From positions 1 to 37,527 of IMG/VR virus record IMGVR_UViG_3300025096_000055: a stretch of 37,527 nucleotides of DNA; one strand, 5' to 3'. The position numbers and the translations under genes were made by a program. The stretch comes from a virus. The notes beneath the pieces were generated by a model. It was not told the DNA's origin. It saw only the letters and a list, made by a program, of their open reading frames with translations, and did not search any database. Positions 1-37,527 of this stretch are shown here, piece after piece (position 1 is the first letter of the stretch; every line of letters starts with the position of its first letter).

Positions 1-713
1 GAGAGCATCATTTTAATCAAGTATCAAAGGAGGTTATTTCCCTAACGCATGGCATTTCTCAAAACAATACTCGGATTGAAGATTTCAGAACTCAATCAAA
101 GGATCTGGAACATGAAATTCAAGTCATTACCAATACATTACAGAACCGAAATACTGAGCATGAGAAGTTAAATTCGTTTAAGAAACAATTATCTGGAGTA
201 TTTGAAAAGTTAACCGATTTAAAACAGAAGATCTCTGAATATGATTTCGTTTACAGTCTTTTAAAGGACGGAGGCGTAAAAACAAGTATCATTAAGAAGT
301 ACTTACCATTCATTAATCAACAGGTTAATAAGTACCTTCAAATGATGGATTTTTACATCAACTTCCAATTAGACGAAGAGTTCAACGAGACTATCCAATC
401 CCCAATTCACGAAGACTTCTCCTATTCTTCTTTTTCGGAAGGAGAAAAAATGAGAATTGATTTGGCCCTTCTGTTCACTTGGAGAGAGGTTGCTAGGTAT
501 AAAAATTCAGCAAATACCAATCTGTTAATTATGGATGAGGTTTTTGATTCTTCTCTTGATGGGTTTGGAACAGATGAGTTTTTGAAGATTATAAGATTCG
601 TTATTAAGAACGCAAATATATTTGTTATATCTCATAAGTCAGATTTACTTGATAAATTTCTTAACGTAATAAAGTTTGACAAAATCAAAGGATTTAGTAG
701 AATAGTAGAATGA
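1..713 (+). CDS. 46: Recombination endonuclease subunit gp46 (SbcC/Rad50-like), 3' part only
   Basis: This is the C-terminal part of the T4 gp46 family, the ATPase partner of nuclease gp47 in recombination-dependent replication, host DNA degradation and end resection. The reading frame is open from base 3, so the N-terminal ATPase half and most of the coiled coil lie upstream of the window. The first ~80 residues are charged and heptad-like (end of the coiled coil). Then come the ABC signature SFSEGEKMR (bases ~430-456), Walker B LLIMDEVFD (~524-550) and the H-loop VISHKSD. Signature, Walker B and H-loop in this order with a coiled coil before them are diagnostic of Rad50/SbcC. The TGA overlaps the ATG of the next ORF. 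In T4, 46 also lies upstream of 45. Confidence 0.93.
   Translation, partial: EHHFNQVSKEVISLTHGISQNNTRIEDFRTQSKDLEHEIQVITNTLQNRNTEHEKLNSFKKQLSGVFEKLTDLKQKISEYDFVYSLLKDGGVKTSIIKKYLPFINQQVNKYLQMMDFYINFQLDEEFNETIQSPIHEDFSYSSFSEGEKMRIDLALLFTWREVARYKNSANTNLLIMDEVFDSSLDGFGTDEFLKIIRFVIKNANIFVISHKSDLLDKFLNVIKFDKIKGFSRIVE
676..703 (+). promoter_or_regulatory. Candidate sigma70-type promoter inside the 3' end of gene 46
   Basis: A perfect -35 hexamer TTGACA (676-681) is followed after 16 bp by TAGAAT (698-703, 5/6 to the consensus). It lies in gp46 codons just before the 52-residue ORF at 710 and upstream of the 985 gene. The predicted transcript start (~710) leaves no leader for that ORF, so the target may be the downstream genes. 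The shorter spacer makes it weaker than the other candidates in the window. Confidence 0.4.
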
Positions 714-868
714 CCAATATAAGAAGACCCGTCGATTACGCTGAATCATTCCACGAATCAGGAATGGTCTTAATAACAGACCCCAGAAGTGATCGTTATT
801 TAAGTCAGATCCATGAACGTTCCAAATTGGCAACATCACAGCAAGAAGAGTCAGAAGAGGACTCTTAA
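710..868 (+). CDS. Small hypothetical protein, 52 aa
   Basis: The ORF begins with ATG overlapping the gp46 stop (ATGA), the arrangement used by many genes in this window. It starts MTNIRRPVDYAESF and ends with an acidic Glu/Asp/Ser tail (QQEESEEDS). No domain, signal peptide or membrane segment is visible. Support is the coupled start, same strand, sensible amino-acid composition and a tight fit between gp46 and the hairpin at 927. I do not recognise a family. An acidic tail is common in small early phage proteins that bind host enzymes, but that is only a guess. Confidence 0.6.
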   Translation: MTNIRRPVDYAESFHESGMVLITDPRSDRYLSQIHERSKLATSQQEESEEDS

Positions 869-926
869 ACCACAGGCACTACGAAGTGCTAGAGAAAGAC
901 GTAGACACTTGTTAAACCGTCTATTG

Positions 927-947
927 AACCCGCCCAAGAGGCGGGTT
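927..947 (+). terminator. GC-rich hairpin, possible terminator
   Basis: AACCCGCC (927-934) and GGCGGGTT (940-947) form a perfect 8-bp stem with a 5-nt loop, in the 116-bp gap after the 52-aa ORF. This is far more GC-rich than its surroundings. Only three T residues follow (946-948) before CGTCG, so intrinsic termination may be weak; it could instead protect the 3' end of the gp46 transcript. The rest of the gap shows nothing clear. Confidence 0.6.
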
Positions 948-984
948 TCGTCGTATATTGAGAAAGTACTAAACCTCCGTACAC

Positions 985-1221
985 ATGTCTAACGTTGTTC
1001 GCAAGGTTCACAAAGCTGAACCAATGCACATGCCTGCTGATTTGGGTGATAATGCGACATATGAAGATTATATTTGTGAAGCAAAAATTGCTGCTTTATA
1101 TGCAAAAGGTGAGACTGATGAAGATATAGTTAAAATGCTTGTGGATCCTCATCCAGATTATGGATGGGATCTTGATATTAATGAGGCTATTCGTATCGTT
1201 AAGGAACTGAGATCCAAATGA
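985..1221 (+). CDS. Conserved-type hypothetical protein, 78 aa
   Basis: A soluble, mostly helical 78-residue protein (MSNVVRKVHKAEPMHMPADL...). It is rich in acidic residues in the middle (GETDEDIVKML) and ends in a basic helix (RIVKELRSK). No known domain is visible. It is the first gene after the 927 hairpin, and its TGA overlaps the ATG of the CobT-like gene at 1218, so the two are probably translationally coupled. A role alongside the zincin/VWA protein is possible but rests only on that coupling. No good Shine-Dalgarno lies before the ATG. Confidence 0.75.
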   Translation: MSNVVRKVHKAEPMHMPADLGDNATYEDYICEAKIAALYAKGETDEDIVKMLVDPHPDYGWDLDINEAIRIVKELRSK

Positions 1222-3323
1222 ATCGTAATGAGGTTAAGGAAAATCTAGCACGTCTTCTAGCAACAGAAGATTTGGTTATAGAACACAGAGATGTTTCTAC
1301 AGCTTCTTTTGATGTTGTGAATCGTGTACTGACCCTTCCTTCATGGAACCTTGCCTCAAACGTCGTATATGACCTTCTAGTGGGTCATGAAGTAGGTCAT
1401 GCACTCTTTACTCCTGAAGCGGATTTAAAGGAGTGTATGGGTACTTTTCCATCTGTTATTAATGTAGTGGAAGATGTTCGTATTGAGAAATTGATGCGTC
1501 GCAAATATCCTGGACTCAAAAAAACATTTTATAATGGATACAAAGAATTAGCCGATCAAGATTTTTTCTGTATAGAAGACACTGATGTTAATAAGATGAG
1601 TCTTGCTGATAAAATTAATCTTAATACTAAAATCGGTCCTTTTATTGATATTCGTTTTTCTAAGAGAGAAATGGATATTGTAAATACTGTATTAGATGTA
1701 GAAACTTTTGAAGATGTAATTCATGCCTCCACAATCCTCCACAACTATTGTACCGAAGAAATCAAAAAAGAAGAAACCCCTCAAAAGGATCCGAAAGATT
1801 TGGAAGAAAAATTGGATTCTTCAAGCATTGGTTCTGATTCCTCTGACGATATTTCTAGTAACGACGTTTGCTCCAATACTGATAGTGATGGCCCTGTTAC
1901 TCCTAAAAGGAGCAACAATACTGGCGGCGCTGATAGTGGGGTGGTTTCTCATACTCCTTCTAAACCTGTTGTAGAGACTCAAGAATCTTTTGATGAGGCA
2001 TTAGAAACCCTTTCTAGTGATAGGTATTATAGAGAAAATGTTTATCTTGAAATTCCATCAGTTAATCTAGATACTATTATTATTGATAATATTGAATTTA
2101 GTGATCATGTTGAAAATAATTTTAAGGAACAAACTTATAGAGTAGGAACAAATAATTTTGTAAAAGTTGATGAAGATTTTAATCAGTTTAAAAAATCTGC
2201 CCAGCGTGAAGTTAATTATCTTATAAAAGAATTTGAATGTCGTAAGTCTGCCGATAGTTATAAGAGATCTTTAAATTCTAAGACTGGAGTTCTTGATATG
2301 AATTCCATTCATACCTATAAATGGAATGAAGATATTTTTAAAAAGATTACGGTAGTTCCAGATGGAAAGAGTCATGGATTGATCTTTCTGTTGGATTGGT
2401 CTGGATCTATGCATGAAGTTCTTCATGATACATGTAAACAACTTTTTAATTTGGTATGGTTCTGTAAGAAGGTTGGACTTCCCTTTGATGTATATGCTTT
2501 TACCAATGAATGGAATGGTAAAGTACAGGGGCCAGATCATTATGAACCTAAGAATCATGTAGTTCATATTCCGAATAATTTTTCATTGATGAATATTCTT
2601 ACTAGTAAGTGTAAGGGTAAGGAATTGGATAATCAGATTAAAAACTTGTATAGAATTTCTTATGCTTATAATAATAGGTATAATTGTACTTATTGTGTAC
2701 CAGATCGTGTAAATCTTTCTGGAACTCCTCTCAATGAGGCATTGATATCTCTTAATAAAATTATTCCACAATTTAAGAAAAGATATAGTCTACAAAAAGT
2801 TCACTGTATTATCTTAACTGATGGTGAAGCTACTTCTGTGAAACGTAGAGTTAATGTGCAAAGAAATTGGGAAGATGAACTTTATCTTGGTTTTGCCTCT
2901 ATTAGAACGGGTAGTTGTTATCTAAGAGATCGTATGACTGGATATGTTTATTCTTTTGTAAATTCTCCATACCAAACAAAACCCTTTTTACGTCAACTAA
3001 AGAATAGATTTCCTTTTACTAATTTTGTTGGTATTAGATTGATTAATTCTACACGTGATTTTACAAGTTTTATGGATATGCTTCTTGTTAAAGATAAGGA
3101 GGAAATTCGTGAGAATTGGAAAAAGAATAGATCTGTTTCTGTAAGAAATAATCTTTACGATTCTTATATTGCTATCTCTTCAAAGGTCTTGAATAATGAT
3201 ACTTCTTTTGAAGTTAGAGAAGATGCAACTAAGGTTCAAATAGGAAGTGCTTTCAAAAAATCTCTTAAATCTAAAAAAATGAATAAAAGGGTTTTGGACG
3301 AATTTATTGAAATGGTGGTATAA
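1218..3323 (+). CDS. CobT-like protein: zincin motif plus C-terminal VWA domain
   Basis: 701 residues. The N-terminal part has a metalloprotease-type motif GHEVGH (His57-His61), followed ~25 residues later by VVEDVRIEKL, whose first Glu is placed like a third zinc ligand. A Ser/Asp-rich, low-complexity linker spans ~190-260. The C-terminal part is a von Willebrand A domain with MIDAS motif DWSGS (393-397), the Thr loop SGTPLNEAL and LTDGEA (~533-538). Linker plus VWA is the layout of CobT, the partner of the CobS AAA+ ATPase in aerobic cobaltochelatase, and a CobS-like gene lies 330 bp downstream. There is no CobN-type catalytic subunit here, so a MoxR/VWA-type chaperone or metal-loading role is equally possible. 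Such phage genes are also annotated simply as peptidases. AT-rich codons match the neighbours. Confidence 0.8.
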   Translation: MNRNEVKENLARLLATEDLVIEHRDVSTASFDVVNRVLTLPSWNLASNVVYDLLVGHEVGHALFTPEADLKECMGTFPSVINVVEDVRIEKLMRRKYPGLKKTFYNGYKELADQDFFCIEDTDVNKMSLADKINLNTKIGPFIDIRFSKREMDIVNTVLDVETFEDVIHASTILHNYCTEEIKKEETPQKDPKDLEEKLDSSSIGSDSSDDISSNDVCSNTDSDGPVTPKRSNNTGGADSGVVSHTPSKPVVETQESFDEALETLSSDRYYRENVYLEIPSVNLDTIIIDNIEFSDHVENNFKEQTYRVGTNNFVKVDEDFNQFKKSAQREVNYLIKEFECRKSADSYKRSLNSKTGVLDMNSIHTYKWNEDIFKKITVVPDGKSHGLIFLLDWSGSMHEVLHDTCKQLFNLVWFCKKVGLPFDVYAFTNEWNGKVQGPDHYEPKNHVVHIPNNFSLMNILTSKCKGKELDNQIKNLYRISYAYNNRYNCTYCVPDRVNLSGTPLNEALISLNKIIPQFKKRYSLQKVHCIILTDGEATSVKRRVNVQRNWEDELYLGFASIRTGSCYLRDRMTGYVYSFVNSPYQTKPFLRQLKNRFPFTNFVGIRLINSTRDFTSFMDMLLVKDKEEIRENWKKNRSVSVRNNLYDSYIAISSKVLNNDTSFEVREDATKVQIGSAFKKSLKSKKMNKRVLDEFIEMVV

Positions 3324-3329
3324 TAAATA
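3322..3329 (+). promoter_or_regulatory. Late promoter, AATAAATA
   Basis: One mismatch to the T4 late consensus TATAAATA, matching the NATAAATA form. It overlaps the stop of the CobT-like gene and lies 20 bp before the ATG at 3350. It would separate the small 82-aa gene, and perhaps the CobS-like gene, from upstream transcription. Confidence 0.5.
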
Positions 3330-3349
3330 AAACGATTCAATTTTTTGAT

Positions 3350-3598
3350 ATGACTGTAGAAGAATTACTCGCTGATTTCCAGAAACAAAAACAAACTGTC
3401 CTTGCCCAAATTAAAGAAGGAGAAGCCACTATATTGGTATTGAAAGAGAAATTCTATAAGTTGGATGGTGGTATTCAGGCTTTACAATTACTATCTGGAT
3501 CTAATAGTTCTCCAGTGGCAATTCCACCGAATCGACCAAAAGGACCTATTCCAGTTACTGGACCAAGTACTGGTACAACCAAGAAAGTGTCTACTTAA
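3350..3598 (+). CDS. Small coiled-coil protein with Pro-rich tail, 82 aa
   Basis: Residues 1-47 form a predicted amphipathic helix/coiled coil (FQKQKQTVLAQIKEGEATI). Residues ~50-82 are a flexible Pro/Gly/Ser/Thr tail (PPNRPKGPIPVTGPSTG) ending in a basic cluster. It has no membrane segment or signal peptide. It sits between the CobT-like and CobS-like genes and has a near-consensus late promoter 20 bp upstream, so it may be expressed late. No Shine-Dalgarno is evident. I do not recognise a family; a small scaffold or adaptor for one of its neighbours would fit the shape but is unproven. Confidence 0.72.
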   Translation: MTVEELLADFQKQKQTVLAQIKEGEATILVLKEKFYKLDGGIQALQLLSGSNSSPVAIPPNRPKGPIPVTGPSTGTTKKVST

Positions 3599-3652
3599 GA
3601 TAGTAAATTAAATTTAATTGGGTTATTATAATTATATTGATTCGTTACATGA

Positions 3653-4537
3653 ATGATCGAACACAAACTTATAAAACGAACTCATTCAGAAAAATCTGCA
3701 ATTGAAACGCCGTTACAAAATCTTATCCCTGAAAAAGATGATACCTTCGTCAAGTTTGGTCCGTTTAACGATATTAAAAACATTATTAAGTCCCGTTTAT
3801 TCTACCCTATATTTCTTACGGGTCTTTCGGGTAATGGTAAAACGTTTAGTATCGAACAAGCGTGTGCTCAACTAAATAAAGAGTTAATCCGTGTCAACAT
3901 AACAATTGAAACAGACGAAGATGACCTTATTGGTGGGTTTCGCCTTGTTGATGGTAACACTGTATGGCATAACGGTCCAGTTGTCGAGGCATTGGAAAGG
4001 GGAGCTACACTCCTTTTAGATGAGATTGATCTTGCTTCTAATAAGATTCTATGTCTCCAATCTATCCTTGAAGGTAAGGGAGTTTTTCTGAAGAAAATTG
4101 GTAGGTTTATTAAACCTTCTCCAGGTTTTAATGTTATCGCAACTGCTAATACAAAGGGTAAAGGATCTGATGATGGTAGGTTCATTGGTACTAATGTACT
4201 TAATGAAGCATTCCTTGAAAGATTCCCTGTAACTTTTGAACAAGAATATCCAACCCCTAACATAGAACAAAGAATTCTTTCAAAACATTTCGATGACGCT
4301 AAGTTTTGTAAGCGTCTTGTGGATTGGGGTGACATCATTAGAAAAACATTCTATGATGGCGGAGTAGATGAGATTATCTCTACTCGTCGTTTGGTTCATA
4401 TTGTTAATGCTTATAAAATTTTTAAAGATAAGGAAAAGTCACTTCGATTCTGTTTGAATCGTTTTGATGATGAAACAAAAAAGTCGTTTTTGGAATTGTA
4501 TGATAAAGTTGATATTGACTTCCAACTTACAGACTGA
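3653..4537 (+). CDS. cobS: CobS-like MoxR-family AAA+ ATPase
   Basis: 294 residues with all core AAA+ elements: Walker A GLSGNGKT (57-64), the CobS/MoxR segment ETDEDDLIGGFRL (~86-98), Walker B LLLDEID (120-126) and a sensor-1-like ATANTKG. CobS is the ATPase subunit of aerobic cobaltochelatase; the phage gene is well known in T4-like cyanophages, where it is usually labelled cobalamin or porphyrin biosynthesis. With a CobT-like VWA protein just upstream, the pair makes an ATPase/VWA module; what it remodels is unknown. A nearby ATG at 3649 is in another frame. The 3' end carries a sigma70-type promoter for the following genes. Confidence 0.88.
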   Translation: MIEHKLIKRTHSEKSAIETPLQNLIPEKDDTFVKFGPFNDIKNIIKSRLFYPIFLTGLSGNGKTFSIEQACAQLNKELIRVNITIETDEDDLIGGFRLVDGNTVWHNGPVVEALERGATLLLDEIDLASNKILCLQSILEGKGVFLKKIGRFIKPSPGFNVIATANTKGKGSDDGRFIGTNVLNEAFLERFPVTFEQEYPTPNIEQRILSKHFDDAKFCKRLVDWGDIIRKTFYDGGVDEIISTRRLVHIVNAYKIFKDKEKSLRFCLNRFDDETKKSFLELYDKVDIDFQLTD

Positions 4538-4543
4538 TATAAT
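4515..4543 (+). promoter_or_regulatory. Sigma70-type promoter before the sliding-clamp block
   Basis: TTGACT (4515-4520) and TATAAT (4538-4543) are separated by exactly 17 bp: 5/6 and 6/6 matches. It lies in the last codons and stop region of the CobS-like gene. Transcription would start near 4550, inside or just after the GAGG preceding the ATG at 4558. Confidence 0.72.
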
Positions 4544-4557
4544 TCTATGAGGTACTT

Positions 4558-5055
4558 ATGGTTAATGCTTGGAGTTTATTATGGGAAGAAATTAATGGTA
4601 CTATGGATGAAACTTACCCTATAAAGGAGAAGAAGATGACTGAGAAACCAGAAGAACCTGATGATTATGCTAAACTTGTTGATCACTTAATGAAGGCTGA
4701 AGAGAATTATAAAGAAGTTATAGGAAAAAAACCTGTAGCCGATTTTGAACAATCTGATTATAGGAAATACCAAGAAGATAAAAGTATGCGTGATCTTTCT
4801 GATTATATTTCTTCAACATATCAAGGACATTATACTAATGATGGTTCTAATGTACAAACTCTTGACCTTATTCATTCCGTAGGTGATGCGGAATCTTTCT
4901 GTCGATCTAATGCCATTAAGTATTTGAGTAGGTATGATAAGAAGGGACAAGCAAAGCGTGATATACTAAAAGCAATGCACTACTGCCTTCTGTTATACTA
5001 TTTCAGCGGCAACACACAAAATGAAACTCCGACCCGTGGTTATGAAACTTTCTGA
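4558..5055 (+). CDS. DUF3310 (SaV-like) family protein
   Basis: 165 residues. The C-terminal ~50 residues carry a pattern typical of DUF3310: a D/A-E-S-F region, then NAIKYLSRYDKKGQ and a helix DILKAMHYCLLLYY. This matches the usual GNAIKYLxR..KG....DLxKAxxYL signature. DUF3310 includes phage proteins related to T7 gp1.7 and SaV; T7 gp1.7 has nucleotide kinase activity, but function here is not established. Two starts are possible: ATG 4558 (GAGG 5 nt upstream) and ATG 4636, preceded by a better AAGGAG (4624-4629). The 4515-4543 promoter would leave almost no leader for 4558, which favours 4636 (139 aa) on that transcript. It overlaps the clamp gene by 14 bases. Confidence 0.7.
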   Translation: MVNAWSLLWEEINGTMDETYPIKEKKMTEKPEEPDDYAKLVDHLMKAEENYKEVIGKKPVADFEQSDYRKYQEDKSMRDLSDYISSTYQGHYTNDGSNVQTLDLIHSVGDAESFCRSNAIKYLSRYDKKGQAKRDILKAMHYCLLLYYFSGNTQNETPTRGYETF

Positions 5056-5713
5056 CAAAACACTTTCGTTATTAAAAAACTTTTCAACTATTAATCAGTC
5101 AATTCTTTTTAAGGCTGGTTCAAAACTTCGTACTATTTCAGTCATGAAGAATATTCTTGCTGAGGTACATATAGAAGAAGAGATTCCAAAAGACTTTGGT
5201 ATCTATGATCTTAATCAGTTTCTTAATGGACTTTCCTTGCATAAGAAACCGGAACTAGACTTTGCTAACGATTCCTATGTGGTAATAAAGGAAGGTAAGT
5301 CTAGATCAAAATATTTCTTTGCGGATGCTACTGTTATTGTAACGCCTCCAGATAAATCTTTACACCTCCCAAGTGAAGATATCAGTTTTGTTCTTGAGAC
5401 TGAACAATTAGATAAGTTGTTGAAAGCATCTTATGTGTATCAACTTCCAGATCTTTCTGTTGTTGGTGAGAATGGCGTTGTTAAATTAGTTGTTAGGGAT
5501 AAGAAGAGTGACACATCGAATGATTTTTCAATAATTGTAGGAGAGACTGATAATACTTTTGTTCTTAATTTTAAGGTAGAAAATATTAAGATTCTTCCTG
5601 GAACTTATGAAGTAGTAATTTCTAAGAAATTGCTTTCTAGGTTTGTTAGTAAGAATTATGATTTGACTTACTATATTGCTTTAGAACCTGATATCTCATG
5701 GGATGATGTATAA
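5042..5713 (+). CDS. 45: Sliding clamp gp45 (DNA polymerase processivity factor)
   Basis: The trimeric clamp of the T4-type replisome; in T4 it also activates late transcription with gp33 and gp55, relevant to the late promoters found here. The protein is 223 aa from this start (T4: 228). The N-terminus MKLSDKTLSLLKNFSTIN matches T4 gp45 closely, as do IYDLNQFLNGLSL and the C-terminal YYIALEPD. The frame opens seven codons earlier at 5021, but alignment to T4 favours the ATG at 5042. It overlaps the DUF3310 gene at its 5' end and the 90-aa gene at its 3' end, so it is likely translationally coupled. In T4, RpbA lies between 46 and 45; instead a long insert is found here. Confidence 0.95.
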   Translation: MKLSDKTLSLLKNFSTINQSILFKAGSKLRTISVMKNILAEVHIEEEIPKDFGIYDLNQFLNGLSLHKKPELDFANDSYVVIKEGKSRSKYFFADATVIVTPPDKSLHLPSEDISFVLETEQLDKLLKASYVYQLPDLSVVGENGVVKLVVRDKKSDTSNDFSIIVGETDNTFVLNFKVENIKILPGTYEVVISKKLLSRFVSKNYDLTYYIALEPDISWDDV

Positions 5714-5975
5714 GGTATGTCAATTAAGTAATGAATATTCTCATGAACGTGTGGGAGAAAAGGAGTATGAAGACTGGACAGATGCTCAGGATGAGGCTGT
5801 GCGTCTGTTGAAATCTGGCGTAGAATATGTGGAGATATTAGAAAGGGCTGAAGATGATGGTCAATGGTATTTGTTACAGGAATTGAATTTAGAGAGGGGG
5901 ATTATGCCGGATCCTAATTTCAGTACTCACTCTCTTGCACCTTATTATGTTAGATTGAGGAATTATGAAGAATAA
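5703..5975 (+). CDS. Hypothetical protein, 90 aa
   Basis: Overlaps the end of gp45 by 11 bases and the next gene by 11 bases. Two adjacent ATGs (5703, 5706) are possible starts. It is acidic, with many Glu and aromatic residues (EDWTDAQDEAVRLL, EILERAEDDGQWYLLQ). The short beta-helix pattern YKVCQLS...EYVEILERA suggests a small folded domain. There is no transmembrane segment. I do not recognise the family. Its place between clamp and clamp-loader genes and its coupled start suggest early expression with the replisome. Confidence 0.7.
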   Translation: MMYKVCQLSNEYSHERVGEKEYEDWTDAQDEAVRLLKSGVEYVEILERAEDDGQWYLLQELNLERGIMPDPNFSTHSLAPYYVRLRNYEE

Positions 5976-6216
5976 ACCTTATGACGATTCTAATTGGAGG
6001 TCTGAGTATCTTGATCTCGCAGGGCATAGACTCTCGCTTATGCAGTGTGAACTCTTAGAGAAAGGTCCCAAGTCTTTATCTCAATCATGGATGCTTGGTG
6101 CCATGCATGTTGATTGGAAAAAGATCAAAGGTTATAAGGATCCAGAACCACCAGATTGTCAATCATCACTACAAGAATGGGAGGCTAGCATAAAAAAACA
6201 TGACCACGACTCGTAA
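5965..6216 (+). CDS. Hypothetical protein, 83 aa
   Basis: A soluble 83-residue protein beginning MKNKPYDDSNWRSEYLDLAGHRL, with GAGG a few bases before its ATG. Trp-, Lys- and Pro-containing segments (DWKKIKGYKDPEPPDC) follow a helical first half. It overlaps the upstream gene by 11 bases and the clamp-loader gene 44 by 17 bases. No domain recognised. The chained overlaps make it part of the 45-44 operon. Confidence 0.7.
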   Translation: MKNKPYDDSNWRSEYLDLAGHRLSLMQCELLEKGPKSLSQSWMLGAMHVDWKKIKGYKDPEPPDCQSSLQEWEASIKKHDHDS

Positions 6217-7153
6217 TGAATTTCTTTGGGTTGAAAAGTATAGACCCAAAACGATTGAAGATTGTATTCTTCCAGAGAATATAAAGAAAACCTTTAGAGA
6301 TTTCCTAAATAAAGGAGAAATTCCAAACCTTCTTCTTTCTGGTCCACCTGGTATTGGTAAAACTACTGTTGCCAAGGCACTCTGCAATGAACTTGGCGTT
6401 GATTCTTATGTTATCAATGGATCTGATGAAGGGAGATTTTTGGATACGGTAAGAAATACTGCAAAGAATTTTGCTTCCACAGTTTCTCTTACTACATCGG
6501 ATAAACATAAAGTCATCATTATAGATGAGGCTGACAATACAACCCATGACGTACAATTACTCTTACGGGCGAATATTGAATCGTTCTACAAAAACTGTAG
6601 ATTCATCTTTACCTGTAATTATAAAAATAAAATCATCGAACCCCTCCACTCGCGGTGTTCTGTTATTGAATTCTCGGTTAGGGGAAAAGAGAAACAAGAG
6701 ATTGCGGCTGCTTTCTTCACCAGACTTAACACTATCTTGGACCAGGAGAGGTGCGAAGCTGACAAGAAGGTTCTGGCAGAACTTATTAATAAACACTTCC
6801 CAGACTGGAGAAGGGTCTTAAATGAGTGCCAAAGGTATTCGGCTGGTGGTACAATAGACACTGGTATTTTAGCAACGTTTTCGGACGTATCCATTAATGA
6901 GCTTGTTAAAAAACTTAAGGAGAAGGACTTTACTGCCGTCAGGAAGTGGGTATCTGATAACATGGATAATGATCCTTCTGTTCTTATGCGGCGTTTATAC
7001 GATGCTCTTCCTATGGCCGTGGACGGGCCTGGTTTGGCTTCTGCTGTCCTTATTCTTGCTCGTTACCAGTATCAAATTGCCTTCGTCGCGGATCAAGAGA
7101 TAAATCTTCTCGCCGCTTTTACTGAAATTATGTGTGAGTGTAACTTCAAATGA
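6200..7153 (+). CDS. 44: Clamp loader large subunit gp44 (AAA+ ATPase)
   Basis: With gp62 it loads the gp45 clamp onto primer-template junctions. The 317-residue length is close to T4 gp44 (319). The start MTTTRNEFLWVEKYRPKTI gives the RFC-type WxEKYRP box. Walker A GPPGIGKTT is at 48-56, DEAD at 109-112 and the SRC arginine-finger motif at 151-153. A phage-type C-terminal collar follows. The ATG at 6200 places the N-terminus as in T4. The TGA overlaps the next ATG at 7150. Unlike in T4, the next gene is not 62: four unrelated genes intervene. Confidence 0.95.
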   Translation: MTTTRNEFLWVEKYRPKTIEDCILPENIKKTFRDFLNKGEIPNLLLSGPPGIGKTTVAKALCNELGVDSYVINGSDEGRFLDTVRNTAKNFASTVSLTTSDKHKVIIIDEADNTTHDVQLLLRANIESFYKNCRFIFTCNYKNKIIEPLHSRCSVIEFSVRGKEKQEIAAAFFTRLNTILDQERCEADKKVLAELINKHFPDWRRVLNECQRYSAGGTIDTGILATFSDVSINELVKKLKEKDFTAVRKWVSDNMDNDPSVLMRRLYDALPMAVDGPGLASAVLILARYQYQIAFVADQEINLLAAFTEIMCECNFK

Positions 7154-7335
7154 ACCTATTGCCAGACTCATTTCAACTATATAATTTACGACAGTTAAAT
7201 CGTGATCGTAAATGGGAAAGACGATTGCAAAAGAATGATGAAGAAAATGAAGAGAGAAATCTTCGTATGAAATATGGTGAGAAAACTGTTGGTAGGGATT
7301 GGAAAAAATTTAAAAAAGAAAGGGGCCTAAAATGA
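7150..7335 (+). CDS. Small basic protein, 61 aa
   Basis: First gene of the block inserted between 44 and 62. It is highly charged, rich in Arg, Lys and Glu, and likely helical. It contains RNLRMKYGEKTVGRDWKKFKKE. A closely similar stretch (NRNLRMKHGKKWKDY) occurs in the 162-aa protein at 24133, suggesting a shared short module. The ATG overlaps the gp44 stop and its TGA overlaps the next ATG. No family recognised; the basic character would suit nucleic-acid binding, but that is inference. Confidence 0.7.
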   Translation: MNLLPDSFQLYNLRQLNRDRKWERRLQKNDEENEERNLRMKYGEKTVGRDWKKFKKERGLK

Positions 7336-7652
7336 AAAACGATTTGGGTGTAGATCCTGACGATTGGTTTGAGTCCACTTGGAAATATATGGATAAAATT
7401 GATCCGCTTACTCCAATAACTGATGAGTATGCACCTTCTTCATATGAACCTCCATATGAAAATCCTTCAGATGCAATGCCTATTGCTAGGGATTATAGTA
7501 TGGAAAATCCTGATGAGAGTGATAATATTGAAGAAGAGAAAGGACTTACTGTACATGAAAAGATGTATAGATTTGCTACAAAGAATGGTGGATCATGGTT
7601 GGGTGGTTCGGAGAATATACAGTTTAATGGAGGATTGAGTGGATCCACATGA
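7332..7652 (+). CDS. Hypothetical acidic protein, 106 aa
   Basis: ATGA overlaps link it to both neighbours. The first ~75 residues are acidic and rich in Pro, Ser, Tyr and Asp (TPITDEYAPSSYEPPYENPS) and probably disordered. The C-terminal part (VHEKMYRFATKNGGSWLGG) looks like a short folded segment. No membrane helix and no recognised domain. A disordered acidic protein beside a basic one (7150) may indicate partners, but nothing more can be said. Confidence 0.68.
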   Translation: MKNDLGVDPDDWFESTWKYMDKIDPLTPITDEYAPSSYEPPYENPSDAMPIARDYSMENPDESDNIEEEKGLTVHEKMYRFATKNGGSWLGGSENIQFNGGLSGST

Positions 7653-8770
7653 TCAAAATTCCTATTGAAGAACTTAGATTTATTATCAGTGACTTTGTTG
7701 AATACTTCAATGGATTTGATCGTATTGATGATTATCTGAGAAAAGTTAAACAAGAAAAGATTGCTAATCTTGGTATTAATCCTCTATTTCCTTTAGAGGA
7801 TGATTTTTTTAGTTCTTGGGATATGTCTCCTGAGGATATGAAGATTAGTTTTAATGTTGAGGAGAATAATGAGGTTTTTAATAATTACCTTGCCATTACA
7901 ACTTCTCATGCCATTGAAGAATCCATTCCTGGCAAGACTATTCGTATTATTGTAAGAGAAACTACTACAAATAAAATCATTGGATTTATTCGTTTGGGAT
8001 CTCCATTAATTAATTCTAGACCAAGAAACGATTGGCTTGGACATGTTCCCAATCTTTCTTTGTTAAATCGGCATACAATTATGGGATTTATTATTGTCCC
8101 TACACAACCTTTCGGTTATAATTGTTTAGGAGGAAAATTACTATCACTTATTTGTTGTTCTCATGAAATACGTGAAGTCATTGACAGGAAGTATGATAGT
8201 AATATATGTTGTTTTGAAACTACTTCTCTTTATGGTAGTACAAAATCATCTTCCCAGTATGATGGATTAAAACCATACATAAGATTCAAAGGATTAACTG
8301 ATAGTAATTTTTTGCCACTTCTACCTGGACCATTATTCAAAAAGTTGGAGAGATTATTTAAATCTTATATGAGTAATGATCGTAGTGCTACTCTTGTTAA
8401 AAAGAATGCTTCAAGTAGGAAGTTGAAGACGCAGGCTAAGATGATTGCGATTATGAAATCCAATCTTCAGGAATATCCTGATGATCTTAGAATGCTTAGT
8501 GAGAGTCTTGATAAATTTAAGAACCTTACAGAGAGAAAGAGATTCTATATGTCGGATTATGGATTCTCTAATTCTAGGGAAGTTCTTAGTGGTGATCAAG
8601 ATACTCTTGAAAAGAATCCTATTAACTTTGATAAATTCTATATGGATAACATAGTAGAATGGTGGAAGAGAAAGGCTTCTAAGAGATATCAAACTCTTAA
8701 TGAGGATGATAAAGTTCGTAAAGAACTTGAGATTTGGACCAAAGACATGCACATTGACATTATACGATGA
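7649..8770 (+). CDS. DUF4338 / DruA-like protein
   Basis: 373 residues with no close T4 counterpart. Residues ~95-240 resemble DUF4338: a beta strand with GFIRLGSP, then RPRNDWLGH, LLNRHTIMGFIIVP, a helix LGGKLLSLICCSHEI, and CCFETTSLYGS followed by FKGLTDS. This follows the family order (R-D-W-I-G, N-x-R-F-L-I-L-P, L-ETF-V). DUF4338 is the domain of DruA, a component of Druantia anti-phage systems, and also occurs in phages; its activity is not established. The C-terminal ~130 residues are Lys/Arg-rich and helical, possibly nucleic-acid binding. It is coupled by ATGA to both neighbours. The domain call comes from pattern memory, not a search. Confidence 0.55.
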   Translation: MIKIPIEELRFIISDFVEYFNGFDRIDDYLRKVKQEKIANLGINPLFPLEDDFFSSWDMSPEDMKISFNVEENNEVFNNYLAITTSHAIEESIPGKTIRIIVRETTTNKIIGFIRLGSPLINSRPRNDWLGHVPNLSLLNRHTIMGFIIVPTQPFGYNCLGGKLLSLICCSHEIREVIDRKYDSNICCFETTSLYGSTKSSSQYDGLKPYIRFKGLTDSNFLPLLPGPLFKKLERLFKSYMSNDRSATLVKKNASSRKLKTQAKMIAIMKSNLQEYPDDLRMLSESLDKFKNLTERKRFYMSDYGFSNSREVLSGDQDTLEKNPINFDKFYMDNIVEWWKRKASKRYQTLNEDDKVRKELEIWTKDMHIDIIR

Positions 8771-9702
8771 CTGAATCTATCAAAGAAAAACTAAGGAAAT
8801 TTAGGGGCCGAAATAATGGATATGAAAACATTGTTTTCTATTCATATAAAATGAGTCCCCATGCTCATATTAATCAGCATGAACTTAAACGCCTTGAACA
8901 CAGCATTTCTTCATTGAGAACATATAATGATACAATCCCCGTTTACATTTTTTGCGACGATCCTGATTTCATTCCTCAGCATCTTATACTGGAATATGCA
9001 GTAAGAGTTGAACCTTTTATTGATGGGTTTGATGATACTATGTTGAATGCTTGGTCAATTCATCGATGGTATAATTTACAATATTTCAAAGAAGAATCTC
9101 ATAACATATTGTATGTTGATTCAGATACTATCTTCTATCATGATGTTCAATACTTATTTGATACATATTGTCAATTTGATGTATATGGTAGAGAAGAATT
9201 TGGATTTAGATATGATCCAAATAATGGCGGAGGAAGGAATATAAGAGATCAATTGGATAGAGTTGATGCTTGCATCTATGATTTGGGAGGAAAACATCCT
9301 GTATACAAATTTTGTTTAGGAGTGGTCTTACTTAATGATAATATTCATAAGTCTATTATTGAACATTTGGATGAATTATCTGATTTGATGGAACAATTTA
9401 AGAGTAGTCAAGTTCTCTTGCCTATTCCAAATACAAGGATAGTTGATGAATATGCTGTATGGATTCTTTTAAGTAGATTGGAAGTTAATACTGGTTTATT
9501 TGGTATACAAGATGTAACTCAAGGGTATATTGAACAGAAACATCGAGAATGTTTTAATCCAGTTGTCTTGCATTATACTACAAAAAAAGAACAAGAATTT
9601 GCTTCATCTGAATTAAAGTATCATAATCTTATTAGGGATGTTGATGAACTGGCAGGAGATATAGATCCTTATTATAATAGAATGTCTGCTGTAAAATTAT
9701 GA
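8767..9702 (+). CDS. Putative GT-A glycosyltransferase
   Basis: 311 residues with a GT-A-like pattern: an N-terminal beta-alpha region (IPVYIFCDD at 57-65), then YVDSDTIFYHD (116-126). The Asp118-x-Asp120 there fits the metal/nucleotide-sugar DxD motif of GT8-like enzymes. A conserved-looking acidic/aromatic region (NTRIVDEYAVWILL) and HYTT (a late His) follow. No signal peptide or membrane helix, so it acts in the cytoplasm. Possible targets are phage DNA bases (T4 glucosylates its DNA), a host surface glycan precursor or a protein. It lies in the block between 44 and 62, coupled by ATGA to the DUF4338 gene; its stop overlaps a 13-codon mini-ORF (9699-9740) that leads into gp62. Confidence 0.65.
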   Translation: MTESIKEKLRKFRGRNNGYENIVFYSYKMSPHAHINQHELKRLEHSISSLRTYNDTIPVYIFCDDPDFIPQHLILEYAVRVEPFIDGFDDTMLNAWSIHRWYNLQYFKEESHNILYVDSDTIFYHDVQYLFDTYCQFDVYGREEFGFRYDPNNGGGRNIRDQLDRVDACIYDLGGKHPVYKFCLGVVLLNDNIHKSIIEHLDELSDLMEQFKSSQVLLPIPNTRIVDEYAVWILLSRLEVNTGLFGIQDVTQGYIEQKHRECFNPVVLHYTTKKEQEFASSELKYHNLIRDVDELAGDIDPYYNRMSAVKL

Positions 9703-9739
9703 GTATGAAAGAGTATAATGAGTGGTTGGAGAAATCGTG

Positions 9740-10114
9740 ATGGAATTGAAAGATTGGTTGAACTCTATTAATCAAACAAAGAAGAATGTTTTGGAGGAAG
9801 ATCCCACAGCAAAGTATCCGGCATTTATTATTAATAAATGTTTAAGTGGTTCTGTTGATGCTATTTTGTTTGTAAATGAGATGAATATAAACCATCATTT
9901 AGATCATGATATGCAATATAATTTTTATCTAAATACATTGAGGAAACGTAAAAGATTTTCTCCTTGGCTTAAAAAGGACAAGGTAACGGACCTTGAGACG
10001 GTCAAAATTTACTATGGTTATAGTAATGATAAGGCGGCACAAGCTCTAAAAATCTTGACGACAGATCAAATTAACTTTATTAAGAATCGAATTGACATTG
10101 GAGGATCAAAATGA
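9740..10114 (+). CDS. 62: Clamp loader small subunit gp62
   Basis: Second subunit of the gp44/gp62 clamp loader. It is 124 aa, shorter than T4 gp62 (187), as I recall for marine relatives. Similarity to T4 is in the central portion: NKCLSGSVDAILFVNEMN, then YNFYLNTLRKRKRFSPWLKK, then YYGYSNDKA. The ATG at 9740 has GGAG (9728-9731) 8 nt upstream and overlaps the TGA of a 13-codon mini-ORF that starts on the glycosyltransferase stop. A GTG at 9722 is an alternative. It is followed directly by regA, as in T4. Weak overall conservation makes context (44 upstream, regA overlapping) part of the call. Confidence 0.85.
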   Translation: MELKDWLNSINQTKKNVLEEDPTAKYPAFIINKCLSGSVDAILFVNEMNINHHLDHDMQYNFYLNTLRKRKRFSPWLKKDKVTDLETVKIYYGYSNDKAAQALKILTTDQINFIKNRIDIGGSK

Positions 10115-10563
10115 GTGTGGTTCAAGAAGCCGAAGTGAAGTGGGCACCTGATAGGATGATTGAGATTATTCTTAATGAACCTGATGATTTTCTTAAGGTA
10201 AGAGAAACTCTTACAAGGATTGGAGTTGCTTCAAGGAAAGAGAAGAAGCTCTACCAATCGTGTCATATCTTGCACAAGCAAGGGAAGTATTATATTGTTC
10301 ATTTCAAGGAATTGTTTGCCTTGGATGGAAAACATGCTAATCTTACAACCAATGATGTTCAACGTAGAAATCGTATTGCTCAACTTCTAGGTGATTGGGG
10401 GTTGATAACAATCGTTAATCCTGGTATAATTACAGAAGTTGCTCCGTTGAATCAAATAAAGGTTCTCGCTTATAAGGAGAAGGGAGAATGGACTTTAGAA
10501 ACCAAATATAACATTGGTAAGAAGAAGGTGACAGAGCAGAATGACAAAACAGGAAATTCGTGA
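10111..10563 (+). CDS. regA: Translational repressor RegA
   Basis: RNA-binding protein that represses translation of many early mRNAs by covering their ribosome-binding sites. Residues 16-150 align with T4 RegA (122 aa): MIEIILNEPDDFLKVRETLTR, the highly conserved LYQSCHILHKQGKYYIVHFKE, LLGDWG and a C-terminal LETKYNIG. The first ATG (10111) adds 15 residues compared with T4 but has an ideal GGAGG (10097-10101 region) and overlaps the gp62 stop (ATGA), so I prefer it to the internal ATG at 10156. The order 62-regA matches T4. A 16-codon ORF (10541-10591) overlaps its end and is probably meaningless. Confidence 0.95.
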   Translation: MSVVQEAEVKWAPDRMIEIILNEPDDFLKVRETLTRIGVASRKEKKLYQSCHILHKQGKYYIVHFKELFALDGKHANLTTNDVQRRNRIAQLLGDWGLITIVNPGIITEVAPLNQIKVLAYKEKGEWTLETKYNIGKKKVTEQNDKTGNS

Positions 10564-10613
10564 TAGAATAGAGGAACTTTCAAACCAGTAAAGAGCACAC
10601 CGTATTATTACAT

Positions 10614-10934
10614 ATGATAATGAAATTCCTGAATTGGATTAATAATCCATTGGATAACGAAGATGGTGCTGGTATTTCTACCACATGCACGATAGATGAG
10701 AATCCAGTAGATTGTTTTACTTTCAAATTGGAAGAAAAAGGATTTACGTATAATGAAGAAAAGGATTGGTGGGAAAGAACTTGGACAGTTGAGACTAAGT
10801 ATGGACAGGAAACTTCTTTAGAAGTTTATAAACAAGATGGTGATTCATGGAAGACTTTGATGTTTGGAAATGAAGGCGATCTTTTCTATGAACAAACTGT
10901 AGGATCAAGAACTGACGGATACTATACTATTTGA
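10614..10934 (+). CDS. Hypothetical protein, 106 aa
   Basis: After regA there is a 50-bp gap, then this ORF (ATG 10614, with a second ATG at 10620). It is acidic with many Trp, Tyr and Thr residues. The second half has alternating beta-type segments (WWERTWTVETKYGQETSLEVY, WKTLMFGNEGDLFYEQT). No signal peptide. I do not recognise a family. Its TGA (10932-10934) lies within the first copy of a 29-bp tandem duplication (10931-10988). Confidence 0.68.
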   Translation: MIMKFLNWINNPLDNEDGAGISTTCTIDENPVDCFTFKLEEKGFTYNEEKDWWERTWTVETKYGQETSLEVYKQDGDSWKTLMFGNEGDLFYEQTVGSRTDGYYTI

Positions 10935-10988
10935 TTATATTAACAAAAGTTTATTGGTATTGATTATGGCAACAAAAGTTTATTGGCA
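10931..10988 (+). repeat. 29-bp tandem duplication around the next start codon
   Basis: Two adjacent 29-bp units, 10931-10959 and 10960-10988, differ at four positions (ATT/GGC in the middle and T/C near the end). The first copy holds the stop of the upstream gene; the second holds the ATG of the 10966 gene (the first copy has ATA at that place). Confidence 0.85.
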
Positions 10989-11637
10989 TTATTGGGCTCC
11001 TTGGCCAGAGAATGATCATCCTTTGTTAAAGGATGGTGTTTTTATTGATCCTGTCAAATATATTGATACGGAAGATTTTACCAAATATAGATTCTATAAA
11101 TGTCCTGCTTGGAAATCTTGGGCTAGTAATACTTGGGTCTTTTATTCTCAATTAGATTGGGATGTAACAATAAAAGATAATGGAAATGATACCTATGGTA
11201 CTGTTGTCAATTCAAATCAAGATCAATTTAATGAATTCTGTCACCACACTGAGATAGAAATTATAGAAGGTCGGGAAGCTATTATACAAATTAATCCATC
11301 AGTTCTTATGTGGACAGATAATAAGAAAGTATGGTTAGAACAAATTCAACATCCAAGTCATGAAATTGTTAGTGCCCATTTTAGATTAGGCACTTGGAAA
11401 AGAAATCTATCATGTGCTTTTCGTACAGCACACCTCAAAATTAAAAGAGGTGATCCTATGTTTATGATACGATTTAGTGGAGTGGGAGAAAATTATCAAT
11501 TAATAAAACGCAAACCGGAAAGAAAAGTTGTTTTAGAAGTTTTTCAAAATTTAAAATTAAAAGATTATTTGCCTGGTAAGGCTTGGGGAATTATGAATAG
11601 GGAAAGTACGGGTAAGTGTCCATTTAATTTCGGTTAA
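10966..11637 (+). CDS. Hypothetical protein, 223 aa
   Basis: Start chosen at ATG 10966 (MATKVYWHYWAPWPEN); the frame also opens at 10954 with a non-ATG codon. Rich in Trp, Tyr and Phe, with mixed beta segments (YRFYKCPAWKSW, TWVFYSQLDWDVTI) and the motif RGDPMFMIRFSG near the C-terminus. No membrane helix or signal peptide. I do not recognise a named family. It stands between regA and the late hsp20 gene, with the ATG created in the second copy of a 29-bp duplication. Confidence 0.72.
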   Translation: MATKVYWHYWAPWPENDHPLLKDGVFIDPVKYIDTEDFTKYRFYKCPAWKSWASNTWVFYSQLDWDVTIKDNGNDTYGTVVNSNQDQFNEFCHHTEIEIIEGREAIIQINPSVLMWTDNKKVWLEQIQHPSHEIVSAHFRLGTWKRNLSCAFRTAHLKIKRGDPMFMIRFSGVGENYQLIKRKPERKVVLEVFQNLKLKDYLPGKAWGIMNRESTGKCPFNFG

Positions 11638-11665
11638 CCACACTGACCTTTTTGTTGATATGTGA

Positions 11666-11673
11666 TATAAATA
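11666..11673 (+). promoter_or_regulatory. Late promoter TATAAATA for hsp20
   Basis: Exact T4 late consensus, 59 bp before the hsp20 ATG. A CTGACC 17 bp upstream (11643-11648) would also make TATAAA (11666-11671) a weak sigma70 -10, so dual use early and late is possible. Confidence 0.75.
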
Positions 11674-11678
11674 AGTAT

Positions 11679-11695
11679 GGATGCCTTCGGGGTCC
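11679..11695 (+). promoter_or_regulatory. UUCG-tetraloop hairpin in the hsp20 leader
   Basis: GGATGCC and GGGTCC form a bulged stem closed by C(TTCG)G, a very stable tetraloop, starting a few bases after the late promoter. It would sit at the extreme 5' end of the late hsp20 mRNA, where it may stabilise the transcript. A 19-codon ORF (ATG 11677) spans it and ends on the hsp20 ATG (ATGA). Confidence 0.45.
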
Positions 11696-11732
11696 ACAAA
11701 ACACAAACTCGCTTTAATAAGGAGCTACTAAG

Positions 11733-12167
11733 ATGACTAATCTAGCGCGGTATCATGCTGCAAATCTTCCAGAACTGTTTGATAGGATTAATAAGAATGG
11801 CATAGGAATGGATGATTATTTGGATCGTTTTTTTAATCCGCATGAAAACCCACCAACAAATTATCCACCTTACAATCTCATCAATGTAAGTAATGTATTA
11901 TCCAGACTAGAGATTGCTTTAGCCGGATTTAAAAAAGATGAGGTTAAAGTTTACACAGAGTATGGTAAACTTGTTGTAGAAGGTAAGAAAGAGGAGAACG
12001 ACGATACTGATTATGCACATAGAGGACTTGCACAAAGATCCTTTACTAGACACTGGACTATCGCTGATGACACTGTTGTCAAAGAAGTCGTCTTTGAAGA
12101 TGGACTACTTTCCGTTACACTTGGTAAGGTAGTGCCAGAACATCACCAGCGTAAGGACTGGATCTAA
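11733..12167 (+). CDS. hsp20: Small heat-shock protein Hsp20 (alpha-crystallin family)
   Basis: A 144-residue chaperone that holds unfolded proteins; common in T4-like cyanophages, where a role in head assembly or host proteostasis is assumed. The alpha-crystallin domain spans ~45-135: LSRLEIALAGFKKDEVKVYTE, LVVEGKKEE and RSFTRHWTIADDTVV, then the characteristic FEDGLLSVTLGKVVPE. The C-terminal tail (RKDWI) resembles the usual I-x-I-like tail. AAGGAG lies 8 nt before the ATG. It has its own perfect late promoter (11666) and terminator (12181), so it forms a late transcription unit inside the otherwise early replication region. Confidence 0.95.
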   Translation: MTNLARYHAANLPELFDRINKNGIGMDDYLDRFFNPHENPPTNYPPYNLINVSNVLSRLEIALAGFKKDEVKVYTEYGKLVVEGKKEENDDTDYAHRGLAQRSFTRHWTIADDTVVKEVVFEDGLLSVTLGKVVPEHHQRKDWI

Positions 12168-12180
12168 TGTCCACTTCGGA

Positions 12181-12210
12181 AAGAGGGCCGCCTTGACGGT
12201 CCTCTTTTTT
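12181..12210 (+). terminator. Rho-independent terminator after hsp20
   Basis: AAGAGGGCCG (12181-12190) pairs with CGGTCCTCTT (12197-12206, one G-T pair), giving a 10-bp stem with 6-nt loop, followed by a T run (12205-12210). Its loop contains the -35 of the next promoter. Confidence 0.85.
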
Positions 12211-12221
12211 ATTGGTACAAT
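12193..12221 (+). promoter_or_regulatory. Sigma70-type promoter for the gp43 block, nested in a terminator
   Basis: TTGACG (12193-12198, 5/6) sits mostly in the loop of the hsp20 terminator; TACAAT (12216-12221, 5/6) follows after exactly 17 bp. It drives the two Sm-like-pattern small genes and DNA polymerase. Termination of the late hsp20 unit and initiation of the early unit share the same 41 bp. Confidence 0.65.
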
Positions 12222-12244
12222 AACAGAAGGAAATTTTTTTAACA

Positions 12245-12616
12245 ATGGCTATTAAACTTGCTTTACTCAAGTCTGGGGAAGAAGTTGTTGCGGATGTCAA
12301 GGAACTGGTATTTGAGTCGAAAGTAGTTGGTTATGTATTCAATAACCCTGTTACGATTAATTATTTGAATCCAGAAGTTCTTATGGAAGGAGGATCATCT
12401 TTGAACATGTCGTTTCAGATTTGGAATCCCCTTGCTAAGGATAGAAACATTCCCGTTGCTCCTGATTGGGTTGTGACGTTAGTTGATCCCATTGATCAAA
12501 TTATAACTCTATATACAACACAATTAACAAAGGCGAAAGATGGCGGAACAAACAACGAAGAGTCAGACGATAGAAGTGACACCGGAGATAATTCAACTGT
12601 TGTTCTTAAAGAATGA
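12245..12616 (+). CDS. Small beta-rich protein, paralogue 1 of a tandem pair
   Basis: 123 residues. MAIKLALLKSGEEVVADVKEL begins a beta-barrel-like pattern, with FNNPVTI and a later WNP...DWVVTLVDPIDQIITLYTTQL. The end is a low-complexity acidic Asn/Asp/Ser tail (from ~97). The next gene shows the same order of strands, so both may be one small fold (Sm/SH3-like by pattern, unproven). The ATG follows AGAAGGA. It is the first gene after the 12193 promoter. Its last 77 bases overlap the next gene in another frame; the tail is what the overlap encodes. Confidence 0.72.
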   Translation: MAIKLALLKSGEEVVADVKELVFESKVVGYVFNNPVTINYLNPEVLMEGGSSLNMSFQIWNPLAKDRNIPVAPDWVVTLVDPIDQIITLYTTQLTKAKDGGTNNEESDDRSDTGDNSTVVLKE

Positions 12617-12848
12617 TAGTATTGTAATTTCCAAAATCGAAGATATTGGTTCTGAGTTGGGTGAGCCTGATTGTAAATTAACCAAACCATATGAAGTTGT
12701 TCTTGATGAAGATAATAAAACAGCTTTGATTCCTTGGTTAATTAAATATACAGATCAGCGTCAGTTCATGGTTCATTCTGATCAAATTTTGACCATGGCT
12801 GATCCCAATGAAAAACTATCTAAACTTTATAATGAAAAACTCCTCTGA
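12540..12848 (+). CDS. Small beta-rich protein, paralogue 2 of a tandem pair
   Basis: 102 residues. LFLKNDSIVISKIEDI, LTKPYEVVL and IPWLIKYTDQRQFMVHSDQILTMADP...LYNEKL repeat the plan of the upstream protein (LLKSGEEVVADVKEL, FNNPVTI, DWVVTLVDPIDQIITLYTTQL). Similarity is by eye. It overlaps the upstream gene by 77 bases out of frame, and its TGA overlaps the gp43 ATG. Location and coupling suggest a role with the replisome or in regulating gp43 translation; the latter is speculation. No Shine-Dalgarno stands out within the overlapped sequence. Confidence 0.72.
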   Translation: MAEQTTKSQTIEVTPEIIQLLFLKNDSIVISKIEDIGSELGEPDCKLTKPYEVVLDEDNKTALIPWLIKYTDQRQFMVHSDQILTMADPNEKLSKLYNEKLL

Positions 12849-15340
12849 TGAGATTCTATACTAATGTTCAAATGGTTGGGGACCAAATTCTCGTTCGTGG
12901 ATATGAGAATGGTCAACGATATAGCAATCGTGAACTTTTTCGCCCAACTTTGTATGTTGATTCAAAGAAGAAAAGTAAATACAGAACATTAAATGGCGAC
13001 ACTGTAGAACCCATAAAACCAGGTACTATTCGTGAAACTAGGGATTTTATAAAGAAGTATGATGGAGTGGATGGATTTAGACTCTATGGGTTTGAACGTT
13101 TCATCTATCAATATATTGCAGAACAATATCCAGAAGAAGAAATTAAGTTTGATATATCAAAGATTAATTTGGTAACAATTGATATTGAGGTTAAGGCTGA
13201 ATATGGATTTCCAGATGTAGAGAATGTTGCTGAAGAAATACTTTTAATCTCAATCCAAGATTATAATACAAAACATATTATTACTTGGGGTGTAGGACAA
13301 TTTAATAATAAACAAGAGAATGTTGAATATCGTTCTTATCCAGATGAGTTTGGATTGTTGAATGCTTTCATTCAATGGTGGATGGATAATACTCCAGACG
13401 TTGTTACTGGATGGAACTGTGAACTATACGATATCCCATATCTTACCGGCAGAATTAAAAGAGTTCTTGGTGAGAAACTTATGAAGAGACTCTCTCCTTG
13501 GGGATTGGTAACTCAGGATGAGATTTTTATTCGAGGTAGAAAACAATTTGTATCTGATATTGGAGGTATATCAGTTCTTGACTATATGAAACTTTATCAG
13601 TGGTCTCCTGGTACTCCTAATCAAGAATCTTTTCGGTTGGATTATATCGCCCAACAGGAATTAGGACAAAAGAAACTTGATCACTCCGAGTTTGATACTT
13701 TTAAGGATTTTTATACAAATGGTTGGCAAAAATTTGTAGAATATAATATAGTTGACGTTGAACTTGTTGATAGACTTGAGGATAAACTTAAGTTAATTGA
13801 ACTTGCATTGACAATGGCATATAATGCCAAGGTTAATTATCAAGACATCTTCTATCAAGTTAGGTTGTGGGATTGTATTATTTTCAATGAATTGAAACGC
13901 AAGAACATTGCTATTCCATCAAAATCTAGAAGTAAAAAGGATGAAAAATACGCAGGTGCTTATGTCAAGGAACCAAAAGCGGGACGCTATGATTGGGTGG
14001 TTAATTTTGATCTTAACAGTCTATATCCTCACCTTATTATGCAATATAACATCTCACCAGAGACACTCAGTGAGACTAGACATCCCAGCGCGAGCGTTGA
14101 AAGGATTCTAAATCAAGAGTGTGAGATTGATAGTCAATATGCGACTTGTGCTAATGGAGCGCAGTATAGAAAAGATGTGAGGGGATTTCTTCCTGAACTT
14201 ATGGAGAAGATGTACAACGAACGTGTCATCTTCAAAAAGAAAATGATTGAAGCAAAGAAAACTTATGAGAAGACCCCCACTAAATCATTGGAAAAGGAAA
14301 TTGCAAGATGCAACAACATCCAAATGGCGAAAAAGATCTCTCTTAATTCTGCTTATGGTGCTATCGGCAATCAGTACTTCAGGTATTATAAGTTAGAGAA
14401 TGCGGAGGCTATTACTCTTAGTGGACAAGTTTCTATTCGTTGGATAGAGAATAAGGTGAATACCTATTTGAATAAGGTTCTTAAAACAGATGATGTTGAT
14501 TATGTTATTGCTTCTGACACCGATTCCATTTATCTTAACTTGGGCCCATTAGTTGAACGTGTGTATGAAGGAAGGGATAAGACTACAGAAAGTGTTGTTA
14601 AGTTTCTTGATAAAATTTGTGAAACGAATTTAGAACCATTTATTGATGATAGTTATCAGAAATTAGCTGATTATGTTTCTGCATATGATCAGAAGATGTT
14701 TATGAAACGTGAGAACATTGCTGATCGTGGTATATGGACTGCGAAGAAGCGATACATACTTAACGTATGGAATAGTGAAGGAGTTCAATACTCTGAACCC
14801 AAACTTAAGATCATGGGTATTGAGGCTGTCAAATCTTCTACTCCGGCTCCTTGTCGAAAGATGATTAAAGATGCTCTTAAACTTATGATGAATGGTACTG
14901 AAGATGATGTTATTGAGTTTATTGAAAATTTCAGGGAACAATTTAAACAATTAGATCCAGAAGATGTTTCCTTTCCAAGAACAGTAAGTGATGTTCAGAA
15001 ATATCAATCTTCATCTACCATTTATTCTAAAGGAACCCCAATTCATGCAAGAGGGGCATTACTATTCAATCATTATATTAAGAAAAATGATTTGTCAAAT
15101 AAGTATTCTTATATTAAGAATGGAGAGAAGATTAAATTTTGTTATTTAAAAAAGCCTAACATAATTAACGAAAATGTGATATCCTTTATACAGGACTTTC
15201 CTCATGAGATTGGTCTTGACAAGTATATCGATTACGATCTTCAATTTGAGAAGTCATTTCTTGAACCACTCAAGATCATTCTTGATGCTATTGGGTGGAA
15301 TGTAGAAAAAACAAACACATTAGAATCATTTTTCGTATGA
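12848..15340 (+). CDS. 43: DNA polymerase gp43 (family B)
   Basis: 830 residues (T4: 898). Replicative polymerase with a 3'-5' proofreading exonuclease. Exo I is TIDIEV (Asp112, Glu114), exo II includes WNCELYDIPYL. Polymerase motif A is FDLNSLYP (Asp388), motif B KKISLNSAYG (Lys ~496) and motif C ASDTDS (Asp557, Asp559). A C-terminal hydrophobic tail (LESFFV) resembles the clamp-binding end of T4-type polymerases. The ATG overlaps the previous stop (TGATG). No intein, split or internal stop is seen. It is followed by a 64-aa ORF on an ATGA overlap. Confidence 0.97.
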   Translation: MRFYTNVQMVGDQILVRGYENGQRYSNRELFRPTLYVDSKKKSKYRTLNGDTVEPIKPGTIRETRDFIKKYDGVDGFRLYGFERFIYQYIAEQYPEEEIKFDISKINLVTIDIEVKAEYGFPDVENVAEEILLISIQDYNTKHIITWGVGQFNNKQENVEYRSYPDEFGLLNAFIQWWMDNTPDVVTGWNCELYDIPYLTGRIKRVLGEKLMKRLSPWGLVTQDEIFIRGRKQFVSDIGGISVLDYMKLYQWSPGTPNQESFRLDYIAQQELGQKKLDHSEFDTFKDFYTNGWQKFVEYNIVDVELVDRLEDKLKLIELALTMAYNAKVNYQDIFYQVRLWDCIIFNELKRKNIAIPSKSRSKKDEKYAGAYVKEPKAGRYDWVVNFDLNSLYPHLIMQYNISPETLSETRHPSASVERILNQECEIDSQYATCANGAQYRKDVRGFLPELMEKMYNERVIFKKKMIEAKKTYEKTPTKSLEKEIARCNNIQMAKKISLNSAYGAIGNQYFRYYKLENAEAITLSGQVSIRWIENKVNTYLNKVLKTDDVDYVIASDTDSIYLNLGPLVERVYEGRDKTTESVVKFLDKICETNLEPFIDDSYQKLADYVSAYDQKMFMKRENIADRGIWTAKKRYILNVWNSEGVQYSEPKLKIMGIEAVKSSTPAPCRKMIKDALKLMMNGTEDDVIEFIENFREQFKQLDPEDVSFPRTVSDVQKYQSSSTIYSKGTPIHARGALLFNHYIKKNDLSNKYSYIKNGEKIKFCYLKKPNIINENVISFIQDFPHEIGLDKYIDYDLQFEKSFLEPLKIILDAIGWNVEKTNTLESFFV

Positions 15341-15531
15341 AGGATCAAAACACTATATCAGAGAATGAATCTCAGGCAGATAAGTGGAAAAGAGCTCAAA
15401 GTTTATTCATTGAGTCTCTTATGAAACCTGATCATGAGTTACGTTCTTGCGCCCACAATCAAAAGTGTTATAATGAGTTAATTGCAATACGTGACGATAT
15501 TGTGGAACATGTACGAATGGGGGGTTATTAG
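15337..15531 (+). CDS. Small hypothetical protein, 64 aa
   Basis: ATG 15337 overlaps the gp43 stop. The frame is open further upstream but inside gp43. Helical, charged; contains RSCAHNQKCYNELIAIRDDIVEHV with two cysteines. No recognised domain. The stop shares its last base with the GTG of the next small ORF (TAGTG). It belongs to the gp43-uvsX operon. Confidence 0.68.
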   Translation: MKDQNTISENESQADKWKRAQSLFIESLMKPDHELRSCAHNQKCYNELIAIRDDIVEHVRMGGY

Positions 15532-15629
15532 TGACTCAAACTAAAGAAAAAATTGAAGCTGCGGAGAAACGTATTAAAGAACTTCAACTCTTGATTAAAC
15601 ATTGGAAGACACAAAATGGATTTTCTTAA
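15531..15629 (+). CDS. Very small helical protein, 32 aa, GTG start
   Basis: GTG start immediately on the previous stop, preceded by a run of G residues (15519-15524 area). The product (TQTKEKIEAAEKRIKELQLL...) is one continuous amphipathic helix, typical of a short coiled coil. It overlaps the uvsX start by 14 bases in another frame. Coding is supported by helix-like periodicity and the chained overlaps; its size keeps doubt. Confidence 0.5.
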   Translation: MTQTKEKIEAAEKRIKELQLLIKHWKTQNGFS

Positions 15630-16623
15630 AGATATTGTAAACGAAATAGGTGATGAATACACTCAACTTGCTGTTGATATTGACTCAACTGAACGGTATG
15701 TTGATACAGGTTCGTACATTTTCAATGGACTCGTTTCGGGTAGTATATTTGGTGGCGTATCTTCCAATAAAATTACTGCTATTGCTGGAGAATCTAGTAC
15801 AGGAAAGACGTTCTTTTCTCTTGCGGTTGTTAAGAATTTCTTGGAAACTAATCCTGACGCCTATTGTCTTTACTTTGATACTGAAGCTAGTATTACGAGG
15901 TCACTCTTAGATAGTCGTGGACTGGATCTGACAAGGTTGGTAGTGGTTAATGTAGTCACTATAGAAGAGTTCAGAACGAAGGCACTTAAGGCCGTTGATA
16001 AATATATAAAAATGCCTGAAGACGTTCGCAAACCTTGCATGTTTGTGTTAGACTCTTTAGGTATGCTTTCCACAGAAAAAGAAATCACGGACGCTCTGAA
16101 CGATAAACAAGTTCGGGACATGACTAAATCGCAGTTAGTCAAAGGTGCGTTTAGAATGTTGACTTTGAAGTTGGGTCAAGCAAACATTCCCCTTATAGTT
16201 ACGAATCATACATACGATGTCATCGGTAGTTATGTCCCTACTAAAGAGATGGGAGGCGGCAGTGGCCTCAAGTATGCCGCGTCTACAATCATTTATCTCA
16301 GTAAAAAAAAGGAAAAGGATCAGAAAGAGGTTGTTGGAAACCTTATTAAAGCTAAAACGGCTAAATCGAGACTCTCTAAGGAAAATAAAACAGTAGAAGT
16401 ACGTCTCTTTTATGATAGCCGTGGTCTTGATAAATATTACGGTCTTTTGGAGCTGGGTGAAATTGGCGGGCTCTGGAAAAACGTTGCCGGAAGATACGAA
16501 TTCAACGGCAAAAAAATATATGCCAAACAGATTCTTGCGGATCCTGAAACATACTTCACTCCAGAAGTAATGCAAGCACTTGATGAAACTGCGAGAAAAG
16601 AATTTTGTTATGGAGAAAATTGA
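15616..16623 (+). CDS. uvsX: RecA-like recombinase UvsX
   Basis: 335 residues. Strand-exchange protein for recombination-dependent replication and repair. Walker A GESSTGKT is at 58-65, Walker B-like CMFVLDSLGML follows, and the L2-type GGGSGLKYAAS segment occupies the expected place. N-terminal DIDSTERYVDTGSYIFNGLVSGS matches the T4 UvsX lead-in to the ATPase core. It is the usual partner of gp46/47 and gp32. It starts inside the tiny 15531 ORF, and its end overlaps gp41 (16610). Length is slightly below T4 (about 390). Confidence 0.93.
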   Translation: MDFLKDIVNEIGDEYTQLAVDIDSTERYVDTGSYIFNGLVSGSIFGGVSSNKITAIAGESSTGKTFFSLAVVKNFLETNPDAYCLYFDTEASITRSLLDSRGLDLTRLVVVNVVTIEEFRTKALKAVDKYIKMPEDVRKPCMFVLDSLGMLSTEKEITDALNDKQVRDMTKSQLVKGAFRMLTLKLGQANIPLIVTNHTYDVIGSYVPTKEMGGGSGLKYAASTIIYLSKKKEKDQKEVVGNLIKAKTAKSRLSKENKTVEVRLFYDSRGLDKYYGLLELGEIGGLWKNVAGRYEFNGKKIYAKQILADPETYFTPEVMQALDETARKEFCYGEN

Positions 16624-17995
16624 ACACACTATCCTCAGAAATCTTGTTTATAACGAAGATTATCTAAGGAGAGTTTTGCCTTTTATTAAAAAAGAATACT
16701 TTGATCAAAGACTCGATGGCGTTGTCTTTGAAACTATTTCGTCGTTTGTTGTTCAATACGATACTCTTCCTACTAAGGAGATTTTATCTATTGAACTGGA
16801 TAAAAGGTGTGATCTTACCCAGGATGAATATAACACTGTTATTGATTCGGTATCTAAATTTGATGATGCCGTATCGGAGAATGAATGGTTAGTTAATACT
16901 ACAGAAAAATGGTGCCGTGACAGGGCCATTTATCTGGCATTAATGGAGTCGATTGCCCTCGCTGACGATAAACAAAATGACGAAAAAAAGGGCCGTGATG
17001 CTATTCCATCTATTCTTTCTGACGCATTAGCCGTATCGTTTGACAATCACATTGGACACAACTATCTTGAGGACTATGAACAAAGGTATGAATCCTACCA
17101 CAGGAAGGAAGACAAGATTGCCTTTGATCTTGAATATTTTAACAAAGTTACCAAAGGTGGGCTCCCTAATAAAACTCTTAACATCGCTCTTGCTGGTACG
17201 GGTGTCGGCAAAAGTTTATTCATGTGCCACGTGGCTAGCTCCGTCTTGTTGCAAGGACGGAACGTTTTATACATTACATGCGAGATGGCAGAGGAGAAAA
17301 TTGCTGAGCGAATTGACGCAAATCTTCTGAACATAAACATACAAGAAATTACAGATCTTCCTCATCAAATGTATGAGGGTAAAGTAACCAGTCTCGCTCA
17401 GAAGACGCAAGGGTCTCTTATTATAAAAGAATATCCTACTGCATCTGCTCATTCGGGACATTTTAAAGGACTTTTAAATGAATTAGCATTAAAGAAATCG
17501 TTCAGACCTGATATAATATTCATAGATTACTTAAATATATGTGCGTCTTCTAGATATAGGGCTAATAGTAATGTCAATTCGTACTCGTATATCAAAGCGA
17601 TTGCAGAAGAACTCCGTGGTCTTGCGGTTGAAACGAATGTTCCAATCGTATCCGCTACTCAAACCACTCGTTCTGGTTTTGCTAGCAGTGATGTTGATCT
17701 CACTGATACATCTGAGTCCTTTGGTCTTCCTGCTACAGCTGATTTGATGTTTGCTTTGATTTCCACAGAGGAATTAGAAGGATTGAATCAGATAATGGTC
17801 AAGCAATTGAAGAATCGTTACAATGATCCTACAATTAATAAAAGATTTGTAGTTGGAATTGACCGGGCCAAGATGCGTTTATATGATTGTGAACAAAGTG
17901 CTCAGGAAGATATCGTTGACAGTGGGCAGGAAGAAGAGTATACTTTTAACGAAGGTAAAACCATCAAGCAAAAATTTGCGGAGTTGAAATTTTGA
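16610..17995 (+). CDS. 41: Replicative DNA helicase gp41 (DnaB-like)
   Basis: 461 residues with ATG 16610 (MEKIEHTILRNLVYNEDYL); the frame opens upstream within uvsX. The N-terminal domain resembles T4 gp41 (PFIKKEYFD). Walker A AGTGVGKS at 195-202, then EMAEEKIAERIDANLL, Walker B IIFIDYLNIC and the conserved ATQTTRSGFASSDVDLTD and SFGLPATADLMFAL segments, all found in T4 gp41. It unwinds the lagging-strand template and carries primase gp61. The 3' end holds two sigma70-type promoters (17859, 17916); its TGA overlaps the TTG start of mazG. Confidence 0.95.
   Translation: MEKIEHTILRNLVYNEDYLRRVLPFIKKEYFDQRLDGVVFETISSFVVQYDTLPTKEILSIELDKRCDLTQDEYNTVIDSVSKFDDAVSENEWLVNTTEKWCRDRAIYLALMESIALADDKQNDEKKGRDAIPSILSDALAVSFDNHIGHNYLEDYEQRYESYHRKEDKIAFDLEYFNKVTKGGLPNKTLNIALAGTGVGKSLFMCHVASSVLLQGRNVLYITCEMAEEKIAERIDANLLNINIQEITDLPHQMYEGKVTSLAQKTQGSLIIKEYPTASAHSGHFKGLLNELALKKSFRPDIIFIDYLNICASSRYRANSNVNSYSYIKAIAEELRGLAVETNVPIVSATQTTRSGFASSDVDLTDTSESFGLPATADLMFALISTEELEGLNQIMVKQLKNRYNDPTINKRFVVGIDRAKMRLYDCEQSAQEDIVDSGQEEEYTFNEGKTIKQKFAELKF
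17859..17887 (+). promoter_or_regulatory. Sigma70-type promoter, distal one for mazG
   Basis: TTGACC (17859-17864) and TATGAT (17882-17887) with a 17-bp spacer, each 5/6 to consensus, within gp41 codons. Confidence 0.5.
17916..17944 (+). promoter_or_regulatory. Sigma70-type promoter, proximal one for mazG
   Basis: TTGACA (17916-17921, 6/6) and TATACT (17939-17944, 5/6) with a 17-bp spacer, within gp41 codons. Predicted start ~17951 leaves a ~40-nt leader before the mazG TTG. Confidence 0.65.
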
Positions 17996-18399
17996 AAAAG
18001 AAAGTTGATTTCAATAAGTATACAACTTTTGTTGATGCAGTTACTAGTCATGCATCAAAAGATTATGCTTCTTTTGATGGAAGATTATTTGAGTTATCAA
18101 AGGATGTAAAGATTGAACGCTTGTTAACTGCTGCTGTTGGTATTAGTGCAGAAGGTGGAGAGTTCATGGAGATTGTTAAGAAGATAATCTTCCAAGGCAA
18201 ACCCGCAGATGAGGATAATTTAGAACATCTTAAGATTGAACTAGGTGATGTCATGTGGTATGTTGCACAGGCATGTATGGCTTTAGATGTATCTTTTGAT
18301 GATGTTATTAAAACTAATGTAAATAAGCTTAAGAAACGCTACCCTGGTGGCGAATTTGATGTTTATCAATCGGAGAACCGTAAGAAAGGAGATCGCTAA
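17992..18399 (+). CDS. mazG: MazG-like nucleotide pyrophosphohydrolase, TTG start
   Basis: 135 residues with the MazG metal-binding pattern: EGGEFMEI (E57xxE60) and ELGDVMWY (E83xxD86), separated by a loop. MazG cleaves NTP/dNTP-type substrates; in cyanophages it has been proposed to alter ppGpp-linked signalling or clear non-canonical nucleotides, and activity cannot be read from sequence. The start codon is TTG, overlapping the gp41 TGA; GCGGAG (17977-17982 area) lies ~9 nt upstream and no early in-frame ATG exists. Two promoters lie just upstream inside gp41, so it may be expressed separately from the helicase. Confidence 0.88.
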   Translation: MKKKVDFNKYTTFVDAVTSHASKDYASFDGRLFELSKDVKIERLLTAAVGISAEGGEFMEIVKKIIFQGKPADEDNLEHLKIELGDVMWYVAQACMALDVSFDDVIKTNVNKLKKRYPGGEFDVYQSENRKKGDR

Positions 18400-18542
18400 T
18401 GGATGTTGAATTTATTCCTGATGATGAATTCTTTATTCCAGAAGATGATGGGTTTGAATTGGTATTCGAACCTGATCCTGAATTTTTGGCAAAGTTAGAA
18501 GCTGCTGAGAGAAAGAAGAAGGAAAAACAAAAAGAAGAATAA
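18399..18542 (+). CDS. Small acidic protein with basic tail, 47 aa
   Basis: ATG overlaps the mazG stop (TAATG) with AAGGAG (18386-18391) 7 nt upstream, one of the best ribosome-binding sites in the window. The product begins MDVEFIPDDEFFIPEDDGFE, strongly acidic, and ends with a Lys/Glu helix (AERKKKEKQKEE). No domain. Good translation signals make it a real gene; an acidic front could mimic DNA or bind a basic partner, but this is guesswork. Confidence 0.68.
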   Translation: MDVEFIPDDEFFIPEDDGFELVFEPDPEFLAKLEAAERKKKEKQKEE

Positions 18543-18585
18543 TTAAGTACTGATCCTAAATAAAAAGAAAGAAGTTCTTAAGTGT

Positions 18586-19728
18586 GTGGCCCATTTAACT
18601 AAGGACACTCTCTCTAAAAGGGAAGGAGAAAAGTTTACTAAGAAGTTCCTTTCCATGGATGGATTGGTAAATGAGTGGAAGGTGGTAGATAATGGAATTT
18701 TTATTCCTACTGCTTTAGTTTTAGATATTGAGGGTGAGGATTATGCTTTTGAATCGCATGATTCCGATGACTTCCAATTAATTTTTAATAGGGTACAACA
18801 AACTGCTAATATCTCTGGAACGAAAGGTAAAATCCAGTTTACAGGTCATTATAAAAATACTGGCCAGATTAAAACGATCAAGTTAACTGACTTAGAAAAG
18901 ACTCCAGAGTTTGGTGGAGCAGGATCTGGAGAGAAGAAAGAAAATTTAGGACTTGTTTTTGAAAGAGAATTTTTTCAATCGATAGAATATCTTCTTCAAT
19001 TAAGAAAAGAGAAGGGTCAATATCATACTTTCGCAGAAAAGTTAATTGAACAATTATCACAAAATACAAAATATAAAGTTTTAACTAGAGCGATTCCTGA
19101 AGGAGAAAATAATACAAAAAGACCTTTAAGTGTTTATGCTATGAGGTTGGGTGGAGGTAAAGAGGATATTGGTGAAATTGTTACTGATATTACTTTGGAG
19201 TATGGTAAAGAAAAGGTATATCTTTCATTAAAATTTGAAGAGACTTTAGCGTTTGCTAACATTGGTGTAAGTACGATATTTACAGAAGCTTCATTAAGTA
19301 AGTATGATCCAAATGCTAAAGGCATGGCTCTTTTAAAAACATTTGGACTTGATTGGATTAGTTTTTGTGAAACATTTAATACGTATCCCCATTCAAAAAA
19401 GATTCAGAATCACAAAAAGGACATAACAGGTAAGATTAATAAGAAGAATGTAACAAGACTGTTACGCCAAATGATGGGCAAAGGTTATTGGATGGTACAT
19501 GGTCGTAGTAGAAGTAATGTTGAGATCTACGAAGTTAACGATTCGTATCTAAATCGCGCAACAACCTTGACAGGCAATATAACTGCGTACTATGGTGGAA
19601 CTACTGGTAAAGGTAAAAAGGTAGTTGTTGACTGCGAATCTAGCCTGTACAAATTTCAGTTTAACTTCCGAAATAAACAGGGTAAACTTTATCCATCACA
19701 CGTTATGTGTGACTATAAGAAGAAATAA
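18586..19728 (+). CDS. Hypothetical protein with PD-(D/E)XK nuclease-like core
   Basis: 380 residues, GTG start at 18586. The middle shows a helix with conserved acids (NLGLVFEREFF, ~120-130), then TDITLEYGKEK followed by VYLSLKF: Asp201 and Ser214-Leu-Lys216, spaced like the D...(S/E)xK core of restriction-endonuclease folds, some of which use SLK. The C-terminal ~140 residues are basic and beta-rich (RSRSNVEIYEVNDSY, KGKKVVVDCESS) and could bind nucleic acid. I cannot name the family, and the nuclease idea rests on this pattern alone. A structural protein is the main alternative. It ends 1 bp before the ligase/NMNAT-like gene. CCTAAATA (18555) upstream is a poor late-promoter match. Confidence 0.72.
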   Translation: MAHLTKDTLSKREGEKFTKKFLSMDGLVNEWKVVDNGIFIPTALVLDIEGEDYAFESHDSDDFQLIFNRVQQTANISGTKGKIQFTGHYKNTGQIKTIKLTDLEKTPEFGGAGSGEKKENLGLVFEREFFQSIEYLLQLRKEKGQYHTFAEKLIEQLSQNTKYKVLTRAIPEGENNTKRPLSVYAMRLGGGKEDIGEIVTDITLEYGKEKVYLSLKFEETLAFANIGVSTIFTEASLSKYDPNAKGMALLKTFGLDWISFCETFNTYPHSKKIQNHKKDITGKINKKNVTRLLRQMMGKGYWMVHGRSRSNVEIYEVNDSYLNRATTLTGNITAYYGGTTGKGKKVVVDCESSLYKFQFNFRNKQGKLYPSHVMCDYKKK

Positions 19729-19729
19729 G

Positions 19730-21511
19730 ATGTCTAAGAATACTCACCTAGAACATCTTGAAGATGATATTCTTAATGATGGATCAGTAGGAGCAACTAA
19801 TGCAATAGGTTTTTTAGAAGAGTTGGGTAGGATGTTAAGTCAACCCACTTCTTCTATTAATATTACTACAAAATGGGACGGTGCTCCTGCGATTGTTTGT
19901 GGTATTGATCCAGAGAGAAAAAGATTTTTTGTTGGGACAAAATCTGTATTTGCAAAAACAAAACCAAAACTTTGTTTTTCTGATGATATGATTGATGCTT
20001 GGTATCAAGGTCAATTAAATCAAAAACTTAAGGATTGTCTTAAGTATCTTCCAGAACTTGGTATTACTGGAGTTCTTCAGGGAGATCTTTTGTTTACTGA
20101 CGATAAGAAAAAGGAAATTATTAATGGCGAAAGCGTAATTAGCTTTACTCCGAATACTATTACATATGCTGTTCCTGTAGATTCTGATCTAGGAAAATTA
20201 ATTAATGGAGCTAAGGTAGGTATAGTTTTTCATACTACCTATACTGGAACTTCTATGGAAGAGATGACTGCAAACTTTAATAAGATTTCTGTAAGTAGTA
20301 CTGGTAATGTATATGCGGCAACTGCTTCATTTGAAGATGCGTCCGGTGCAGCAGAATTTACTGCTGACGAAATTCAGAAATTTAATGCATTGGTTAATCG
20401 TGCTCGTGGTAGTATTACAAAAGCATCTACTTTTTTAGATGTTCTTGGTGAAACTGGTTATGGTAGATATCTTCTTTCTGGATTATTTAAACAGTTCTTT
20501 AATTCTTATATTCGTCGTGGTGAAAAAATTATTAATGTAAGACAAAAGGTTATTGATTTTAATGGATACTATGAATCTATATTAGACAAACATATATCAA
20601 CATTAAAGACAACAACATCTAAGGCAAAGTATCGTACCATGCAACAAAATGGTCTTGAATTTTTGAATAAGAATAGTCAATCTGTTTACTTTACTATTGC
20701 AACTTATATTAATTTGCAGGAGGCAAAGAGATTTGTTATTCGTAAATTGGAGAAGGTTAAGACGTTAGGAACATTTTTGAAAACTGAGAATGGTTATAAG
20801 GTTACTGCCCCTGAAGGATTTGTTGCTATTAAATCTGGAAAGGCTTTGAAGTTAGTTGATAGACTTGAATTTTCTCGTGCGAACTTTACTGCTGATAAGG
20901 AGTGGGAGACTGGTAATACTTTATATTTGGATAAACCTCTTATTGGTACAACTGGAACTAATCAACATCGATCAGTAGCTATTACTTTTGGTAGATTCAA
21001 TCCACCTACTATTGGCCATCAGAAACTTTTAAATCAAGTTAAGAAAGTATCATCAAATTATAGGATTTATACGAGTCATACTCAGGATAAGAAAAAGAAT
21101 CCTTTATCGTCTGCATCTAAGGTTTCATATATGAAGAAGATGTTTCCTGTACATGCAAGTAAGATAATGTATAATACTTCTCTCAAGACTATAATCCATG
21201 TATTAAAAGATCTTGAAAAAAATTATGAAGAAGTTGCTTTGATTGTAGGTAGTGACAGGGTTAGGGAGATGAGAACCCTTATTGAAAAATATAATAATAA
21301 GGAGTATTCGTTTAAGAGTTTAAAGGTAGTATCTGCTGGTCAAAGGGATCCTGATGCAGAAGGTGTAGGTGGAATGTCTGCTTCTAAAATGAGAACAGCA
21401 GCACAAAAGGAAGATTTTAAATCTTTTAGACAGGGGATTTCTAAGAGTTTGGATGATAAAGAAACAAGAAATCTTATGAATGAAGTCAGACACGGCATGG
21501 GACTTGCATAA
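19730..21511 (+). CDS. Fusion: ligase-type nucleotidyltransferase + NMN adenylyltransferase-like domain
   Basis: 593 residues from ATG 19730 (the frame opens earlier inside the previous gene). The N-terminal half has motifs of covalent nucleotidyltransferases (DNA/RNA ligases, capping enzymes): motif I KWDG (Lys48 as nucleophile), LQGDL (116-120), IVFHTT (~165-170), motif IV EGFVAIK (362-368) and motif V LKLV (373-376). The C-terminal half has nucleotidyltransferase-fold motifs of NMNAT/cytidylyltransferases: FGRFNPPTIGH (420-430; T-x-G-H), VGSDR (506-510) and SASKMR (550-555; compare ISSTxxR). Predicted reactions are AMP transfer to a polynucleotide or protein, and NAD+ synthesis or another nucleotidyl transfer. 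Both may share adenylate chemistry. T4-like phages are known to carry NMNAT-type proteins; the combination in one chain is unusual. Late promoter CATAAATA overlaps its end. Confidence 0.78.
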   Translation: MSKNTHLEHLEDDILNDGSVGATNAIGFLEELGRMLSQPTSSINITTKWDGAPAIVCGIDPERKRFFVGTKSVFAKTKPKLCFSDDMIDAWYQGQLNQKLKDCLKYLPELGITGVLQGDLLFTDDKKKEIINGESVISFTPNTITYAVPVDSDLGKLINGAKVGIVFHTTYTGTSMEEMTANFNKISVSSTGNVYAATASFEDASGAAEFTADEIQKFNALVNRARGSITKASTFLDVLGETGYGRYLLSGLFKQFFNSYIRRGEKIINVRQKVIDFNGYYESILDKHISTLKTTTSKAKYRTMQQNGLEFLNKNSQSVYFTIATYINLQEAKRFVIRKLEKVKTLGTFLKTENGYKVTAPEGFVAIKSGKALKLVDRLEFSRANFTADKEWETGNTLYLDKPLIGTTGTNQHRSVAITFGRFNPPTIGHQKLLNQVKKVSSNYRIYTSHTQDKKKNPLSSASKVSYMKKMFPVHASKIMYNTSLKTIIHVLKDLEKNYEEVALIVGSDRVREMRTLIEKYNNKEYSFKSLKVVSAGQRDPDAEGVGGMSASKMRTAAQKEDFKSFRQGISKSLDDKETRNLMNEVRHGMGLA

Positions 21512-21514
21512 ATA
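21507..21514 (+). promoter_or_regulatory. Late promoter CATAAATA
   Basis: Seven of eight bases of the T4 late consensus; includes the stop codon of the upstream gene and lies 19 bp before ATG 21533. Confidence 0.6.
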
Positions 21515-21532
21515 AGATTGTATACAGATAAT

Positions 21533-21796
21533 ATGATGAAGAGTTTTAGCCAGTTTGTATCACAAGCCCAGTCTGTTGTTTTTGAAAAGAAACAACCGAA
21601 AGACACTAGAACTCTGCGTGAAAAGTATTTGGATGGGGATATTTTTAAAGTAGGTGAACAAGTTGAAGATATTAAATCCAATAAGATTGGAGAGATTATT
21701 CGTAGAGGTGCTAACTACCTCATTTGTTTAGATGAGTCTGAAAATGTTTTTAGATGTTGGCTTTCTGAAAACATAAAGACTAGGATAAATAAATAA
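21533..21796 (+). CDS. Small protein with capsid-targeting-like N-terminus, 87 aa
   Basis: Starts at ATG 21533 or 21536; the N-terminus MKSFSQFVSQAQ resembles the capsid-targeting sequence of T4 internal head proteins (MKTYQEFIAEA type). The C-terminal half, GEQVEDIKSNKIGEIIRRGANYLICLDE, has a small beta-barrel (KOW/SH3-like) pattern. A late promoter lies 19 bp upstream. In T4 such proteins enter the prohead and are trimmed by protease gp21; no LxE cleavage site follows here, so trimming is uncertain. Proposed role: internal capsid protein, possibly injected with DNA. Confidence 0.7.
   Translation: MMKSFSQFVSQAQSVVFEKKQPKDTRTLREKYLDGDIFKVGEQVEDIKSNKIGEIIRRGANYLICLDESENVFRCWLSENIKTRINK
21784..21795 (+). 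promoter_or_regulatory. Two overlapping late promoters GATAAATA / AATAAATA
   Basis: GATAAATA at 21784-21791 and AATAAATA at 21788-21795 overlap, 25-36 bp before the ATG at 21821. Both match 7/8. Confidence 0.65.
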
Positions 21797-21820
21797 AAAG
21801 TGCAGGGTAGCATTTAAAAA

Positions 21821-24133
21821 ATGGAAAGTTCAACTTGGCAGAATCTCTTTGAACAGGCTAGGACTGTTCTAGCTCCTGTTGAAGAGGATTTGGAACCTGG
21901 TGAGAAGGAGCATCTCAAAAAGAGACGTGAAGAGCTTAAAAGGCAAAGAGTGATAAAGCATAGGACCCACCAAAGGTCTGCTGAACATGATAGGACTAGA
22001 CTAAGAGACACGGAGGCTGTTATGCGTGCTGATGAATTTGATCCTTCATTGGACGAAGAAGAGAAGAAGTTTAAAGTAAGAGTTAGGAATCGACATACGA
22101 ATAGGACTGACGTTCGTATGGCTACCCGATCAAAGATCAATAAACTTCGTGCTAGTAAAGAAATTTCATCAGTTGAAATGACTGGTCATGGAGTTGCGAA
22201 AGAACAAAAACCTGTTCAGAAAAAGAAACCTATTTCCACTGCTTCAAATGTTAAGAAGGAATCTACAGAAGTACCATCAGGAAATGTTAAGAAACTCGTT
22301 AGTAAAGCGGTTAAGAGAGTTGACACAGATGTCGATGGCGATGTCGATCATAATGACAAGCAGAAAGGCCCCTTAGGAGAATTTGTTCCAGATCCTTCTG
22401 GTAAGAAGAGAGTTTATAGTGGTGTAAAGAAAGAAGGATTCTCTAATTGGAGAGATGAACTTCGTGAAATTAAAGATGTTGATGATAATGATGTTAAGAA
22501 AATTGATACCAAGAAGAAAGTAAAGAATAAGATTATTATCAATCCAAAACTTGGTGAAGAAGTAGAACAGTTGGGTGGTAAACTTATATCACTTGCTGAG
22601 AAAAAGGGTGGTAAATGTGATGATTGTTCATGTGAAGGTTGTGGACAGGATCCATGTGTAGAATGTGGTGAAGATCATCATAATTTGGATGAAGCATCAT
22701 ATCCAGGTTACGATGAGAAAGGTAAGAAAAAGGATGATCGTCTTACGGTAACTCATGCTGATAAGAAAGCAAACACTCCTGCTTATCAAAAGTATAAGGC
22801 AGGTGATAAGAGGTATAAGGCTGCTGATCATTTAAAGAATGAAGAGGCTGGTGGTGCTGAAGATAAGGGTCTTAAAGCAAAACAACAGAAACAAAGTCAG
22901 ATTAAGAAACAGATTCTTCTTAAGAAGATGCAAGCTGTTAGATCTGGTGGTGGAGAAGACATTCAAGCATCATATCAACCTGATGTGACTAAAGAAGAAA
23001 TTAAAATGACCAAGAAGGCATATAATAAACTTCATAAAGATTTTAAGAGTGACGACCCTAAGAAACCTCGTACAACAAAGTATAATCCTAAGACAGGTGG
23101 TACAGAATCACATCCTGTTAAGTTTGTAGATGAAGCAAAAGTTGATACTGGTAAGTCTGCTGATGAAAAATCAACCGCACGGAATCAAAGGAATAATCCT
23201 AAGAAAGGTGATCCTGGTTTTGGAAAGTTTGCCACTTCAGTTTTCATAAAGAGAAAGGAAGGACAATCATTGGCGTGGGGTAAGGACTCTGCTGCTAGTG
23301 AAAAACGTAGAGAAGCACATGCTAAGAAGCGTGGTATTAAAGAAAAAGAAGGGGCTCTTCATGAAGATGAGTATCGTAGAATGCTTGCGAAAGAAAGACA
23401 AACCGAAAAGCAAAAAGAATTAAAGAGGGGTGGACCAAAGAGTGTTACTCCAGGTAAAAATACTAAGAATAGTGCTAAGTCCTATGCTGACCAACAAAAA
23501 CAATCCATTGATTATCACGATAAGAAAAGTAAAAACAACAAAATTGTCGTTGGTATGGTTAAAGAACAGGGTGTTGATGAAGCAAAGGTAGATACTGGTT
23601 CTGCTGAGGAGAAAGCAACTGCTAGAAATAAGAGGAACACTCCTCCTGGTAAGGACTCTAAGTTTGATACTTCAGTCTTTATAACCAGAAAGCCTGGTGA
23701 GTCTCTTGATTCTGCTCGTACTAGAACTCGTCAAAAAGCACATGCTGCTAAGCGTGGTGTGAAAGAAGGGTTTAAAACACTAACACCGGATAAGAAACGG
23801 GCAATTAGGAATCAGGCAGAGCGTAGAAAGAAGTCAGCTGATAGAGCTCAGATGGCTAGTGATTACACGACATCTACGAAGCAGGATCAGCAAGTTCGTA
23901 AGATGAAAAAGGTTAGTGAAGACAAAGCATTTGATAATGTGGTGAGTATGTTGCGAAAAAAGCACGGTGAGTCCGGTGTCCTCACAAAAGATTCTCCAAA
24001 ACCAAAACCACAACCTAAGGCAAAACCCAAACCTCAGAAACCTTTAAGTGCTAAAGAAAAGGCACAGAGAGAAGTTGATGCTCAGTATGGTGGAGCTGAA
24101 AATAGAAAGGCAGGTCGTGGGTTAGGAACCTGA
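21821..24133 (+). CDS. Large Lys-rich repeat protein, probable internal capsid protein
   Basis: 770 residues, extremely charged (Lys/Arg/Glu/Asp) and probably largely disordered. N-terminus MESSTWQNLFEQA has a capsid-targeting-like pattern with an LFE site resembling gp21-protease LxE sites; further candidates are LGE (PLGEF) and LAE (ISLAEKK). A Cys cluster C266-x2-C-x-C-x2-C-x4-C-x2-C282, with His286/287, could bind zinc. Two copies of a ~70-residue module (436-511 and 585-651) share VDEAKVDTG, ATSVFI/DTSVFI and AHAKKRGIKE/AHAAKRGVKE. The tail is rich in Pro and Lys (KPKPQPKAKPKPQKP). Late promoters lie just upstream. These features suit a DNA-condensing internal head protein; a scaffold is the alternative. 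I do not recognise a named family. Confidence 0.78.
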   Translation: MESSTWQNLFEQARTVLAPVEEDLEPGEKEHLKKRREELKRQRVIKHRTHQRSAEHDRTRLRDTEAVMRADEFDPSLDEEEKKFKVRVRNRHTNRTDVRMATRSKINKLRASKEISSVEMTGHGVAKEQKPVQKKKPISTASNVKKESTEVPSGNVKKLVSKAVKRVDTDVDGDVDHNDKQKGPLGEFVPDPSGKKRVYSGVKKEGFSNWRDELREIKDVDDNDVKKIDTKKKVKNKIIINPKLGEEVEQLGGKLISLAEKKGGKCDDCSCEGCGQDPCVECGEDHHNLDEASYPGYDEKGKKKDDRLTVTHADKKANTPAYQKYKAGDKRYKAADHLKNEEAGGAEDKGLKAKQQKQSQIKKQILLKKMQAVRSGGGEDIQASYQPDVTKEEIKMTKKAYNKLHKDFKSDDPKKPRTTKYNPKTGGTESHPVKFVDEAKVDTGKSADEKSTARNQRNNPKKGDPGFGKFATSVFIKRKEGQSLAWGKDSAASEKRREAHAKKRGIKEKEGALHEDEYRRMLAKERQTEKQKELKRGGPKSVTPGKNTKNSAKSYADQQKQSIDYHDKKSKNNKIVVGMVKEQGVDEAKVDTGSAEEKATARNKRNTPPGKDSKFDTSVFITRKPGESLDSARTRTRQKAHAAKRGVKEGFKTLTPDKKRAIRNQAERRKKSADRAQMASDYTTSTKQDQQVRKMKKVSEDKAFDNVVSMLRKKHGESGVLTKDSPKPKPQPKAKPKPQKPLSAKEKAQREVDAQYGGAENRKAGRGLGT
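23126..23353 (+). repeat. Internal duplication, copy 1 (coding)
   Basis: Encodes residues 436-511 of the Lys-rich protein (VDEAKVDTGKSADEKS...). It matches copy 2 at protein level in sequence and order of motifs, while the DNA has diverged. Confidence 0.75.
23573..23773 (+). repeat. Internal duplication, copy 2 (coding)
   Basis: Encodes residues 585-651 of the Lys-rich protein (VDEAKVDTGSAEEKAT...), nine residues shorter than copy 1. Confidence 0.75.
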
Positions 24134-24621
24134 TGCCTATTAATGTAAAAAAATCGAGTATGGGAAAAGTCATAGATGATTTCTATGACTCTGATGCCCC
24201 TCAATTTAAAGGTAAGTCGAAGAAGAAACGTCGTCAAATGGCTATTGCTGCCAAGTTGAGTGCGGATGAATCCTATACTGAAAAGAGTATGGAAAGGACT
24301 CAAAGACTTCCTGGTAAACCAAATACTCTTTGTGGAACTGGTGGATATTTAAAGAATGCAATGAAGGCAACAGGTACTAAGAAAATAAAGAATTATAAAG
24401 AAGCGACTACTCAATTCCGTAGCGAAAAACAAAAAAGAAAAGATTCTGCACGTGAACAAGAGAATACCAATCGTAACCTTCGCATGAAGCATGGTAAAAA
24501 GTGGAAAGATTATACTAAAGATGCTATTGCTGCAAAAGAAAGAGAAAAGAATAGGTTGAAAGTTGGTGAAGTTAAGAGATATGATAAAAAGAAACAGAAG
24601 TGGGTTTCAAATAAAGACTAA
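24133..24621 (+). CDS. Basic hypothetical protein, 162 aa
   Basis: ATG overlaps the stop of the Lys-rich gene (TGATG). MGKVIDDFYDSDAPQFKG followed by a basic KSKKKRRQMAIAAKLS helix is a pattern I associate with T4-like marine phages, but I cannot assign a function. The centre (NTLCGTGGYLKNAMKATGT) is neutral; the last 70 residues are a long Lys/Arg/Glu helix with NRNLRMKHGKKWKDY, like the 61-aa protein at 7150. Nucleic-acid or capsid-interior binding is plausible from the charge and the upstream partner. Confidence 0.75.
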   Translation: MPINVKKSSMGKVIDDFYDSDAPQFKGKSKKKRRQMAIAAKLSADESYTEKSMERTQRLPGKPNTLCGTGGYLKNAMKATGTKKIKNYKEATTQFRSEKQKRKDSAREQENTNRNLRMKHGKKWKDYTKDAIAAKEREKNRLKVGEVKRYDKKKQKWVSNKD

Positions 24622-24651
24622 CGCCTATATAAGTGCAGTTGCAATAAGATA

Positions 24652-25245
24652 ATGTCTTTATCAAAAGAGGTTGTCCTTGAAGCACTTAGGTGTTGTAGGG
24701 ATGTATATCCTCATGATCAAGATTTCTTGGTTAGTAGAAAAGTTGCAGGACATACTATTCTTGCTGTAGAAGGAACAAACGAAACTACAGACTGGGTAAC
24801 TAATCTGAAGTTTTTGATTCGAAGGGATGATTGTCATAGAGGTTTTAAAAATAATGCTAATAGAACCTTAGCACAATTAGTAGTTGCCTATGAAGGATTG
24901 AATCCAGAAAGGAAATTGGTAATTGCAGGACATTCTCTTGGTGGTGCGACTGCTACATTAATTGCTGATCTTCTTTGGGAGTCTGGTAATACAAATATTG
25001 CACTTGTAACTGCTGGATCACCTAGACCAGGTGGACGCAGACTACGCAGGAGGATCAAGGATCTTGAACATCTTCGGTTTGTTCATGGTAATGATATTGT
25101 GCCAGGGACTCCTCCTTGGTTAGCAGGTTATGTACATACTCATCCAGTTACTAGACTGGAAGATGAGAATGATACAAGATTTGATGGTGTAGCCGATCAT
25201 AATATGGGAGACTACTATAAGGCTGCGGAGAAGTATTATTCATGA
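24652..25245 (+). CDS. Class 3 lipase-like alpha/beta hydrolase
   Basis: 197 residues. Nucleophile elbow GHSLGG (Ser95), Asp148 in VHGNDIVPGTPP and His183 in ADHNMGDYY form a complete Ser-Asp-His triad in the order of lipase class 3. The oxyanion-side VEGTNETTDWVTNL (~39-52) matches the start of the family fold. No signal peptide, so it acts in the cytoplasm or in the virion. Possible roles are hydrolysis of host membrane lipids at lysis or during entry; substrate cannot be read. It is shorter than cellular lipases but has the core. The stop overlaps the next ATG (ATGA), a membrane protein. Confidence 0.85.
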   Translation: MSLSKEVVLEALRCCRDVYPHDQDFLVSRKVAGHTILAVEGTNETTDWVTNLKFLIRRDDCHRGFKNNANRTLAQLVVAYEGLNPERKLVIAGHSLGGATATLIADLLWESGNTNIALVTAGSPRPGGRRLRRRIKDLEHLRFVHGNDIVPGTPPWLAGYVHTHPVTRLEDENDTRFDGVADHNMGDYYKAAEKYYS

Positions 25246-25424
25246 GTTTAATATTTTTATTGGTAAAACCACTTCTCCTTATGATGGTACGTAAGGTTTT
25301 CAAAAAACAAATGAAAACTTTTGCTGTTGAAATGATGGAGGAATATGCCAAGACAACAGATAATGATATTGATGATGAGATAGTAGCACGTATCAAAAAG
25401 GCTATGAGATTGGGTGCCGTGTGA
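25242..25424 (+). CDS. Small membrane protein, 60 aa
   Basis: ATGA-coupled to the lipase gene. Residues 2-16 (SLIFLLVKPLLLMMV) form one hydrophobic helix followed by a positively charged region (RKVFKKQMK), then a charged cytoplasmic tail (DNDIDDEIVARIKKAM). One membrane segment with an N-terminus this short could serve an anchor, or a holin-like or spanin-associated role; coupling to a lipase makes envelope action plausible. No family recognised. Confidence 0.68.
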   Translation: MSLIFLLVKPLLLMMVRKVFKKQMKTFAVEMMEEYAKTTDNDIDDEIVARIKKAMRLGAV

Positions 25425-25436
25425 GTATCCTAGTTT

Positions 25437-25444
25437 TATAAATA
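25437..25444 (+). promoter_or_regulatory. Late promoter TATAAATA
   Basis: Exact T4 late consensus, 32 bp before the virion protein gene at 25477. Confidence 0.78.
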
Positions 25445-25476
25445 TCTAAAGACAAAACATTTTGCGGGCATAACAA

Positions 25477-26277
25477 ATGGCACTCTGGGGAAATAGTGAC
25501 GCGGTGGGATCCGCTGATGGAACGATAACACTGAATTATAGTACTGGTGTCGTTACTGGTACTGCAACTACTTTCGGCGCGACTGGAAGTGTTCAAGCTG
25601 GGGATATAATTAGGATTGGAGTTAGAGCGGTAGGTGCTGCAGCTACTTATTACGGCGACGCGACAGTGGTAAGTGTTGCAAGTACAATATCCTTAACCAT
25701 TGGATCAACAATGGGTCTTAGTGGTGTTGCAGTTGCTGCTACCACATATCAGGTAAGTCAATATCCACAATCAGCAATTTTGGATCAAACTTATGCTGAG
25801 ACTAAGGAATCAGATTCAGCATATACTACGTATGCCACTCGTACATGTAGTACTCTTGCTGGTGTCGCTACGGATATTATTCCCATTAACGACCTTCCAG
25901 AAACAGTTGCTGCTAACGACTTCTTGATTACCCCCGTCAATGGTCGTATTAAAATTAGCAGTGTTACACAACTAGCAGATGGTACTGGCGCTACATCAGT
26001 ATCTCTTGCTTCTACAGTTGGTACAGCCGTCGCGGTTGCTGGATTCTGCACATTCCAGAGATTTAACGCTGGTTATGATGCATACATATATGGCGTATCA
26101 GCTGCTGAGAAGACTCTCGTTTCCGGTACTCAATATGATACGGGTGTAGGTTGGGTTGGTGTTACTACATACCACGATAACCACGGTAACTTGAGGGTTA
26201 AGAAGGAAGTACTTGTCGCTGCGTCTGGTATTACAACTGGTAATACTCCATTGTATGATGCTGCTCCTCTTACTTAA
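25477..26277 (+). CDS. Virion structural protein, 266 aa
   Basis: Composition is typical of a marine phage structural protein: rich in Ala, Thr, Val, Gly and Ser, with repeating short beta strands (GTITLNYSTGVVTGTATTFG, ATVVSVASTISLTIG). It begins MALWGNSDAVGS. A two- or three-domain beta fold is likely; no cysteines clustered, no membrane segment. It has a perfect late promoter 32 bp upstream and a single-gene gap either side. Its exact place in the particle (head decoration, neck or tail) cannot be told from sequence. GC content is slightly higher than in the neighbours, as expected for a highly expressed late gene. Confidence 0.78.
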   Translation: MALWGNSDAVGSADGTITLNYSTGVVTGTATTFGATGSVQAGDIIRIGVRAVGAAATYYGDATVVSVASTISLTIGSTMGLSGVAVAATTYQVSQYPQSAILDQTYAETKESDSAYTTYATRTCSTLAGVATDIIPINDLPETVAANDFLITPVNGRIKISSVTQLADGTGATSVSLASTVGTAVAVAGFCTFQRFNAGYDAYIYGVSAAEKTLVSGTQYDTGVGWVGVTTYHDNHGNLRVKKEVLVAASGITTGNTPLYDAAPLT

Positions 26278-26305
26278 AGACTGATTGAAAATTGCTATAT
26301 GAGTT

Positions 26306-26680
26306 ATGTTCTTTCATGAATTGACAGAGGATAATTTCCTCTTATTCGCAATTAAAAATTATGATAATCCACAAGCGGTAACACAGGAAGACTTCTTCGA
26401 TGATATGAAGAAGTTCAAATACATAAAACGGTTATTAAAAAAGTTTAAGAAAAGTGGAGTACTTAGGACTCATCTTCTTGTAAATCATTTTATTACGGTT
26501 TACAATTTATTTGGTGAGGCTGCCACTCCACTTTTGTTTTATAAGATAGAACCAGATTTATGGCCTGTCATGAAAACTTTTATTGTAACTTTAGGTAAAC
26601 TACCAGATTATCCTAAGTGTTTTATTCATGAAATTCCTATTGATAATGATTGTTATAGAGAACTTAAGAAGGTAATCTGA
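26306..26680 (+). CDS. Hypothetical protein, 124 aa
   Basis: Mainly helical, with many aromatic residues (MFFHELTEDNFLLFAIKNY, LLFYKIEPDLWPVMKTFI). An N-terminal segment, a basic middle (YIKRLLKKFKKSG) and a hydrophobic helix are seen, but no clear transmembrane segment. It is followed without a gap by the 73-aa gene. I do not recognise it. No strong ribosome-binding site or promoter is seen in the 28-bp gap before it. Confidence 0.72.
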   Translation: MFFHELTEDNFLLFAIKNYDNPQAVTQEDFFDDMKKFKYIKRLLKKFKKSGVLRTHLLVNHFITVYNLFGEAATPLLFYKIEPDLWPVMKTFIVTLGKLPDYPKCFIHEIPIDNDCYRELKKVI

Positions 26681-26902
26681 ATGTCTAATTCATTAGATAA
26701 AATCATAATAATTACAAGAGGTTTTCGTACTAAGAAATTGTATCGTGAAGAAGCGCCTGTTAATAATGTTGGCGGTGGTCAAATTGCCGGAACATCTCAA
26801 GCGGGTGATGATCCCCCAGTAGATTTGAGAAAGAAGAAAACTAGAAAGTGGAATCCTTTCTTTAAAGATCTAGCAAGGGCGCAACGACGAAATGAGAGTT
26901 AA
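26681..26902 (+). CDS. Small basic protein, 73 aa
   Basis: Starts directly after the previous stop. MSNSLDKIIIITRGFRTKK, then a Gly-rich linker (NNVGGGQIAGTSQAGDD), PPVDLRKKKTRKWNPF and a basic helix. The layout (short strand, flexible Gly linker, basic end) suggests a small structural or RNA/DNA-binding protein. No known domain. Its last 11 bases overlap the next gene. Confidence 0.68.
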   Translation: MSNSLDKIIIITRGFRTKKLYREEAPVNNVGGGQIAGTSQAGDDPPVDLRKKKTRKWNPFFKDLARAQRRNES

Positions 26903-27278
26903 CGATGCGGTTGTAGAAAGATTAGAAAGAGTAATAGAAACTCTGAGTGAGAACTCTATTAAGATGGGGCAGATGCTTGCTGTCCATGATGAGAAATTAG
27001 ACAAGCAAGATAGAATGGATGCAGTGCTCTTTGAGAAAGTAGAGAGTGTTCATCGTGAGGTAAATAGACAGGCAAAATCAGGTTGTGAAAGAGACATCAG
27101 AAAAGTCGATGACCGTCTTAGAGTCATTGAAAAGAAAATGTGGACTATATTTGGCGCTCTTAGTATTATATCTTTCATCGTTAGTCCAGTCGGACAACGT
27201 GTTATAGGTTCCTTGACAGCAGGGTCTGAAACGAGTATGATACCTCAAGAAGTTCTTATTGTTAATGGATCTAGTTGA
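26892..27278 (+). CDS. Coiled-coil protein with C-terminal membrane helix (XhlA-like layout)
   Basis: 128 residues: N-terminal amphipathic coiled coil (~1-80; RLERVIETLSENSIKMG, DKQDRMDAVL), then one hydrophobic segment (MWTIFGALSIISFIVSP, ~83-100) followed by a short polar tail. This is the layout of XhlA/hemolysin-type phage proteins that accompany holins; function here is not proven. It starts inside the end of the 73-aa gene. Its 3' end carries a near-perfect sigma70 promoter for primase, and it overlaps the primase start by 14 bases. Confidence 0.72.
   Translation: MRVNDAVVERLERVIETLSENSIKMGQMLAVHDEKLDKQDRMDAVLFEKVESVHREVNRQAKSGCERDIRKVDDRLRVIEKKMWTIFGALSIISFIVSPVGQRVIGSLTAGSETSMIPQEVLIVNGSS
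27213..27241 (+). promoter_or_regulatory. Sigma70-type promoter for the primase-nrdAB block
   Basis: TTGACA (27213-27218, 6/6) and TATGAT (27236-27241, 5/6) with a 17-bp spacer, in the 3' end of the coiled-coil gene, 24 bp before the primase ATG. Confidence 0.7.
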
Positions 27279-28239
27279 TGAGAAGTATATTGGATTTCTC
27301 TCAAGTAGATTAGAGAAGTTTAAAAAAGTTAAACCTAACCTTTATAATTTTAGGTGCCCTCTTTGTGGAGATTCTAGAAAGAGTAAAAGTAAAACGAGAG
27401 GGTATCTTTATCAGGTAAAGGTTAATACGAATTTTAAGTGCCACAACTGTGGTGCTTCGATGTCGTTTAATAATTTTTTAAAAGAAATGGATGTTGTACT
27501 TCATAAGAAGTATAAATTAGAGAAGTTCAAGGATGGATTTACGGGGAAGAATTTTGTCGCTGAGGAGCCTAAAATTAATTTTGAGAAGCCTGTATTCCAG
27601 ACCAAGATCCTTCTTCCTTTATGTTCTGGAGTACATAGTGCTAAGAGATATCTTGAAAGCCGTAGACTCGATCCCACCAAATTTTATTATGCGGAAAACT
27701 TTAAAGAATTTGTGCGAACTTATGTTAAAGATTACGCAAAAGATGACACTTCGTATGATGAATCCAGGATTATAATTCCGTTATATCAGGATAAAAGGTT
27801 AATTGGATTTCAGGGCAGATCTCTAGGTCCGAATAAGCTTAAATATATTACTATAATGCTCGATGAAGAGGCGCCGAAAATTTATGGACTTGACACTATC
27901 AGTAAAAAATCTCCAGTCTACGTGGTCGAAGGACCGTTTGACAGCTGTTTTCTTAGTAACAGCGTGGCTTTATGTGGCAGCGACGGTGACATGGCATATT
28001 TTCAAGGAATCAATATTGTATTTGTTTACGATAATGAGCCGCGTAATAGAGAAATCGTCTCCAGAATTGAAAGATGTATCAACAGAGGAGAAGGAGTTGT
28101 TATCTGGCCAGACGACATAAAAGAGAAGGATATAAATGACATGGTTTTATCTGGACTGAATGTTCAGTCTGTGGTAGAATCGAATGTATATTATGGATTA
28201 GAAGCAAATCTTAAATTTAACAACTGGAAACGAGCATGA
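27265..28239 (+). CDS. 61: DNA primase gp61
   Basis: 324 residues from ATG 27265 (T4: 342). Makes RNA primers for lagging-strand synthesis together with helicase gp41. N-terminal zinc-binding part: CPLC (31-34) and CHNC (59-62). A TOPRIM-type catalytic core follows: VYVVEGPFDSCF (Glu of motif) and VFVYDNEPRN (Asp-rich motif). The frame begins six bases upstream with TTG, but the ATG is preferred. It is the first gene of an operon with nrdA (ATGA overlap) driven by the promoter at 27213. Not adjacent to 41, unlike a fused helicase-primase. Confidence 0.93.
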   Translation: MDLVDEKYIGFLSSRLEKFKKVKPNLYNFRCPLCGDSRKSKSKTRGYLYQVKVNTNFKCHNCGASMSFNNFLKEMDVVLHKKYKLEKFKDGFTGKNFVAEEPKINFEKPVFQTKILLPLCSGVHSAKRYLESRRLDPTKFYYAENFKEFVRTYVKDYAKDDTSYDESRIIIPLYQDKRLIGFQGRSLGPNKLKYITIMLDEEAPKIYGLDTISKKSPVYVVEGPFDSCFLSNSVALCGSDGDMAYFQGINIVFVYDNEPRNREIVSRIERCINRGEGVVIWPDDIKEKDINDMVLSGLNVQSVVESNVYYGLEANLKFNNWKRA

Positions 28240-30578
28240 GCAACGGTACTAAGGTTAAGAAGAGGGATGGGAGGATTGAATCTCTCAATCTTGAAAAGAT
28301 GCATAAGATGGTTGATGAAGCTTGTAAAGGACTTGCTGGAGTATCCGCAAGTCAAGTGGAGATGACATCTGGAATTCAACTGTATGATGGAATTACAACA
28401 GAAGAAATCCAAGAGATTCTTATTAAGTCTGCCAGTGATCTTATAGATTTAGATCATCCCAACTACCAGTACGTTGCTGCACGACTTTTGCTCTTTGCAG
28501 TTCGAAAAAGTCTTTATGGAAGGATGAGAGAACATCCAACATTCGAAGATCATATTGTACATTTGTGTACAGTAAATCTTTATGATAACGAAATCTTTCA
28601 AAAATATAGTCAAGAAGAGATCCATAAAGCAGGTTCTTGGGTTGACCATGATAGGGACATGATGTTTACCTATGCAGGTCTTCGCCAGGTAGTTGACAAA
28701 TATCTTGTACAAGATAGAAGTACTGGAAGGGTTTATGAGACGCCCCAGTTCATGTATATGATGATAGCATTGACTATATTTTCACAATACCCTAAAGAAA
28801 GGAGAATGAATTATGTCCGAAGATACTACGACGCAATCAGCAAGCACAGAATCAACATCCCAACCCCGATCATGGCAGGAGTACGGACCCCTCTTCGTCA
28901 ATTTGCATCTTGTGTTTTGGTTGATGCTGATGACACCCTCGATTCTATTTTTAGCAGCGATATGGCTATTGGCAAATACGTCGCACAACGTGCTGGTATC
29001 GGCATTAATGCGGGACGAATCAGAGGGATCAACGCCAAAATCAGAGGAGGAGAAGTCCAGCATACGGGAGTCGTACCATTTCTCAAAAAATTTGAATCGA
29101 CTGTCAGATGCTGCACTCAAAACGGGATCCGAGGCGGGTCAGCTACTGTCCACTTTCCTATCTGGCACCAGGAAATTTGTGATATCCTTGTCCTCAAAAA
29201 CAACAAAGGAACAGAAGACAACCGAGTCAGAAAACTAGATTACAGCATCCAGTTAAGTAAGTTATTCTATGAACGTTTTATCCAAGATAAGGAAATCTCG
29301 TTATTTTCCCCTCATAGTGTTCCTAACCTTTATGAGAGTTTTGGGACCGATGATTTTGATAGCTTATACTGCCAGTACGAAGATGATGAGTCCATCCCCA
29401 GAACTACCATTGGAGCTCAAGAACTCATCCTTGACTTATTAAAGGAAAGAGCAGAGACTGGTAGAATCTATATCATGAATATAGATCACTGCAATTCTCA
29501 TTCTTCCTTTAAAGATAAAGTGAATATGAGTAATCTATGTCAAGAAATTACATTACCAACTGTTCCTATTCAGCATATTGATGACCATTTAGGTGAAATT
29601 GCTTTATGTATTCTTTCCGCAGTTAATGTAGGTAAGGTTAATTCTGATAGTGAATTGGAAGATCTTTGTGATCTTGCTGTTCGTGGGTTGGAAGAATTGA
29701 TAGACTATCAAGATTACCCCGTAGAGGCGGCCAGAATCGCTACTGAGGGTCGCCGATCTATTGGAGTAGGGTTTATTGGTCTCGCCCATTATTTGGCGAA
29801 ACTGGGGTTTGATTACGGGTCACAAGAGGCATGGGATGCTGTCCATGGACTCTCGGAATCCTTCCAATATTATCTTCTAAAGACATCCAATGAGGTTGCT
29901 AAGGAGAAAGGATGGTGTGAGAACTTTGGAAGGACTAAGTATGCAGATGGTATTTTGCCAATAGATACATATAAGAAAGACGTAGATAACATTTGTTCGC
30001 AACCTTTACAACATGACTGGGAATCTCTTAGAGCATCTATCTTGGAACACGGATTACGGCACTCAACATTGTCCGCACAAATGCCTTCGGAGAGCAGTTC
30101 CGTTGTGTCAAATGCAACCAATGGAATCGAGCCACCTAGAGACTACTTGTCCATTAAAAAATCAAAGAAGGGACCTCTTAAGCAGATTGTTCCTTCCTAT
30201 GCCACCTTAAAGAATAATTATACCCTTCTCTGGGAGATGCCAAATAACGAAGGATATATTAATATAGTTGCAGTTATGCAGAAGTTCTTCGATCAAGCAA
30301 TTTCTGGTAACTGGTCCTATAATCCAGAACATTATCCTGATAATGAAGTACCAGTATCAGTAATGGCAAACGATCTTCTAACTACATATAAGTTAGGCTG
30401 GAAGACTTCTTACTATCAGAATACTCATGACATGAAGAGTGATGAGGAACCATCTCATTCAATAGGATGGCATGATAATGTTTCTGAGGTAGGGGTTCAA
30501 GGAAAGACTCAGTTACGACAATTGATTAATGAATTAAGTACCGCTGATGAAGGAGAGTGTGAGTCCTGTGCAGTCTAA
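28236..30578 (+). CDS. nrdA: Ribonucleotide reductase class Ia large subunit NrdA
   Basis: 780 residues. Reduces ribonucleotides to deoxyribonucleotides. N-terminal ATP-cone-like region (KKRDGRIESLNLEKMH). Active-site cysteines: Cys226 (SCVLVDAD), Cys435 in NLCQE with Glu437, Cys458 (CILSAVN); C-terminal redox pair Cys775/Cys778 (ECESCAV), which hands electrons from thioredoxin or glutaredoxin. The Cys-Cys tail and radical-transfer context fit class I. Start overlaps the primase stop. A 141-aa ORF inside it in another frame is a shadow. Followed by nrdB with no glutaredoxin gene between. Confidence 0.97.
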   Translation: MSNGTKVKKRDGRIESLNLEKMHKMVDEACKGLAGVSASQVEMTSGIQLYDGITTEEIQEILIKSASDLIDLDHPNYQYVAARLLLFAVRKSLYGRMREHPTFEDHIVHLCTVNLYDNEIFQKYSQEEIHKAGSWVDHDRDMMFTYAGLRQVVDKYLVQDRSTGRVYETPQFMYMMIALTIFSQYPKERRMNYVRRYYDAISKHRINIPTPIMAGVRTPLRQFASCVLVDADDTLDSIFSSDMAIGKYVAQRAGIGINAGRIRGINAKIRGGEVQHTGVVPFLKKFESTVRCCTQNGIRGGSATVHFPIWHQEICDILVLKNNKGTEDNRVRKLDYSIQLSKLFYERFIQDKEISLFSPHSVPNLYESFGTDDFDSLYCQYEDDESIPRTTIGAQELILDLLKERAETGRIYIMNIDHCNSHSSFKDKVNMSNLCQEITLPTVPIQHIDDHLGEIALCILSAVNVGKVNSDSELEDLCDLAVRGLEELIDYQDYPVEAARIATEGRRSIGVGFIGLAHYLAKLGFDYGSQEAWDAVHGLSESFQYYLLKTSNEVAKEKGWCENFGRTKYADGILPIDTYKKDVDNICSQPLQHDWESLRASILEHGLRHSTLSAQMPSESSSVVSNATNGIEPPRDYLSIKKSKKGPLKQIVPSYATLKNNYTLLWEMPNNEGYINIVAVMQKFFDQAISGNWSYNPEHYPDNEVPVSVMANDLLTTYKLGWKTSYYQNTHDMKSDEEPSHSIGWHDNVSEVGVQGKTQLRQLINELSTADEGECESCAV

Positions 30579-30588
30579 TATTAAAGGA

Positions 30589-31719
30589 ATGACGGTATTT
30601 AATACCGATCCTGTCGATACCAAGAAGCAACCAATGTTTTTTGGGAAACCTCTTGGGGTTCAACGTTATGATTCGTATAAGTATCCTGCTTTTGAGAAGT
30701 TAACTACTCAACAGTTAGGATATTTTTGGAGACCAGAAGAGGTGTCTCTACAGAAAGATCGGGGTGATTATCAGATGTTGCGTCCAGAACAGAAGCATAT
30801 CTACACTTCTAACTTGAAGTATCAGATTATGTTAGATTCTGTACAGGGTCGTGCTCCTGGTATGGCTTTTATGCCATTCTGTTCTCTTCCTGAACTAGAG
30901 TCTTGTATGGAAGTATGGCAATTTATGGAGATGATCCATAGTCGTTCTTATACTTATATTGTTAAGAATGTATATTCGAATCCTTCTGATGTGTTTGATA
31001 CCATTCTTTATGATGAGAAAATTTTAGAACGTGCTAAGAGTGTAACAGAATCATATGATGATTTTATTAATGATGCCCATCAGTATGGTCAGAGTAATTT
31101 TTGGAAACAAGATTGGAAGGGATCTCCTTCAACGGAATATACTATTAAAGATTTAAAAAGAAAACTTTATCGGGCAATTGCGAATGTTAACATCCTGGAA
31201 GGAATACGGTTTTATGTTTCTTTTGCTTGCAGTTTTGCTTTTGGTGAACTTAAATGCATGGAAGGTTCAGCAAAGATTATTTCCCTCATCGCCAGAGACG
31301 AGAATCAACATTTGGCGATTACACAAAACATATTAAATAATTGGAGAAAGGGTGATGACCCTGAGATGAAAGAAATAATGAAGGAAGAGGAAGAGTGGAC
31401 CTATAAAATGTATGATGTATGTGTGAATGAGGAAAAGGCATGGGCAGAATATTTGTTTAAGGACGGGAGTATGGTTGGTTTAAATGAAAAACTTTTACAT
31501 CAGTATGTTGAGTGGATTGCTAATCGTAGAATAAAAGCAATAGGATTAAACCCCCAGTATGATATTCCCGCAAGTCATAATCCTTTACCATGGACTCAGC
31601 ATTGGATTTCTTCTAAAGGTCTTCAAGTTGCTCCCCAAGAGACGGAAGTTGAGTCGTATGTAGTTGGTGGTATTAAGCAAGATGTTAAGAAAGATACCTT
31701 CTCAGGATTTAAACTTTAG
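30589..31719 (+). CDS. nrdB: Ribonucleotide reductase small subunit NrdB
   Basis: 376 residues; provides the di-iron tyrosyl radical for NrdA. Start MTVFNTDPVDTKKQPMFFG matches the T4 NrdB N-terminus; the frame is open earlier, from 30547. Iron ligands Asp83 (LDSVQG), Glu114 and His117 (EMIHSRSY), radical Tyr121, then a second ligand set in KIISLIARDENQHL. These correspond to E. coli Asp84, Glu115, His118 and Tyr122. The C-terminal tail FSGFKL is the NrdA-binding end (E. coli: ...LSNFQL). It starts 11 bases after the nrdA stop. Cyanophages usually code both subunits adjacent like this. Confidence 0.95.
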   Translation: MTVFNTDPVDTKKQPMFFGKPLGVQRYDSYKYPAFEKLTTQQLGYFWRPEEVSLQKDRGDYQMLRPEQKHIYTSNLKYQIMLDSVQGRAPGMAFMPFCSLPELESCMEVWQFMEMIHSRSYTYIVKNVYSNPSDVFDTILYDEKILERAKSVTESYDDFINDAHQYGQSNFWKQDWKGSPSTEYTIKDLKRKLYRAIANVNILEGIRFYVSFACSFAFGELKCMEGSAKIISLIARDENQHLAITQNILNNWRKGDDPEMKEIMKEEEEWTYKMYDVCVNEEKAWAEYLFKDGSMVGLNEKLLHQYVEWIANRRIKAIGLNPQYDIPASHNPLPWTQHWISSKGLQVAPQETEVESYVVGGIKQDVKKDTFSGFKL

Positions 31720-31739
31720 AATTGAAGAGAATTTAAAGA

Positions 31740-31747
31740 AATAAATA
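31740..31747 (+). promoter_or_regulatory. Late promoter AATAAATA for the tail-fibre gene
   Basis: 7/8 to the T4 late consensus, 35 bp before the GTG at 31782. A strong TAGGAG with ATG at 31761 follows, but that ATG is directly followed by TAA. Confidence 0.62.
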
Positions 31748-31781
31748 CATATAGGAGATAATGTAATTTGGGGTAGAGTAG

Positions 31782-34100
31782 GTGCCGTTAAAGAAACCTT
31801 CGGAATATTTTTCCAATAAAAAACTTGCTGGTTTATCTGGTTTGATAGATCAACAGAGGGAAGACATAGTACCTAAGGTAGCTGTAAAGGCATCTAGTAC
31901 TATGCTTACAGATACTTTTGATAATTTCAGAAAGAATGTTGATAAGGTAGAGGAATTAAGTTCAACTGTACAGGATATTAGGGAGGATATTAAGGGTCTT
32001 CTTTCTCAGGATGATCTTGATTCTGCCATGATGGCACATTTACTTACTGTTGAAGAATCCGTAAAGGGTATTCAAAGTAGAGTAGAAGGGGTAAATGCTA
32101 AGACTTTATTGAAAATAAAAGGAGATTTTTCTGATCTTACTGAAACTGTTAATAATTTCGTAGAAGTTGAAGTACCCAAATATAGAAAATTAATTTTAGA
32201 TTCTAGATCTAATGTTGATGATAAATTTAATTCGCATAAAGAATCTGTTCATCAATGGGAAGAGACTGTTGATGGTAAATTAGTTGAGTTTGATGGTAAT
32301 ATTGATAATAGATTTGTTGAAATGAAGAATACCCTTAAGGGTATTAATAATGGAGATCTATCTCAAGTAAGGCGCGATATTAAAGGCGCTCATATTTCTA
32401 TAGAGAATGTTCTTAATGATCAATCAGATCATAAGAAATTTATTGGTAATGTTACTCAGTCATTAGAACAAAAAATTGTTGATAGTAATCAAGTAATAGA
32501 TCAAAAATTTGAGAAAGTTGAAGAGGAGTTTGATAGAGTTGAAAAGGAGTTTGGGGCATACCTAACAGAACATGATAAAGTATATGATGAATGGAATACT
32601 AAGTGTACTGATTTTATTAAAGAGGAAGTATCAAAATTTGAAACTGATCTTAGTGAAAAGGTTGTTAAATTAGAATTAGATCTTCTTAAGAGTGATAAAA
32701 AATCACAAGAAACTTATTCTGAATTAAATGAACATTATAAAGTTGCTAAGAAAGATATATCAAATGCACTGAAAAATCTTAAAAAAGAATCTAAATCTTC
32801 ATCAACTCTTCTTAGTACAACTCGTAATCAATTAAATGAAAAAATTGATACGATTCTCCCAACATTAGATAATAAGATTGAGAATCTAGAAAAAACTCTG
32901 AAAGAGTTGGTGCGCCAGCGTGTTGAAGAAGTTAAGTATGATTTAAATTATTTTAATAAGGAAAAGTCAAAATCAATTAAGGAGAGTACTAATAGGTTAG
33001 ATAAAAAATTAAATAATAAGATTACTCATTTAGAGAATCTTTTAAAGAATTTTAAACCAGAAAAATTTGATGAAGTTTTATCAGAACAAGTAATTAAGGA
33101 AGGGGTTAATCTTGGCGGAGATCCAAATACAACTACTAAAGATCCCCTAACTCCATTAAGTAAGAATTTTGTAACTTTAGATCAACTTCAAAGTCATTAT
33201 AAACTCTTTATTAATAGAATCCAACAACAACTATCAACATTAGGTGGCGGTGGTGAAACTAGATTAGAATTTTTGGATGATATTGATCGTGATACTGCTA
33301 AAACAGATGGGTATTTCTTAAAGTATAATTCTTCATCTGGTAAATGGGTAGGTCAGGCTGGGGATTCTGATTGGGATATTGATAGTGTTGGTATTAGTAC
33401 TACTAAGAAGGTAGGTGTTGGAACAACAGCAAGATCTGATTACGCATTATATGTTGAAGGACATCAATACGTTGATGGAAACATCACTGTTGGCGGAACT
33501 ATTACATATGAAGATGTTACTAATGTAGATTCAATTGGTATTGTTACTGCAAGAGCAGGTGTACATATACCAACGGATTCGACAAATCTTCAAATAGGTG
33601 CTGGTAATGATTTGAAGTTATATCACGATGGAACTGATAGTTATATTGTAAATACTACAGGTACATTAAGAATAGATCCTAAGAGTGGGGAACGAGGTAT
33701 TATTCTTACTGGTGATGGTTCAGTAGATTTGTACTATGATAATAGTAAGGTTGCTGAAACGGTATCTGGAGGATTTACCGTAACAGGAACTGCTTCAGCA
33801 ACAGATTTTAATACTACATCTGATGCTAAACTGAAGACTAATATTAAGATTATTGAAGATCCAATAACAAAAATTCTAAAGATTGAAGGTGTTTCCTTTA
33901 ATTGGAAGTCGGATAATAAACCATCTCTTGGTGTTATTGCTGATCAATTACAGACTGTTCTACCAGAATTGGTAAGTGATGGTGATCCTAAGGCTGTTAA
34001 TTATAATGGATTAATTGGTTTGTTGATAGAAGTAGTAAAGGATCAACAGAACCAAATTGATGAACTTAAGGAAGAGTTTAATAAATATAAAAAAGCCTAG
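31782..34100 (+). CDS. Tail fibre with long coiled coil and S74 intramolecular chaperone
   Basis: 772 residues, GTG start. Residues ~40-450 are a long, heptad-rich coiled coil (IKGLLSQDDLDSAM, RNQLNEKIDTILPTLDNKIE). A beta-rich shaft follows: LQIGAGNDLKLYHDG at ~600-620 is a motif frequent in marine phage fibres. The end is a Peptidase_S74 chaperone with TSDAKLKTN (Ser680-Asp681, the self-cleavage motif) and SFNWKSDNKPSLGVIADQLQ, closing with a coiled coil. S74 domains assemble trimeric fibres and cut themselves off. The upstream in-frame ATG (31761) is blocked by TAA and TAG, so GTG 31782 is the earliest usable start. Host adhesion or long tail fibre. Confidence 0.88.
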   Translation: MPLKKPSEYFSNKKLAGLSGLIDQQREDIVPKVAVKASSTMLTDTFDNFRKNVDKVEELSSTVQDIREDIKGLLSQDDLDSAMMAHLLTVEESVKGIQSRVEGVNAKTLLKIKGDFSDLTETVNNFVEVEVPKYRKLILDSRSNVDDKFNSHKESVHQWEETVDGKLVEFDGNIDNRFVEMKNTLKGINNGDLSQVRRDIKGAHISIENVLNDQSDHKKFIGNVTQSLEQKIVDSNQVIDQKFEKVEEEFDRVEKEFGAYLTEHDKVYDEWNTKCTDFIKEEVSKFETDLSEKVVKLELDLLKSDKKSQETYSELNEHYKVAKKDISNALKNLKKESKSSSTLLSTTRNQLNEKIDTILPTLDNKIENLEKTLKELVRQRVEEVKYDLNYFNKEKSKSIKESTNRLDKKLNNKITHLENLLKNFKPEKFDEVLSEQVIKEGVNLGGDPNTTTKDPLTPLSKNFVTLDQLQSHYKLFINRIQQQLSTLGGGGETRLEFLDDIDRDTAKTDGYFLKYNSSSGKWVGQAGDSDWDIDSVGISTTKKVGVGTTARSDYALYVEGHQYVDGNITVGGTITYEDVTNVDSIGIVTARAGVHIPTDSTNLQIGAGNDLKLYHDGTDSYIVNTTGTLRIDPKSGERGIILTGDGSVDLYYDNSKVAETVSGGFTVTGTASATDFNTTSDAKLKTNIKIIEDPITKILKIEGVSFNWKSDNKPSLGVIADQLQTVLPELVSDGDPKAVNYNGLIGLLIEVVKDQQNQIDELKEEFNKYKKA
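34080..34087 (+). promoter_or_regulatory. Late promoter AATAAATA
   Basis: 7/8 match, within the last codons of the S74 fibre gene, 24 bp before ATG 34112. Confidence 0.5.
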
Positions 34101-34111
34101 TATAAACGAAA

Positions 34112-35224
34112 ATGGCAATTAAAATTTCAGGTTCTACTATCATTGACGATAGTAGAAACATTGTTAATGCTGGTATTATAACTGCCTCTTCATTTAATTC
34201 CTCAGCTGGTGCAGGACTTACTATAGTCGATGGAGGAGTATTATTTTCAGGGGTTGTAACTTCTACCAGTTTTTCTGGTTCCTTAGCAGCAAGCAATTTA
34301 ACAGGAACTATTACTGCATCAGCAATAACATTAGCAGACGAATCATCTGATACAACTTGCTTCCCAGTTTTTGCAACAGCAGCTACTGGAGACTTAGCAC
34401 CTAAGACAGGTGATAATTTAACATTCAATTCATCTTCTGGAGCACTAACAGCAACTTCATTTGTTGGAGATGTAACTGGTGATGTAACTGGTACTGCTAC
34501 CACTGCTACTAATCTTGCTAATGCCGCTAATATAACTACTGGCACTATTAATGTAGCACGTTTAGGTAGTGGTGCTTCTGGAACGAAGTTCTTACGTGGT
34601 GATAATACATGGCAAACTGTTTCTGGTGGTGGTGGTGATGTTATAGATGATACTACACCACAACTAGGTGGTAATTTAGATATTAATTCCAAGTATATAA
34701 CTGGAACTGGTGGTGTTAATGTTACTGGTATTATAACTGCTACCACTTTTAGTGGAAATTTACCAACAACAGATTTAACCGGAACCATTACCAATGCTCA
34801 GTTAGCAGGTTCTATTGCTAATGCTAAGTTAGTAAATGATAGTGTCTCATTCGGTGGTGTGTCTGTTGACTTAGGTGCTTCTGATGCAACACCAGCATTT
34901 GACTTAACTGATGCAACCGCATATCCTTACACTAGTCTCACTGGAATTACTACAGAAATTGTAGGTGATACAACACCACAACTAGGTGGTAATTTAGATA
35001 TTAATAGTAAGTATATAACCGGAACTGGTGGTGTTAATGTTACTGGTGTCGTAACTGCCACAAGTTTTACTGGTAATGGTTCTAATTTAACTGGAATTGT
35101 AACTTCTATTGTTGCTGGTAGTAATGTAACTATTTCTGGTTCAACCGGACAAGTAACCATCAATTCCTCTGGCGGTGGAGGATCATCAGGTCCAGATCCA
35201 GTAATCATGGGAATGATATTCTAA
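34112..35224 (+). CDS. Repeat-rich tail-fibre/adhesin protein
   Basis: 370 residues, rich in Thr, Ser, Gly, Ala and Asn, with almost no charge. A duplicated module starts at residues ~180 and ~286 (DTTPQLGGNLDINSKYITG). Alternating strand motifs such as VTATSFTGNGSNLTG and LRGDNTWQTV occur in phage fibre and receptor-binding proteins. The end is Gly-rich (SGGGGSSGPDPVIMGMIF), a tail that I associate with marine myovirus fibres. No signal peptide or S74 domain. Late promoter 24 bp upstream. Likely a fibrous adhesin that contacts the host surface. Confidence 0.8.
   Translation: MAIKISGSTIIDDSRNIVNAGIITASSFNSSAGAGLTIVDGGVLFSGVVTSTSFSGSLAASNLTGTITASAITLADESSDTTCFPVFATAATGDLAPKTGDNLTFNSSSGALTATSFVGDVTGDVTGTATTATNLANAANITTGTINVARLGSGASGTKFLRGDNTWQTVSGGGGDVIDDTTPQLGGNLDINSKYITGTGGVNVTGIITATTFSGNLPTTDLTGTITNAQLAGSIANAKLVNDSVSFGGVSVDLGASDATPAFDLTDATAYPYTSLTGITTEIVGDTTPQLGGNLDINSKYITGTGGVNVTGVVTATSFTGNGSNLTGIVTSIVAGSNVTISGSTGQVTINSSGGGGSSGPDPVIMGMIF
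34649..34754 (+). repeat. 106-bp direct repeat, copy 1
   Basis: Encodes DTTPQLGGNLDINSKYITG... in the adhesin; nearly identical at DNA level to the copy 318 bp downstream, with identical runs and few silent or conservative changes. Confidence 0.8.
34967..35072 (+). repeat. 106-bp direct repeat, copy 2
   Basis: Second copy, 318 bp (106 codons) after the first, in frame, so loss or gain by recombination would keep the reading frame. Confidence 0.8.
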
Positions 35225-35246
35225 ATATAATTAAGGAGATAAAAAC

Positions 35247-35606
35247 ATGACTGCACCAAATTTAAAAAGTCCAACAACAATTACTGGGAAGACTGCAAGA
35301 TATGCTGTGACTGCATCTATTGCTGCAGCATTGAGCAATGCTTCTTCTAGTGGCAAGGTATTGAAAATTAATAGTATCCTTTGTGCAAATGTTGATGGTG
35401 TAAATGCTGCTGATATCAGTGTCAGTATTTACGATGGTTCAACAGATAGATATATCGCGAAGGAAATTAAGGTTCCTGCAAAAGCAACTCAAATTTTATG
35501 TGCAAAGGATACATATTTTTACTTAGAAGAAAACGATTCTATTCGTGCAGTAGCCTCAGTAGCAAGTGATCTTGAACTTGTTATTGGTTATGAGGATATA
35601 TCATAA
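35247..35606 (+). CDS. Small structural protein, 119 aa
   Basis: AAGGAG lies a few bases before the ATG (35233-35238 area). Beta-rich with a sequence typical of a single compact domain: LKINSILCANVDGVNAADISVSIYDG, then VPAKATQILCAKDTYFYLEENDSIRA. No membrane segment. Its TAA overlaps the ATG of the propeller gene, so both are coupled. A tail-tip, collar or fibre-accessory role is plausible from context. TCTAAATA (35220-35227), one base from the late consensus, may be its late promoter. Confidence 0.75.
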   Translation: MTAPNLKSPTTITGKTARYAVTASIAAALSNASSSGKVLKINSILCANVDGVNAADISVSIYDGSTDRYIAKEIKVPAKATQILCAKDTYFYLEENDSIRAVASVASDLELVIGYEDIS

Positions 35607-37369
35607 TGTCAAGGGCAAGAGGTCTTATTACAGGAGGAGATTTTGAATCAAGATCTTCTGGAATGTATGATAGTGTAGATAATATAAGAATTGATGCTAT
35701 ATCCCAAGCAGGATTGAAGAAAGTGGGATTACATCAAAAAAACTTATATACCACTGGATTAAGTAGTCCATATGGATTTGCTTGGTCACCAGATGGACTT
35801 CATTTGTATCTCACATACAGTGGTGATTATATTAAACATATTGAGTGTACCTCTCCTTTTGAGGTTACAACAGGATCAAGTACGCAAGCAACCTTTAGCT
35901 GTTATACTTATGACACCACCACTTATTCTATAGAAGTATCTCCAGATGGAAGATATCTTTATTTTGGTGGAACTACTGAAGATACTATATTACAGTTCAC
36001 AATGGGGGATCCGTGGCAGATATCAACTAATCCAACCAATAATCTTTTTAGTGCAGGATATGAGCAAATAAACAAAAGATTAAATAATATTTTCGGTATA
36101 GGTAGTGTGGATGCAAGTGTAAGAGGATTAGAATTTAATGATGATGGCACAAAATTATATTTAATTGGATTTGGTGATGACAATATCCAACAATTTTCAT
36201 TATCAACTGCATATAATGTTGGAACTCTTGATACTTATGAAGGTGCGTATAGTCTTGGTGGAGATGGTCTTACAACTCCATATAGTTTAAGGTGGAATAA
36301 TGATGGAACCAAATTTTTTGCAGTTAACTATGGGACAGATAAAGTTGTTGAGTATAGTGTATCAAATGCATATGATGTTACAAGTGGAACAATAACTGAG
36401 GGAACAAATTTCTCTACTACATCATATGAGAGCAATCCCTTTGATGTAGGATTTAATGCTGATGGAACACAAATGTTTGTTATTGGCAATGGTAGTGACA
36501 AAATTCATGAATGGACTTTAAGCACTGGATTTGATCTATCTTCAACAGTAACCTATGTTTCAGGAACATCATTAGGATTAACTAATCCAGCACACTTTGA
36601 TTTTAATCCCACAGGAACAAAGTTGGTAGTTATTGATTATAATTCAGATGAAGCCAAAGCATATAACCTAAGTACAGGATTTGATTCATCAACAATTTCA
36701 AACTACGAAACACTTGATTTATCATCAGCACAGTGGCCATCAGCCCCCTCTACAACCGCTTATATAACAAATTATTTTGCTACTCCATCTGGTTGTAGAT
36801 TTAATGGTGATGGAACTACAATTACATTTTTGGATAGATATTCTTCCTCATATGATAAAGCAGTATCAATTCCGTTAACAACTGCATACGAGTTATCAAG
36901 TTTTTCTGATGGTTGTATAGATTTGGCAACTCGTGGCAGCGACCATCCATCATCATTTAGGTTTAATCCTGATGGAACAAAGTGTTATGTTTTGGATGGA
37001 ACTGATGATAAGATATATCAGTGGAGTCTTGCCGTACCATATGTTTTGGGTAGAGGTTCAACTGTGATGACTTATGATGGGGTATCATCGTCTCTTACTT
37101 CATCAGATCCAACATTAAGAGGTTTTGATTTTACTCCTGATGGAAAATGTATATTTACTTGTGGAACTTCTACTGATACAATTGGACACTTTACACTCTC
37201 AGTTCCCTTTGATGTTACTAGTACATTAACATTTGTATCAGCAATAGATACAACATCATTTGAATCAAATCCTACTGATATTCGTGTTGTTAATACAACC
37301 GATGGATACAAACTTCATTTCTTAGGAATCGGTGCTGATAGAATTTATGAAATGGATATTAATTTCTAA
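35606..37369 (+). CDS. Beta-propeller-type adhesion protein
   Basis: 587 residues with about ten repeats of ~45-60 residues with pattern F-x-P-D-G-T-K-x-Y-x-x-G-x-x-x-D-x-I-x-x-W-x-L-S-T-x-Y-D. Examples: SPDGLHLYLTYSGDYIKHIE, FNPDGTKCYVLDGTDDKIYQW and FTPDGKCIFTCGTSTDTIGHF. This is the YncE-like/WD-like propeller type; each repeat would be one blade. The order of fibre, adhesin, small protein and propeller fits a host-recognition module. No catalytic motif. Variable residues cluster in the loops between blades, the usual place of binding specificity. ATG overlaps the previous stop (TAATG). Confidence 0.82.
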   Translation: MSRARGLITGGDFESRSSGMYDSVDNIRIDAISQAGLKKVGLHQKNLYTTGLSSPYGFAWSPDGLHLYLTYSGDYIKHIECTSPFEVTTGSSTQATFSCYTYDTTTYSIEVSPDGRYLYFGGTTEDTILQFTMGDPWQISTNPTNNLFSAGYEQINKRLNNIFGIGSVDASVRGLEFNDDGTKLYLIGFGDDNIQQFSLSTAYNVGTLDTYEGAYSLGGDGLTTPYSLRWNNDGTKFFAVNYGTDKVVEYSVSNAYDVTSGTITEGTNFSTTSYESNPFDVGFNADGTQMFVIGNGSDKIHEWTLSTGFDLSSTVTYVSGTSLGLTNPAHFDFNPTGTKLVVIDYNSDEAKAYNLSTGFDSSTISNYETLDLSSAQWPSAPSTTAYITNYFATPSGCRFNGDGTTITFLDRYSSSYDKAVSIPLTTAYELSSFSDGCIDLATRGSDHPSSFRFNPDGTKCYVLDGTDDKIYQWSLAVPYVLGRGSTVMTYDGVSSSLTSSDPTLRGFDFTPDGKCIFTCGTSTDTIGHFTLSVPFDVTSTLTFVSAIDTTSFESNPTDIRVVNTTDGYKLHFLGIGADRIYEMDINF

Positions 37370-37390
37370 ATTGTTGTTGTATAGATATCT

Positions 37391-37398
37391 AATAAATA
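37391..37398 (+). promoter_or_regulatory. Late promoter AATAAATA
   Basis: 7/8 match, 14 bp before ATG 37412, in a 42-bp gap. Confidence 0.6.
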
Positions 37399-37411
37399 CA
37401 TTTGTAGGACT

Positions 37412-37527
37412 ATGAAACCTTTTAAAAAGTTTTTAAACGAAGCTGCACCTACCAATTATGAAGCAGAGCAATCTTTTCTAACCATTCCACTTAATATAGA
37501 AATTCCACAATCCCAAACTGATTTTAA
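37412..37527 (+). CDS. Partial gene with capsid-targeting-like N-terminus
   Basis: Only the first 38 residues are in the window. MKPFKKFLNEAA resembles the capsid-targeting sequence of T4 internal proteins, with an LNE site matching the gp21-protease LxE pattern directly at the position where T4 sequences are cut. TAGGA precedes the ATG. Continues with an uncharged PLNIEIPQSQT stretch. Probable internal or structural late protein; the rest is outside. Confidence 0.65.
   Translation, partial: MKPFKKFLNEAAPTNYEAEQSFLTIPLNIEIPQSQTDF

Follow-up and report, generated by a model that had tools for sequence, protein, structure and literature searches.

Gene content of the locus

The window analysed here is a 37,527-nucleotide stretch of viral DNA (IMG/VR record IMGVR_UViG_3300025096_000055, positions 1 to 37,527). 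Within it, a gene for a 380-residue protein (P0002) is followed directly by one for a 593-residue protein (Table 1). Re-examination of the ORFs reproduced the coordinates and the 1-bp spacing claimed for this pair in an earlier note made from the letters of the DNA, and located in the larger product the KxDG/EGFV/LKLV set at Lys48 and the TIGH and SASKMR motifs described there. The 593-residue protein is a fusion of DUF6267, a Pfam family of unassigned function, to a HIGH-type nucleotidylyltransferase. As judged from the sequences, the motif patterns of both proteins are not due to chance. The small ORF that follows is probably a detached nucleotidylyltransferase C-terminus, since it matches the C-terminal part of the PHROG 395 cytidyltransferase.

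Table 1. Features of the two-gene locus and the ORF downstream of it (positions in the window)
Feature	Position	Strand	Details
380-aa PD-(D/E)XK-like protein P0002	18586-19728	+	GTG start at 18586, TAA ending at 19728
P0002, E126	18961-18963
P0002, D201	19186-19188
P0002, S214-L-K216	19225-19233
Gap between the two ORFs	19729		single base
593-aa ORF	19730-21511	+	ATG at 19730 to TAA at 21511
DUF6267 domain	19730-20908	+	residues 1-393; Pfam PF19782, E 2.6e-128
DUF6267, HLEHLED			residues 6-12
DUF6267, motif I, K48WDG	19871-19882		Lys48 codon 19871-19873
DUF6267, motif III-like QGD			residues 117-119; then PNT..Y
DUF6267, motif IV, EGFV	20813-20824		residues 362-365; then KALKLVDR (motif V-like KLVDR)
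Linker and NMNAT/HIGH-type nucleotidylyltransferase domain	20909-21511	+	domain about residues 415-592
C-terminal domain, FGRFNPPTIGH	from 20984
C-terminal domain, SASKMR	21377-21394
Small ORF	21536-21796	+	starts MKSFSQFVSQAQ (one of two adjacent ATGs); capsid-targeting-like N-terminus

The C-terminal domain almost certainly has the NMNAT-like fold proposed for it earlier. It matches PF01467 (Pfam, E 1.6e-6) and the PHROG 3041 and 395 cytidyltransferases, and a Foldseek search with the 593-residue model returned the NadD structures 8aii and 1k4k with prob 1.00. The domain combines the (T/H)xGH and SxxxxR motifs of HIGH-type nucleotidylyltransferases with a NadD-like fold, and its NCBIfam NadD match lies under the NCBIfam cut-off.

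Ligase-like motifs in DUF6267

The motifs typical of ligases follow each other in the expected order in DUF6267 (K48xDG, GD119, EGxV and KxVxR), and K48, D50, G51, D119, E362, G363, V365 and K374 were invariant, first among 10 diverse and then among 59 relatives. The K.DG...EGxV...K pattern was found in 106 of 107 non-redundant relatives; the corresponding rates were 1.7% for other ORFs and 1.3% for shuffled sequences. In the AF2 secondary structure, motifs I and III sit within strands or at strand ends, and motifs IV and V occupy neighbouring strands; a big helical segment between motifs IIIa and IV counts against a ligase. The 593-residue protein was folded from alignment A4, chosen because a joint alignment of DUF6267 and nucleotidylyltransferase rows (A3) had misaligned rows and was set aside.

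Comparison of DUF6267 with ATP-ligase, LigA and RNA-ligase profiles by hhalign gave short local matches that were not significant (E >= 0.05), although in three separate ATP-ligase comparisons the best of them coincided with motifs I, III and IV. A DUF6267 HMM did not separate ligases from decoys in a ranking test (AUC 0.51), and no ligase was among the best 50 PDB matches listed for the full-length model, a list dominated by the NMNAT-like domain. Sequence searches of the PDB returned no true relatives, only coiled-coil or short spurious matches, and we discounted a PADLOC JetA match to a helical region of the 593-residue protein (E 0.002). Literature searches found no mention of DUF6267 and no earlier ligase or nuclease assignment. 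Because profile similarity to known ligases is not significant, we describe DUF6267 as ligase-like rather than as a superfamily member. Of the adenylate-linked sealer suggested in the earlier note, the motif set at Lys48 and its order on suitable predicted secondary structure hold, whereas the profile tests and the 50 PDB matches listed lend it nothing. On balance, DUF6267 is probably a ligase-type nucleotidyltransferase, and the chances that it serves as a polynucleotide ligase are about even.

P0002 and the hypervariable slot

P0002 belongs to PHROG 8438, to which PHROG assigns no function, and Pfam, PHROG, NCBIfam and PADLOC scans returned none. In the AF2 model (pLDDT 91.5; helix 121-138, strands 202-206 and 209-217), E126 lies in the helix, D201 before a strand and K216 on the next strand, the arrangement of PD-(D/E)XK nucleases; these residues and S214 are invariant in an alignment of 55 relatives. 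Archaeal Hjc is the commonest PDB neighbour and fills much of the top of the ranking, with RecU-type 1rzn at rank 48, all at weak Foldseek scores below significance (E >= 0.038, prob <= 0.72). We call the protein PD-(D/E)XK-like because Ser214 takes the place, two residues before the catalytic Lys, where Asp or Glu is usual, and with this substitution P0002 could be a weak or inactive nuclease. An SxK variant occurs in some restriction enzymes of the Cfr10I/NgoMIV type. A nuclease-type fold is highly probable, in keeping with the nuclease-like Asp...SLK pattern first noted. The earlier note had also named two outcomes that would speak against its reading, namely that neither domain has catalytic geometry or that the 380-residue protein is a virion structural component; the predicted models point away from both, and the structural reading was dropped on account of the predicted fold.

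The gene directly 5' of DUF6267 is hypervariable, a new observation. At least 10 dissimilar families occupy this nuclease-like slot, nearly all with D...(S/E)xK, which was kept in 8/8 families tested by alignment; most have Ser, and Glu is found in L067 and L094. We do not claim that the slot families share an ancestor, because hhalign comparisons between them were mostly not significant (best c2/c7 at 90%, outside the motif, and c6/c8 at 57%, spanning it).

Genomic neighbourhood and distribution

Locus comparison showed that the neighbourhood recurs in marine T4-like phages, a co-occurrence that the earlier note had proposed to check, and functional linkage of the cassette genes is very likely. 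The set adjoins DNA-replication genes, in a position after uvsX and gp41. The nucleotidylyltransferase starts no more than 100 bp from the DUF6267 end in 65 loci and no more than 3 kb away in another 40, and the two form a fused ORF in 6 loci. The P0002 family lies directly before DUF6267 in 34 loci and directly before the nucleotidylyltransferase, with no DUF6267 in between, in 43; two complete genomes that have such a cassette or a nucleotidylyltransferase on its own were checked (W11 and W09), and in both DUF6267 is found elsewhere in the genome. DUF6267 is near-universal in T4-like cyanophages, a near-core status that is also newly observed: the records matching DUF6267 and UvsX number 368 and 375, respectively, for Synechococcus, and 61 each for Cyanophage. 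Loci with DUF6267 also occur in assemblies of bacteria and archaea, but we did not count them as cellular homologues; they look like viral contigs because they come mostly from marine MAGs, span many taxa and keep phage gene order.

Pelagimyophage-type loci carry an adenylate kinase and an AAA_33/Zeta-type kinase between DUF6267 and the nucleotidylyltransferase, many of them tagged, and some loci have HAD/NT5C-like ORFs. T4 Pnkp/Rnl1 is a parallel for these ORFs. DUF6267 might be an RNA ligase that repairs tRNAs after cleavage by host anticodon nucleases, with kinase and phosphatase partners healing the ends, the NMNAT-like domain supplying nucleotidyl groups and the upstream protein merely binding or trimming ends. 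The logic of phage RNA repair is reviewed in PMC9503650 and PMC7824862. We consider this reading unlikely: DNA is the more natural substrate in view of the adjoining nuclease-like slot and of the location after uvsX and gp41, Hjc-like folds act on DNA, no RNA-binding domain or RNA_ligase profile match was seen, and the window has none of the accessory kinases, which most cyanophage loci did not show either.

T4-like cyanophages abound in the ocean. Cyanomyoviruses have been reviewed as being without a recognisable DNA ligase (g30) and without the T4 host-DNA-degrading genes denA, denB and ndd (PMC2984593). Our scans of cyanophage, pelagiphage and Methylophilales phage records gave no match to PF01068, PF09414 or PF01653. 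With this set, marine T4-like phages may make up for the ligase and host-DNA-cutting functions that they seem to be missing, and DUF6267 and the slot gene are direct candidates for the two gaps in T4-like cyanophages; the presence of DUF6267 alongside a recognisable DNA ligase in DLP_6 and Vibrio phage 2.275 counts against gap-filling.

Capsid-targeting tags and virion evidence

Judging by their N-termini, capsid-targeting-like tags are present on many nucleotidylyltransferases, some DUF6267 proteins and a few slot proteins, which is likewise new. A T4-like tag (for its biology, see PMC9026906 and PMC3012670) was found in 67/110 nucleotidylyltransferases and 16/93 DUF6267 proteins, compared with 57/984 other + ORFs and 6/379 - ORFs. 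The tagged slot proteins are L011, L068 and L099, and 0/63 P0002-family members tested have a tag. The window's own 380- and 593-residue proteins are untagged, and the next ORF has a tag-like N-terminus.

The S-SZBM1 virion proteins quoted from PMC9146016 include the nucleotidylyltransferase S-SZBM1_140, with neither DUF6267 nor a slot protein among those quoted; S-CREM2 ORF154 (PMC10665884) is a second virion nucleotidylyltransferase, both of these have the tag, and another virion NMNAT is reported in PMC9602691. The authors of the S-CREM2 and S-SCSM1 studies caution that such enzymes in virions may be carry-over. The nucleotidylyltransferase of related phages is probably packaged in the head. 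Given that the virion proteomic support concerns the nucleotidylyltransferase solely, and that NAD regulation was proposed in PMC9602691 and PMC10665884, the NMNAT-like domain could be the functional core of a head-borne NAD supply or counter-defence, with DUF6267, for which neither the profile comparisons nor the 50 PDB matches listed gave a ligase, transferring AMP to proteins or small molecules. This seems doubtful, as it leaves the nuclease-like slot beside DUF6267 and the full KxDG...EGxV...K series unexplained. Similarly improbable is an injected weapon in the variable slot, aimed at competing phages or host replicons while the constant DUF6267 protects or repairs the genome of the phage itself: the contrast in variability, the tags in L011, L068 and L099 and the T4 internal proteins, described as a diverse defence set with the targeting sequence alone in common (PMC3012670), would suit it, but the 63 P0002-family members tested are untagged, the 43 loci noted above have no DUF6267 between the P0002 family and the nucleotidylyltransferase, and DUF6267 lies elsewhere in W11 and W09.

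Proposed role and comparison with known systems

The reading we prefer, at about even odds, is that of a putative cassette that cuts and reseals nucleic acid, with NAD-linked nucleotidyl transfer. The two genes of the window would represent one form of a cassette that is conserved among marine T4-like phages, with P0002 as one of many alternative slot families that may cut host or competitor DNA, or other nucleic acid, and that may have diversified because targets or counter-measures differ. Lys48 of DUF6267 would take AMP from ATP or NAD+ and activate 5'-phosphate ends, making DUF6267 a candidate for the ligase seemingly missing from cyanomyoviruses. The NMNAT-like domain would transfer a nucleotidyl group, most simply in the reaction NMN + ATP -> NAD+, and may be fused to DUF6267 because it supplies or recycles cofactor beside the ligase domain. 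Given the capsid-targeting N-terminus in many relatives, part of the set is probably delivered with the DNA; the tagged members (the nucleotidylyltransferase and some DUF6267 proteins, accessory kinases and slot proteins) would enter the cell with it and act early. A far more speculative version, which we regard as rather improbable, is a self-recycling NAD+-dependent polynucleotide ligase, in which AMP passes from NAD+ to Lys48, NMN is freed and the fused NMNAT remakes NAD+ with ATP; together with the hypervariable nuclease it would form a partly head-delivered cut-and-seal system that, in marine T4-like phages, takes the place of the T4 ligase and of the enzymes that degrade host DNA.

DUF6267 resembles ATP- and NAD+-dependent DNA ligases and RNA ligases (T4 gp30, Rnl1, Rnl2, LigA) in having KxDG, an acidic motif III, EGxV and the motif V Lys in order, and its predicted strand placement of the motifs is that of the covalent nucleotidyltransferase superfamily. 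Unlike these ligases, it has no profile-level similarity to them, a helical segment between IIIa and IV, its own family-specific HLEHxED N-terminus and, after motif V, only the NMNAT-like fusion domain. P0002 shares with Hjc/RecU-type PD-(D/E)XK nucleases the order of E in a helix, D before a strand and xxK on the next strand, and its predicted fold neighbours are Hjc at Foldseek scores below significance; it differs in having SxK instead of (D/E)xK and additional N- and C-terminal segments. The nucleotidylyltransferase domain is like NadD/NMNAT/NadR and the phage 'cytidyltransferases' of PHROG 3041 and 395 (TFGRFNPPTxGH, SASK(M/L)R; NadD fold at prob 1.00), and is fused to DUF6267, whereas cyanophage homologues are typically stand-alone proteins that carry the tag and additional segments. 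The constant ligase-like gene, its hypervariable neighbour and the tags suggest a virion enzyme set that parallels the internal head proteins of T4 (IPI-IPIII, Alt). Like these, many cassette relatives form a diverse set with only a tag in common, an MK(S/N/K)FxQFLSEA-like start that conserves the residues at positions 4 and 7, reported to matter for targeting, and at positions 8 and 10, reported for processing; unlike them, they are large enzymes rather than small basic proteins, and the window pair belongs to the untagged members.

Organization of the cassette

The earlier note had proposed that a nuclease-like ORF followed by a ligase-type nucleotidyltransferase/NMNAT fusion could form a unit for cutting, sealing and nucleotidyl transfer. 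Its coordinates and motifs for both ORFs were correct when checked against the window sequence. The interpretation is partly supported by a NadD-type C-terminal domain and a ligase-type motif order, but not by similarity to ligase profiles, and it is extended here. The 37.5-kb IMG/VR virus record carries a T4-like replication region ordered clamp, clamp loader, DNA polymerase, uvsX, gp41 helicase, mazG, 380-aa gene and 593-aa gene, with primase and ribonucleotide reductase further downstream; uvsX, gp41 and mazG were named from sequence and the gene order of annotated relatives.

Coordinates of the features discussed (L numbers, gathered loci around cassette genes in relatives)
Source	Position	Feature
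Window	18586-19728 (+)	380-aa protein, P0002 family
Window	19730-21511 (+)	593-aa fused protein
593-aa protein	residues 4-390	DUF6267 (Pfam), E 2.6e-128
593-aa protein	residues 418-536	CTP_transf_like (Pfam)
Window	from 21536	Tagged ORF next after the 593-aa gene, matching the C-terminal portion of the cytidyltransferase in its usual form; also matching PHROG 4808, which bears a misleading name of the ribonucleotide reductase type
Window	21821-24133	770-aa lysine/glutamate-rich protein, repeated KVDTG..EKATARN..P..FxTSVFI..KPGESL units
L012	6733-7008	Misleading NrdA/NrdB name or note
L184	7528-7803	Misleading NrdA/NrdB name or note
L015	5911-7059	Misleading NrdA/NrdB name or note
L058	3530-4804	DUF6267 broken into two ORFs (3530-4573 and 4631-4804) on a single contig, through a frameshift or an error of sequencing

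The nucleotidylyltransferase starts at most 100 bp from the DUF6267 end in 65 gathered loci and at most 3 kb away in 40 more, and both domains share one ORF in six, including the window and S-PM2 (AJ630128). DUF6267 is split across two overlapping frames in that S-PM2 record (L184), while a second one (LN828717) and the BFVD model A0A0M6VVW4 (591 aa) have a single read-through fused protein. Three complete cyanophage genomes (W09, W11, W12), found via a nucleotidylyltransferase that stands alone or is paired with P0002, encode a shorter DUF6267 elsewhere. Such variants, about 290-330 aa and without much of a helical segment, occur in L017, L147, L149 and L179 and near 42-46 kb in W09 and W11, and sit outside the cassette in several genomes. 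The genes misnamed as ribonucleotide reductase (NrdA/NrdB) in public records are the nucleotidylyltransferase itself or its neighbour. The 770-aa protein had no match in a PHROG search and is similar to the long low-complexity proteins encoded beside the nucleotidylyltransferase at other loci.

A putative nuclease in a variable slot

P0002 proteins immediately precede DUF6267 in 34 loci and the nucleotidylyltransferase in 43. Many dissimilar families occupy the slot before DUF6267, and their PHROG matches are all of unknown function. The slot can be empty, since the nearest long ORF is gp41 or a 174-aa oxygenase-like gene in 9 of 90 loci. A D...(S/E)xK pattern is kept in all eight slot families tested by alignment; its single frequencies in shuffled sequences (0.4-8%) are illustrative only, as the pattern was picked after the sequences were seen.

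None of the annotated relatives of the 380-aa protein has an assigned function. Its model has a confident fold (pLDDT 91.5). Archaeal Hjc Holliday-junction resolvases are the most frequent of its PDB neighbours and a RecU-type protein ranks below them, at weak scores (best E 0.038, highest prob 0.72). All 55 aligned relatives keep E126 within a helix, D201 ahead of a strand and S214-L-K216 in the strand that follows. This is a PD-(D/E)XK arrangement with Ser where Asp or Glu is usual, and marks the protein as a putative nuclease.

DUF6267 as a possible ligase-type enzyme

PHROG assigns the first domain of the 593-aa protein to phrog_455 (function unknown) and the second to cytidyltransferase; Foldseek against the PDB relates the latter to NadD and other nucleotidylyltransferases. 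Alignments of 10 diverse, later 59 relatives gave the constant residues of DUF6267 as HLEHxED, K48xDG, FF..K..F, QxD119, PNT..Y146, HT.Y, E362GxV, KxVxR and NF. Their order corresponds to that of covalent nucleotidyltransferase motifs I, III, IIIa, IV and V. The AlphaFold2 model (mean pLDDT 81) places K48 at the end of a strand and QGD and PNT..Y within or beside strands; EGFV and a KLV strand follow in succession with a helix after, and a helical segment (212-340) separates motifs IIIa and IV. The DUF6267 profile had no significant similarity to known ligases, represented by sequences collected from genomes, and no ligase was among the best 50 PDB matches listed for the full-length model, so the ligase reading rests on motifs and secondary structure. 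We therefore infer a ligase-type mechanism for DUF6267 rather than proven membership in the ligase family.

Probable capsid targeting

Of 110 nucleotidylyltransferases, 67 begin with a T4-like capsid-targeting tag (e.g. MKSFFQFLSEA), as do 16 of the 93 DUF6267 proteins and, among the slot proteins, a few (L011, L068, L099). The background is 57 of 984 other plus-strand ORFs, where many of the 57 are kinases of the cassette or are read out of frame, and 6 of 379 minus-strand ORFs. Further DUF6267 starts (MFSFKGFITK-like) resemble the tag but fall outside its pattern, and the window's 593-aa and 380-aa proteins have none. In T4 IPIII the first 10 residues are enough for packaging, residues 4 and 7 serving targeting and 8 and 10 processing (PMC9026906). 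Published virion proteomes of two phages, S-SZBM1 (two peptides; PMC9146016) and S-CREM2 (three peptides; PMC10665884), include a tagged nucleotidylyltransferase; the S-SZBM1 order is 142 slot, 141 DUF6267, 140 nucleotidylyltransferase. Another NMNAT, possibly a homologue of the cassette family, is reported from S-SCSM1 and S-CBWM1 virions (PMC9602691), and the authors warn of possible carry-over of such enzymes (PMC10665884, PMC9602691).

Distribution and proposed role

Counted by organism name, phage records matching UvsX and DUF6267 numbered 375 versus 368 for Synechococcus and 61 versus 61 for 'Cyanophage', where the UvsX search may take in some non-T4 phages. Cyanomyoviruses are described in a review as without g30 ligase, denA, denB and ndd (PMC2984593). 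Among 18 records scanned, ATP-DNA-ligase, RNA-ligase and NAD-ligase families were confined to Stenotrophomonas phage DLP_6, Vibrio phage 2.275 and Caulobacter phage Cr30; DUF6267 was present in 17, not an unbiased rate because the records were chosen mainly by homology searches for the cassette.

In pelagimyophage-type loci, DUF6267 is separated from the nucleotidylyltransferase by genes for an adenylate kinase (E about 1e-34 to 1e-41) and a kinase of AAA_33/Zeta type; some of these loci have HAD/NT5C-like ORFs. The adenylate kinases (PF00406) and AAA_33/Zeta-type P-loop kinases occur in L041-L065, L187 and L189, many with capsid-targeting-like N-termini. Alternative readings are that the cassette may be an RNA repair set, may serve NAD supply, or may include an injected toxin-like nuclease. 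Ligase reactions release AMP, plus NMN if NAD+-dependent; adenylate kinase would recycle the AMP and NMNAT the NMN, and a cut-heal-seal set with cofactor recycling is therefore the most economical reading of the cassette.
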